Part shown: positions 1 through 43,493 of the stretch, in pieces
Position numbering within the stretch: the first letter of the stretch is position 1
Layout of the letters: each line of letters begins with the position of its first letter
DNA from: Deltaproteobacteria bacterium
GTDB taxonomy: Bacteria > Bacillota > Desulfotomaculia > Desulfotomaculales > JAGUVT01
DNA: 43,493 bases
Reading direction: 5' to 3'
Assembly: GCA_020062745.1 (NCBI GenBank)
Contig: JAGUVT010000008.1
Location: 1 to 43,493, forward strand
Position numbers and translations under genes: made by a program
Notes under the pieces: generated by a model
What the model saw: the letters and a program-made list of their open reading frames with translations, nothing else
What the model was told of the DNA's origin: nothing
Database searches by the model: none

Positions 1-141
1 ACAACCTGTGCTTTGAAGTTCGCTGTATAATGTTTTTTCATGGTCTAATTGTATCTTAAGTTTGTCCTTTTTGCTGTCCGAATTTCTGGGTCCATTATAT
101 TGAAACTTGAATGTATCTTGAAAATCTCAAAACCCATCTTA
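1..141 (+). promoter_or_regulatory. CRISPR leader (left end may be cut by the window)
   Basis: This AT-rich, gene-free stretch lies just before the first perfect repeat. The repeats end in ATTGAAAC, which in related systems becomes the 5' handle of the crRNA, and the decayed repeat is at the far end, so transcription should run left to right from here. A perfect TATAAT sits at 26-31 without a convincing -35. TGTATCTT occurs twice (50-57 and 112-119), and ATTGAAAC occurs at 99-106, 35 bases before the first repeat. Orientation is well supported; the promoter is an inference. Confidence 0.75.
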
Positions 142-3100
142 GATTTTAGCTTGCCTATGAGGAATTGAAACAACCCAAACCTGGCTCTGGATAATTACCA
201 TTATATGAGATTTTAGCTTGCCTATGAGGAATTGAAACCTCATTTCAAGCATCGGCCAGCGAAGCTCTCCTCTAGATTTTAGCTTGCCTATGAGGAATTG
301 AAACTGGTAATTCTCCTACGCTTGTAATTGATTCTATTGAGATTTTAGCTTGCCTATGAGGAATTGAAACCCGGAAAGCAATGGTCGAAATAATGAATGT
401 GGTTGAGATTTTAGCTTGCCTATGAGGAATTGAAACACGAGGGTTGGCAATACGACACTGTTACCCTGGGCTGATTTTAGCTTGCCTATGAGGAATTGAA
501 ACAGGCACTGGCCGACGTAATACCGGCGGGCCTCTTTCGGATTTTAGCTTGCCTATGAGGAATTGAAACTAGATGAGATCGAACAAGAGTTGGCCTAAAA
601 CCGGGATTTTAGCTTGCCTATGAGGAATTGAAACTTAACCATAACGGCGGGATTTAACCTGGGCCAGACCGATTTTAGCTTGCCTATGAGGAATTGAAAC
701 AACGCCTGGGTAGATGTAGATATATCCGGCGAAACCGATTTTAGCTTGCCTATGAGGAATTGAAACTCGATGGCTTCTAGCACTTCTTTTTCCGAGTAGT
801 CTTGATTTTAGCTTGCCTATGAGGAATTGAAACCAGTAATGCCTGCAAATATTTCTCCGGCCAAGAAGCGATTTTAGCTTGCCTATGAGGAATTGAAACA
901 TTGTACCCACAGGCACGCCAGTCTGTTTAGCTGCCTGATTTTAGCTTGCCTATGAGGAATTGAAACAGACATTTAAAACCAACGCCAGGAATCTTGCAGT
1001 GCGATTTTAGCTTGCCTATGAGGAATTGAAACTGTGGAATTCGAAGAGTATAATCAGCCGAACAAGGATACGATTTTAGCTTGCCTATGAGGAATTGAAA
1101 CTCCGTGACCGCTGACTTTACACTATCAGTATTGTACCGATTTTAGCTTGCCTATGAGGAATTGAAACCCGTATACGCCGGGAAGTCCTCTATGACATCA
1201 ATAGCGCGATTTTAGCTTGCCTATGAGGAATTGAAACCTGCATTCTATCCCGGTGCTGGCGTAGCACCTCTACCGGATTTTAGCTTGCCTATGAGGAATT
1301 GAAACATGTTATTAAGAATATTTGCCAAAAATACAACCTTAGATTTTAGCTTGCCTATGAGGAATTGAAACATTTACCGGGGCTGTCGTGCCCAACAAAA
1401 TGCCCAACGATTTTAGCTTGCCTATGAGGAATTGAAACACCGTGATAACCATTTATGAATTCCTCCCTTTATAGAGATTTTAGCTTGCCTATGAGGAATT
1501 GAAACCCGGGTTGGCGTCCAGGACCACCACGCCGCCACTACGATTTTAGCTTGCCTATGAGGAATTGAAACCCAAGACTTGCCTCCAGCCGAGGGAAAGT
1601 GTTTTCTGATTTTAGCTTGCCTATGAGGAATTGAAACAAGGATATTCAGACGCCCGCCGGCTTCCCAGGAAGGGATTTTAGCTTGCCTATGAGGAATTGA
1701 AACTTGCGTTCGGTGCGCTTGCCGGCGCTGTCTGGACAGCGATTTTAGCTTGCCTATGAGGAATTGAAACTGAAAAAAGCTGGTGATGCCACAAACCATT
1801 TCCACCTGGATTTTAGCTTGCCTATGAGGAATTGAAACATGCTTACCGCAAAGCAGGTCACACAGTACTCATACGATTTTAGCTTGCCTATGAGGAATTG
1901 AAACAATCTTCCGCCGGCATTACCACCAGCCACGGCTTACGGATTTTAGCTTGCCTATGAGGAATTGAAACCCCGGAATGGGTCATCCTCCGGGTAGCCA
2001 CAACGCCGATTTTAGCTTGCCTATGAGGAATTGAAACTAGTAAAGATAGCAAAGATTCCTTGGTATTGGTTAAGATTTTAGCTTGCCTATGAGGAATTGA
2101 AACCATTAATAAAGCTGAATTAGAAAATTATCTGTATGGGATTTTAGCTTGCCTATGAGGAATTGAAACCCGCCACGTCCGGCGGCACTATGCTGTGTCC
2201 ATTTTCGTGATTTTAGCTTGCCTATGAGGAATTGAAACCGGGAGAGGTTGATGCTTTAGTTTTTCGCCTGCCATAGATTTTAGCTTGCCTATGAGGAATT
2301 GAAACCGGGGTTGAAGGCACGGTCATATCTCATTCACGCGGCGATTTTAGCTTGCCTATGAGGAATTGAAACACCGCTTGGCTTCTTGCCTGCGTGTGGA
2401 GCCGGAAATGATTTTAGCTTGCCTATGAGGAATTGAAACTGAAAAACCGGCTTCAGCGTGCCTTCTACAGCTCTACGATTTTAGCTTGCCTATGAGGAAT
2501 TGAAACACTGGGATTCATACCATACATCCCGCTCCTGAGCCTCGATTTTAGCTTGCCTATGAGGAATTGAAACATGCAGGAACCACCGGAAGTGTTGGAC
2601 CGGCTCAACTGATTTTAGCTTGCCTATGAGGAATTGAAACATCTTCCCGCCGCCGACAGAAGGCAAAGCCGCAAAAGATTTTAGCTTGCCTATGAGGAAT
2701 TGAAACCAAACTCCCGCAGCTTTTCGGCGGAGGCGGATACCGCGATTTTAGCTTGCCTATGAGGAATTGAAACAGGCTTGGCTCCCAGTTTCGGCTCTAA
2801 TACCCCAGCGATTTTAGCTTGCCTATGAGGAATTGAAACCCGATAATCCTTAAACGAGTTGCAGTATTGCTTTCAAGATTTTAGCTTGCCTATGAGGAAT
2901 TGAAACCGGTCAGACCGCAACGCCAAAAAATCATTATTCGCAGATTTTAGCTTGCCTATGAGGAATTGAAACCTAGTGGTCAAAAATCTCTGTGAATGGT
3001 CTAATTTGATTTTAGCTTGCCTATGAGGAATTGAAACTCCAGCGCATAAACGTTGACTTGCCGGATTCCCGTTTAGATTTTAGCTTGCCTATGAGGAATT

Positions 3101-4007
3101 GAAACCTACCTACCGCGAGGCTGCAGATTTTCTCGCGGTAGGATTTTAGCTTGCCTATGAGGAATTGAAACAAGATCGCTGTGTTGTCATTAGCCGAAAG
3201 CGTATTATGATTTTAGCTTGCCTATGAGGAATTGAAACATCTAACGGCATCCGGGTTTTCATCATCATCTCTCGAGATTTTAGCTTGCCTATGAGGAATT
3301 GAAACCGCCACCGCCAGGGCAATAACCTTCTCCTGAACCCGATTTTAGCTTGCCTATGAGGAATTGAAACATGGTTAAAAATCTCTCAAAACCACTCTGG
3401 AGAAATTGATTTTAGCTTGCCTATGAGGAATTGAAACTTGCTGCATTCACGGCACCGATAAGCTTCACCTGAGATTTTAGCTTGCCTATGAGGAATTGAA
3501 ACCTCTGTTCTTCATCTTTGAATGAGCAGTCCCATGAGATTTTAGCTTGCCTATGAGGAATTGGAACTCAATCACATCCGCAATAGTTATCCAAGCGCCT
3601 TCTGGATTTTAGCTTGCCTATGAGGAATTGAAACCAGGAGGATAAAGAAATATCTACCGTGATTGAAAATAGGATTTTAGCTTGCCTATGAGGAATTGAA
3701 ACAGGTTAAGCCGAGTGAGGAAGTTGATGGGGCAGCAATAGATTTTAGCTTGCCTATGAGGAATTGAAACTTGCGTTCCCCCGTGATTCTCCATGCCTGA
3801 TTCCCGTGATTTTAGCTTGCCTATGAGGAATTGAAACATTTTCCCCCAACATCCGCTTCAGTTCATCCAACTCGATTTTAGCTTGCCTATGAGGAATTGA
3901 AACCTGACCGCCATCAAAGATACTGATGGAATCAGGAGGAGATTTTAGCTTGCCTATGAGGAATTGAAACTTAATTAACTTATCAACTATGGCGCCGGTT
4001 ATGTCGG

Positions 4008-4032
4008 GATTTTAGCTTGCCTATGAGGAATT
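4008..4032 (+). repeat. Truncated CRISPR repeat lacking the GAAAC end
   Basis: This unit stops after GAGGAATT and runs straight into spacer sequence. The distance to the next repeat is 58 bases rather than 65-69. A deletion of about 8-9 bases spanning the repeat-spacer junction explains this. Confidence 0.9.
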
Positions 4033-7000
4033 AGCCGCTGAAAGAGCTGAAATCAGCCACACTTAGATTTTAGCTTGCCTATGAGGAATTGAAACACGCT
4101 TCCATCAACTTATTTTGAGTATTGTTTTTATCGATTTTAGCTTGCCTATGAGGAATTGAAACAAGTTTCAGTAAAAGAAATGCTGAGCATTGCGCGAAGG
4201 ATTTTAGCTTGCCTATGAGGAATTGAAACTCCGGAACATTTTCCAAAACATCAACTCCTTTCGTTCGATTTTAGCTTGCCTATGAGGAATTGAAACATTA
4301 TTTTGGTGCAGAAGACTGCGAATACATTCGGACGATTTTAGCTTGCCTATGAGGAATTGAAACTACGAAATGGCATTGTCCAATAGTTGGCGGGGGGACG
4401 GATTTTAGCTTGCCTATGAGGAATTGAAACAAGTAATTACTCTCGAAGAGTTTAACCGGGAATGGCGCGATTTTAGCTTGCCTATGAGGAATTGAAACAA
4501 GCCTCAATTTCGGAAGGATAACTTTCTTCAACGTGATTTTAGCTTGCCTATGAGGAATTGAAACATTTGAGCCTGTTGCAATAAAGTAGGTTTTTTGCCC
4601 GATTTTAGCTTGCCTATGAGGAATTGAAACCGCAGCCCAATGCGCTTCTCTGCCTGAGTTAATCGAGATTTTAGCTTGCCTATGAGGAATTGAAACCCAG
4701 GGCGCTACGGCGGCCGATATACAGACCAAACTGGGATTTTAGCTTGCCTATGAGGAATTGAAACGATGAAAACGGATTCGTGATGAATGTTGATTACGGC
4801 GATTTTAGCTTGCCTATGAGGAATTGAAACTTGGGTTAAAACCGTGTTCAACTACGTGTGTACTAAGATTTTAGCTTGCCTATGAGGAATTGAAACCGAG
4901 ATAGTTGGAATCGATTAACTCAGGCAGAGAAGATTTTAGCTTGCCTATGAGGAATTGAAACGTATTTAATGTTGGTATGTTGGTAAAAGTATTATAAAGA
5001 TTTTAGCTTGCCTATGAGGAATTGAAACAGGCCAAACCATATTACGTGGTTACCGCCTTGTTGGATTTTAGCTTGCCTATGAGGAATTGAAACTACGCAA
5101 CTACGTCTATGACGGGGCGTTTTGGATACCGATTTTAGCTTGCCTATGAGGAATTGAAACTCAGATTTAATAATGTTCGGAATGCAGTCTTTTACCGATT
5201 TTAGCTTGCCTATGAGGAATTGAAACATGTACTGGCCTTCCTGCTGCGCCGACAGCCGGTATAGATTTTAGCTTGCCTATGAGGAATTGAAACCTCCCTA
5301 TGCAGCCAAACCGGATCAGGAACCGAAGTAGATTTTAGCTTGCCTATGAGGAATTGAAACCCGGCCGGCAATGGAACATGACTACATATGCCACGAGATT
5401 TTAGCTTGCCTATGAGGAATTGAAACTACAATATATTGAAATGGGTGATTTTATGCAGTGAAAAGATTTTAGCTTGCCTATGAGGAATTGAAACTAGAAT
5501 TTGATAGAGATGAAATGAAAGAATTGATTAAGATTTTAGCTTGCCTATGAGGAATTGAAACTTATATCTGAAGAAATATATTGAACTGAACCAGGCCAGA
5601 TTTTAGCTTGCCTATGAGGAATTGAAACCTATCAGAACACCATAATAAAATTTTAGACAATGTATGATTTTAGCTTGCCTATGAGGAATTGAAACTTTTA
5701 TCCCTTTTCAGTTGATAGCCTGGATGATGATGGATTTTAGCTTGCCTATGAGGAATTGAAACTTGAATAAATCTAACAAACCGCAACGCCCATCTAAGAT
5801 TTTAGCTTGCCTATGAGGAATTGAAACTCCAGACCTTTAAGCCATTATTTACTTACCGACCAGGATTTTAGCTTGCCTATGAGGAATTGAAACTAGCCTT
5901 TTGGACTTCTTCTACAATTTCAGGTTTTCTGATTTTAGCTTGCCTATGAGGAATTGAAACCCATACATCTTTTTTTTGTCAAAGTCAAGCGAAATCCGAT
6001 TTTAGCTTGCCTATGAGGAATTGAAACTTTGAGTCCGAAAGCTGCGAGTGGAATTCTCCGCCGAGATTTTAGCTTGCCTATGAGGAATTGAAACTTTTAC
6101 AAATGTCCAGCCTCTCTGCACCATCCAAATCGATTTTAGCTTGCCTATGAGGAATTGAAACCAGTTTATCACGTCGGAAGAGAGCTGGCGATATTCGTGA
6201 TTTTAGCTTGCCTATGAGGAATTGAAACTTTTTAAGTACCTGCGTACCGATTTTCGCTGAATTGAGATTTTAGCTTGCCTATGAGGAATTGAAACCTTGT
6301 TAATACCCCTGTCAATACCAACAACTTTGCCTGGATTTTAGCTTGCCTATGAGGAATTGAAACCTTTGAAAAGCCGAAGGAAGCCCAGGCTGTAATACCG
6401 ATTTTAGCTTGCCTATGAGGAATTGAAACGGGAGTATGGTGCTGATATAAATCACTCCTTTCTTTGATTTTAGCTTGCCTATGAGGAATTGAAACAATTT
6501 TTCCACCGTTTGCTTTGCCTCGACGAACCACTTGATTTTAGCTTGCCTATGAGGAATTGAAACTCGGCAACCTGGCCAACAGCTTCTGGACGGTCATCGA
6601 TTTTAGCTTGCCTATGAGGAATTGAAACTGGCGATTGGACAGGCCCTCCGGGAAGCGAGAGAACAGATTTTAGCTTGCCTATGAGGAATTGAAACTCCGA
6701 TGCAAGTCAACGCCGGCGCCATCCAGCCAGGATTTTAGCTTGCCTATGAGGAATTGAAACACGAAGCGGCGGCGATCTGGTGGGCACAGCGGCGAAAGAT
6801 TTTAGCTTGCCTATGAGGAATTGAAACTGTAGTTGGTAGTAAGGCTCCTGAAGCGTTAACCAGGGATTTTAGCTTGCCTATGAGGAATTGAAACTACAAA
6901 TTTACATCATCATAAATATGCAAAACCTTCAGATTTTAGCTTGCCTATGAGGAATTGAAACCTGGCCTTGGAGATAAACACGTCTCCCAGGTCGCCGGAT

Positions 7001-8188
7001 TTTAGCTTGCCTATGAGGAATTGAAACGCGTGATTCCGGTGTCCGGAATGGCATAGGCCGCCTGGATTTTAGCTTGCCTATGAGGAATTGAAACACTTCC
7101 TGGAGCACCTGGCCAAGGGCCTGGTGACCAGATTTTAGCTTGCCTATGAGGAATTGAAACACTTCCTGGAGCACCTGGCCAAGGGCCTGGTGACCAGATT
7201 TTAGCTTGCCTATGAGGAATTGAAACAGAACTGGGATACCGTTAAGGCGGCGGTGATCAGCGCGATTTTAGCTTGCCTATGAGGAATTGAAACAGGCCTC
7301 TCACTCCAAGTTGGCCGCCCTAACCCTGGATTTTAGCTTGCCTATGAGGAATTGAAACTAATCGACGGAGTTCAAAACCCGGAACTCTGGCCGGGATTTT
7401 AGCTTGCCTATGAGGAATTGAAACATGATTATAGAAATTTTAAACTCGGTGATAAAAGGGATTTTAGCTTGCCTATGAGGAATTGAAACCCTGGGAAGGG
7501 AAACGATGCAAAAGCGAAGCTGAGCGATTTTAGCTTGCCTATGAGGAATTGAAACTCATCTTCGACAGGAAAGTTTCTCGTGTGCTCTTTGCGATTTTAG
7601 CTTGCCTATGAGGAATTGAAACTAAAGATGGAGAAGTTTATTAAGATAGTTTATATTTTGATTTTAGCTTGCCTATGAGGAATTGAAACATTTGGGTAGC
7701 GATTTGGGTTATGCGGCGATCCGCCTGGATTTTAGCTTGCCTATGAGGAATTGAAACGTATCTTGCGAGTAGGTATCGCCCAGATTCAACCACAGATTTT
7801 AGCTTGCCTATGAGGAATTGAAACATTGGGTATCGCCGGTTTCTAAAAGCTTTAGACGCGATTTTAGCTTGCCTATGAGGAATTGAAACATTGGGTATCG
7901 CCGGTTTCTAAAAGCTTTAGACGCGATTTTAGCTTGCCTATGAGGAATTGAAACACCAGGCCAGGGTAATCACCGCCCGGCTGCCGGCGGATTTTAGCTT
8001 GCCTATGAGGAATTGAAACTGTTATTAAATAAATTGGTGTGATTTGCACATTCGTGATTTTAGCTTGCCTATGAGGAATTGAAACAGACAGATACCGGAC
8101 CCGATTCGTCAGCAACCGCAAGATTTTAGCTTGCCTATGAGGAATTGAAACCTTGGCGCAAACGATATTGTAACGACGAAATTCATTC

Positions 8189-8218
8189 GATTTTAGCCTG
8201 CCCATGAGGAATTGTGTT
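8189..8218 (+). repeat. Degenerate terminal CRISPR repeat
   Basis: The last unit matches the repeat through GAGGAATTG except for two substitutions in the centre (CTGCCC where the others have TTGCCT), then diverges where GAAAC should be. Decay of the leader-distal repeat is normal and fixes the array orientation. Confidence 0.9.
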
Positions 8219-8326
8219 GCCGTCCGCTGTGGCAAGCAGGCTTTTGTCTATTTGGGAGTCCACATAATATTTATGTATGGATTTTACACAGTTAGAGCAG
8301 GGGGGCTGATCCAATGGCCCTTTTCA

Positions 8327-8698
8327 CTAACCCGGTAGCAGAAGAAAGTATACTTTGTCCCCTTCCTTGCGCCCGCTTATCAACTCGCAGTGTCTCAAAA
8401 CAGCGAACTGTTTTTCCAGTTCCCATTCAGGCAGGTTAAAGTGTTCTTTAATCTCCTGGCGGGTAACCCGGCCCTTCTCTTTTATGAATTCATAGATCTC
8501 TTTCTGCAGTTTTGTAAGGCCGTCGGTACCTTGCTGACCCAGTTGCCGGCGGGTGGCACGGGCGGAGGAAACTGCAGTGGGGTCGCAAGGCCTGGGCGGT
8601 TGGAGCGAATCAATATAACAGTCTTCACAGAGAACCTGCCCCAAGTATTCATATCTTTCTTGTTCATTCAATTTTTGTAAGCATCTGCGGCATTTCAT
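8327..8698 (-). CDS. Small Cys-rich winged-helix protein
   Basis: The 123-residue product has two zinc-knuckle pairs at the N-terminus (C3-x2-C6 and C24-x2-C27). A charged linker follows, and residues about 60-120 look like a winged helix-turn-helix (TKLQKEIYEFIKEKGRVTRQ, then a recognition-helix-like stretch with LPEWELEKQF). The ATG at 8698 has a GGAG ribosome binding site about six bases upstream. It is a single gene facing the end of the CRISPR array and divergent from the GT4 operon. A DNA-binding regulator is the natural reading, but no target is visible and I do not recognise a named family. Confidence 0.75.
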   Translation of the reverse strand: MKCRRCLQKLNEQERYEYLGQVLCEDCYIDSLQPPRPCDPTAVSSARATRRQLGQQGTDGLTKLQKEIYEFIKEKGRVTRQEIKEHFNLPEWELEKQFAVLRHCELISGRKEGDKVYFLLLPG

Positions 8699-9055
8699 TT
8701 TTTATCTCCACACCTCAATAACTATGTTTAACCCGACAGACTTAATCAGTCGGGGGTTGTAAGGAACTTTCTCATAAAGTATACCACGTCTTTTTTCCAA
8801 ATGCTATCAATATAAATTTATGGATTAGACCGAAAATCATTTATTGCATGTTCAGGTTTTGTGGTTTTAGAATTAAGAGGGCCGGGCAGGATTCTGCAAG
8901 GGACCTTTAATTTTTCCAGGCTACGGTTAGCTGTAATATATTGCTGTACGCTGGACTGTTCAGGGCAAAGAGAAGGAGAACACAGGTATTTGTGGAAAAT
9001 TATTGTGGGAAACGTTAAGGTATCCTTAAATTAATTTTAAGGAGGTCTCGGTATA
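8699..9055. other. Intergenic region between divergent genes
   Basis: This 357-base gap holds a short inverted repeat at about 8733-8755 (CCCGAC...GTCGGG with one internal mismatch) upstream of the winged-helix gene. The right end carries the possible leader peptide and hairpin pair described at 8973-9058. I see no convincing -35/-10 pair and no further gene. Confidence 0.6.
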
Positions 9056-9058
9056 TTG
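8973..9058 (+). promoter_or_regulatory. Possible leader peptide and alternative hairpins at the GT4 start
   Basis: AAGGAG at 8973-8978 precedes a TTG at 8990 that opens a 14-codon frame ending in TAA at 9032-9034. TTAAGG (9015-9020) can pair with CCTTAA (9024-9029). Alternatively CCTTAAA (9024-9030) can pair with TTTAAGG (9036-9042), covering the first half of the gene's ribosome binding site AAGGAGGT (9039-9046). The two hairpins share one strand and exclude each other. The sequence pairing is plain; a regulatory role is inferred. Confidence 0.4.
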
Positions 9059-10114
9059 AAGGTTGCGATGGTTGTTCCACCCTGGTTTAAGGTGCCGCCG
9101 GAAGGCTACGGGGGAATCGAGGTGGTGGCCAGCCTCCTGGCGGACGGCCTTGTTTTGAGAGGACACGAAGTAGTTCTTTTTACAGTAGCGGACTCAACGA
9201 CAAAAGCGTGTCTGTTCAATGTTTTTGACCGGGAAATGAAGTCCTACCTGGATGAGACGCCTTCGAATTTTCTAACTGCGGCCATGACGCATACTCTTGG
9301 TTCGTACCTTGAGATTTCCCGGCAGGAGTTTGACCTGATCCATGATCACACCTGGAAGGAAGGGCTGTGTTGCGCGGCTTTTGCCGGTATTCCCGTGGTG
9401 CATACCCTCCACGGTCCTTTTGACGGGGATAACAAAAAATTTTACGGCCTTTTGAAAAATTATCCCGGGATATATTTCGTGTCTATAAGCAACTACCAGC
9501 AGGCCTGTTTCCCCGGGTTGAACTACCTGGGCACGGTTTACAACGGCATAGTCTTTGACCGGTATCCTTTTCCTGAGGACAAGGAGGACTATTTCTTTTA
9601 CATCGGCAGGTTTAACTCTGAGAAGGCGCCTCATCTGGCCTGCGAAGCGGCGAAGAAGCTGGGGAAAAGGCTTATTTTGGCTGGCAAGGTTCATGAGAAA
9701 GCGGAAGTGAGCTATTTTGAGCAGTATATAAGGCCGCATCTTAATGAGGATATTGTGTTCATCGGTGAGGTGGGGCACTGGAGCGAAGGGAAGATGCGTC
9801 TGTTGTCCCGAAGCAAGGGTTATCTTTATCCTATTCAGTGGGAGGAGCCTTTCGGCATCACCATGGTTGAGGCGATGGCCTGCGGCACACCGGTGATAAC
9901 TTTTAAGAGAGGTTCTGCGCCGGAAGTTGTGGAACATGGGGTAACCGGTTTTGTGGTGGAAACCAGGGAGGAGTTTATAGAAGCTGCGGGGCGTGTGGAA
10001 GAGATTGATCCGCGGAATTGCCGGGAAAGGGTGAGAAAAATGTTCAGGTCTGAGGTGATGGTGGCCGATTACGAGCAAATGTATATGAAAGCTCTGTCTG
10101 CGGTGCGTTCATAA
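9056..10114 (+). CDS. Glycosyltransferase family 4 (group 1)
   Basis: The 352-residue protein should transfer a sugar from a nucleotide-sugar donor with retention of configuration. It shows the GT-B fold marks of family 4: a glycine-rich acceptor loop GYGGIE at residues 17-22, HDH at 96-98, and a donor-site EPFGITMVE segment with the E-x7-E pair at E264 and E272, followed by ACGTPV and a GxxGF-type loop. Its length fits the family. The TTG start at 9056 lies nine bases after a perfect AAGGAGGT. It leads an operon with a GH65 phosphorylase and a HAD sugar-phosphate enzyme, so its acceptor or product is probably a small glucoside or disaccharide. There is no signal peptide or membrane segment, so it should be cytosolic. 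Substrate is unknown. Confidence 0.9.
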   Translation: MKVAMVVPPWFKVPPEGYGGIEVVASLLADGLVLRGHEVVLFTVADSTTKACLFNVFDREMKSYLDETPSNFLTAAMTHTLGSYLEISRQEFDLIHDHTWKEGLCCAAFAGIPVVHTLHGPFDGDNKKFYGLLKNYPGIYFVSISNYQQACFPGLNYLGTVYNGIVFDRYPFPEDKEDYFFYIGRFNSEKAPHLACEAAKKLGKRLILAGKVHEKAEVSYFEQYIRPHLNEDIVFIGEVGHWSEGKMRLLSRSKGYLYPIQWEEPFGITMVEAMACGTPVITFKRGSAPEVVEHGVTGFVVETREEFIEAAGRVEEIDPRNCRERVRKMFRSEVMVADYEQMYMKALSAVRS

Positions 10115-10176
10115 CCGGGGATAAAACAGAGTATTTGGGTGGAACACCTGTAAAATTGTTCTTGAAGAGGTGCGAT

Positions 10177-12504
10177 ATGTTTATAAGACTATCGTCAGAT
10201 GAGGGATGGACCATATCCGGGGATAGTATTGAGATAGAAAGAATGGGGTTTTGGGAAACGGTATTTACCCTGGGAAACGGCTACCTGGGGTCAAGGGGAA
10301 TCCTGGAGGAGGGATGCAAAAAGGGTTATGCGGGCACTTACTTTGCGGGCTTATACGACCGCAGCGAGGGACAGTCTTACGAGCTTGTAAACGCGCCCAA
10401 CCCTGTCCGAGTGGAGATATGCGCCGGCGGCAAAAAGCTTTCCGTGGATGATATGGAGATTGTTGAACACCGCCGTATACTGGATTTAAAAAAAGCGGCC
10501 CTGTGGAGACGGACGGTTTTTAAGGACGGGGACAAGAGGTACGAGTATGAGTCGGTGCGGTTTTTCAGCCTCGCTGACATGCACCTGGGGGTAATGGCTT
10601 TTTATTTCCGGTCGCTGGACAGTGACGTTCAGGTGGTTGTGCGGCACATTATTGACGGGACGACGGAAAATGCGGGGCAAGCCGTCGGAAACCCGATCAG
10701 GCATTATGCCGTAACACGGGCGGAGGCTTTAGAAGCCGGAGGCGAAACGGTATATTTAGAAGCGAAAACAAATGACTACGGTATTGTGCTGGGCATTGCC
10801 GCTGCTCTTGACATGAGGGTTGCCGGGCTTAAGCTGCCGGCAGGACGGCAGAACCTTGTTGAGAGAAATTATGTTGGGAGACAGTATGCTTTTACGGCAC
10901 AGAAAGGAAAGAGGTGCCGGTTTGAAGTATACCTCTCGATGTACACTTCACGCGAGAAAAAGCAGGGGGTTAAAAAAGCCTGCCTTGCCGGGCTAAAAAC
11001 GGCGAGAAAGCAGGGGTTCGCTTACCTGTTTAAAAAACACGTGCACGCCTGGGGAAAAAGGTGGCGTTATTCCGACGTTAAAATAGAAGGGGACAGCTTT
11101 TTACAAAAGGCCGCTCGATTTAATATCTACCATTTGCTGGCGGCGGCTCCTCCTGAAGATATTGATGTGAGTATCGGAGCCAAGACCCTGTCGGGCGAGT
11201 GGTACAAGGGGCATGTTTTTTGGGATATGGAAATCTTCGTTCTCCCCCTGTTTGTTTTTACCCAGCCGGAAGTAGCGAAAAATTTTCTTCTGTACCGGTA
11301 CCGCCGTCTGCCGCAGGCGCGGGAAGGGGCGCGGGCGCAGGGTTACAGGGGCGCCCTGTGGCCGTGGGAATCGGCGGCCGGCGGCCGGGATGAAACGCCG
11401 CAAACCTGGGTTAACTTTGACGGCACAATAATACCGGTGCATACTTCCAAAAGAGAGCACCACATCGCCGGCGATATAGTCTACGGTATTTCTCTTTACC
11501 ACCGGGCCACTGCCGATGATGATTTCATGTGGCGGTACGGCGCCGAAATGGTTTTTGAAACTGCCAGGTTCTGGGCTTCCCGGGTTTCTTACGACCGGGC
11601 ACGGGGATGCTATGAAATAAAGGGAGTTATCGGTCCAAATGAATTCCAGGAGTGTGTGGACAATAATTCGTATACCAATGCTCTGGCCAGGTGGGTTCTA
11701 AAGTATGCTGCTGATCTTTATTGTTACCTGCAGAAGAGCCGTCCGCGCCGGCTTGATTTTATCGCTAAAAAAATCGGGTTGAGTAGTCAGGAGGCTGGTG
11801 CCTGGCGGGAGGTAGCAGAGAAGATTGTCTTTCTCATTTCACCTGACGGCCTGATTGAAGAGTTTGAGGGCTACTTTAAAAAAAAGGATGTTATCATAAC
11901 TGAACTGGATAAGAACGGCATGCCGGTCTGGCCTGCCGGGGTGAGCCTGGCAGAAGTAAAAGAGACGCAACTGGTCAAACAGGCGGATGTAATTCTCCTT
12001 TTGCAGTTGTTTTCAGGTGAATTTTCGCCGGATGTAAAAAAAATAAACTTCGATTATTACATAAAAAGAACTACGCACAAGTCGAGCTTAAGTCTTTCCA
12101 GCCACGCCGTAATTGCCCTTGAACTGGGCGACATGAAAAGAGCCTATGATTATTTTGTGCAGGCTGCTAGGACCGACCTGGTTGATCTATACGGCAATAC
12201 GGACCTCGGTATTCATGCCGCGGCTCTTGGCGGGGCATGGCAGATTATAGGATATGGTTTTGCCGGTATAGCGCTGCAAGATGGCATGCTGAAAGTAAAC
12301 CCGGTTCTGCCCGGGCAGTGGCGCCGACTTACTTTTAAGCTCTGGTTCAGAAAAACGCTTATCGAGCTTGCTATTACGAAAGAAGCGACAAAGGCGTTTA
12401 TAGTAAGGACGAAAACAGGGAGTCAGGGGCTGGAGCTGGAGATTTACGGAAAAAAGTATTTCTTACGACTGGACGAAGAAATAACCGCGAAAAGGGATGA
12501 TTGA
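10177..12504 (+). CDS. Glycoside hydrolase family 65 phosphorylase (kojibiose/trehalose/maltose type)
   Basis: The 775-residue protein belongs to GH65, whose members split alpha-glucosyl disaccharides with phosphate to glucose and beta-glucose-1-phosphate. An N-terminal beta-sandwich (to about residue 270) is followed by the (alpha/alpha)6 barrel. Visible marks are GHVFWDMEIF near 350, GYRGALWPWESA near 390, the catalytic-acid segment IGPNEFQE with the glutamate at about 489 followed by DNNSYTN, and VKQADV. The ATG at 10177 follows GAAGAGGTG; an in-frame TTG at 10135 would add 14 residues but has no ribosome binding site. It overlaps the HAD gene by eight bases, a strong sign of coupling. Whether the substrate is kojibiose, trehalose, maltose or nigerose cannot be read from sequence. 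Confidence 0.93.
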   Translation: MFIRLSSDEGWTISGDSIEIERMGFWETVFTLGNGYLGSRGILEEGCKKGYAGTYFAGLYDRSEGQSYELVNAPNPVRVEICAGGKKLSVDDMEIVEHRRILDLKKAALWRRTVFKDGDKRYEYESVRFFSLADMHLGVMAFYFRSLDSDVQVVVRHIIDGTTENAGQAVGNPIRHYAVTRAEALEAGGETVYLEAKTNDYGIVLGIAAALDMRVAGLKLPAGRQNLVERNYVGRQYAFTAQKGKRCRFEVYLSMYTSREKKQGVKKACLAGLKTARKQGFAYLFKKHVHAWGKRWRYSDVKIEGDSFLQKAARFNIYHLLAAAPPEDIDVSIGAKTLSGEWYKGHVFWDMEIFVLPLFVFTQPEVAKNFLLYRYRRLPQAREGARAQGYRGALWPWESAAGGRDETPQTWVNFDGTIIPVHTSKREHHIAGDIVYGISLYHRATADDDFMWRYGAEMVFETARFWASRVSYDRARGCYEIKGVIGPNEFQECVDNNSYTNALARWVLKYAADLYCYLQKSRPRRLDFIAKKIGLSSQEAGAWREVAEKIVFLISPDGLIEEFEGYFKKKDVIITELDKNGMPVWPAGVSLAEVKETQLVKQADVILLLQLFSGEFSPDVKKINFDYYIKRTTHKSSLSLSSHAVIALELGDMKRAYDYFVQAARTDLVDLYGNTDLGIHAAALGGAWQIIGYGFAGIALQDGMLKVNPVLPGQWRRLTFKLWFRKTLIELAITKEATKAFIVRTKTGSQGLELEIYGKKYFLRLDEEITAKRDD

Positions 12505-13225
12505 ATTGACAATCAGGGTAGGTTTTATCTGGGATATTGACGGTGTTGTGGTGGACAGCCCCCACGAGGAAGCCTGGCGCATCACGGCTTTAAAAGCGCC
12601 CTGGAGGGTGGACGAGCTGAGTACGGATTTTTATTTTACGCACGTGGCTTCCAAGCCCAGGTATGAAGGGGGAAATAATATATTAGAGTTGAAGGGTGTT
12701 TACGAGCGTCTGGGAGCTGAAACGCAGCAGGAGAAAAATCTTCTCCTGGAAAAGTATTGCAGTGAGAAAAACGCTCTGATAAGGGACCTTATCCAGGCCG
12801 GTAAATTTAAGGTATTTGCCGATGCAGTTACCTTGCTGATGGAGGCGAAAGGGAGGGGGATTTTGCAGGCAGCGGCTTCCGCATCTAAAAATGCAAAGGA
12901 TATGCTGCTTAAGGTTTCCAAACATCAACTGACGGAGGAGGCCACTCTCTACTCCATATTTGATGTAGATGCCTGTGGAACTGATTTTAAAGAGAAGAAG
13001 GATATTCTGGGGTATGCTGCCGGGAAGTTAAATGAGTTGGCAAAGAATGAATTAACCCGTTTTGTGGTGTTTGAAGATGCTCCTGCCGGAATCCGGGCGG
13101 CAAAGTCCCTGGGTTATTTTGCAGTCGGCATATTGCGCATCGGGGAGGAAGAAGCCCTGCGCCGGGCCGGGGCGGATATTGTCACCACGGATTTGCGGAC
13201 GGTGAAAATTGAGGAATTGTTATAG
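12497..13225 (+). CDS. HAD hydrolase, beta-phosphoglucomutase-like
   Basis: This 242-residue HAD-superfamily protein has all four motifs: D13-x-D15 in WDIDGVVVDS, a serine in AAASASKNA near 128-130, lysines near 165-168 (DFKEKKDI) and the acidic pair E193-D194 in VFEDAPAGIRAAKSLG. The helical cap lies between motifs I and II. Partnering with a GH65 phosphorylase points to beta-phosphoglucomutase, which turns the released beta-glucose-1-phosphate into glucose-6-phosphate. A phosphatase acting on a sugar phosphate is the main alternative, because cap residues that define the mutase are not obvious. Start and upstream stop overlap, so the genes are translationally coupled. Confidence 0.85.
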   Translation: MIELTIRVGFIWDIDGVVVDSPHEEAWRITALKAPWRVDELSTDFYFTHVASKPRYEGGNNILELKGVYERLGAETQQEKNLLLEKYCSEKNALIRDLIQAGKFKVFADAVTLLMEAKGRGILQAAASASKNAKDMLLKVSKHQLTEEATLYSIFDVDACGTDFKEKKDILGYAAGKLNELAKNELTRFVVFEDAPAGIRAAKSLGYFAVGILRIGEEEALRRAGADIVTTDLRTVKIEELL

Positions 13226-13238
13226 GCGCCTGTCAAAG

Positions 13239-13282
13239 CCGGCCTTTTGATTGTTTCAAAGGCCGGTGTTTATTTTTGTTTT
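13239..13282 (+). terminator. Rho-independent terminator after the GH65 operon
   Basis: CCGGCCTTT (13239-13247) pairs perfectly with AAAGGCCGG (13258-13266) and a T-rich run follows. Confidence 0.9.
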
Positions 13283-13331
13283 GTTAAAAGCATAATAAAA
13301 AGAGTCAAGATGATTGAGGGGGTTAAAATAT

Positions 13332-14141
13332 TTGTTAACGTCGGAAATTGTGCCGGAGCCGGAAATCGTGCCTTTGCCTGATCCGGACGTGTATCCTGAA
13401 CCGGAGCCGGAGCAGCCTGATAATCCTGAACGGAGAGCCGACCCGGAGCGGGTTAAAGTAACCGGTAATTCTAAAAGTTCGATGGAAGCGATGAAAGAGA
13501 TGGGTGCTGCCAGGATGCCGGAGGTAAAGAGTAACATTCACTGTCTTACTATCGTTGGCCAGATCGAGGGTCACCTGGTTCTGCCGCCGCAAAACAAAAC
13601 CACCAAGTATGAGCATATGATCCCTCAGTTGGTGGCATTGGAGCAGTCTCCGGAAGTGGAAGGGGTGCTGATTTTGCTCAACACGGTGGGAGGTGACGTG
13701 GAAGCCGGTCTGGCTATTGCTGAAATGATCTCCGGCATATCCAAACCGACGGTGTCGGTTGTTCTCGGCGGCGGTCATTCCATCGGCGTGCCCATAGCGG
13801 TTGGAACAAAATTTTCCTTTATTACCAGCACTGCCAGCATGACCATTCATCCGATCCGTTTGAACGGTCTCGTTATCGGTGTCCCTCAAACGTATGAATA
13901 CCTGGACAAGATGCAGGACCGGGTGGTACGTTTTGTTACGGAGCACTCGCGCGTCAGCGAGGAGAAATTTCGGGAACTGATGTTCCGTACCGGGGAACTA
14001 GCCAGAGACATTGGGACGGTGCTGGTCGGTAAGGATGCGGTGGAAGTCGGGATAATTGACGCCGTGGGGGGGATTGGAGACGCGGTCAGAAAATTAAAAG
14101 AACTGATCAATGCTGCCAAAAGAGAGAGGGATGACGTGTGA
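13332..14141 (+). CDS. tepA: ClpP-family serine protease, TepA/YmfB-like
   Basis: The 269-residue protein has the ClpP/crotonase fold: a [14 protein letters not shown] helix, the nucleophile serine in GGGHSIGVP (about S150) and the histidine in MTIHPIR (about H173). In Bacillus subtilis the relative YmfB/TepA was linked to export, and the order tepA-ylzJ-spoIIIE is conserved here. I chose TTG 13332, nine bases after GAGGGGG; a TTG at 13314 has no ribosome binding site. Residues about 5-40 are an acidic proline-rich tract of repeated PEPE, PDPD and PEPEPEQP units, absent from classical ClpP and probably unstructured. No signal peptide is seen, so the location is likely cytosolic or membrane-associated. 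Confidence 0.88.
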
Positions 14142-14347
14142 TTTTGTATACTCCCATGCAACTGGAACTGGTCCTGGAGGGTTTTGACCAAAATAAATAT
14201 CCCTGCTATCGGGAGTTGGATTACAAAGGAGTAAAGGTGATGGTTGAAGACATAGGGAATGGGAAACGAAAGGTTGTGAAACTCCTGAGCACCAATCCCT
14301 ATGATTTTTTACGTCCGGAATTATCTCCCGGCACTATTCTAAGTTGA
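14138..14347 (+). CDS. ylzJ: YlzJ-like protein
   Basis: This 69-residue protein of unknown function overlaps the tepA stop (GTGA). Its sequence ([15 protein letters not shown], then a central VKVMVED and a C-terminal [16 protein letters not shown]) fits the small YlzJ-like family of spore-formers, which sits between tepA and spoIIIE in Bacillus. Identification rests on both sequence style and gene order. The GTG at 14138 is the only start that fits the coupling. Confidence 0.82.
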
Positions 14348-14357
14348 AGAAAGCCTG

Positions 14358-14363
14358 TATAAT
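14358..14363 (+). promoter_or_regulatory. Possible -10 element before uppP
   Basis: A perfect TATAAT lies 98 bases before the uppP start, with no good -35 at the right distance. The surrounding 13 bases (CTGTATAATGTTT) also occur in the CRISPR leader at 23-35. Confidence 0.3.
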
Positions 14364-14371
14364 GTTTAAAT

Positions 14372-14402
14372 GAGATTGCTTCGTCTTAAGGCTCGCAATG
14401 AC
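14372..14402. repeat. Short interspersed repeat (GAGATTGCTTCG...GCAATGAC type)
   Basis: The ends GAGATTGCTTCG and CTCGCAATGAC match a short palindromic element scattered in many bacterial genomes. A related copy (GTCATTGCGAGCGGAGCG) is at 23086 in the opposite orientation. It supplies a misleading ATG at 14398 in frame with uppP. Confidence 0.6.
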
Positions 14403-14460
14403 GAAATGGTTTTTGTTTTTGCCGGTGGACGGCTGCTTTTTAAGGGGAGGGTTTTTTTGC

Positions 14461-15246
14461 TTGACTGTTTTTCAGGCGCTTGTTTTGGGGATTGTACAGG
14501 GTTTGGGAGAGTTTTTACCGATTTCTAGCTCAGCTCATCTGGTACTTGTACCGTGGGCGCTGGGGTGGCAGTATGCCGGTCTGACCTTTGATGTGGCTTT
14601 GCATATGGGGACTCTCGCAGCGGTGGTGGCATATTTTTGGCGGGACTGGTTTGCTATTCTGGACCGTGGTTTGAGGCGCCGGGAAACCCGGGAGAAGGCT
14701 CTTTTCTGGTATCTGGTGGTGGCTACCATCCCCGGTGCGGCTTTCGGCTATATTTTTGAGGAGCAGGCTGAGACGGTTTTTCGTACACCTGTTTTGATCG
14801 GAATCATGTTGATTGTAATGGGGATTGTTCTCTATTTAGTTGACTCGAAGGCAAGCCGTTGTAAGGGTATGGATCGTATTACTCTGGGAGACAGTATTTT
14901 AGTCGGCATATCTCAAGCTTTTGCTATTATTCCCGGCGTTTCCCGTTCCGGCATTACGATGACGGCCGGGCGTTTGCGCGGTATGACCAGGGAAGCAGCG
15001 GCCCGGTTTTCCTTTTTACTTTCGACGCCCATTATTATCGGCGCCGGTATTGTCAAGTTAAAAGATCTGGCGCCTGGTGAGATTAATATTGTTTTTCTAA
15101 CCGGGGTTATTTCATCGGCAGTGGTGGGTTTTTTGTCTATTAAGTTCCTTCTTAAATATCTCGCTGAACGCAGTTTTGCTGTTTTTGTATGGTACCGGCT
15201 GGCAGTCGGAGTGGCGGTAATTATTCTGGCCCTGGTCAGAACCTGA
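14461..15246 (+). CDS. uppP: Undecaprenyl-diphosphatase UppP
   Basis: This 261-residue integral membrane enzyme removes a phosphate from undecaprenyl diphosphate to recycle the lipid carrier of cell-wall synthesis; loss of activity is classically tied to bacitracin sensitivity. Both signature segments are present: GLGEFLPISSSAH at residues 14-26, with the catalytic glutamate at 17, and PGVSRSGITMTAG near 160. About seven or eight hydrophobic helices follow one another. I chose TTG 14461, nine bases after AAGGGGAGGG, because the upstream in-frame ATG (14398) falls inside a repeat element and would add an unusual N-terminus. Confidence 0.95.
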   Translation: MTVFQALVLGIVQGLGEFLPISSSAHLVLVPWALGWQYAGLTFDVALHMGTLAAVVAYFWRDWFAILDRGLRRRETREKALFWYLVVATIPGAAFGYIFEEQAETVFRTPVLIGIMLIVMGIVLYLVDSKASRCKGMDRITLGDSILVGISQAFAIIPGVSRSGITMTAGRLRGMTREAAARFSFLLSTPIIIGAGIVKLKDLAPGEINIVFLTGVISSAVVGFLSIKFLLKYLAERSFAVFVWYRLAVGVAVIILALVRT

Positions 15247-15255
15247 AGAATTGGA

Positions 15256-15286
15256 GCCTCGAAGAAATTACTTCGGGGCTTTTTTC
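15256..15286 (+). terminator. Terminator after uppP
   Basis: GCCTCGAAG (15256-15264) pairs with CTTCGGGGC (15271-15279, one G-T pair) and is followed by six T residues. Confidence 0.9.
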
Positions 15287-15345
15287 TAATAAACGGCAAG
15301 GAGTTTGGCAATTTTTGTGGTATATTACTATTGGGAGGGTTGAAG

Positions 15346-17565
15346 TTGAAGGCTTCCAAGCAGCAGAAAGAGGAAATGAGATTCGAGTTCCTCAGCATTG
15401 GCCTGGTAGTAGCGGGTATACTGGGTTTGATCAGCGTGCTATCGCCTTCGACTGGTATTGTTAACGAGTTTATTGATCGGGTCTTAAAAGTTACGGTTGG
15501 AAAAGGCCGCTACCTGTTTCCTGTTTTGCTGGTGCTGGCTGGGATTAGGCTTTTGCACAGGCAGAGCTATCACAGGCTGTCCCTGGTGATGTACGGAACA
15601 GCAGGGCTTTTTATAGTAATGCTGACTTTTTTTCACCTGCTCTTGCCGGCCGGGGATTCTTTTCAAACCGGTATGGCTGGCGACGGAGGAGGAGTAATTG
15701 GTGCTTCCTTAAGCTATCTGTTAAGGCGTTCTTTTGGCGTGGCGGGTGCTTATATTATTTTAGTTGCTGGTGGTTTGGTGGCGCTTTTGTTTTTGACCAA
15801 TTTGTCCCTGGCCGGCCTGATTACAAGTTTAAGCAAGAAAATTAAGGTTATTATACTGGGTGTGGGCAGGTGGTTGGGCGATTTTCTCTTTGTTGAGGTG
15901 GAAGAGGAGGAGGAGAAAAGTGTTGTCCAGAAACCTCTGATTGTCGATCGGGGCGGGGGGCAGTTTTCTGTTCTGGAGAAAACCGTCAGGCCGGATGGCC
16001 AGGCTAAGCCGGAAAAAGTTGAAACCGGTCGGCCGGTACCGGTGGAAGAAGAAGTGATTCATGTTAGTGGGGGAGGTGGGCAATCAAGAGAAGAAGAAAC
16101 GCCTTCAAATGGAAGGAGTCTGTTGGCTTTTCCCTACCACTTGCCGCCGCTTACCATTTTGGCGCGCCCCTTGCGTACAAGAGGCGGGGGGTTAAGCAAG
16201 GATATTAACGAGAATGTCCGGATTTTAGAAGATACCCTGGAGAGTTTTGGCGTTAAAGCGAGGGTTACACATATTTCCAGAGGCCCGGCCATTACCCGGT
16301 ATGAAATTCAACCGCCGGCTGGAGTGAAAGTAAGCCGTATTGTCAGTCTGGCTGATGATATTGCCCTTAGCATGGCTGCCCCGGATGTGCGTATTGAAGC
16401 GCCTATTCCAGGCAAGGCGGCGGTTGGTATCGAGGTTCCGAATAAAGAGATTTCTATGGTACATCTTAGGGATCTTCTGGAAACAAGGGAGTTTGTTCAA
16501 TCCACTTCCCGGCTTACTGTTTCTCTTGGCAAGGATATTGCCGGCAACCCGGTGGTAGCCGACCTGGCCCGCATGCCTCACTTGCTTATTGCCGGAGCTA
16601 CCGGTTCCGGGAAGAGTGTTTGCGTCAATACGCTGATAGTCAGTATACTTTTTAAATCCAGACCGGATGAGGTAAAATTTTTAATGATTGACCCGAAGAT
16701 GGTAGAGCTGGCTACCTATAACGGTATTCCCCACCTGGTTGCGCCTGTAGTTACGGTTCCCAAAAAGGCTGCTACGGTTCTGCGTTGGGCGGTAAGAGAG
16801 ATGGAGCAACGTTATGAGCTTTTTGCCGCAGCCGGTGTGCGTGATATTACTCGCTATAACCAGTTATGCAAGACGAAGGGTGATGACCTGGGGTATAGCG
16901 TCTTGCCTTTAATTGTAGTGATTATTGATGAGCTGGCGGATTTGATGATGGTGTCGCCGGTAGAAGTAGAGGATGCTATTTGCCGCCTGGCTCAGATGGC
17001 CAGAGCTGCCGGTATCCACCTGGTGGTGGCGACGCAGCGCCCGTCGGTGGATGTTATCACCGGTTTGATTAAGGCCAATATTCCCTCTCGCATTTCCTTT
17101 GCCGTGTCTTCACAGATTGATTCGCGCACTATTCTGGATATGGCCGGGGCGGAGAAGCTGTTGGGCAAAGGGGATATGCTGTTTTTCCCGGTCGGTGCTT
17201 CCAAGCCGATGCGGGTGCAGGGAGCTTACCTGTCGGATCGGGAAGTGGACAACCTGGTAAGTTACTTGAAAAAACAGGCCGAGCCGGTTTACGATAACCA
17301 GGTTTTAAAGGAAGAGCCGAAAGAAGATAATGTGCCGGTAGAAATAGAGGATAGCTTGCTGCCTCAAGCAGTACAGATTTTAATTGAAAGCGGCCACGCT
17401 TCCATTTCGATGCTGCAGCGCCGTTTACATATCGGTTATGCCAGGGCTGCCCGTTTGATCGACATTATGGAGAAAAGAGGGATTGTAGGGGGTTATGAAG
17501 GGAGCAAGCCGAGGGCTATTTTGATGACTATGGAACAGTTTGACCAGGTATTCAGGAAAATGTAG
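15346..17565 (+). CDS. spoIIIE: DNA translocase SpoIIIE/FtsK
   Basis: The 739-residue protein pumps chromosomal DNA through the division or sporulation septum. About four hydrophobic helices (to about 165) anchor it. An acidic linker (about 185-260, with EVEEEEEK) leads to the alpha-beta motor with Walker A GATGSGKS at about 416 and Walker [11 protein letters not shown] near 523, and the C-terminal winged-helix gamma domain (about 668-730, [20 protein letters not shown]) that reads KOPS/SRS sequences. The order after tepA and ylzJ matches Bacillus spoIIIE. TTG 15346 lies six bases after GGGAGG. Whether it serves mainly in sporulation or general division cannot be told from sequence. Confidence 0.95.
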
Positions 17566-17578
17566 CAGGAAAGGGACT

Positions 17579-18634
17579 ATGTACAGGGATATTTCTATTG
17601 CTGAAGCACTGGCAAAAAAAGATGTGTTACTGATGGATGTGCGCTCGGAGGGAGAATTCCAGGAGGCTACCATTCCCGGTGCGGTAAACGTTCCACTTTT
17701 AAATAATGAGGAGCGGGCTGCTGTCGGTGTAACCTATAAGAAGGACGGTCCCGGCATTGCCAGGCGATTGGGTTTAGAGTTGGTTGCGCCGAAATTATCT
17801 GAGAAGGTAGAGGCTTTAGACCGGCTGGCCGGCTCGCAGGAAATAGTTGTTTTTTGCTGGCGGGGCGGACTGCGCAGCCAGTTTATGGCATCGGTGCTCG
17901 ATACCATAAACTATAAAGTGTCCAGAGTGATTGGCGGATATAAGGCTTACCGCCGTTATGTTAATGAATACCTGGGCCGGGATAAACTGCCCCACCGGGC
18001 TATAGTGTTGTATGGACTGACCGGGGTAGGGAAAACTGAAGTGCTGCTTCACCTGGCTGAAAAAGGTATCCCCGTTTTGGATCTGGAAGGGCTGGCCTGC
18101 CACAGGGGATCAGTTTACGGGAAAATCGGCCTGCCGCCGTCGCCCACCCAAAAAATGTTCGAGGGAAATATTGTCCAGGTATTGATGAATGCCCAAAACG
18201 AAGGAATCTTCATGGTAGAATGTGAGAGTAAGCGGATAGGCAACCTGCTGGTACCGAGGTCAGTGCTGGCTTCAATGCAGGAGGGGTACCGCATTTTGCT
18301 TTACAGCAGCCTTGCAGACCGGGTCAGGCGGATCCGGGAGATATACACCGCCGGACCGGGAGGAAATACCGCCGAACTGCAAAAGGCTACCGCCTCCCTG
18401 GAAAAGAGGCTGGGCCGGACAAAGGTGGAGGAGTTGAACCGGCGGCTGGCAGAGGGAGATTATGACGGCGTGTTTTCCTTTCTCTTGACCTCGTACTATG
18501 ATCCCCTATATAAATATCCTGATGGTCCCAGCCCGGAGTATGACCTTTCGGTGGATTCAACCGATGTGGCAGAAGCCGCCCGGATCATTTATGACTTTGT
18601 TGTAAATCTTCCTGATTGGAGAAGAAATAGCTGA
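17579..18634 (+). CDS. selU: tRNA 2-selenouridine synthase
   Basis: The 351-residue enzyme (also called MnmH/YbbB) replaces sulfur by selenium at the wobble 2-thiouridine of tRNAs for Glu, Gln and Lys, using selenophosphate. An N-terminal rhodanese domain carries the catalytic cysteine in FCWRGGLRS (about C93), and a P-loop GLTGVGKTE follows near 146, the expected two-domain order. The ATG at 17579 has AGGAAAGGGA just upstream; an in-frame start at 17540 would overlap spoIIIE. Only 13 bases separate it from spoIIIE, so co-transcription is likely. The cell should also encode SelD and mnmA, not visible here. Confidence 0.93.
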   Translation: MYRDISIAEALAKKDVLLMDVRSEGEFQEATIPGAVNVPLLNNEERAAVGVTYKKDGPGIARRLGLELVAPKLSEKVEALDRLAGSQEIVVFCWRGGLRSQFMASVLDTINYKVSRVIGGYKAYRRYVNEYLGRDKLPHRAIVLYGLTGVGKTEVLLHLAEKGIPVLDLEGLACHRGSVYGKIGLPPSPTQKMFEGNIVQVLMNAQNEGIFMVECESKRIGNLLVPRSVLASMQEGYRILLYSSLADRVRRIREIYTAGPGGNTAELQKATASLEKRLGRTKVEELNRRLAEGDYDGVFSFLLTSYYDPLYKYPDGPSPEYDLSVDSTDVAEAARIIYDFVVNLPDWRRNS

Positions 18635-18649
18635 AGGAGGGAGCCGCTT

Positions 18650-19150
18650 TTGGCTGCAAAGGAAAATTCTTTTGATCTTGTTTCGCAGGTGGATATGCAA
18701 GAGGTGGATAACGCTGTAAACCAGGCTATAAAAGAGATCCGAACCCGGTTTGATTTTAAGGGCAGCAAGAGCAATATAACCTATGACCAGGAGCAGATTA
18801 CCCTTGTTGCTGATGATGAGTTTAAGTTGAGGAATGTAATTGAAATTCTCGAAAGCAGACTGGTGAAACGGGGAATATCCTTAAAGGCGCTTAAATACGG
18901 CAGGATTGAAAAGGGCGCTGGTGACACTGTGCGGCAGCGGGCAGACCTGGTACAGGGAATAGACAAAGAAAGGGCAAAAGCAATAACCAGGTTGGTAAAA
19001 AACAGCAAGTTAAAAGTTCAGGCGAACTACCAGGAGGATCATCTGCGCATAAGCGGCAAAAACCGGGATGATCTGCAGACGGTTATGCGTCTGATAAAGG
19101 AGCAGGATTTTGATATTCCGTTGCAGTTTATCAACCTCCGTACCTTGTAA
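18650..19150 (+). CDS. yajQ: YajQ-family nucleotide-binding protein
   Basis: The 166-residue protein belongs to the YajQ/UPF0234 family. Its start (ENSFDLVSQVDMQEVDNAVN), the central FDFKGS and the C-terminal QDFDIPLQFINLR are family hallmarks, and its length is normal. Relatives bind nucleotides; a Xanthomonas member binds cyclic di-GMP. The role here is unknown. TTG 18650 is preceded by GAAGGAGGGAG. It follows selU by 15 bases and is probably read from the same transcript. Confidence 0.93.
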   Translation: MAAKENSFDLVSQVDMQEVDNAVNQAIKEIRTRFDFKGSKSNITYDQEQITLVADDEFKLRNVIEILESRLVKRGISLKALKYGRIEKGAGDTVRQRADLVQGIDKERAKAITRLVKNSKLKVQANYQEDHLRISGKNRDDLQTVMRLIKEQDFDIPLQFINLRTL

Positions 19151-19218
19151 AAAATTAAATGTAAAAAATTTTTAACGTTACAAAAGAGTTGCTTTAAAAA
19201 TACGGGCAATTTGGCGCA

Positions 19219-19230
19219 GAACGCTTGTTG
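19219..19230. promoter_or_regulatory. Possible repressor operator GAAC-N4-GTTG
   Basis: GAACGCTTGTTG sits just before the S24 repressor gene. It is one base away from the Gram-positive SOS box half-site pattern GAAC-N4-GTTC. Because the repressor has an XRE-type rather than a LexA-type DNA-binding domain, this is a weak candidate. Confidence 0.25.
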
Positions 19231-19244
19231 TTGGGGGAATGATC

Positions 19245-19961
19245 GTGATCTTTGCACTGATTGGGGCTAATATTAAAAAAGCCAGGGAAGAACGGGGTTT
19301 GTCCCAGGCCGAACTGGGGGCAAAGTTAGGCGTAACGGCGACGGCGATTAATTATTATGAGAAAGGGAAACGAAAAATAAATATTGGTGATTTATACCGT
19401 CTGGCCGGGGTTCTAAACAAGCCACTGGAGTACTTTTTAGCTGACCGGTCAGGTGCCGCACTTGTTGATTTAAAACATTATCTACGAGAGAATATGATTC
19501 AGGATATGGTTTATCTGCCGGTAGTTGGTGCGATTAGAGCAGGGGAACCGCTTTTTTCGGAGCAAAATATTAAAAGTTATCTTCCTTTTCCCAGGAAAAT
19601 GATGCACGCTGCCACCTTTGCCCTTTGGGTGACGGGAGATTCAATGATCGGAGAAGGAATAGAAGAGGGGGATATTGTATTTATCCGCCAGCAGGAGCAC
19701 GTTGATTTTAACGGACAGATTATTTGCGCTCTCGTGAACGGTGAGGAAAACACCCTGAAAATCTTCTGGAAAGATGATAACGGGGTTGTCTACCTGAGGG
19801 CGGCGAACCCGGACTACCCCGATATTATAATTGAACACGAGGCCGATCTGAAAATACAGGGGGTTTATGCCGGGGTATTCAAACTGCCCCGGTTACCCAA
19901 AATGGGATACAGTCCTGACAGTAGTGGCGGCAGTAGCAGCGGTACCTTGATGGAAAGGTAG
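19245..19961 (+). CDS. XRE-type repressor with self-cleaving S24 (LexA-like) domain
   Basis: The 238-residue protein joins an XRE helix-turn-helix (residues about 5-60, SQAELGAKLGVTATAINYYE) to a LexA/UmuD-type autoprotease. The catalytic serine is in VTGDSMIGEG (about S133), the lysine in NTLKIFW (about K172), and the Ala-Gly bond of IRAGEP (about 99-100) is the likely cleavage site. Such proteins repress prophage, SOS or stress genes until RecA filaments trigger self-cleavage. The tail is serine- and glycine-rich. GTG 19245 lies six bases after GGGGGA; an ATG at 19239 sits too close to that site. No prophage is next to it, so it is an orphan regulator with unknown targets. Confidence 0.88.
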   Translation: MIFALIGANIKKAREERGLSQAELGAKLGVTATAINYYEKGKRKINIGDLYRLAGVLNKPLEYFLADRSGAALVDLKHYLRENMIQDMVYLPVVGAIRAGEPLFSEQNIKSYLPFPRKMMHAATFALWVTGDSMIGEGIEEGDIVFIRQQEHVDFNGQIICALVNGEENTLKIFWKDDNGVVYLRAANPDYPDIIIEHEADLKIQGVYAGVFKLPRLPKMGYSPDSSGGSSSGTLMER

Positions 19962-19974
19962 CAGCCGGCTGTCT

Positions 19975-20289
19975 TCATACCTTTGTTTCGTACATGTCTT
20001 GCTGGCCGGCATCAGGCCGGATGTGAAAATGATTATGTTGGACGATGATTTTATGGGTCTTGCCGCATGAGGGGCATTTTTTGTTTTCTCCGTCTTTGAA
20101 GCGCATCTCGCCGATGTGCTTACCGCAGCAGGTGATTTCAATGCTTATGATGCTACCATTATTAAGAATGTTAACGCGATAATCAGTGGAATATCCCTTG
20201 GCCGGATGGTTCATAATGGCATCACACACCTTCCCAATTTTTTTAAGTGATCCAAATATAACACTAGAAATTACCTGTGACAACCCCAA
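19975..20289 (-). CDS. Small zinc-ribbon protein, function unknown
   Basis: The 104-residue product has a CCGKH...CPSCGKTH arrangement in its second half, which could bind one zinc, and a histidine-rich HNHFHIRP near the end. I do not recognise a family. The TTG start used here has no clear ribosome binding site; an internal ATG at the MNHPAKG segment would give about 79 residues and keeps the whole zinc ribbon. It is divergent from the ferredoxin gene and converges on the S24 repressor gene. The cysteine pattern argues for a real gene, though the start is unsure. Confidence 0.55.
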   Translation of the reverse strand: MGLSQVISSVIFGSLKKIGKVCDAIMNHPAKGYSTDYRVNILNNGSIISIEITCCGKHIGEMRFKDGENKKCPSCGKTHKIIVQHNHFHIRPDAGQQDMYETKV

Positions 20290-20386
20290 ACCGGCAAAAA
20301 TTTAAGGGAAGTTTCGGGGTGGTTCCTTAATGTAAATTAAATATTATGTATAAAGTATCTTGCTGGCATGAAGAATAAATTCAAAC

Positions 20387-20402
20387 TGTGACTAAAATCA
20401 CA
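20387..20402. promoter_or_regulatory. CRP/FNR-type operator TGTGA-N6-TCACA
   Basis: The palindrome TGTGACTAAAATCACA equals the consensus core for CRP-family regulators. A TATAAT lies at 20448-20453 without a good -35, which would put the palindrome centre near -62 to -66, the normal place for an activator. It precedes the ferredoxin gene and is divergent to the zinc-ribbon gene. Confidence 0.55.
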
Positions 20403-20447
20403 CCCGAATGGAGTTATTTTTAACAAATGCTTGAATATATGACCTCT

Positions 20448-20453
20448 TATAAT
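20448..20453 (+). promoter_or_regulatory. -10 element for the two-cluster ferredoxin gene
   Basis: A perfect TATAAT 51 bases before the start codon. The -35 region is poor, which fits dependence on the upstream CRP-type site. Confidence 0.45.
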
Positions 20454-20504
20454 TAGAATAAAAATGTTTTGGCTGTATTTATATTTCAGAGAGGAGTGCC
20501 GGAT

Positions 20505-20882
20505 GTGAAAAAAAGACAGATAGTAAAGATTGATGCGGACAGATGTACCGGGTGCGGGTTATGCGTAAGTCCCTGTGCCGAGGGCGCCATTGAAATTATC
20601 GACGGGAAGGCCAGGGTAATAAGAGAGGAACTTTGCGACGGCGCCGGTTTTTGCCTTGGGGCGTGCCCCGAGGGAGCCCTTTCCATAGAGGAGCGGGAAG
20701 CACCGGAGTTCTCCGAGCAGGCGGTGGAGGAACATTTGCATAACCGCCCCAAAACGTATATTGTGCAGACTTGTTTTAATTGCGGCCGGAGCGAGGAAAA
20801 ACGAATTTTGTTGCCGTGCCGCAAAGATGGTCAAAGTCTGTGGGTATGTACCCGTTGCCTGCCGCCGTTGATTCACGGATAA
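20505..20882 (+). CDS. Two-cluster 4Fe-4S ferredoxin with C-terminal Cys-rich tail
   Basis: The 125-residue protein has a bacterial ferredoxin fold with CTGCGLCVSPC and a second cluster built around CDGAGFCLGACPEG. In the second, the normal CxxCxxC spacing is altered to C-x5-C-x3-C, so that site may be incomplete or held differently. The tail CFNCGRSEE...LLPC...VCTRC could bind zinc or another cluster. GTG 20505 lies eight bases after GAGAGGAG; the nearby ATG at 20503 meets a stop at once. It is a single-gene unit ending at a strong terminator. It likely carries electrons for an unknown partner in the cytosol. Confidence 0.82.
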   Translation: MKKRQIVKIDADRCTGCGLCVSPCAEGAIEIIDGKARVIREELCDGAGFCLGACPEGALSIEEREAPEFSEQAVEEHLHNRPKTYIVQTCFNCGRSEEKRILLPCRKDGQSLWVCTRCLPPLIHG

Positions 20883-20895
20883 AACTTTAGAGGTG

Positions 20896-20924
20896 AAGCC
20901 CATTCCGCGCGGATGGGCTTTTTT
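20896..20924 (+). terminator. Terminator after the ferredoxin gene
   Basis: AAGCCCAT pairs with ATGGGCTT around a loop containing CCGCGCGG; T residues follow. Confidence 0.9.
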
Positions 20925-20954
20925 AATCTAAAATTAACACTAATAATGGATAAT

Positions 20955-20982
20955 TTAACTTATTTTTAAGGTTATGTTAATA
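20955..20982 (+). promoter_or_regulatory. Pho box upstream of phoB
   Basis: TTAACT (20955), TTAAGG (20966) and TTAATA (20977) are spaced exactly 11 bases apart, as in Gram-positive PhoP/PhoB boxes. A TAATAT at 20989-20994 could be the -10. This suggests that PhoB controls its own gene. Confidence 0.6.
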
Positions 20983-21034
20983 AAAAAATAATATTATTCT
21001 GGTAAATGTGCAAACAAAAGGTGTGCGATTTAAA

Positions 21035-21751
21035 GTGCCCCTTATCCTGGTTGTGGAAGATGAAATAAATATAGTGGAGTTGCTCAGTTTCAACCTGCAA
21101 AAAGAGGGCTACCGGGTTATCGCGGCGCTTGACGGTAATACGGCATTAAAGCTTGTCCGGGAAGAGAAGCCGGACTTGATTATTTTGGATATTATGCTCC
21201 CCGGGATGGATGGCCTGGAAATCTGCCGGTTCTTGAAGTCGGACCCGGAGACGGCTATGACCCCGATTATTATACTCAGTGCAAAAGGGGAAGTCCTTGA
21301 ACGGGTGCTGGGGTTGGAAATGGGCGCTGATGATTACATGGCCAAGCCCTTCAGCCCGCGGGAGGTGGTGGCAAGGGTAAAAACACAGTTGCGTAAGAAG
21401 GCGCAGTTGACCGGTATGAGTGCCGCTGCGAGTGAAAAGGATGAAATCAGAGTAAACCAACTGGTAATCAGACCCGAAAAATATGAAGTCGTCCTGAATG
21501 GGGAGAAGCTGGAATTAACCCCCAAAGAATTTGAGATTTTGCATTTTCTGGCTAAAAATCCGGGCCGGGTTCTTACACGCGATATGTTGCTGGAGCGGAT
21601 TTGGGGGTATGAATACATGCGGGAGACGCGTACTGTGGATGTACACATCAGGTACCTGCGCCGGAAAATCGAAAAAGACCCGGCCAGGCCGAAGTATATT
21701 GAAACCGTGCGCGGGGTGGGGTACCGGTTCAAGGATCGCAATCATGGTTAA
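21035..21751 (+). CDS. phoB: Phosphate response regulator PhoB/PhoP
   Basis: This is a 238-residue OmpR-family regulator. The receiver domain has E8, D9, the phospho-accepting D52 in LIILDIMLPG, S82 and K104. The C-terminal winged helix (about 135-235) shows ELTPKEFEILHFL and RTVDVHIRYLRRKIE. GTG 21035 gives the usual short N-terminus (MPLILVVEDE) and follows AAAGGTG by 11 bases; a GTG at 21008 has no ribosome binding site. The gene is followed directly by pstSCAB with Pho boxes on both sides, so PhoB rather than another OmpR regulator is the best name. Unusually, no phoR kinase gene follows. Confidence 0.9.
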   Translation: MPLILVVEDEINIVELLSFNLQKEGYRVIAALDGNTALKLVREEKPDLIILDIMLPGMDGLEICRFLKSDPETAMTPIIILSAKGEVLERVLGLEMGADDYMAKPFSPREVVARVKTQLRKKAQLTGMSAAASEKDEIRVNQLVIRPEKYEVVLNGEKLELTPKEFEILHFLAKNPGRVLTRDMLLERIWGYEYMRETRTVDVHIRYLRRKIEKDPARPKYIETVRGVGYRFKDRNHG

Positions 21752-21823
21752 CGCAATCTTAACATAACCTTAACACGATATTCATATTGGAGTAACTTTT
21801 TCTTAACAGGGAAATTTTAAAAT
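21748..21823 (+). promoter_or_regulatory. Six-unit Pho box and -10 element of the pst operon
   Basis: Six hexamers sit at exact 11-base steps: TTAACG (21748), TTAACA (21759), TTAACA (21770), TTCATA (21781), GTAACT (21792) and TTAACA (21803). The first overlaps the phoB stop codon. TAAAAT at 21818-21823 is a likely -10, putting the last unit near -25, as at Bacillus Pho promoters that have no -35. Confidence 0.75.
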
Positions 21824-21917
21824 GAGGTCTGGAGAATTTTATGGTAAATTTTTTAGCTTTCTTAGATTAAAAAAGGGGGTGGCTTTAGAGGAGTAACTGG
21901 TGGTTGAGGATAAAAAT

Positions 21918-21941
21918 ATGACAAGGGAGGAATCAGAATAA
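21918..21941 (+). promoter_or_regulatory. Possible seven-codon reading frame coupled to pstS
   Basis: ATG at 21918 opens a seven-codon frame (MTREESE) whose TAA ends two bases before the pstS GTG. It contains the GGGAGG ribosome binding site of pstS, which is otherwise 13 bases from the start, rather far. Reinitiation could explain the spacing. Confidence 0.3.
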
Positions 21942-21943
21942 AG

Positions 21944-23044
21944 GTGAGTAATTATTTTAAAGATTGGCGCCTGTCCGGCCTGTTGGCTGTAATGCTTGTT
22001 GCCGGACTGATACTGGCCGGCTGCGGCGGGCAGCAGCCCGGCGGAACTACCGGGACACCGGAAAAAGTAACCTTGAACGGAGCGGGAGCAAGCTTTCCGT
22101 ATCCTCTTTACAGCAAGTGGTTTGATGAATACAAAAAGAAAACCAACGAAGCGGTGACCATCAATTACCAGTCCATCGGCTCCGGCGGCGGGATCAAGAA
22201 CATCACTGATAAGACGGTGGACTTCGGCGCCAGCGATGCTCCGATGAAGGACGACCAGCTTCAAAAAGCGCCCGGTGAACTTTTCCATATTCCGACGGTA
22301 ATGGGAGCGGTAGTAGTAACTTTTAACCTGGAAGGTGTTTCTACCGGCCTCAAGATGAGCCCCGAAACGGTAGCCGGTATTTTCCTGGGCGAGATTAAAA
22401 AGTGGAACGATCCGAAGCTCACATCCATCAACCCCGGCGTCCAGCTTCCCGACAAGGATATCGTGGTAGTCCACCGTTCAGACGGCAGCGGCACCACCAA
22501 TATATTTACCGACTACCTCTCCAGTGTGAGCCCTGCCTGGAAAGAGAAGGTGGGCAAGGGCACTTCCGTGGAGTGGCCCGCCGGAGTGGGAGCTAAAGGT
22601 AACGAGGGTGTTTCCGGCCAGGTGAAACAGACGCCCGGCGGTGTGGGTTACGTGGAACTGGCTTATGCTGTGGAGAACAAGCTGCCTTATGCCTTTATCC
22701 AGAATAAAGACGGGAAATTCGTCGAACCGACAATCGAGTCCACTACGGCCGCCGCCGCCGCCGCGGCGGCCAGCATGCCTGCGGACATGCGCGTGTCCAT
22801 CGTAAACCCGCCGGGAGCGGATTCTTACCCCATTTCCGGGTATACATACTTGCTGGTATATAAGAATCAGGATGACCAGACCAAGGGCAAGGCTTTAGTA
22901 GACTTCTTGTGGTGGGCTGTCCACGACGGCGAGAAATTTGCCAGGGATCTGCTTTATGCCCCGTTGCCGGATAACGTGGTCAAGCTTGCTGAAAACAAGA
23001 TCAAGCAGATTAATTACCAGGGCAAGCAACTGTTACAGCAGTAA
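21944..23044 (+). CDS. pstS: Phosphate-binding lipoprotein PstS
   Basis: The 366-residue protein is the extracellular phosphate receptor of the PstSCAB transporter. A lipoprotein signal ends in LILAGC with C27 as the lipid-modified residue. The mature part shows GAGASFPYPLYSKW, YQSIGSGGGI, VDFGASDAPM and VHRSDGSGTTNIFTDYL, all typical phosphate-site segments. An eight-alanine run occurs near 270. GTG 21944 is the usual-codon start; an AUA at 21938 would sit at ideal distance from GGGAGG and add two residues, but AUA starts are rare. It leads the pst operon under a six-unit Pho box. Confidence 0.96.
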   Translation: MSNYFKDWRLSGLLAVMLVAGLILAGCGGQQPGGTTGTPEKVTLNGAGASFPYPLYSKWFDEYKKKTNEAVTINYQSIGSGGGIKNITDKTVDFGASDAPMKDDQLQKAPGELFHIPTVMGAVVVTFNLEGVSTGLKMSPETVAGIFLGEIKKWNDPKLTSINPGVQLPDKDIVVVHRSDGSGTTNIFTDYLSSVSPAWKEKVGKGTSVEWPAGVGAKGNEGVSGQVKQTPGGVGYVELAYAVENKLPYAFIQNKDGKFVEPTIESTTAAAAAAAASMPADMRVSIVNPPGADSYPISGYTYLLVYKNQDDQTKGKALVDFLWWAVHDGEKFARDLLYAPLPDNVVKLAENKIKQINYQGKQLLQQ

Positions 23045-23085
23045 CGTTTTTGATAGCTTAAAGAGACTGTTGAAAAGTCAATTTT

Positions 23086-23139
23086 GTCATTGCGAGCGGA
23101 GCGCCCCGGGTCCTTTGCCGGGCCCGGCAGGCGCCCCGC
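23086..23139. repeat. GC-rich palindromic element between pstS and pstC
   Basis: The left end GTCATTGCGAGCGGAGCG is shared with the element at 14372. A perfect 14-base palindrome TGCCGGGCCCGGCA lies at 23116-23129, and GCGCCCCG is repeated at 23101 and 23131. The folded RNA would be very stable and could protect the 3' end of the pstS message. Confidence 0.6.
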
Positions 23140-23233
23140 GTTTCGTTTTGTATTTTAGAGGTAAGCTTTGGGTAAAGGTATATTATAAATTGGTGGAGTT
23201 CCGCCGAAAGTTGCCTCTTGAGAGGTGAGGTGT

Positions 23234-24190
23234 TTGGCCATATTAGAAATTGTCAGAATCCGGCGCGGGAAATTCCGTCGGCCGGGCTGGTTTGCTTTTC
23301 TTGCCAGGTGTTTCGGCCTGCTTATTGCCGGCCTGATGGTACTGATCATCTGGGAGGTCGGCCGGGCTGCCTGGCTGTCCATCCATACTTTTGGGTTTTC
23401 ATTTTTTACTTCTTCGCGCTGGGACCCGGTACATGATGTTTTCGGCGCATTGCCGTTTATTTACGGTACATTGGCTTCTTCTCTCCTGGCACTGATCATT
23501 GCCGTGCCCCTGAGCCTGGGGATAGCTATTTTTCTATCGGAAATGGCCCCGCCCTGGTTAAAGGATCCCGTTTCTTTTATCGTGGAGATTCTGGCTGCTA
23601 TTCCCAGCGTAGTTTACGGATTGTGGGGTATCTTTGTTTTGGCTCCCTGGCTTCGCGACGGGGTGGAAGACTGGCTGGGTAATGCCCTCGGCTTTTTGCC
23701 TTTTTTTCAGGGGCCGCGTTCCGGCATCGGTCTTCTTACCGCCGGTATTATCCTGGCGATTATGATACTGCCCACCATCACTGCTATTTCCCGGGAAGTG
23801 CTGGTGGCCGTGCCCCAGTCCCAGCGGGAAGCCATGCTGGCACTGGGAGGCACCCGTTGGGAGACCATAGTGCGGGTAGTGCTTCCTTACGGCCGGGTAG
23901 GCATTTTTGGCGCCGTAATGCTGGGTTTGGGCCGGGCGGTGGGTGAAACCATGGCTGTGACTATGGTTATCGGTAACCAGCCCAAGATTTCTCTTTCCCT
24001 GTTTTCTCCGGCCTACACCATGCCCAGCGTCATTGTGAACGAGTTCAGCGAAGCGGTGACACAACTGCACCTGTCGGCGCTCATGGAGATCGGCCTGATT
24101 CTTTTTGCCATTACCCTGCTTTTAAACATCGTGGCTCTTTTACTGGTGCGCCGGATTGGAACAGTACCGGTTCAGGGGGGGAGAATGTAG
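23234..24190 (+). CDS. pstC: Phosphate ABC transporter permease PstC
   Basis: The 318-residue membrane protein is one half of the phosphate channel. Six or so hydrophobic helices are visible, and the permease signature (EAMLALGGTRWETIVRVVLP, with the conserved EAA loop) contacts PstB. ILAAIPSVVYGLWGIFVLAP and GRAVGETMAVTMVIGN are typical of PstC. TTG 23234 follows GAGAGGTG by six bases; a GTG at 23225 is an alternative. It is 189 bases after pstS, the gap being filled by a palindromic repeat. Confidence 0.95.
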   Translation: MAILEIVRIRRGKFRRPGWFAFLARCFGLLIAGLMVLIIWEVGRAAWLSIHTFGFSFFTSSRWDPVHDVFGALPFIYGTLASSLLALIIAVPLSLGIAIFLSEMAPPWLKDPVSFIVEILAAIPSVVYGLWGIFVLAPWLRDGVEDWLGNALGFLPFFQGPRSGIGLLTAGIILAIMILPTITAISREVLVAVPQSQREAMLALGGTRWETIVRVVLPYGRVGIFGAVMLGLGRAVGETMAVTMVIGNQPKISLSLFSPAYTMPSVIVNEFSEAVTQLHLSALMEIGLILFAITLLLNIVALLLVRRIGTVPVQGGRM

Positions 24191-24192
24191 AA

Positions 24193-25032
24193 ATGGACAG
24201 GATGTACTTGCGGAGGGCAAGGAACCTGGTTATGTCTGTCATGTGCATGGCGTCGGCAGTGGTGGTTATTATTCCGCTGGTGATGATTTTGTTCTATGTT
24301 GCCGCCGACGGCCTGCGGGCCATTAATTGGGGATTTTTTACCAATTTGCCCAAACCGGTGGGCGAAACCGGCGGCGGGATGGCAAACGCCATCGCCGGAA
24401 CCTTTACTATGGTGACTCTGGCCACCGGACTTAGCCTGCCGGTGGGTCTTATGGCCGGCATTTACCTGTCCGAGTTCGGGCGCGGCCGCCTTAGAGAGGC
24501 AGTCCGCTTTCTGACCGATGTTTTAAACGGGGTGCCGTCTATTATTACCGGTATTTTTGTTTATGTGCTGGTGGTAGTGGCCATGGGACGCTATTCGGCC
24601 CTGGCCGGCAGCGTGGCTTTGGGCATAATCATGATCCCTATCATTACCCGTTCTACGGAAGAAATGCTGCGTATGGTGCCCAAATCTTTGCGTGAAGCTT
24701 CCCTGGCCCTGGGGGCCACGGAGCAGCAAACGGTAGTTAAGATCGTGCTGCGCAGCGCCAGCGGCGGCATTGTTACCGGAGTCATGCTGGCCGTGGCCCG
24801 GGCCGCGGGAGAAACGGCCCCGGTGCTGTTTACGGCTTTGAATAACCGCTACTGGAACCAGGGTCTTGATCAGCCCATTGCTTCCCTGGCTGTATTCATC
24901 TATACTTACGGGATTTCGCCCTTCGAAGACTGGCATTCCCAGGCCTGGGGAGCGGCCCTGGTGCTGGTGGTGATGGTGCTTTTCCTGAATATTACGGCGC
25001 GCCTGGTGGTGCGGGCCAGGCAGGGGAGGTAA
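24193..25032 (+). CDS. pstA: Phosphate ABC transporter permease PstA
   Basis: The 279-residue membrane protein partners PstC. It has about six hydrophobic helices, [16 protein letters not shown], the EAA loop [20 protein letters not shown] and [14 protein letters not shown]. It starts two bases after the pstC stop with GGGGGGAG upstream. Confidence 0.96.
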
Positions 25033-25037
25033 AAGCT

Positions 25038-25796
25038 TTGCTGCACGGAATGAAAGTCCGGGACTTGAATGCCTGGTATAATGACAACCATGTCTTGAAA
25101 AACATCAACCTGCATCTTATGGGCGGGAAAATTACCGCTCTCATCGGGCCTTCCGGGTGTGGAAAGTCAACCTTTATCCGCTGCCTGAACCGGATGCACG
25201 AGGTAATCCGGGGGGGGCGGGTGCGGGGGGAAGTATGGCTTGAGGGGGAAAACATTTACGGGCGCCGGGTAGATGCAGTGATGATACGCCGGCGCATCGG
25301 GATGGTTTTTCAGAAGCCCAACCCTTTTCCCACCATGTCCATTTTGGAAAATGCGGTCAGCGGTGTTTGCCTGCATGAGTCCTTAAATACAAACGGACTG
25401 GCCGAAAGGGCGGAGGAAGCCCTGCGGCAGGCGGCCCTGTGGGAAGAGGTGAAGTACCGGTTGGATGACCCGGCGGTGAGTCTTTCCGGCGGCCAGCAGC
25501 AGCGGTTGTGCATCGCCCGGGCCCTGGCCGTGAAACCGGAGGTTTTGCTCATGGACGAACCTTGCTCGGCCCTGGATCCGGCTTCCACGCTGCGTATTGA
25601 AGAATTGATGGCGGAATTGAAAAAAACCTATACCGTAATCATTGTTACTCATAATATGCAGCAGGCGGCGCGGGTAGCCGATCATACGGCCTTTGTATAT
25701 CAGGGGGAAGTGGTGGAGGACGGGCCGACATCGGAAATTTTTACCGCCCCCAAAGACCCGCGCACGGAGGGATACATTACCGGACGCTTCGGTTAA
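25038..25796 (+). CDS. pstB: Phosphate ABC transporter ATPase PstB
   Basis: The 252-residue ATPase drives phosphate import. Walker A is GPSGCGKST (37-45), the Q-loop [10 protein letters not shown] (about 89-98), the signature LSGGQ (149-153) and Walker B VLLMDEP with D173-E174; the H-loop is [11 protein letters not shown] 25038 sits seven bases after GGGGAGGT. No phoU follows; the operon ends at a terminator 55 bases downstream. Confidence 0.97.
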
Positions 25797-25851
25797 CCGG
25801 CACAGCCGTTACAATGCAATATCTTTGTGATTTGCCTCCAGAATACACATG

Positions 25852-25876
25852 GCCGGGTTAACCCGGCTCTTTTTTT
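25852..25876 (+). terminator. Terminator after pstB
   Basis: GCCGGGTTAACCCGGC is a perfect palindrome followed by TCTTTTTTT. Confidence 0.92.
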
Positions 25877-25990
25877 AATCATTTTTGGTATAGAATATAC
25901 AACAAAATCTAAACTTAAGAAATAAAAGGAAGCAGGTCGGCTTTGTCGAAGATTAAAATAGGCATTCTACAAAAGAAAACGGGAGGGCTC

Positions 25991-26722
25991 ATGAAAAAGT
26001 ACCCGCTCACCATTTTTTTCCCATGTTATAATGAAGAATCAAATGTAGAGAAAGTGACCCGTCAGGTGCTGGCCGTGGCGCCGGAGGTTTCGGATGATTA
26101 CGAGGTTATAATTGTCAACGACGGAAGCAAAGACCGCACCGGCGCCATAGCCGACCAACTGGCCCGGGAGAATCCATCCGTCCGGGTGGTCCACCATGAG
26201 ACAAATAGGGGCTACGGAGCCGCCTTGCAGTCCGGCTTCAGGCATGCCGCCAGGGAACTGGTTTTTTATACCGATGGAGACGGCCAGTTTGACCCGGCGG
26301 AAATAAAAAAATTGTTACCCTTAATCGAGCAGTATGATATCGTATCAGGCTACCGCATTCATCGCCGGGACCGTTTGTTACGCAAAACCAACGCTTTTTT
26401 CTGGGGACTGCTGGTTAGAATCTTATTCGGGATAAGAGTGACGGATATTGACGCGGCTTTTAAGCTCTACCGGCGGAAGATTTTTGAAGACATTAACCTG
26501 GAATCACAGGGAGCCGTGATTGATACCGAAATTTTGGTTAAGGCTGCGGCAAGAGGCTACACCATTGGCCAGGTAGGGGTCAATCATTACCCGCGCCTGG
26601 CGGGCGAACAGACCGGGGCAAAAATATCCGTGATTTTAAAGGCTTTTAAAGAACTGTTCAGGCTGAAGATTAATTGTATGAGACAGGGGGAAACATGCCG
26701 GAAAATATTTTACAGCTTGTAA
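25991..26722 (+). CDS. Family 2 glycosyltransferase, DPM1/GtrB-like
   Basis: The 243-residue protein has the GT-A fold of enzymes that load a sugar onto polyprenyl phosphate. FFPCYNEESN opens the nucleotide-binding domain; D44 (VNDGS) and the DGD pair at 95-97 (YTDGDGQFD) bind nucleotide and metal. It ends soon after the catalytic domain and lacks the two C-terminal membrane helices of full GtrB. ATG 25991 follows GGGAGGG by five bases; an upstream TTG at 25943 would add 16 residues. It overlaps the GtrA gene by 28 bases, and the trio with a membrane glycosyltransferase suggests lipid-linked sugar transfer to the outside. Confidence 0.9.
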   Translation: MKKYPLTIFFPCYNEESNVEKVTRQVLAVAPEVSDDYEVIIVNDGSKDRTGAIADQLARENPSVRVVHHETNRGYGAALQSGFRHAARELVFYTDGDGQFDPAEIKKLLPLIEQYDIVSGYRIHRRDRLLRKTNAFFWGLLVRILFGIRVTDIDAAFKLYRRKIFEDINLESQGAVIDTEILVKAAARGYTIGQVGVNHYPRLAGEQTGAKISVILKAFKELFRLKINCMRQGETCRKIFYSL

Positions 26723-27120
26723 AGTTCGCCCTTGTAGGGGGTGTTAATACCTTTATCGACTGGGCCGTGTATTTGCTTATTATAAAGATATATTCTCCGG
26801 AAAGTATCATTTATTATACCGCCGTAAAGGGGTTTAGCTATCTTTGCGGGATGATTAACAGCTTTTTTTTAAACCGGTACTGGACTTTTAATGTGCAGTC
26901 CAGTGATAATGAGAAGAAAAGGTTCTTAAAGTTTGTTTTGGTAAACGCCGTCAGCATGGGAATAAATGCCGGTTCTCTTTATTTTATGCTGCGTTTAAAC
27001 AGTCATCATCTGGTGGCTCTTTTTCTGGCAACGGCGGCATCGTTTGCTTTTAACTTCAGCCTCAATAAAATGTGGGTTTTTCGCAGGCGTAAAGCGGCGC
27101 CGGAGGCAACAGGGAGATAG
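26695..27120 (+). CDS. GtrA-family membrane protein
   Basis: The 141-residue protein has four hydrophobic helices and the family pattern KFALVGGVNTFIDWAVY with NRYWTF and KMWVF, the last near the C-terminus. GtrA proteins are proposed flippases of polyprenyl-linked sugars. ATG 26695 has GGGGGA upstream and lies inside the end of the GT2 gene, so the two are coupled. Confidence 0.9.
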   Translation: MPENILQLVKFALVGGVNTFIDWAVYLLIIKIYSPESIIYYTAVKGFSYLCGMINSFFLNRYWTFNVQSSDNEKKRFLKFVLVNAVSMGINAGSLYFMLRLNSHHLVALFLATAASFAFNFSLNKMWVFRRRKAAPEATGR

Positions 27121-27124
27121 TGAC

Positions 27125-28228
27125 TTGGATAAGGATATTCTGAAAAAAGTTAGCTCTCTTTACTTTTTAAATAAAATTTACCTTGTTTTTTTAATCTGGC
27201 TGACCAGGGAAATTCTTTACCCCATACTGCCCACAAAAACCGACGGCCTGCACCCGCATGTGTTATTGGACTCGCTTATCCACTGGGATGCCGGATGGTT
27301 TTTAAGGATTGCCGGGGAAGGGTACACTTTTGAGAGCGCCCCTTTTTTCCCGATGCTGCCCTTTTTAATCCGGCTTTTCTCTTTTGTAACCGGTGATTTT
27401 GTAGTAGCGGGCTTTTTAATAACGAATATTGCTTTTTTTGTGGCTTGTTATCTTTTTTACCGGATGGTGCAGGAAGAATATGATGAAGACCTGGCCCGGA
27501 CGGCGGTTTTGTATTTGCTTTTCTTTCCGACAGCCGTCTTTTTTTCAACCATTTATTCCGAGTCCTTGCTGCTGGTGTTTATCCTTTCGGCTTTTTACTT
27601 TGCCCGCCGGGAGAAATGGTTTTGGGCCGGTTTTTTTGGCGCCTGTGCGGCGCTTACCAGAAACATCGGGGTGGTTTTGTTTTTTGCCTTTTTATATGGG
27701 CAATTAAAAAATAATAGTTTTAAGGTAAATTTGAAGCAACTGCTTTCTATTTTAACCATACCGGCCGCCCTGTTGATTTTTATGTTTGTCCTACTGGCGC
27801 AGACGGGTGACCCGCTGGCTTTTTTCCATTCCTTAAATACCGAATACTGGGGATACCGCCATTTTTCCTACCCGGGCGCCGGGCAGTGGCTCAGCCTTAA
27901 ACTATTCTTATATAATAACGAGTTTTACAGTCTTTTTGAATCAACGGCGGCAATTCTTTTTTTGTTTCTGGTTGTCTTAAGTTTTAAGTATCTTAAGGAT
28001 AAAGCCCTGCTTTTGTTTCTAGTTCTCGGTTTTTTGATTCCCTTTTCGGTGGTGGTTGACAACCTGCCCCTCGGCATGCCCAGATATATTATCGTACTTT
28101 TCCCGGCTTATATTACCCTGGCCGCTTTCTTACGTAAATACGGCCTGTCGTATGTTTATTCGGTTTTGTCGATAATAGCGTTTTCGGTTATATCCGTAAT
28201 GTTTACAGCCGGCCGGTGGATTTCATAA
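27125..28228 (+). CDS. PIG-V-like integral membrane glycosyltransferase
   Basis: The 367-residue protein has about nine hydrophobic helices. HWDAGWFLRIAGEGY followed by FFPMLPFLIRLF resembles the luminal acidic-motif region of PIG-V/GT-C mannosyltransferases, which use polyprenyl-phosphate sugars. TTG 27125 follows GGGAGATAG; a longer frame from 27044 overlaps gtrA and is unlikely. With the GT2 and GtrA genes it forms a three-step pathway: load sugar, flip it, transfer it outside. The acceptor, perhaps a wall polymer or surface protein, is unknown. Confidence 0.82.
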   Translation: MDKDILKKVSSLYFLNKIYLVFLIWLTREILYPILPTKTDGLHPHVLLDSLIHWDAGWFLRIAGEGYTFESAPFFPMLPFLIRLFSFVTGDFVVAGFLITNIAFFVACYLFYRMVQEEYDEDLARTAVLYLLFFPTAVFFSTIYSESLLLVFILSAFYFARREKWFWAGFFGACAALTRNIGVVLFFAFLYGQLKNNSFKVNLKQLLSILTIPAALLIFMFVLLAQTGDPLAFFHSLNTEYWGYRHFSYPGAGQWLSLKLFLYNNEFYSLFESTAAILFLFLVVLSFKYLKDKALLLFLVLGFLIPFSVVVDNLPLGMPRYIIVLFPAYITLAAFLRKYGLSYVYSVLSIIAFSVISVMFTAGRWIS

Positions 28229-28235
28229 AAGTGAC

Positions 28236-28264
28236 TTGACTTTCCCTGGTGTGGTGTCTAAAAT
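28236..28264 (+). promoter_or_regulatory. Promoter of tRNA-Pro
   Basis: TTGACT (28236-28241), a 17-base spacer and TAAAAT (28259-28264) place the transcription start a few bases before the tRNA. Confidence 0.85.
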
Positions 28265-28274
28265 ATAGTTAAAT

Positions 28275-28352
28275 CGGGGCGTAGCTCAGTTTGGCTAGAG
28301 CGCTACCTTGGGGTGGTAGAGGCCGCAGGTTCAAGTCCTGTCGCTCCGACCA
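28275..28352 (+). tRNA. tRNA-Pro (anticodon GGG)
   Basis: The 78-base gene folds as a cloverleaf. The acceptor stem is CGGGGCG with CGCTCCG (one G-T), the anticodon stem CTACC with GGTAG around the loop TTGGGGT, and the T arm contains GGTTCAAGTCC. The CCA end is encoded. Anticodon positions 34-36 read GGG. Confidence 0.97.
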
Positions 28353-28375
28353 GAATTTTGACCGTAATGAAAATG

Positions 28376-28403
28376 GCCTGACCGTACAAGTCAGGCTTTT
28401 ATT
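28376..28403 (+). terminator. Terminator after tRNA-Pro
   Basis: GCCTGAC and GTCAGGC form a seven-base stem with a seven-base loop, followed by TTTTATT. Confidence 0.88.
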
Positions 28404-28496
28404 ATTGCGGCCAGTTTCTCAGCACCCCTTTTTTATCTTCTTTTTTAATTTGAAAATCTGCACTGTACCTCGTTGAAAGAAAAGCAATGGGTATTT

Positions 28497-29735
28497 TTAG
28501 GTTTTGAACTGTGTGGATAAAACATTTAACCGGTCTGACATACGCACCAGTTTTTTAGCCAGAGAATGAATATCTTGCAGGTTTTCCGGCTTGATTTGTA
28601 AGTTGCTGTTGCTTTCGTTATTGTTATTGTTGAAATTAGTAAATTTTTCGAGGATACTGGTGTGGTTTTCTGAAATTTTCTCAATATTACTTGACTGTTT
28701 GTGAATTGTCGAAGCGATTTCTTCAACGTTGTTTTTGATTTGCTGTAAAGACGAGTAGACGTTTTCCAGCCAATCGTTCATTTCCTCAGAAATATTAGGG
28801 TTGCTTGCCATATCTTCCAGGCTGATGTCTATAGTTTCTGCTGCTGAGGTCCATTTCGTTTCGGCGTTTTTCGTTCTTTGGCTTAATTGCTCTAAACCCC
28901 GGCTCACTTCTTCTCTGATCCGGTTCATTCCCTCGGCGGCCGCAGTTAATTTAGTATTGCCGGAATGGGCGGCCTGTAGTGCCGCTTCAATCGTAAATGT
29001 CTTGCTTGTTTCCAGTAGATCAGTGATTTGATTGAAAGTTTCCGTTAAATCCAGTTCCTTTTCAGTGAGTTCCGCCAGTGTGTTCCGGACAGACTCCAGA
29101 GAAGGAAATGTTTTGTTCAGGCTGGCGGCAATTTTATCGTTGGCGATAGCTTTTTCTTCGATAGATTGCAAGGTTTTATTTACCTCGGATAATGTTTGCA
29201 GGATGTGATCCATTGTATGTTTAGACTGGTTGGATAATTGACCGGTAATGGCCAGGGATTGCTGCAGGGTATCTGAGATGTTTTTATATTCTGGAGAAGA
29301 ATCGTCAGTTAATTGTTGATTCTGGCCATATAACCGGGTGAAATTTACTATTTGCTGGACTTTATTGTTGATGTCTGCGGCGCTGGATTTGGTTGACTGA
29401 ATTAAGTATGCTAGATTTATGACCATGGTATTGAAAGATTTGGCCAGGTCTTTCAGGTCGCCTTTCATTTTAGTGTCAACCCGGCAAGAAAAATCACCGT
29501 TGGCTACTTTTTCGGTAACGGCTGTCAGTTCTTTGATCGCTGTTGTCAGTTGACGCTTGCTTTTCAACAATGCCAGCATGAATCCTGCCAGTACCGCTGC
29601 GATAATGGATATTCCTATGCTGACGGTGGATTTTTGGTTGATTTCTTTTAAGATATAAAAGTCAATGCCGGTGTAAAAGAACATCAGCGCAAGCGAGCCC
29701 AGTAAAAAGAGATAAATGAATGTTTTGATGTTCAT
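28497..29735 (-). CDS. Chemoreceptor-like membrane protein with degenerate signalling tip
   Basis: The 412-residue protein has two membrane helices (about 5-27 and 38-58) separated by a very short loop, then a HAMP-like segment (about 60-112, VANGDFSCRVDTKMKGDLKD) and a long coiled coil. FTIEAALQAAHSG resembles the hairpin tip of methyl-accepting chemotaxis proteins, but the ALNAAIEAARAGE and RKLAE core residues that bind CheA/CheW are mostly lost. It therefore probably does not signal through CheA in the usual way. It overlaps the DUF192 gene by an ATGA and is the last gene of the pilus cluster. It has no outside sensor domain to speak of. Confidence 0.78.
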   Translation of the reverse strand: MNIKTFIYLFLLGSLALMFFYTGIDFYILKEINQKSTVSIGISIIAAVLAGFMLALLKSKRQLTTAIKELTAVTEKVANGDFSCRVDTKMKGDLKDLAKSFNTMVINLAYLIQSTKSSAADINNKVQQIVNFTRLYGQNQQLTDDSSPEYKNISDTLQQSLAITGQLSNQSKHTMDHILQTLSEVNKTLQSIEEKAIANDKIAASLNKTFPSLESVRNTLAELTEKELDLTETFNQITDLLETSKTFTIEAALQAAHSGNTKLTAAAEGMNRIREEVSRGLEQLSQRTKNAETKWTSAAETIDISLEDMASNPNISEEMNDWLENVYSSLQQIKNNVEEIASTIHKQSSNIEKISENHTSILEKFTNFNNNNNESNSNLQIKPENLQDIHSLAKKLVRMSDRLNVLSTQFKT

Positions 29736-30106
29736 GAGATTTCCCCCATTAAGTTTAGTTGCAGTTGATCCCCGACAGCAGTGCCGGTTTCGGCAATCCG
29801 TCCGGCGGCAAGCTCTATCACTAAATATGAGCCTTTGATAATGGGACTGAATTTATATGGTTTTAATTTTTCAATTATGTGTATGATGACAGCGTTTTTA
29901 TCGACAAAGATGACGTCGATGGGAAAACGCATAAAAAATGTGTGTACCGAGTTGCAGGGCAGGATAATCATCGCTTCTTCAGGAGGTAAACAAGCCTTTC
30001 CGATCAGACCCTTCAGCCGCCGGCTGAAACTGCTGGCTATATGTACATTTTCGGCCAGAATATGGTTACGGCTTAAATTTACCAGTCCTGTTGTTTTACA
30101 TCCCAT
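29732..30106 (-). CDS. DUF192 family protein
   Basis: The 124-residue protein fits DUF192: SFSRRLKGLIGK near the N-terminus, then HTFFMRFPIDVIFVDK, and VIELAAGRIAETGTAVGD towards the end. The biochemical role of the family is not known. ATG 30106 follows AAGGAGC. It lies between tadC and the chemoreceptor-like gene and is part of the tad transcript by spacing. Confidence 0.88.
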   Translation of the reverse strand: MGCKTTGLVNLSRNHILAENVHIASSFSRRLKGLIGKACLPPEEAMIILPCNSVHTFFMRFPIDVIFVDKNAVIIHIIEKLKPYKFSPIIKGSYLVIELAAGRIAETGTAVGDQLQLNLMGEIS

Positions 30107-30127
30107 AGTTTTAGCTCCTTTTTTTGC

Positions 30128-31060
30128 TTAAGACTTCATAAATGCTCTGCTGATCTGGATGGCGGCCGGACCGAGCAGCACAATGAATATAGCCGGAAAG
30201 ATGAACAAGACCATCGGAATTAATATCTTTATCGGTGTTTTCATGGCCATCTCTTCAGCCCTTTGGCGCCGTTTTTGGCGCATTTGGGTTGATTGGAGGC
30301 GAAGAACATTACTGATGCTTATTCCTAGCTGATCGGCCATAATGATTGCAGCCGCGAAAGTTGAAAAGTCGTTTACCTGGATTCGTTCGGCCATGTCGCG
30401 CAAGGCTTCCATTCTTGGTTTGCCTACTTTTATCTCCTGGAGTGTCTGGCGGAACTCGTTCGCCAGGATTCCTTTTGTTTTTTCCACTACTTTCATTACG
30501 GCGCTGTCGAATCCCAAACCGGCTTCTACGCTTACGGTCAGCAGATCCAGGATGTCGGGCAGGCTTCTTTCTATTTCTTCCTGTCGCTTCGCGAAGCTCC
30601 TTTTGAGGAAGAAATCAGGCAGCATCCATCCCAGCCCCAGTCCGGCGGCTCCCATAAGAAAAACCTGGGTTATCTCCTTCCCGAGCGTACTGCCGATCAA
30701 GAAAAGGCAAAAGGCTATGCCGGATGCTGCTGCATATTTGACAATTAAAAATTCGGTGGGTGATATTTTATTTTTCATTCCGGCCATTAAAATTTTCTTT
30801 TCCAGCACCGCCTTTTTTTCGGCCGGCAGCATTTTTGTCAGGATTTCGGTGAGCCTGCCCAATAAAGGTTTAACGGCTCTTTGCCACAGAGGGTTTTTTA
30901 ACTCCTTTTCACGGTAGGTGGACAGTGTTTCGCTGCCCATTATTTCACTTACCCGTTTCGCCATCAGAATCTGCTCACCGAAAATAAACTGGTAAGCCAA
31001 AAGGAAGAATAAAAAGGCTGTGCCGAAAGCAGTTGCGGCGATAAATTCCAACAAGGCCAT
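30128..31060 (-). CDS. tadC: Tad pilus inner-membrane platform protein TadC
   Basis: The 310-residue protein carries a type II secretion F domain (about 165-290; SVEAGLGFDSAVMKVVEKTK and ADQLGISISNVLRLQSTQMR). About four membrane helices are present, with a pair near the N-terminus and one at the C-terminus. It forms the assembly platform with TadB, pushed by the CpaF ATPase. ATG 31060 follows GGAGGAGGG. Confidence 0.92.
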   Translation of the reverse strand: MALLEFIAATAFGTAFLFFLLAYQFIFGEQILMAKRVSEIMGSETLSTYREKELKNPLWQRAVKPLLGRLTEILTKMLPAEKKAVLEKKILMAGMKNKISPTEFLIVKYAAASGIAFCLFLIGSTLGKEITQVFLMGAAGLGLGWMLPDFFLKRSFAKRQEEIERSLPDILDLLTVSVEAGLGFDSAVMKVVEKTKGILANEFRQTLQEIKVGKPRMEALRDMAERIQVNDFSTFAAAIIMADQLGISISNVLRLQSTQMRQKRRQRAEEMAMKTPIKILIPMVLFIFPAIFIVLLGPAAIQISRAFMKS

Positions 31061-31121
31061 CCCTCCTCCAAATATACTTTTGCGGTTTATGCGTGTGCTG
31101 CAAGTGGCATTTGTGCGCGCT

Positions 31122-32087
31122 TCAAATTTTTATGTCGATGATTTTCTTTATTATGATAAAACCGACCACCTGTGAAGCCAGGGCCATGCTTATAAGCAGC
31201 AGTCCGAAGGCGGTAGTAAACAAAATTGAAATGTAGGCCGGGTTGATAAGGTAAAGGATGCCGGTAAGCACTGCCGGCAAAAGCCCGATGATTAAACCTG
31301 ATATTCTGCTTTGAGCGGTAAGTGTTTTGATCTCTCCTTTGATTCGCACCCTTTCCCTAATGGTGTTGGCTATGTTGTCTATTACTTCGGCCAGGTTGCC
31401 TCCCACCTGGCGTTGGATCAATAAGGCGGTTACAACCAGGTCCAGATCTTCGCTGTCGACCCGTCTGGTCAGGTTGTTCAGCGCTTCCTCGGTGGGTATG
31501 CCCCAGTTCATTTCCTGGAGGGTGACGTCGAACTCTCTGGAGATTGGCAAAGGCATTTCCTGTTTGACCATTTGCATGGCCTGCAGGAAGCTGAATCCGG
31601 AACGCAGGGAGTTCGATATAATGACGAGGGCGTCCCCGATTTGGTCATTAAACCTGGACAGCCTTTTGGCCTTGGCTATCCGGAGGGTGAAAAAAGCGAG
31701 GTAGCCGGATATGGCCGCAGCTAAAATTCCCAATATGATATTTTCAGCCAAAAGACCGAAGAAAACCCCGGCTGTCAGCCCTATTATCAGAACCAGGGCG
31801 AGAAATTCTTCCCCCTTCAACGGCAGGTTGGCCATAGCTAAATGCCTGTCCACAAGCCTGGCGATATTTTTGGGGACGAACAGCCTGCCGGCTACTGTCA
31901 GGATTTGCCAGCCTGTTTTATGGTGGTTTGTATTTTTTTCAGGCAAACGCCGCTTCCTCTGACTTCCTGGAAGCCTGGAAAGCAGTTCTGCCGCCAGTTT
32001 TTTTCCTTCCCGGTTCTTTTCCCGGATGCTTATTACGGCGAGAAAGACCGCAAAGAATACGGAAAATATAATAATTATAAGTTCCAA
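31122..32087 (-). CDS. tadB: Tad pilus inner-membrane platform protein TadB
   Basis: The 321-residue protein has an N-terminal helix, a basic segment, two central helices (about 90-135), the type II secretion F domain (SNSLRSGFSFLQAMQMVKQE, RQVGGNLAEVIDNIANTIRE) and two C-terminal helices. TTG 32087 follows AGAGGTG. It sits between cpaF and tadC in the standard order. Confidence 0.92.
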   Translation of the reverse strand: MELIIIIFSVFFAVFLAVISIREKNREGKKLAAELLSRLPGSQRKRRLPEKNTNHHKTGWQILTVAGRLFVPKNIARLVDRHLAMANLPLKGEEFLALVLIIGLTAGVFFGLLAENIILGILAAAISGYLAFFTLRIAKAKRLSRFNDQIGDALVIISNSLRSGFSFLQAMQMVKQEMPLPISREFDVTLQEMNWGIPTEEALNNLTRRVDSEDLDLVVTALLIQRQVGGNLAEVIDNIANTIRERVRIKGEIKTLTAQSRISGLIIGLLPAVLTGILYLINPAYISILFTTAFGLLLISMALASQVVGFIIIKKIIDIKI

Positions 32088-32107
32088 GGCTGAACACCTC
32101 TTTAATC

Positions 32108-33451
32108 TTAAATTGGCGCCGGCTCAAAAGTCTCTTTGGGCAGGGATATCCCGAATGCTTCAAGTTTTTCAATGCATTTCGGCCTGATGCCGGTAGCTGA
32201 AAATCCTCCTTTGATTGTATTGTCGCTGTTAACTCCTGTTTGCTTGAACAGATAAACATCCTGAAGGACGATAACATCGCCCTCCATGCCCTGAATTTCA
32301 GTGACATGAGTGATTTTTCGCGAGCCGTCCCGCAGGCGGTTTTGGTGAATAATCAGGTCTATGGCCGAAGATATTTGGTCGCGTATAGCTTTAATCGGCA
32401 GTTCCATACCGGCCATCATCACCATTGTTTCCAGGCGTGAGAGCATATCTCTGGGAGTATTGGCGTGGCCGGTGGTAAGTGAACCGTCGTGGCCGGTATT
32501 CATAGCCTGAAGCATGTCGAGAGCTTCGCCGCTGCGGACTTCACCCACCACGATTCGATCCGGCCGCATCCGCAGGGCGTTGCGGACCAGGTCGCGAATG
32601 GTTATGCTGCCCTTGCCTTCAATGTTGGGGGGTCGGCTTTCCAGGGAAAGCACATGTTTTTGCCGGAGCTGCAGTTCGGCGGCGTCTTCAATGGTGATGA
32701 TCCGTTCGTTGTCCGGGATAAATGACGAAAGTACGTTTAAGGTGGTTGTTTTACCGCTGCCGGTACCCCCTGATACGATTATGTTCAGCCTGCCCTTCAC
32801 ACATGCCTCCAGGAATTCGGCCATCTGCGGGGTAAGTGTGTTGAGCTTGATCAGTTCCTCCATGGTCAGCAGGTCGCGAAAAAATTTTCTTATGGTGACG
32901 GTAGGCCCGTTTAAAACCAGCGGCGGAATAATGGCGTTTACCCTGGACCCGTCCGGCAGCCGGGCGTCTACCATGGGCATCGCCTCGTCGATGTGCCTTC
33001 CGATGGGAGCTACGATCTTCTCAATAACGTGCATCACGTGCGCGTTATTACGGAACTTCACGTCTACCTGTTCAATAAGACCTTTTTTCTCTACGTAGAC
33101 CTGGTTCGGGCCGTTGATCATAATTTCGTTTATCTCGGAATCGCTCAATAAAGGAGTAATCGGCCCGAAGCCGATAGTATCGTCAATTATTTCTGAAGCG
33201 ATGCGCTGCCGCTCCTGGCGCGGGATATAATCCCCCTCGCTGTCCAGCATCTCAAATACTATTGTTTCGATTCTCGGCGCCAGTTCCTCCACGGTGTTTT
33301 CTTTTCCCGGCGGCAGGTCTTTCAGTTCTTCAATAATTTTTTTGCGCAAATTGTTCTTCAACTGACTGTAAGGATCCTTCTGGCGCGTGGTATAAATATT
33401 TTCGGCTATCTCCGGAGTTCTTTGTTTTTCAAGCCTTTCTCGCAGGGACAC
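32108..33451 (-). CDS. cpaF: Tad pilus assembly ATPase CpaF/TadA
   Basis: The 447-residue ATPase powers pilin assembly. Walker A is GGTGSGKTTT (about 228-237), the Asp-box-like segment IEDAAELQL follows, and RIVVGEVRSGEA and TTGHANTPRDML are the Walker B and His-box regions. GTG 33451 lies six bases after AGAGGTGA; a GTG at 33460 sits inside that site. It overlaps the end of the cpaE gene by about 23 bases. Confidence 0.95.
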   Translation of the reverse strand: MSLRERLEKQRTPEIAENIYTTRQKDPYSQLKNNLRKKIIEELKDLPPGKENTVEELAPRIETIVFEMLDSEGDYIPRQERQRIASEIIDDTIGFGPITPLLSDSEINEIMINGPNQVYVEKKGLIEQVDVKFRNNAHVMHVIEKIVAPIGRHIDEAMPMVDARLPDGSRVNAIIPPLVLNGPTVTIRKFFRDLLTMEELIKLNTLTPQMAEFLEACVKGRLNIIVSGGTGSGKTTTLNVLSSFIPDNERIITIEDAAELQLRQKHVLSLESRPPNIEGKGSITIRDLVRNALRMRPDRIVVGEVRSGEALDMLQAMNTGHDGSLTTGHANTPRDMLSRLETMVMMAGMELPIKAIRDQISSAIDLIIHQNRLRDGSRKITHVTEIQGMEGDVIVLQDVYLFKQTGVNSDNTIKGGFSATGIRPKCIEKLEAFGISLPKETFEPAPI

Positions 33452-34682
33452 GGCTTTCACCTCTTAGAGTTAATAGTTTTTCAAAAAATTTTTTTTTCGC
33501 TCCCAACTCTTTTATTGCAATTGTTTTATCAGAAGCGATTTTTCTGGATAATTCACCGATTGACTGGGATATTTTGCTGTTTGCCTGGGTCAGGATGAAT
33601 GGCTGCCCCTTATTTATAGAGGAAAGCACATTTTTTTCGTCGTACGGCAGAATCGCTAAAGGGGTGTTCTTCAGGTTTTTTTCAATATCGGCAATACTGA
33701 TTCCATATTCCGGCGCAATTTGGTTCAGCACAAGTTTTACTTTATGGGTGACGTTCAAGTTTTCTATTACTTCCAGGTCGGTTTTTACATGTTTCAGCCC
33801 CGGCAGGGTATTGGTTGCTATTAAAAGCACCTGATCGGATGTTTCTAAAGCGCTTAAAGTGATGTCACCGAAAGAAGGTGCGGTGTCCACGATAACAAAA
33901 TCAAAGTTTTCTTTCAAATGCCGCAGTATTCCTTCTATCTGGGCGGCAGTGACCAGTTCGGCCTGTTCCGGGCGAAGCGGCGCAGGAAGAACCCTGATTC
34001 CGGAGATATGGGGAGCCAGGTAACCATCCAGCAGCGATAGCTCCAGGTAGTCTTCTTCTGAAACCAGTTCCGCAACGGTTCCTTTCGGCGTGATGTTAAG
34101 CATGACGGCCACGTCGCCTCCCTGCAAGTTTATATCCGCTATAGCCACTTTTTTCTTTGTTTCCTGAAGCAGGCTGATGGCGAGATTGCAGGCCAGGGTG
34201 GTTTTGCCCACGCCGCCCTTGCTGGAAAAAAAGGTTATAATTTTTCCGGGAGCCGATTTTTTCGTATTTGCCGCGACTTGTGCGGTACCAGCCGGTCTGC
34301 GGGGGGCCCGTTTCTGGGCAAGCCTGATGGTTTCAGACAGGTCGTTGCTGCTGAAAGGCTTTACCAGATAGTCCCGCGCTCCGGCGGTCATCGCTTTCCT
34401 TAAGTATTCGGGCTCGCCCTGGATAGAGATGATTACCACTGTCGTTTCCGGGAATCGTTCGGCAATTAAGGCCGTAGCCTCTATTCCGTCCATGCCCGGC
34501 ATATTGATGTCCATCAGCACTACATCCGGCCTTAAGCTTTCGGTCAGTTGCAATGCTTCTTCTCCTCTGCCTGCTTCGCCGACGACGGTAATGTCTTCTT
34601 CGAAGTAGAGGAGGCGTTTGATGTCTTCTCTCGTATTGGCGATGTCATCGACAATGAGCACCTTAATGCTGTTCATCTTCAT
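33429..34682 (-). CDS. cpaE: CpaE-like receiver-MinD ATPase fusion
   Basis: The 417-residue protein joins a response-regulator receiver (1-120) to a ParA/MinD ATPase (about 147-390). The receiver keeps D12, D13, D58 (VLMDINMPG) and K108, so it looks able to accept phosphate. The ATPase has the deviant Walker A SSKGGVGKTT (K155 and K160). CpaE proteins place the pilus machinery in the cell. In Caulobacter the receiver is degenerate; here it is intact. Confidence 0.92.
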   Translation of the reverse strand: MKMNSIKVLIVDDIANTREDIKRLLYFEEDITVVGEAGRGEEALQLTESLRPDVVLMDINMPGMDGIEATALIAERFPETTVVIISIQGEPEYLRKAMTAGARDYLVKPFSSNDLSETIRLAQKRAPRRPAGTAQVAANTKKSAPGKIITFFSSKGGVGKTTLACNLAISLLQETKKKVAIADINLQGGDVAVMLNITPKGTVAELVSEEDYLELSLLDGYLAPHISGIRVLPAPLRPEQAELVTAAQIEGILRHLKENFDFVIVDTAPSFGDITLSALETSDQVLLIATNTLPGLKHVKTDLEVIENLNVTHKVKLVLNQIAPEYGISIADIEKNLKNTPLAILPYDEKNVLSSINKGQPFILTQANSKISQSIGELSRKIASDKTIAIKELGAKKKFFEKLLTLRGESRVPARKA

Positions 34683-34691
34683 CCCTCCTTG

Positions 34692-35408
34692 TTACCTGAG
34701 CAACTGACTTGTCTTTGTCGAAGGCAGGGACACGATATCCTGATCGGTTACCGGACGCAGCAGGACCCGGATGGTACCCTTTTCGGAACACAGGATTAAC
34801 GGTTGTGCCTGTTCCGGCGTTACCGCTACAGTGATTGTGCGCGGCCCAGCAGTCTTTTTGTCGCTGGCGCTGTTTTCAGTGGTCTGGTCCGTAGAAAGAA
34901 CGGTTGCGTTCTGGACCAGAAGCGACGTGTAAGTTGCTTTTTCCTGGCCTACCGCGCCCTGCAGGTCGAAAGTGCCCATTATGTCTATGTGGTCTCCGGG
35001 TTTAAGTTGTCCTGCCAGCCCGGAGACTTCATTTACGGCGATTGTCGCTGCCCGCTTACCCTGCTCAAGCAAGTAGGAGAGGCCGTCGGCTTTCTCTCCC
35101 TCACCGGCTATTTTGCCGGAAAGGATTTGTTCGCCGGGGAAGATGTCGGCTTTAGCTACTTTGTTTATGACATCTTCGGGTTTTGTCAGAGCTTGTTTAT
35201 TAATGTATTCTGACGGTGTATCTTTGAGTTCGACCATCTGGGCGGTTATTTTTGTTCTCGCCGGGATCGGCTTGCCGGCTACAACCACTCTGGTAAAATT
35301 ACTGGTGCTGCGGTAGGTGTCCTTAATGTTGACAAGGTAGTAGTAGATGCTGCCGGCGGCGATTAGCCCGAAGATTACGGCTGCGAATAAGATCATTTTG
35401 TTTTTCAT
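34692..35408 (-). CDS. cpaB: CpaB/RcpC pilus assembly protein, SAF domain
   Basis: The 238-residue protein has one N-terminal membrane helix (about 4-24), then a SAF domain (VVVAGKPIPARTKITAQMVE) and the RcpC/CpaB domain (LKPGDHIDIMGTF and TITVAVTPEQAQPLILCSEK). In monoderms its role is unclear because there is no outer-membrane secretin; wall anchoring is plausible. ATG 35408 has AGGGTGG five bases upstream. Confidence 0.9.
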   Translation of the reverse strand: MKNKMILFAAVIFGLIAAGSIYYYLVNIKDTYRSTSNFTRVVVAGKPIPARTKITAQMVELKDTPSEYINKQALTKPEDVINKVAKADIFPGEQILSGKIAGEGEKADGLSYLLEQGKRAATIAVNEVSGLAGQLKPGDHIDIMGTFDLQGAVGQEKATYTSLLVQNATVLSTDQTTENSASDKKTAGPRTITVAVTPEQAQPLILCSEKGTIRVLLRPVTDQDIVSLPSTKTSQLLR

Positions 35409-35422
35409 GAATTCCACCCTCG

Positions 35423-36370
35423 TTATTCGATTAATTTTACTCCCCGGAGACCGTAGTCAACCTGGAAGTAGTCGGAGTCCCCTTCGGCCACCATTTTTAT
35501 AAAGCAGCCTTCGATATAGTTGTCGTTGCCCTGTCCTTCAACCCTTTCCACCAGGAAGGCGGCAAATCCGAGAATTTTGATCTGTTTGATCTGGCCGTCT
35601 TCCAAGAGGTTGGGCTCGTAAACCGGGATAATGAGTATTTTCGGGCAGCCGGGGTCAAAACTGGTTGCAGTGCATTCCGGTACATGATTGCATCTGTCGA
35701 TGCGGTAGTCGATGGCCCTTTTTGTGGGATTGGACATGTTTCCTGTTTCAGTGTTTACTATATCTCCCACTCGCAGGGTCTCCTGATAGCCGTACTTCAG
35801 GTTGTCTTCATAGTTTCTTGCCCCGGTGCCGCCGAGAGACAGGGCTCCGTAAGTACCCGGCCCCAGCGGGGAACCGTCGTTGTTGGAACCTTGCTTCAAA
35901 AGATATCTGGTATTGAAATCAAACTCCTGGTCGGGTATGGCCAGCGGGGCGGCTCCCCTGTGGGAGGTGAGTGCGGCAACCCGGGCGGAGGCATTAGCGC
36001 TGACCGTGCCCGAGGTAAAGCCCAATACTTTGGCAAAAATATAATCAACCTGCCTGGTGGCGGTGACCGTTATCTTGCTGTTGGTAACCGGGTCGATTTC
36101 AGGCTCGTCAGGATTGCAGCCGTTTTGCAGGGCGTAACTGACGGCGGTATCCCGTGCCAGCAGTGGTTTTTCCGGCAGTTCGTGGGCCCCGGCCAGGACG
36201 GCGGCGTCTACTGCGTTGACGAGGCTTTGTTTGTTGGCTGCCAACAAGCCGATATCGGTAACCAGGGCGGTAATGCCCAGAAGGGCAATCATGCTGATCA
36301 CTACCATTACCATGGCAACCCCCCGCTGATCGCTTAAAAAACAGTTCAAGGCTCTTTTTAACTGGTTCAC
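35423..36370 (-). CDS. TadG-like pseudopilin/surface protein
   Basis: The 315-residue protein begins DQRGVAMVMVVISMIALL, a class III pilin-like N-terminus followed by one membrane helix and the TadG-type stretch AANKQSLVNAVDAAVLAGAH. The outer part has seven or so cysteine-containing or Gly-Asn-rich segments (RCNHVPECTATSFDPGC) and could fold outside the cell. GTG 36370 follows GGGAGG by seven bases; a longer frame to 36799 only re-reads tadE. It sits 14 bases after tadE. Confidence 0.85.
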   Translation of the reverse strand: MNQLKRALNCFLSDQRGVAMVMVVISMIALLGITALVTDIGLLAANKQSLVNAVDAAVLAGAHELPEKPLLARDTAVSYALQNGCNPDEPEIDPVTNSKITVTATRQVDYIFAKVLGFTSGTVSANASARVAALTSHRGAAPLAIPDQEFDFNTRYLLKQGSNNDGSPLGPGTYGALSLGGTGARNYEDNLKYGYQETLRVGDIVNTETGNMSNPTKRAIDYRIDRCNHVPECTATSFDPGCPKILIIPVYEPNLLEDGQIKQIKILGFAAFLVERVEGQGNDNYIEGCFIKMVAEGDSDYFQVDYGLRGVKLIE

Positions 36371-36384
36371 TTTGGCGCCTCCCT

Positions 36385-36789
36385 TCACTCTATACGCATG
36401 GTTGTTGTAATTGCGAGCGGAAAAGGATCCGGTATGATGGCTGCGATCAACGGTACGACGAGGTCTACGGTATAGTCTAAACTTACTGTGAGCGGTACTC
36501 CCCTGGTACGCGATGCGGGGTCCACGGGGCTGATTGAAATACTCAAACTTGACCGGTCGAGAGAACCGGCGGCAGTTTCTATTTTGGAAATGATTTCGCT
36601 GTCGGCATGTCCCACTGCGCCTGCTCTGGCGCCTTCTCTGGCGGCATTGGTGATGATCAGGTAAGAGTATAGTATTCTGCCGCTTTCGATAGTTCCCATA
36701 AGCAGAATAAGCAGCAACGGTAAAACCAGCGCGAATTCCACCATGGTCTGCCCTTTGTGGTCTTTTACTGTTTTTGCTAAGAACCGCAA
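36385..36789 (-). CDS. tadE: TadE-like pseudopilin
   Basis: The 134-residue protein starts with a basic leader, then GQTMVEFALVLPLLLILLMG, the prepilin-type site with glutamate at +5 and a hydrophobic helix, and NAAREGARAGAVG, typical of TadE. A prepilin peptidase must cut after the glycine of KGQTMVE. TTG 36789 follows GAGGTG by nine bases. Confidence 0.92.
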   Translation of the reverse strand: MRFLAKTVKDHKGQTMVEFALVLPLLLILLMGTIESGRILYSYLIITNAAREGARAGAVGHADSEIISKIETAAGSLDRSSLSISISPVDPASRTRGVPLTVSLDYTVDLVVPLIAAIIPDPFPLAITTTMRIE

Positions 36790-36851
36790 GGCTATTCACC
36801 TCATAAGGAAGAAAGAGCCTAAAAAGACATTTCTTCCGTTTGGTTAAAGTT

Positions 36852-36879
36852 GGACCCTACTTGCTTTTAAGTAGGGTCC
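36852..36879. promoter_or_regulatory. Strong hairpin between flp and tadE
   Basis: GGACCCTACTT (36852-36862) pairs perfectly with AAGTAGGGTCC (36869-36879) over 11 bases with a six-base loop. There is no T run on either strand, so it looks like an mRNA stabiliser or partial attenuator rather than a standard terminator. Confidence 0.75.
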
Positions 36880-36938
36880 GGTAATTTGCGTAGTGTTTGG
36901 TTTAGTTTAACGCTCTTAATTCGAAGTAAAGGGCCCTT

Positions 36939-37100
36939 TTACAATGCGTTGGTGACTTCTGTGAACTTGTCTTTTATTGCTCCACCCAGACCCTGGAGCG
37001 CCGCGATTACTACTATTGCGATCAGAGCCAGAATCAAGCCGTATTCCGCCATTCCCTGTCCGGCTTCATCTGCCCATAGCCTCTTTGCCAGTTGCAGCAT
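36939..37100 (-). CDS. flp: Flp/Fap-type major pilin
   Basis: The 53-residue product is the pilus subunit. A short leader (ADEAG) is followed by QGMAEYGLILALIAIVV, matching the Flp motif in which prepilin peptidase cuts after glycine and E and Y are at +5 and +6. A 20-residue hydrophobic helix and a short polar tail (GGAIKDKFTEVTNAL) complete it. It is short enough to be missed by gene callers. ATG 37100 has an AGGTGGG about ten bases upstream. A -10/-35 pair and a following hairpin suggest separate high expression. Confidence 0.93.
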   Translation of the reverse strand: MLQLAKRLWADEAGQGMAEYGLILALIAIVVIAALQGLGGAIKDKFTEVTNAL

Positions 37101-37161
37101 ATGCCCATCCCACCTTTCTTAAATTTATTGGATGGGTTAATTTTAACGGCTGCAACGGCAA

Positions 37162-37190
37162 ATTACATGAGACGAAGGCCTTATTTTCAA
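37162..37190 (-). promoter_or_regulatory. Promoter of flp/tad operon
   Basis: On the minus strand TTGAAA, a 17-base spacer and TGTAAT lie about 60 bases before the flp start. One mismatch in the -10. Confidence 0.6.
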
Positions 37191-37246
37191 CCGGACTGTG
37201 GTAGGTAATTTTTCAGGACGATAGTCGCAATTTTCTGAAACATGGC

Positions 37247-37903
37247 TCAGGAGATCTCAGCCAGCTTATTTTTTATGGCATAGAGGGCGGCCTGGGTGCG
37301 GTCGATCACACCGATTTTTTGGAATATACTGGTGATATGGTTTTTCACTGTTTTTTCACTTAAGTATAACTTCTGGGCAATTGAACGGTTGTTATCTCCA
37401 TGGGCAATTAGTTTTAAAACTTCCATTTCTCTTTTAGTTAATCCATCTGGTTGATTTTGTGATGAAATTAAATGAGAAAGACGGTTAAACTCTGTAAAAA
37501 CCTTGGTGGTCATGGAAGGATGGATAAACGAGTTTCCTTTTGATACTCCGATGATGGTTTCGATCAGCAAATCCGGACTGATGTCCTTCAACAGATAACC
37601 GGATATTCCGGCGTTAATTAACTCAAAAAGGTATTCCTCCTGGTTGTGAATGGTAAGGGCTATGATGCCGATTTGCGGTTTTTCTTTTTTAATTGTTTTG
37701 GTCGCAGAAATACCGTTGGTTTTTGGCATATTGATATCCATCAGAATAATGTCCGGGTTGAATTTAACGGCATATTCGATTGTTTTCTCCCCATCATCTG
37801 CTTCGGCTACAACTTCTATTCTAGGATCGGTAGATAAAATTTTGCGCAGACCTTCCCGGATCAAAGCATGATCGTCGGCAATCAGCACTTTTATTTTTTC
37901 CAA
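37247..37903 (-). CDS. NarL/DegU-family response regulator
   Basis: The 218-residue protein has a receiver with D10-D11, the phospho-accepting D56 (IILMDINMP) and K near 105 (YLLKDIS). A LuxR-type helix-turn-helix follows (about 150-215; LTKREMEVLKLIAHGDNNRS and LSEKTVKNHITSIFQKIGV). TTG 37903 lies nine bases after GGGAGG; TTG 37912 abuts that site. It is paired with the upstream DegS-like kinase and precedes flp, so pilus genes are the likely target. Confidence 0.92.
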   Translation of the reverse strand: MEKIKVLIADDHALIREGLRKILSTDPRIEVVAEADDGEKTIEYAVKFNPDIILMDINMPKTNGISATKTIKKEKPQIGIIALTIHNQEEYLFELINAGISGYLLKDISPDLLIETIIGVSKGNSFIHPSMTTKVFTEFNRLSHLISSQNQPDGLTKREMEVLKLIAHGDNNRSIAQKLYLSEKTVKNHITSIFQKIGVIDRTQAALYAIKNKLAEIS

Positions 37904-37944
37904 ATCCGGCAACCTCCCTGCAGTAAGTTTTTTAACATGTTGTT

Positions 37945-39078
37945 TTAAGTAGTCAGGGGAACGGAAATGCTTATCGATGTACCCTGTCCGGGCGCAGTGG
38001 AAATGACCATTTCTCCAGCAAGCAACTGCACTCTTTCGCGCATGCTGATCAGTCCATACCCCTTTCGCTCGGAATTATTAATAATCTTGAGATCGAATCC
38101 CTGTCCGTTGTCTTTTATCTGAATGTTTATTTTTTTTGTCAGGAACTCCATTTTTACCAGTGCCTGCCTGGCACGGGCGTGTTTTCTGATGTTGCTCAGA
38201 GCTTCTTGAATGATTCTAAAAAGAGAAACTTCGATGGAATTATCCAGCCGGCGTTCAGTACCGAATGATAGAAACTCTACCGGCAGGTTGTACTGTTCTT
38301 TCATTTCAGTTACGTATCTCTTAACAGCCGGGGCCAAACCAAGGTCGTCCAGAACCATGGGTCTTAAGTCGAAGATAATTTTTCTTATATCTTGCAAGCT
38401 GTCGCGCACCAGCTTCTGCAGTGCCTGTAGTTCTTCTCCTATTCTGGATGGTTCTAGGTCGAGTAATTTTAGACAAAAATCTGTCCTCATAACCACGTTA
38501 GCCATAGACTGGGCCGGACCGTCATGAATCTCACGAGCCACCCGTTTGCGCTCTTCTTCCTGAGCTTTGATAATACTGAGAGCCATTTGCTGGGTTTGCT
38601 GCAATTCTCCGATTTTAGAACTGAGATCATGTAAGTTGCCGCTTAAGAAATTCAGCACAACTCCTACCTGGGAAACCAGTTTTTCTGCTCTTTGGCTTGT
38701 CGATTGTAACCGTTGCAGGCTGATTTCTAACTGGTTGCGCCTGAAACGTAATAGTTTTTCCTTCTCTTGAAGGGTAATCAGCCTGGTCTGTAGATTATAG
38801 GCTTTGTCATATGCTTCTTTAATATCTTTTTCGGTATAACGGTGAAAATCTTTACTTACTTCCATTAACCTTATACGGGCTTTTTTTTCTTTCTTCTCCA
38901 GTTCGTCTACAGTAATTATGATGTTTTTTACCTCTTCTTTAAGCGCAGCCAGTTCATTGCTGACTCTCTCAAATTCACTCCGGGAATTTTCGGCAATATC
39001 GTAGATCTGGAACTTGCTTTTTTCGATTGCCTGGATAGTTTCTTTAATGATCCGGTCAAGGGCGCACGCATCAACCAT
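37945..39078 (-). CDS. DegS-like cytosolic histidine kinase
   Basis: The 377-residue kinase lacks membrane helices. Its N-terminal half is a long coiled coil (about 15-165), as in DegS. The HisKA_3 segment has ERKRVAREIHDGPAQSMANV with the phospho-accepting histidine at about 185. The ATPase domain shows RIIQEALSNIRKHARA (N box), DNGQGFD (G1) and GYGLISMRERV (G2). ATG 39078 has GGGGTGA upstream. It forms a two-component system with the next gene; the signal is unknown and must act inside the cell. Confidence 0.93.
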   Translation of the reverse strand: MVDACALDRIIKETIQAIEKSKFQIYDIAENSRSEFERVSNELAALKEEVKNIIITVDELEKKEKKARIRLMEVSKDFHRYTEKDIKEAYDKAYNLQTRLITLQEKEKLLRFRRNQLEISLQRLQSTSQRAEKLVSQVGVVLNFLSGNLHDLSSKIGELQQTQQMALSIIKAQEEERKRVAREIHDGPAQSMANVVMRTDFCLKLLDLEPSRIGEELQALQKLVRDSLQDIRKIIFDLRPMVLDDLGLAPAVKRYVTEMKEQYNLPVEFLSFGTERRLDNSIEVSLFRIIQEALSNIRKHARARQALVKMEFLTKKINIQIKDNGQGFDLKIINNSERKGYGLISMRERVQLLAGEMVISTAPGQGTSISISVPLTT

Positions 39079-39249
39079 AACTTTCACCCCGGAAAATATA
39101 GTTGCTTTTTTAGATTGTCGGGTTTATAAGCACATACTTGTTTTAACCTTGTTCTTCCTCCGGGGGATTTTTCCTTCTGCTGTGAAATACATAATTTGAT
39201 CATTAAAAGTAAAACTATAATGGTAATAATTTAGAAAAGAGGTGCTTGT

Positions 39250-39438
39250 ATGAGGGTTGAGGTTGACCAGGAATTGTGTATAAGCTGTGGAACCTGTATT
39301 GATGCCTGTCCGGAAGTGTTCGAGTGGAATGATGATGATAAAGCACATACTATTGTTGAAGAGGTACCCTCGGACCTGGAAGAGCAGGCTCATGAGGCGG
39401 TAGAAAATTGCCCCACTGAGGCAATTAGTGAGGATTAG
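39250..39438 (+). CDS. Single-cluster 4Fe-4S ferredoxin
   Basis: The 62-residue protein has cluster ligands C10, C13, C16 and C54 (CISCGTCIDAC and ENCPTEAI); C20 is an extra cysteine retained from the two-cluster ancestor. It is highly acidic, as usual for this low-potential electron carrier. It stands alone with a TATAAT about 35 bases upstream and its own terminator. Confidence 0.94.
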   Translation: MRVEVDQELCISCGTCIDACPEVFEWNDDDKAHTIVEEVPSDLEEQAHEAVENCPTEAISED

Positions 39439-39456
39439 ATATTTTTTTAAGAGCAG

Positions 39457-39494
39457 GCCTTGTTTGTGAAAAATAATTAAACAAGGCTTTTTTT
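39457..39494 (+). terminator. Terminator after the small ferredoxin
   Basis: GCCTTGTTT (39457-39465) and AAACAAGGC (39479-39487) pair perfectly, followed by seven T residues. Confidence 0.92.
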
Positions 39495-39568
39495 GTTTGG
39501 CGCAGGGATAAGGAAAGCAGTGTGGAATTATTAGGTATTATCTATCTGGCAGGGGGAGTTAAGGTCAA

Positions 39569-40324
39569 ATGAAGATTGGCCGCTTTCAAAAGCAGGAGGA
39601 GATTTTTTACGGTATTATCGAGGGAGATAATGTTTGTCTTATTGAAGGAGAGACATACAGCGGAGATATTGTCCCAGGGAGGGTTTTATACCCGTTAGCT
39701 GGTGTGCGTACCCTGGCTCCGTGTGTCCCGTCAAAAGCCGTTTGTGTGGGGTTGAACTACCGTGACCATGCCGAAGAATTGGGTCTTAAAGTACCGGATG
39801 AACCGGTGCTTTTTTTAAAACCTTCTTCTGCAGTGATCGGGCCCGATGAACATATTCTTTGCCCGGAAATGAGTAAACAGGTGGATTATGAAGCGGAAGT
39901 GGCGGTGGTAATCGGGCGTACCTGCCGGAATATAAGCCAGGCTGAAGCAGCCTCTTATATTTTGGGGTATACCTGTGCTGTCGACGTTACGGCCCGGGAT
40001 CTTCAGAGGAGGGACGGTCAATGGTCCAGGGCCAAATCTTTTGACACTTTTTTGCCTTTGGGGCCGTATGTTGTGAATGATTTGGACCCGGGCAGTTTAA
40101 AGATTTCTCTTTACTTAAACGGTGTGCTTAAACAACATTCTTCTACCAAGAATCTGATTTTTAGTATACCTTATTTAGTCAGCTTTATTTCCCGGATTAT
40201 GACCTTAAATTCGGGTGACGTTATTTTAACGGGAACGCCGGCCGGGGTAGGACCTTTGCATAGAGGTGACCGGGTGGAGGTGATAATAGAAGGGATCGGG
40301 CGACTGGAAAACCAGGTAAGGTAA
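39569..40324 (+). CDS. Fumarylacetoacetate hydrolase family protein
   Basis: The 251-residue protein has the FAH C-terminal domain fold: VCVGLNYRDHAEELG, FLKPSSAVIGP, the metal-binding stretch VDYEAEVAVVIG, DVTARDLQ, RAKSFDTFLPLGP and the family end GDVILTGTPAGVG. Relatives hydrolyse or isomerise acylpyruvates, and some decarboxylate oxaloacetate. The substrate cannot be fixed from sequence. It is a single gene; ATG 39569 follows TAAGG. Confidence 0.92.
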   Translation: MKIGRFQKQEEIFYGIIEGDNVCLIEGETYSGDIVPGRVLYPLAGVRTLAPCVPSKAVCVGLNYRDHAEELGLKVPDEPVLFLKPSSAVIGPDEHILCPEMSKQVDYEAEVAVVIGRTCRNISQAEAASYILGYTCAVDVTARDLQRRDGQWSRAKSFDTFLPLGPYVVNDLDPGSLKISLYLNGVLKQHSSTKNLIFSIPYLVSFISRIMTLNSGDVILTGTPAGVGPLHRGDRVEVIIEGIGRLENQVR

Positions 40325-40391
40325 CTTAAAATTGTTTTTCATCCACTGTTGGCGCTGCATCAACGGCATGGGTATTTAACAGAAAATATTG

Positions 40392-40419
40392 TTGACAATG
40401 CCGGATATTGTGTTAAAAT
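40392..40419 (+). promoter_or_regulatory. Promoter of speD
   Basis: TTGACA, a 16-base spacer and TAAAAT; transcription should start near 40426. Confidence 0.8.
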
Positions 40420-40430
40420 TTATTTTGATT

Positions 40431-40475
40431 GGAATTAACCAATCCTTTTGGCCAAGCGGGGGGTTTGTTAATTCC
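40431..40475 (+). promoter_or_regulatory. Leader hairpin of speD
   Basis: GGAATTAAC (40431-40439) pairs perfectly with GTTAATTCC (40467-40475). The 27-base inner part contains TTGGCCAA and a run of G residues. No T run follows, so it is not a terminator. It lies a few bases after the predicted transcription start. Confidence 0.65.
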
Positions 40476-40510
40476 AAAATTATTGTCCGCAAAGGAGGCA
40501 GATAACCAAG

Positions 40511-40894
40511 ATGAAACAGCCTTTGGGCCGCCATGTATTAGCTGAAATTTGTGGGTGTGACTACAAGATTCTTAATGATCTAGAAAAGGTAGAAGAAATA
40601 ATGGTTAACGCAGCATTAGAAGCCGGAGCTGAAGTTAGGGAATGTGTCTTCCACAAATTCAGCCCTCAAGGGGTGAGCGGGGTAGTGGTAATATCGGAGT
40701 CGCACCTTGCCATTCATACCTGGCCGGAACTGGGTTATGCGGCCGTAGATGTTTTTACGTGTGGTAGAAAAGTAGACCCGCTGGATATGTGTAACTATCT
40801 GGCTGGCCATTTCGATGCCGAACATATGATTGCCAAAGAAACAGAGCGGGGCATGTTACTGGAAACTGAGTTTAGAGAGGTTGTAAATTATTAG
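40511..40894 (+). CDS. speD: S-adenosylmethionine decarboxylase, prokaryotic class
   Basis: The 127-residue proenzyme makes decarboxylated SAM for spermidine synthesis. It cuts itself between E63 and S64 in [14 protein letters not shown] to create the pyruvoyl cofactor; H69 (HTWPE) and C84 (FTCG) are the other conserved active-site residues. The length is typical of the short bacterial form. ATG 40511 follows AAAGGAGG. No speE is next to it. Confidence 0.96.
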
Positions 40895-40935
40895 GGGGGA
40901 TATTTATTAGTACCAACAACCAAAAAGGTTAACTC

Positions 40936-40975
40936 GGGCCTTGCAAGAGTCGAATTGCAGGGCTCATTATTTTTA
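40936..40975 (+). terminator. Terminator after speD
   Basis: GGGCCTTGCAA (40936-40946) pairs over 11 positions with TTGCAGGGCTC (40955-40965, two G-T pairs); ATTATTTTTAT follows. Confidence 0.82.
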
Positions 40976-41060
40976 TGATATTTTGTAGCAATACTAAAAG
41001 TTATAGAGAGGGAGGAAGTAGAGGGATTTCAGCGAATATAAAATAGTTGGAGAGGGGGGG

Positions 41061-41831
41061 GTGCCTGTGTTAAGGGAAATCCTGCGGCCGATTGAAGGTG
41101 ATCTGCAGAGCGTACAGGACAAAATACAAAAAAATCTGCTGTCCAGGGCGGGGTGTGTAGGTTCATTTGCCCATTTGGAGGTTTCTTACCTTAATCAGGT
41201 TATCCGGCCGGCGTTAGTTATTCTGGCAGGCAGGCTTTTTAATTATTCGGCTGAGAAAACTATTATGTTAGCCGGGATTTTTCAATTTATTTACATGGCT
41301 TCACAGATCCATGCCGGAATTTCTGACAGTGACAGCGACGAAAACAAAAATTACGGCTCCAAGTTCCCGGTACTTGTTGGAGATTACCTTTACGGAAAAT
41401 TTTTTACTTTTCTATGTGATGCAGGTATTATCAGGTTTTTACAACCATTAGCAGAAATTATATGTTCTATCAATGAAGGTAGAATCTTAAAGCAAAATGC
41501 TGGTGGTGCATATGATACCCATCCGCTTATTTTTAAAGAAATAATATCAAAAGAAATGGCAACACTTTTTGCCGGGTGTTGCCGTTTGGGCGCCTGTCTT
41601 TCTTCTGCTGAGGAAGAGAATCAGAAATACTTGTACCGGTTCGGCTTTAATTTGGGAGTGGCTTATGGCATGATGGAACAGGGAGACCCTTTTAAACAGG
41701 GGAATAACTTCTTCCATTGCGCTTTAGCTGAACTGGAGCGTGTGCCGGCTAAACCGGAACGCGATGTTCTGGCAGAACTGGTTCGGTTTTTGTCGGGTAA
41801 CGGAGTTGCCAGCCGGCGCTTGGTGGGATGA
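41061..41831 (+). CDS. Polyprenyl-synthase-like protein without the catalytic Asp motifs
   Basis: The 256-residue protein resembles trans-isoprenyl diphosphate synthases (SYLNQVIRPALVILAGRLF, IFQFIYMASQIHAG, GSKFPVLVGDYLYGKFF, MATLFAGCCRLGACLS). The first DDxxD motif expected after ASxxH is replaced by AGISDSDSD, and the second (GxxFQxxDDxxD) by GVAYGMMEQGDPF. It probably lacks chain-elongating activity and may act as a regulatory or structural partner of an active synthase, as in two-subunit heptaprenyl synthases, or have a new role. It starts at GTG 41061 after GGAGAGG and is followed by menG. Confidence 0.75.
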   Translation: MPVLREILRPIEGDLQSVQDKIQKNLLSRAGCVGSFAHLEVSYLNQVIRPALVILAGRLFNYSAEKTIMLAGIFQFIYMASQIHAGISDSDSDENKNYGSKFPVLVGDYLYGKFFTFLCDAGIIRFLQPLAEIICSINEGRILKQNAGGAYDTHPLIFKEIISKEMATLFAGCCRLGACLSSAEEENQKYLYRFGFNLGVAYGMMEQGDPFKQGNNFFHCALAELERVPAKPERDVLAELVRFLSGNGVASRRLVG

Positions 41832-41862
41832 ACTGTTGAAAATGCTAGAGGAGTATTACCGA

Positions 41863-42588
41863 ATGAATCCTGCCCGTGAGAGCAACAAAGAAAAGGAAGA
41901 GTATGTGCATAGCATTTTTTCGTCTATTGCTGGCTGCTATGATTTGTTAAACACGGTCTTGAGCTTTAACCGGGACAAATACTGGCGCCGTTTTGCTGTT
42001 GTCCGGACAGAATTGCAGCCGGGGGGAAAGGGACTGGATGTTTGCTGCGGTACAGGGATGCTGGCTCTGGAGCAGTCGAAAGTGGTAGGGGCAAATGGTC
42101 GCGTAACCGGTCTGGATTTTTGTGCCAATATGCTGGCTAAAGCCAGTGAAAATATCAGCCGTACGCCCTTTGCCGGAGTGATTGAGCTGGTCTTGGGCAA
42201 GGCCACCGAGATGCCTTTTCCTGACAACACTTTTGACTGTGCTACCATCGGCTTTGCCTTGCGCAACGTGCCCGATATCAGAAAAACAATTGGGGAAATG
42301 CGCCGGGTGGTCAGGCCGGGCGGGAAAGTGGTTTCCCTGGAGTTGTCCAAGCCGGGAGCGTTTTTGTTCAAGCAGATATATTACCTTTACTTTAACCATG
42401 TAGTGCCTTTCCTGGGTCGGATTGGAGTCGGCCTGACCGGTCCGTACAGCTACCTGCCCAATTCTTTAAAGGACTTCCCCCATCAGGCTGAGATTAGAGA
42501 CTTGTTTGCCGCCGAAGGATTGGCCGGCGCCCATTATTACGAGCTTACCGGAGGGGTAGTGGCGGTTCACGTAGGAACAAAAGTGTGA
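41863..42588 (+). CDS. menG: Demethylmenaquinone methyltransferase MenG/UbiE
   Basis: The 241-residue class I methyltransferase adds the last methyl group to menaquinone. YVHSIFSSIAGCYDLLNTVL and NRDKYWRR open it, LDVCCGTGMLALEQ is the SAM-binding motif I, and GFALRNVPDIRKTIGEMRRV and PYSYLPNSLKDFP are UbiE signatures. ATG 41863 lies nine bases after GAGGAG. It follows the polyprenyl-synthase-like gene by 31 bases and precedes a ubiD-type gene, as in menaquinone operons. Confidence 0.94.
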   Translation: MNPARESNKEKEEYVHSIFSSIAGCYDLLNTVLSFNRDKYWRRFAVVRTELQPGGKGLDVCCGTGMLALEQSKVVGANGRVTGLDFCANMLAKASENISRTPFAGVIELVLGKATEMPFPDNTFDCATIGFALRNVPDIRKTIGEMRRVVRPGGKVVSLELSKPGAFLFKQIYYLYFNHVVPFLGRIGVGLTGPYSYLPNSLKDFPHQAEIRDLFAAEGLAGAHYYELTGGVVAVHVGTKV

Positions 42589-42713
42589 GCAGGCTTGATG
42601 TTTCCTGTTGACAACTGATGGCTGAAGCTTTCTGAAGAAATTGCGGTGTTTTCTGCTATTGCTTGCATTTAAAAGATAATGCAACCTGAAATGAAAGAGA
42701 AGGTGTTTTTAGT

Positions 42714-43493
42714 TTGGGTTATCCCGATCTGCATGCTTTTGTGGCTGAGTTGGAAAAAAGAAAATTACTCAAGCGTATTAAGGTTGAGGTGGATGCCAGC
42801 CTGGAAATTACTGAAATATCCGACCGGGTGGTCAAAGCCGGCGGCCCGGCGTTATTTTTTGAAAATGTGAAGGGCTACCGGATGCCGGTGGTTACCAATC
42901 TTTTTGGCTCCCTGGAGCGGATGGAACTGGCGCTGCAGGTAGAAGACCTGGATCAAATCGGAGAAGAGTTATTAAGTATTTTGCAGCCGGCCGAGTTGCC
43001 GACTACTTTTATTGATAAGCTAAAAGCATTGCCTAAACTGGCCCGCCTTTCTTCTTTTGTTCCACGTTTGGTAAAAACCGGTCCGTGTAAAGAGGTAGTA
43101 TTCAGAGATAACCCTTCTCTGGCTGAGTTGCCTGTTTTGAAATGCTGGCCTGGTGACGGCGGCCCTTTTATTACCCTGCCGCTGGTATTTACTAAGGACC
43201 CGGAGACCGGCAGACGCAATGTGGGCATGTACCGGATGCAGATCTATAATGAAAATACAACCGGCATGCACTGGCATATTCACAAAGACGGGGCGGAACA
43301 CTGCCGCAGGTACCGGGAAGGCGAGAAACGGATGCCGGTAGCGGTAGCTCTGGGAGCCGACCCGGCGGTTATTTATGCGGCTACGGCGCCGTTACCGGCC
43401 GGCCTGGATGAGATGCTTTTTGCCGGTTTTCTGCGCAAAGAGCCGGTGGAAATGGTACGCTGTGAAACGGTGGACCTGGAGGTGCCGGCACGG
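42714..43493 (+). CDS. UbiD-family decarboxylase, 3' end beyond the window
   Basis: The frame opens at TTG 42714, eight bases after GAGAAGGTG, and runs open for 260 codons to the window edge. Visible residues include AELEKRKLLKRI near the start, LPVLKCWPGDGGPFITLPLV, GMYRMQIYNENTTGMHWHIH and KDGAEHCRRY, the last two being the prenyl-FMN-binding segments of UbiD enzymes. Full members have about 450-500 residues, so roughly half is missing. Next to menG it probably decarboxylates a quinone precursor. The gene name is left open because UbiD relatives act on many aromatic acids. Confidence 0.9.
   Translation, partial: MGYPDLHAFVAELEKRKLLKRIKVEVDASLEITEISDRVVKAGGPALFFENVKGYRMPVVTNLFGSLERMELALQVEDLDQIGEELLSILQPAELPTTFIDKLKALPKLARLSSFVPRLVKTGPCKEVVFRDNPSLAELPVLKCWPGDGGPFITLPLVFTKDPETGRRNVGMYRMQIYNENTTGMHWHIHKDGAEHCRRYREGEKRMPVAVALGADPAVIYAATAPLPAGLDEMLFAGFLRKEPVEMVRCETVDLEVPAR

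Follow-up and report, generated by a model that had tools for sequence, protein, structure and literature searches.

The window analyzed here, a stretch of 43,493 nucleotides, includes a menaquinone gene cluster that runs up to the contig end and contains a short homolog of trans-prenyl synthases. The genes of this region are as follows.

40511..40894, + strand: speD, S-adenosylmethionine decarboxylase (TIGR03330, 142.9 bits, over cut-off)
41061..41831, + strand: trans-prenyl synthase homolog, predicted to be catalytically dead and proposed as a HepS-type non-catalytic subunit (open reading frame of 256 aa, GTG start)
41863..42588, + strand: menG/ubiE, demethylmenaquinone methyltransferase (PF01209, 230 bits; NF001244, 225.6 bits, over cut-off)
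42714..43493, + strand: ubiD-family decarboxylase (mqnL-like), running off the contig end (PF01977, 205 bits; TIGR03701, 354.8 bits)

Gene neighbourhood in the window and in related genomes

The homolog, whose product we call the window protein, sits in a menaquinone cluster of the futalosine type, a route for which passages of PMC4746308 describe the steps MqnP, MqnL, MqnM, and MenG. Its end lies 31 bases short of the likely start of menG, an ATG at 41863 picked by an upstream GAGGAG and by the starts of homologs (the listed open reading frame, from 41740, overlaps the synthase homolog). Elsewhere in the window, the reverse strand carries a Flp/Tad-type pilus locus (28497-36799) with T2SSF, T2SSE, a CpaE-like ATPase with a receiver domain, RcpC/CpaB, and a small TadE-like protein (read from sequence), as well as a DegS-type sensor kinase just before the menaquinone cluster (37247-39087), beside which a LuxR/NarL-like response regulator was read from sequence.

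Gene order was compared among loci that carry short homologs of this type, using stretches of limited length, in which a gene missing from the locus is not necessarily missing from the genome. Within the window's order, all 38 loci have speD just upstream of the homolog and contain a menaquinone gene; menG comes directly next (within 400 bases) in 25 and is found somewhere in the locus in 29, and none of these 38 stretches holds a HepT gene. In the other nine loci of the order (among them L035, L038, L043, and L054), menG lies outside the menaquinone cluster, and ubiD is sometimes missing too; the short homolog stays. Elsewhere in the phylum, 35 loci gave a more varied picture: HepT in the locus in 15 (in L248 only 25 bases behind the short homolog), menG directly next in 9, menG in the locus in 15, fusion to menG in 5, and any menaquinone gene in 31. 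In each of the five Bacilli-type HepS loci, menG adjoins hepS and a HepT gene is present as well, and PMC8042841 gives the order hepS-menG-hepT for the Bacillus subtilis operon.

Motifs, fold, and conservation of the window protein

Against Pfam, the window protein matches the polyprenyl synthetase model PF00348 at 52 bits (E 7.2e-14; cut-off 27). PF07307, the HepS model, reaches 23.5 bits (E 4.6e-5), and the protein is formally outside that family because the 30-bit gathering cut-off is missed; the top NCBIfam match is GerC3_HepT (74 bits), far under its equivalog cut-off. The protein is predicted to adopt the trans-prenyl synthase fold: an AlphaFold2 model built from a 38-sequence alignment has a mean pLDDT of 89.9 and a pTM of 0.90, and comparisons of this model with Foldseek and VIA-align returned trans-prenyl synthases throughout, the top VIA Z being 28.6 for an alignment of 239 residues. 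The small subunit of snapdragon geranyl diphosphate synthase (3qkc_A), a non-catalytic protein, scored a VIA Z of 25.3; the structure tables hold one chain per entry, so that 3aqb is represented by 3aqb_B, and the HepS and HexA chains are absent from them.

Alignment with active enzymes located the following sites within the gene.

41310..41339, + strand: first Asp motif site, residues 84-93, with H84 kept and DDxxD..RR replaced (alignment)
41367..41405, + strand: retained PVLVGDYLYGKFF segment, residues 103-115 (GD in 66/66 motif-less sequences and 6/6 HepS)
41553..41555, + strand: E165, where active enzymes have the KT lysine (E in 53/66 motif-less sequences)
41664..41690, + strand: second Asp motif site, YGMMEQGDP, residues 202-210; the GKxxGxD segment behind it is deleted (alignment)

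At the first site, the H-DDVVD..RR of the HepT-like synthase from the same genome aligns with H84-A-G-I-S-D, and at the second its FQLTDDILD is replaced by YGMMEQGDP, which bears out the preliminary description of a protein with fold segments kept and both magnesium-binding aspartate motifs replaced, lying as a predicted dead copy in a menaquinone cluster and followed by menG. The same pattern extends to the motif-less relatives, of which 111 sequences (some genomes entering twice, via two collections) were reduced to 66 at a 55% identity limit. DDxxD occurs in 0/66 of these and 0/6 HepS, as against at least two copies in each of 25 HepT sequences (from which the partial HepT L105 was excluded), and the GKxxGxD segment is absent from all 66 and from all six HepS. 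G107 and D108, the GD pair, are present in 66/66 and H84 in 63/66, E or D still stands at the third Asp place of motif 1 in 51/66, and P50, L105, G107, D108, and G199 are invariant in a 38-sequence alignment of the order's short homologs. These losses, together with the retention of GD and H84, indicate at the level of sequence that the catalytic side has been lost, with one structural face tightly constrained.

The short, motif-less form was found in 39 of the 40 genomes searched in the order (38 by search and one, G027, via profile search), the sole genome without it being G014, which is 57% complete. This breadth, with no DDxxD in any of the 66 relatives, rules out a sequencing error that hides the motifs, a concern raised in the preliminary description. 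A decaying pseudogene, as the missing catalytic motifs might suggest, is refuted by conservation and has next to no probability, given a near-constant open frame (median 256 aa in the non-redundant set minus fused sequences), the presence across the order, the five invariant residues, and the confident predicted fold. That the protein binds metal in an unusual way and works alone as a prenyl or terpene synthase might be argued from the acidic residue at the third Asp place of motif 1, but neither Asp motif, nor the KT lysine, nor any of the GKxxGxD segment remains, and we regard it as highly improbable.

A search for an intact synthase elsewhere, proposed in the preliminary description along with the structure prediction, yielded two further PF00348 proteins in the same genome, on contigs C83 and C59, and a genome devoid of intact synthase was thus rejected. 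The C83 protein is HepT-like (325 aa from its first start), carries both Asp motifs, matches PF00348 over its full length at 237 bits, and has HepT as its best NCBIfam model at 342 bits, under the equivalog cut-off of 456.55. The C59 protein (296 aa) scores as an FPP synthase over cut-off. In the order, 40/40 genomes have a synthase match with a frame of 319-381 aa, and outside it, 38/38 genomes bearing the motif-less form have a near-full-length PF00348 match (E ≤ 1.6e-69). The C83 gene (L071:11646-12623) has hemA-like and hemC-like genes downstream, its protein has GT where 22/25 HepT sequences have GD, and the C59 gene adjoins an apparent xseB (these neighbour names were read from sequence).

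Relation to HepS and to other partner subunits

Compared with catalytic synthases of the HepT / IspB type (PF00348), the window protein has the same fold, the N-terminal two thirds, the GD motif, and H84, but lacks both Asp motifs, the KT lysine, and the GKxxGxD segment, and is shorter by ~70 residues. The closest comparison system is Bacillus HepS (PF07307), also called GerCA, which is component 1 of heptaprenyl diphosphate synthase and is represented by PDB 9kp1 chain A and 5h9d chain C. HepS and the window protein have in common a length of ~250 aa, the lack of Asp motifs, a menaquinone cluster with menG adjoining, an intact HepT in the genome, and a weak but consistent profile similarity. 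They differ in that the window protein is over the PF00348 cut-off and under that of PF07307, and in that hepT is not in the same cluster in the window's order, the HepT of this genome being on contig C83.

The profile similarity runs in both directions. All six HepS sequences score 35-49 bits on a profile of the motif-less family vs 4-17 on a HepT profile, and the HepS model gives a median of 22.7 bits for near members of the motif-less family vs 5.1 for HepT. By hhalign, probabilities are about 97.4 for the motif-less family with HepS, 79.4 for HepT with HepS, and 99.9 for the motif-less family with HepT. PF07307 is matched at E ≤ 1 by 28/38 family members, and in one of them, L103 (Carboxydocella), it scores above PF00348 (27.6 vs 16.1). 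The profile scores therefore place the motif-less family between HepT and HepS in sequence. On one point the preliminary description finds no support in these matches or in a gene order like hepS-menG-hepT, namely its view of HepS as belonging to another kind of protein.

Common origin of the motif-less family and HepS is likely on these sequence comparisons, and only likely, because trees are less clear than profiles. A careful tree of 51 sequences, out of 98, places the motif-less family and HepS opposite the active enzymes (support 100/99), the long-branched HepS L253 being among the sequences omitted; for this tree, the AU test does not reject a constraint that groups HepS with the active enzymes (p-AU 0.397). 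In a quick tree of all 98 sequences, the window protein falls beside active enzymes, the branch of HepS is long, and the grouping of HepS with the active enzymes has a p-AU of 0.903 and scores 26 log units better. We weighed whether the window protein is an independently inactivated HepT copy that came to a HepS role by convergence and is not an ortholog of Bacillus HepS. Its PF00348 score far above that of PF07307, the higher hhalign probability to HepT than to HepS, and the unrejected grouping in the AU tests would all fit such a history, while the better fit of all six HepS to the motif-less profile, the deletion and gene order common to both families, and the 51-sequence tree speak for shared descent; on balance, we hold convergence to be the less probable history, if one deserving some weight. 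It would alter the ancestry and leave the proposed function the same.

Non-catalytic partners of similar kind are known from other heteromeric synthases. HexA of the Micrococcus luteus B-P 26 hexaprenyl diphosphate synthase (PDB 3aqb) is the small non-catalytic subunit of a heterodimer, to which the window protein is likened by description; its structure was reportedly solved by Sasaki et al. in 2011 and is said to have a fold like that of the catalytic HexB. Within this superfamily, heteromers also include as partner subunits Dlp1 of fission yeast, PDSS2 of humans, and the small subunit of plant geranyl diphosphate synthase (PDB 3qkc); these are eukaryotic, showed no special sequence link to the window protein, and presumably represent inactivations separate from its own. 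According to PMC7839719, HexA is proposed to act with HexB in controlling chain length, and the large subunit of the plant enzyme is regulated by the small one; PMC5335738 describes Dlp1 and PDSS2 as partnering catalytic subunits. In the open-licence library searched, we found no paper on Desulfotomaculum heptaprenyl diphosphate synthase and menaquinone, or on a clostridial inactive component of prenyl synthase.

Proposed function and the fusions to MenG

Drawing on the predicted fold, the loss of both Asp motifs and of the remaining residues for diphosphate binding, the intact synthases elsewhere in the genome, the menaquinone cluster, the conservation in the order, and the sequence comparisons with HepS, we propose that the window protein is probably the HepS-type "component 1" of a heteromeric trans-prenyl diphosphate synthase making long chains, in which it would serve as the non-catalytic subunit. 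It would fold like one half of a synthase and pair with the HepT encoded on C83 via the retained side around the GDYLYGKFF helix, a conserved helix that we take to be at the dimer interface. Pairing may stabilize the complex and help set the prenyl chain length, with HepT performing the chemistry and MqnP/UbiA then using the chain. Counting against this proposal are the absence of HepT from all 38 loci of the order, so that the pair has no operon linkage there, and the cut-offs missed by both partners (23.5 vs 30 bits on PF07307 for the window protein, 342 vs 456.55 on the HepT equivalog model for the C83 protein). The preliminary description had suggested a new type of regulatory subunit or a carrier of the prenyl chain. 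A non-catalytic subunit is indeed the easiest reading of a dead copy with intact synthases elsewhere in the genome, but the likeness to HepS speaks against novelty of type: we see here a distinct variety of partner protein whose kind is already known, and not a new kind of system.

Single-frame fusions of the motif-less domain to MenG occur naturally at seven loci (~523-531 aa, with the motif-less domain at residues ~1-255, a linker of ~25, and MenG from ~277).

L122:5977-7551, fusion (Thermincola ferriacetica MAG)
L216:5530-7107, fusion
L217:5391-6986, fusion
L218:4637-6208, fusion
L219:5916-7490, fusion
L220:4504-6078, fusion
L261 (G134:C6), fusion

An assembly error is disfavoured as their source because they are present in several genera, and no paper on a prenyl synthase fused to demethylmenaquinone methyltransferase was found in the open-licence library searched. 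In the alignment of the fusions, the C-terminal part of the motif-less sequences was misplaced into the methyltransferase half. The fusions support a task shared with MenG and fit both scaffolding of HepT and handling of the tail. In the latter case, the dead fold would keep its hydrophobic pocket and act as a prenyl-chain carrier or scaffold, through which the tail, or else the prenylated quinone, would pass from HepT/UbiA on to MenG, as the single-chain fusions and the directly downstream menG in 25/38 loci of the order might suggest. However, menG is in the locus in only 29/38 cases within the order and 15/35 outside it, while other menaquinone genes or HepT are linked; the genomes with fusions retain intact synthases; and fusion would be expected just as much of a subunit that only scaffolds a synthase beside MenG. 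We therefore judge a carrier to be quite unlikely. A broader and speculative idea, also unlikely, is that the motif-less protein both pairs with HepT, for chain length, and docks onto MenG or, in some genomes, carries it as a fusion, such that in these anaerobic Bacillota the tail would be made and the quinone finished in one complex.

Returning to the HepS-type subunit that we favour, the PF00348 match invites the label of polyprenyl synthetase for the window protein, which is misleading. If the proposal is true, PF00348-matching proteins in many menaquinone-making Bacillota would be non-catalytic subunits, and a search by PF00348 only would overcount active enzymes. The position of the motif-less family between HepT and the far-diverged HepS allows a test of whether HepS descends from an active synthase, and the fusions to MenG offer a ready way to ask whether synthesis of the tail and methylation of the quinone are physically coupled. 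Heteromeric prenyl synthases would, on the same premise, extend well beyond the Bacilli.
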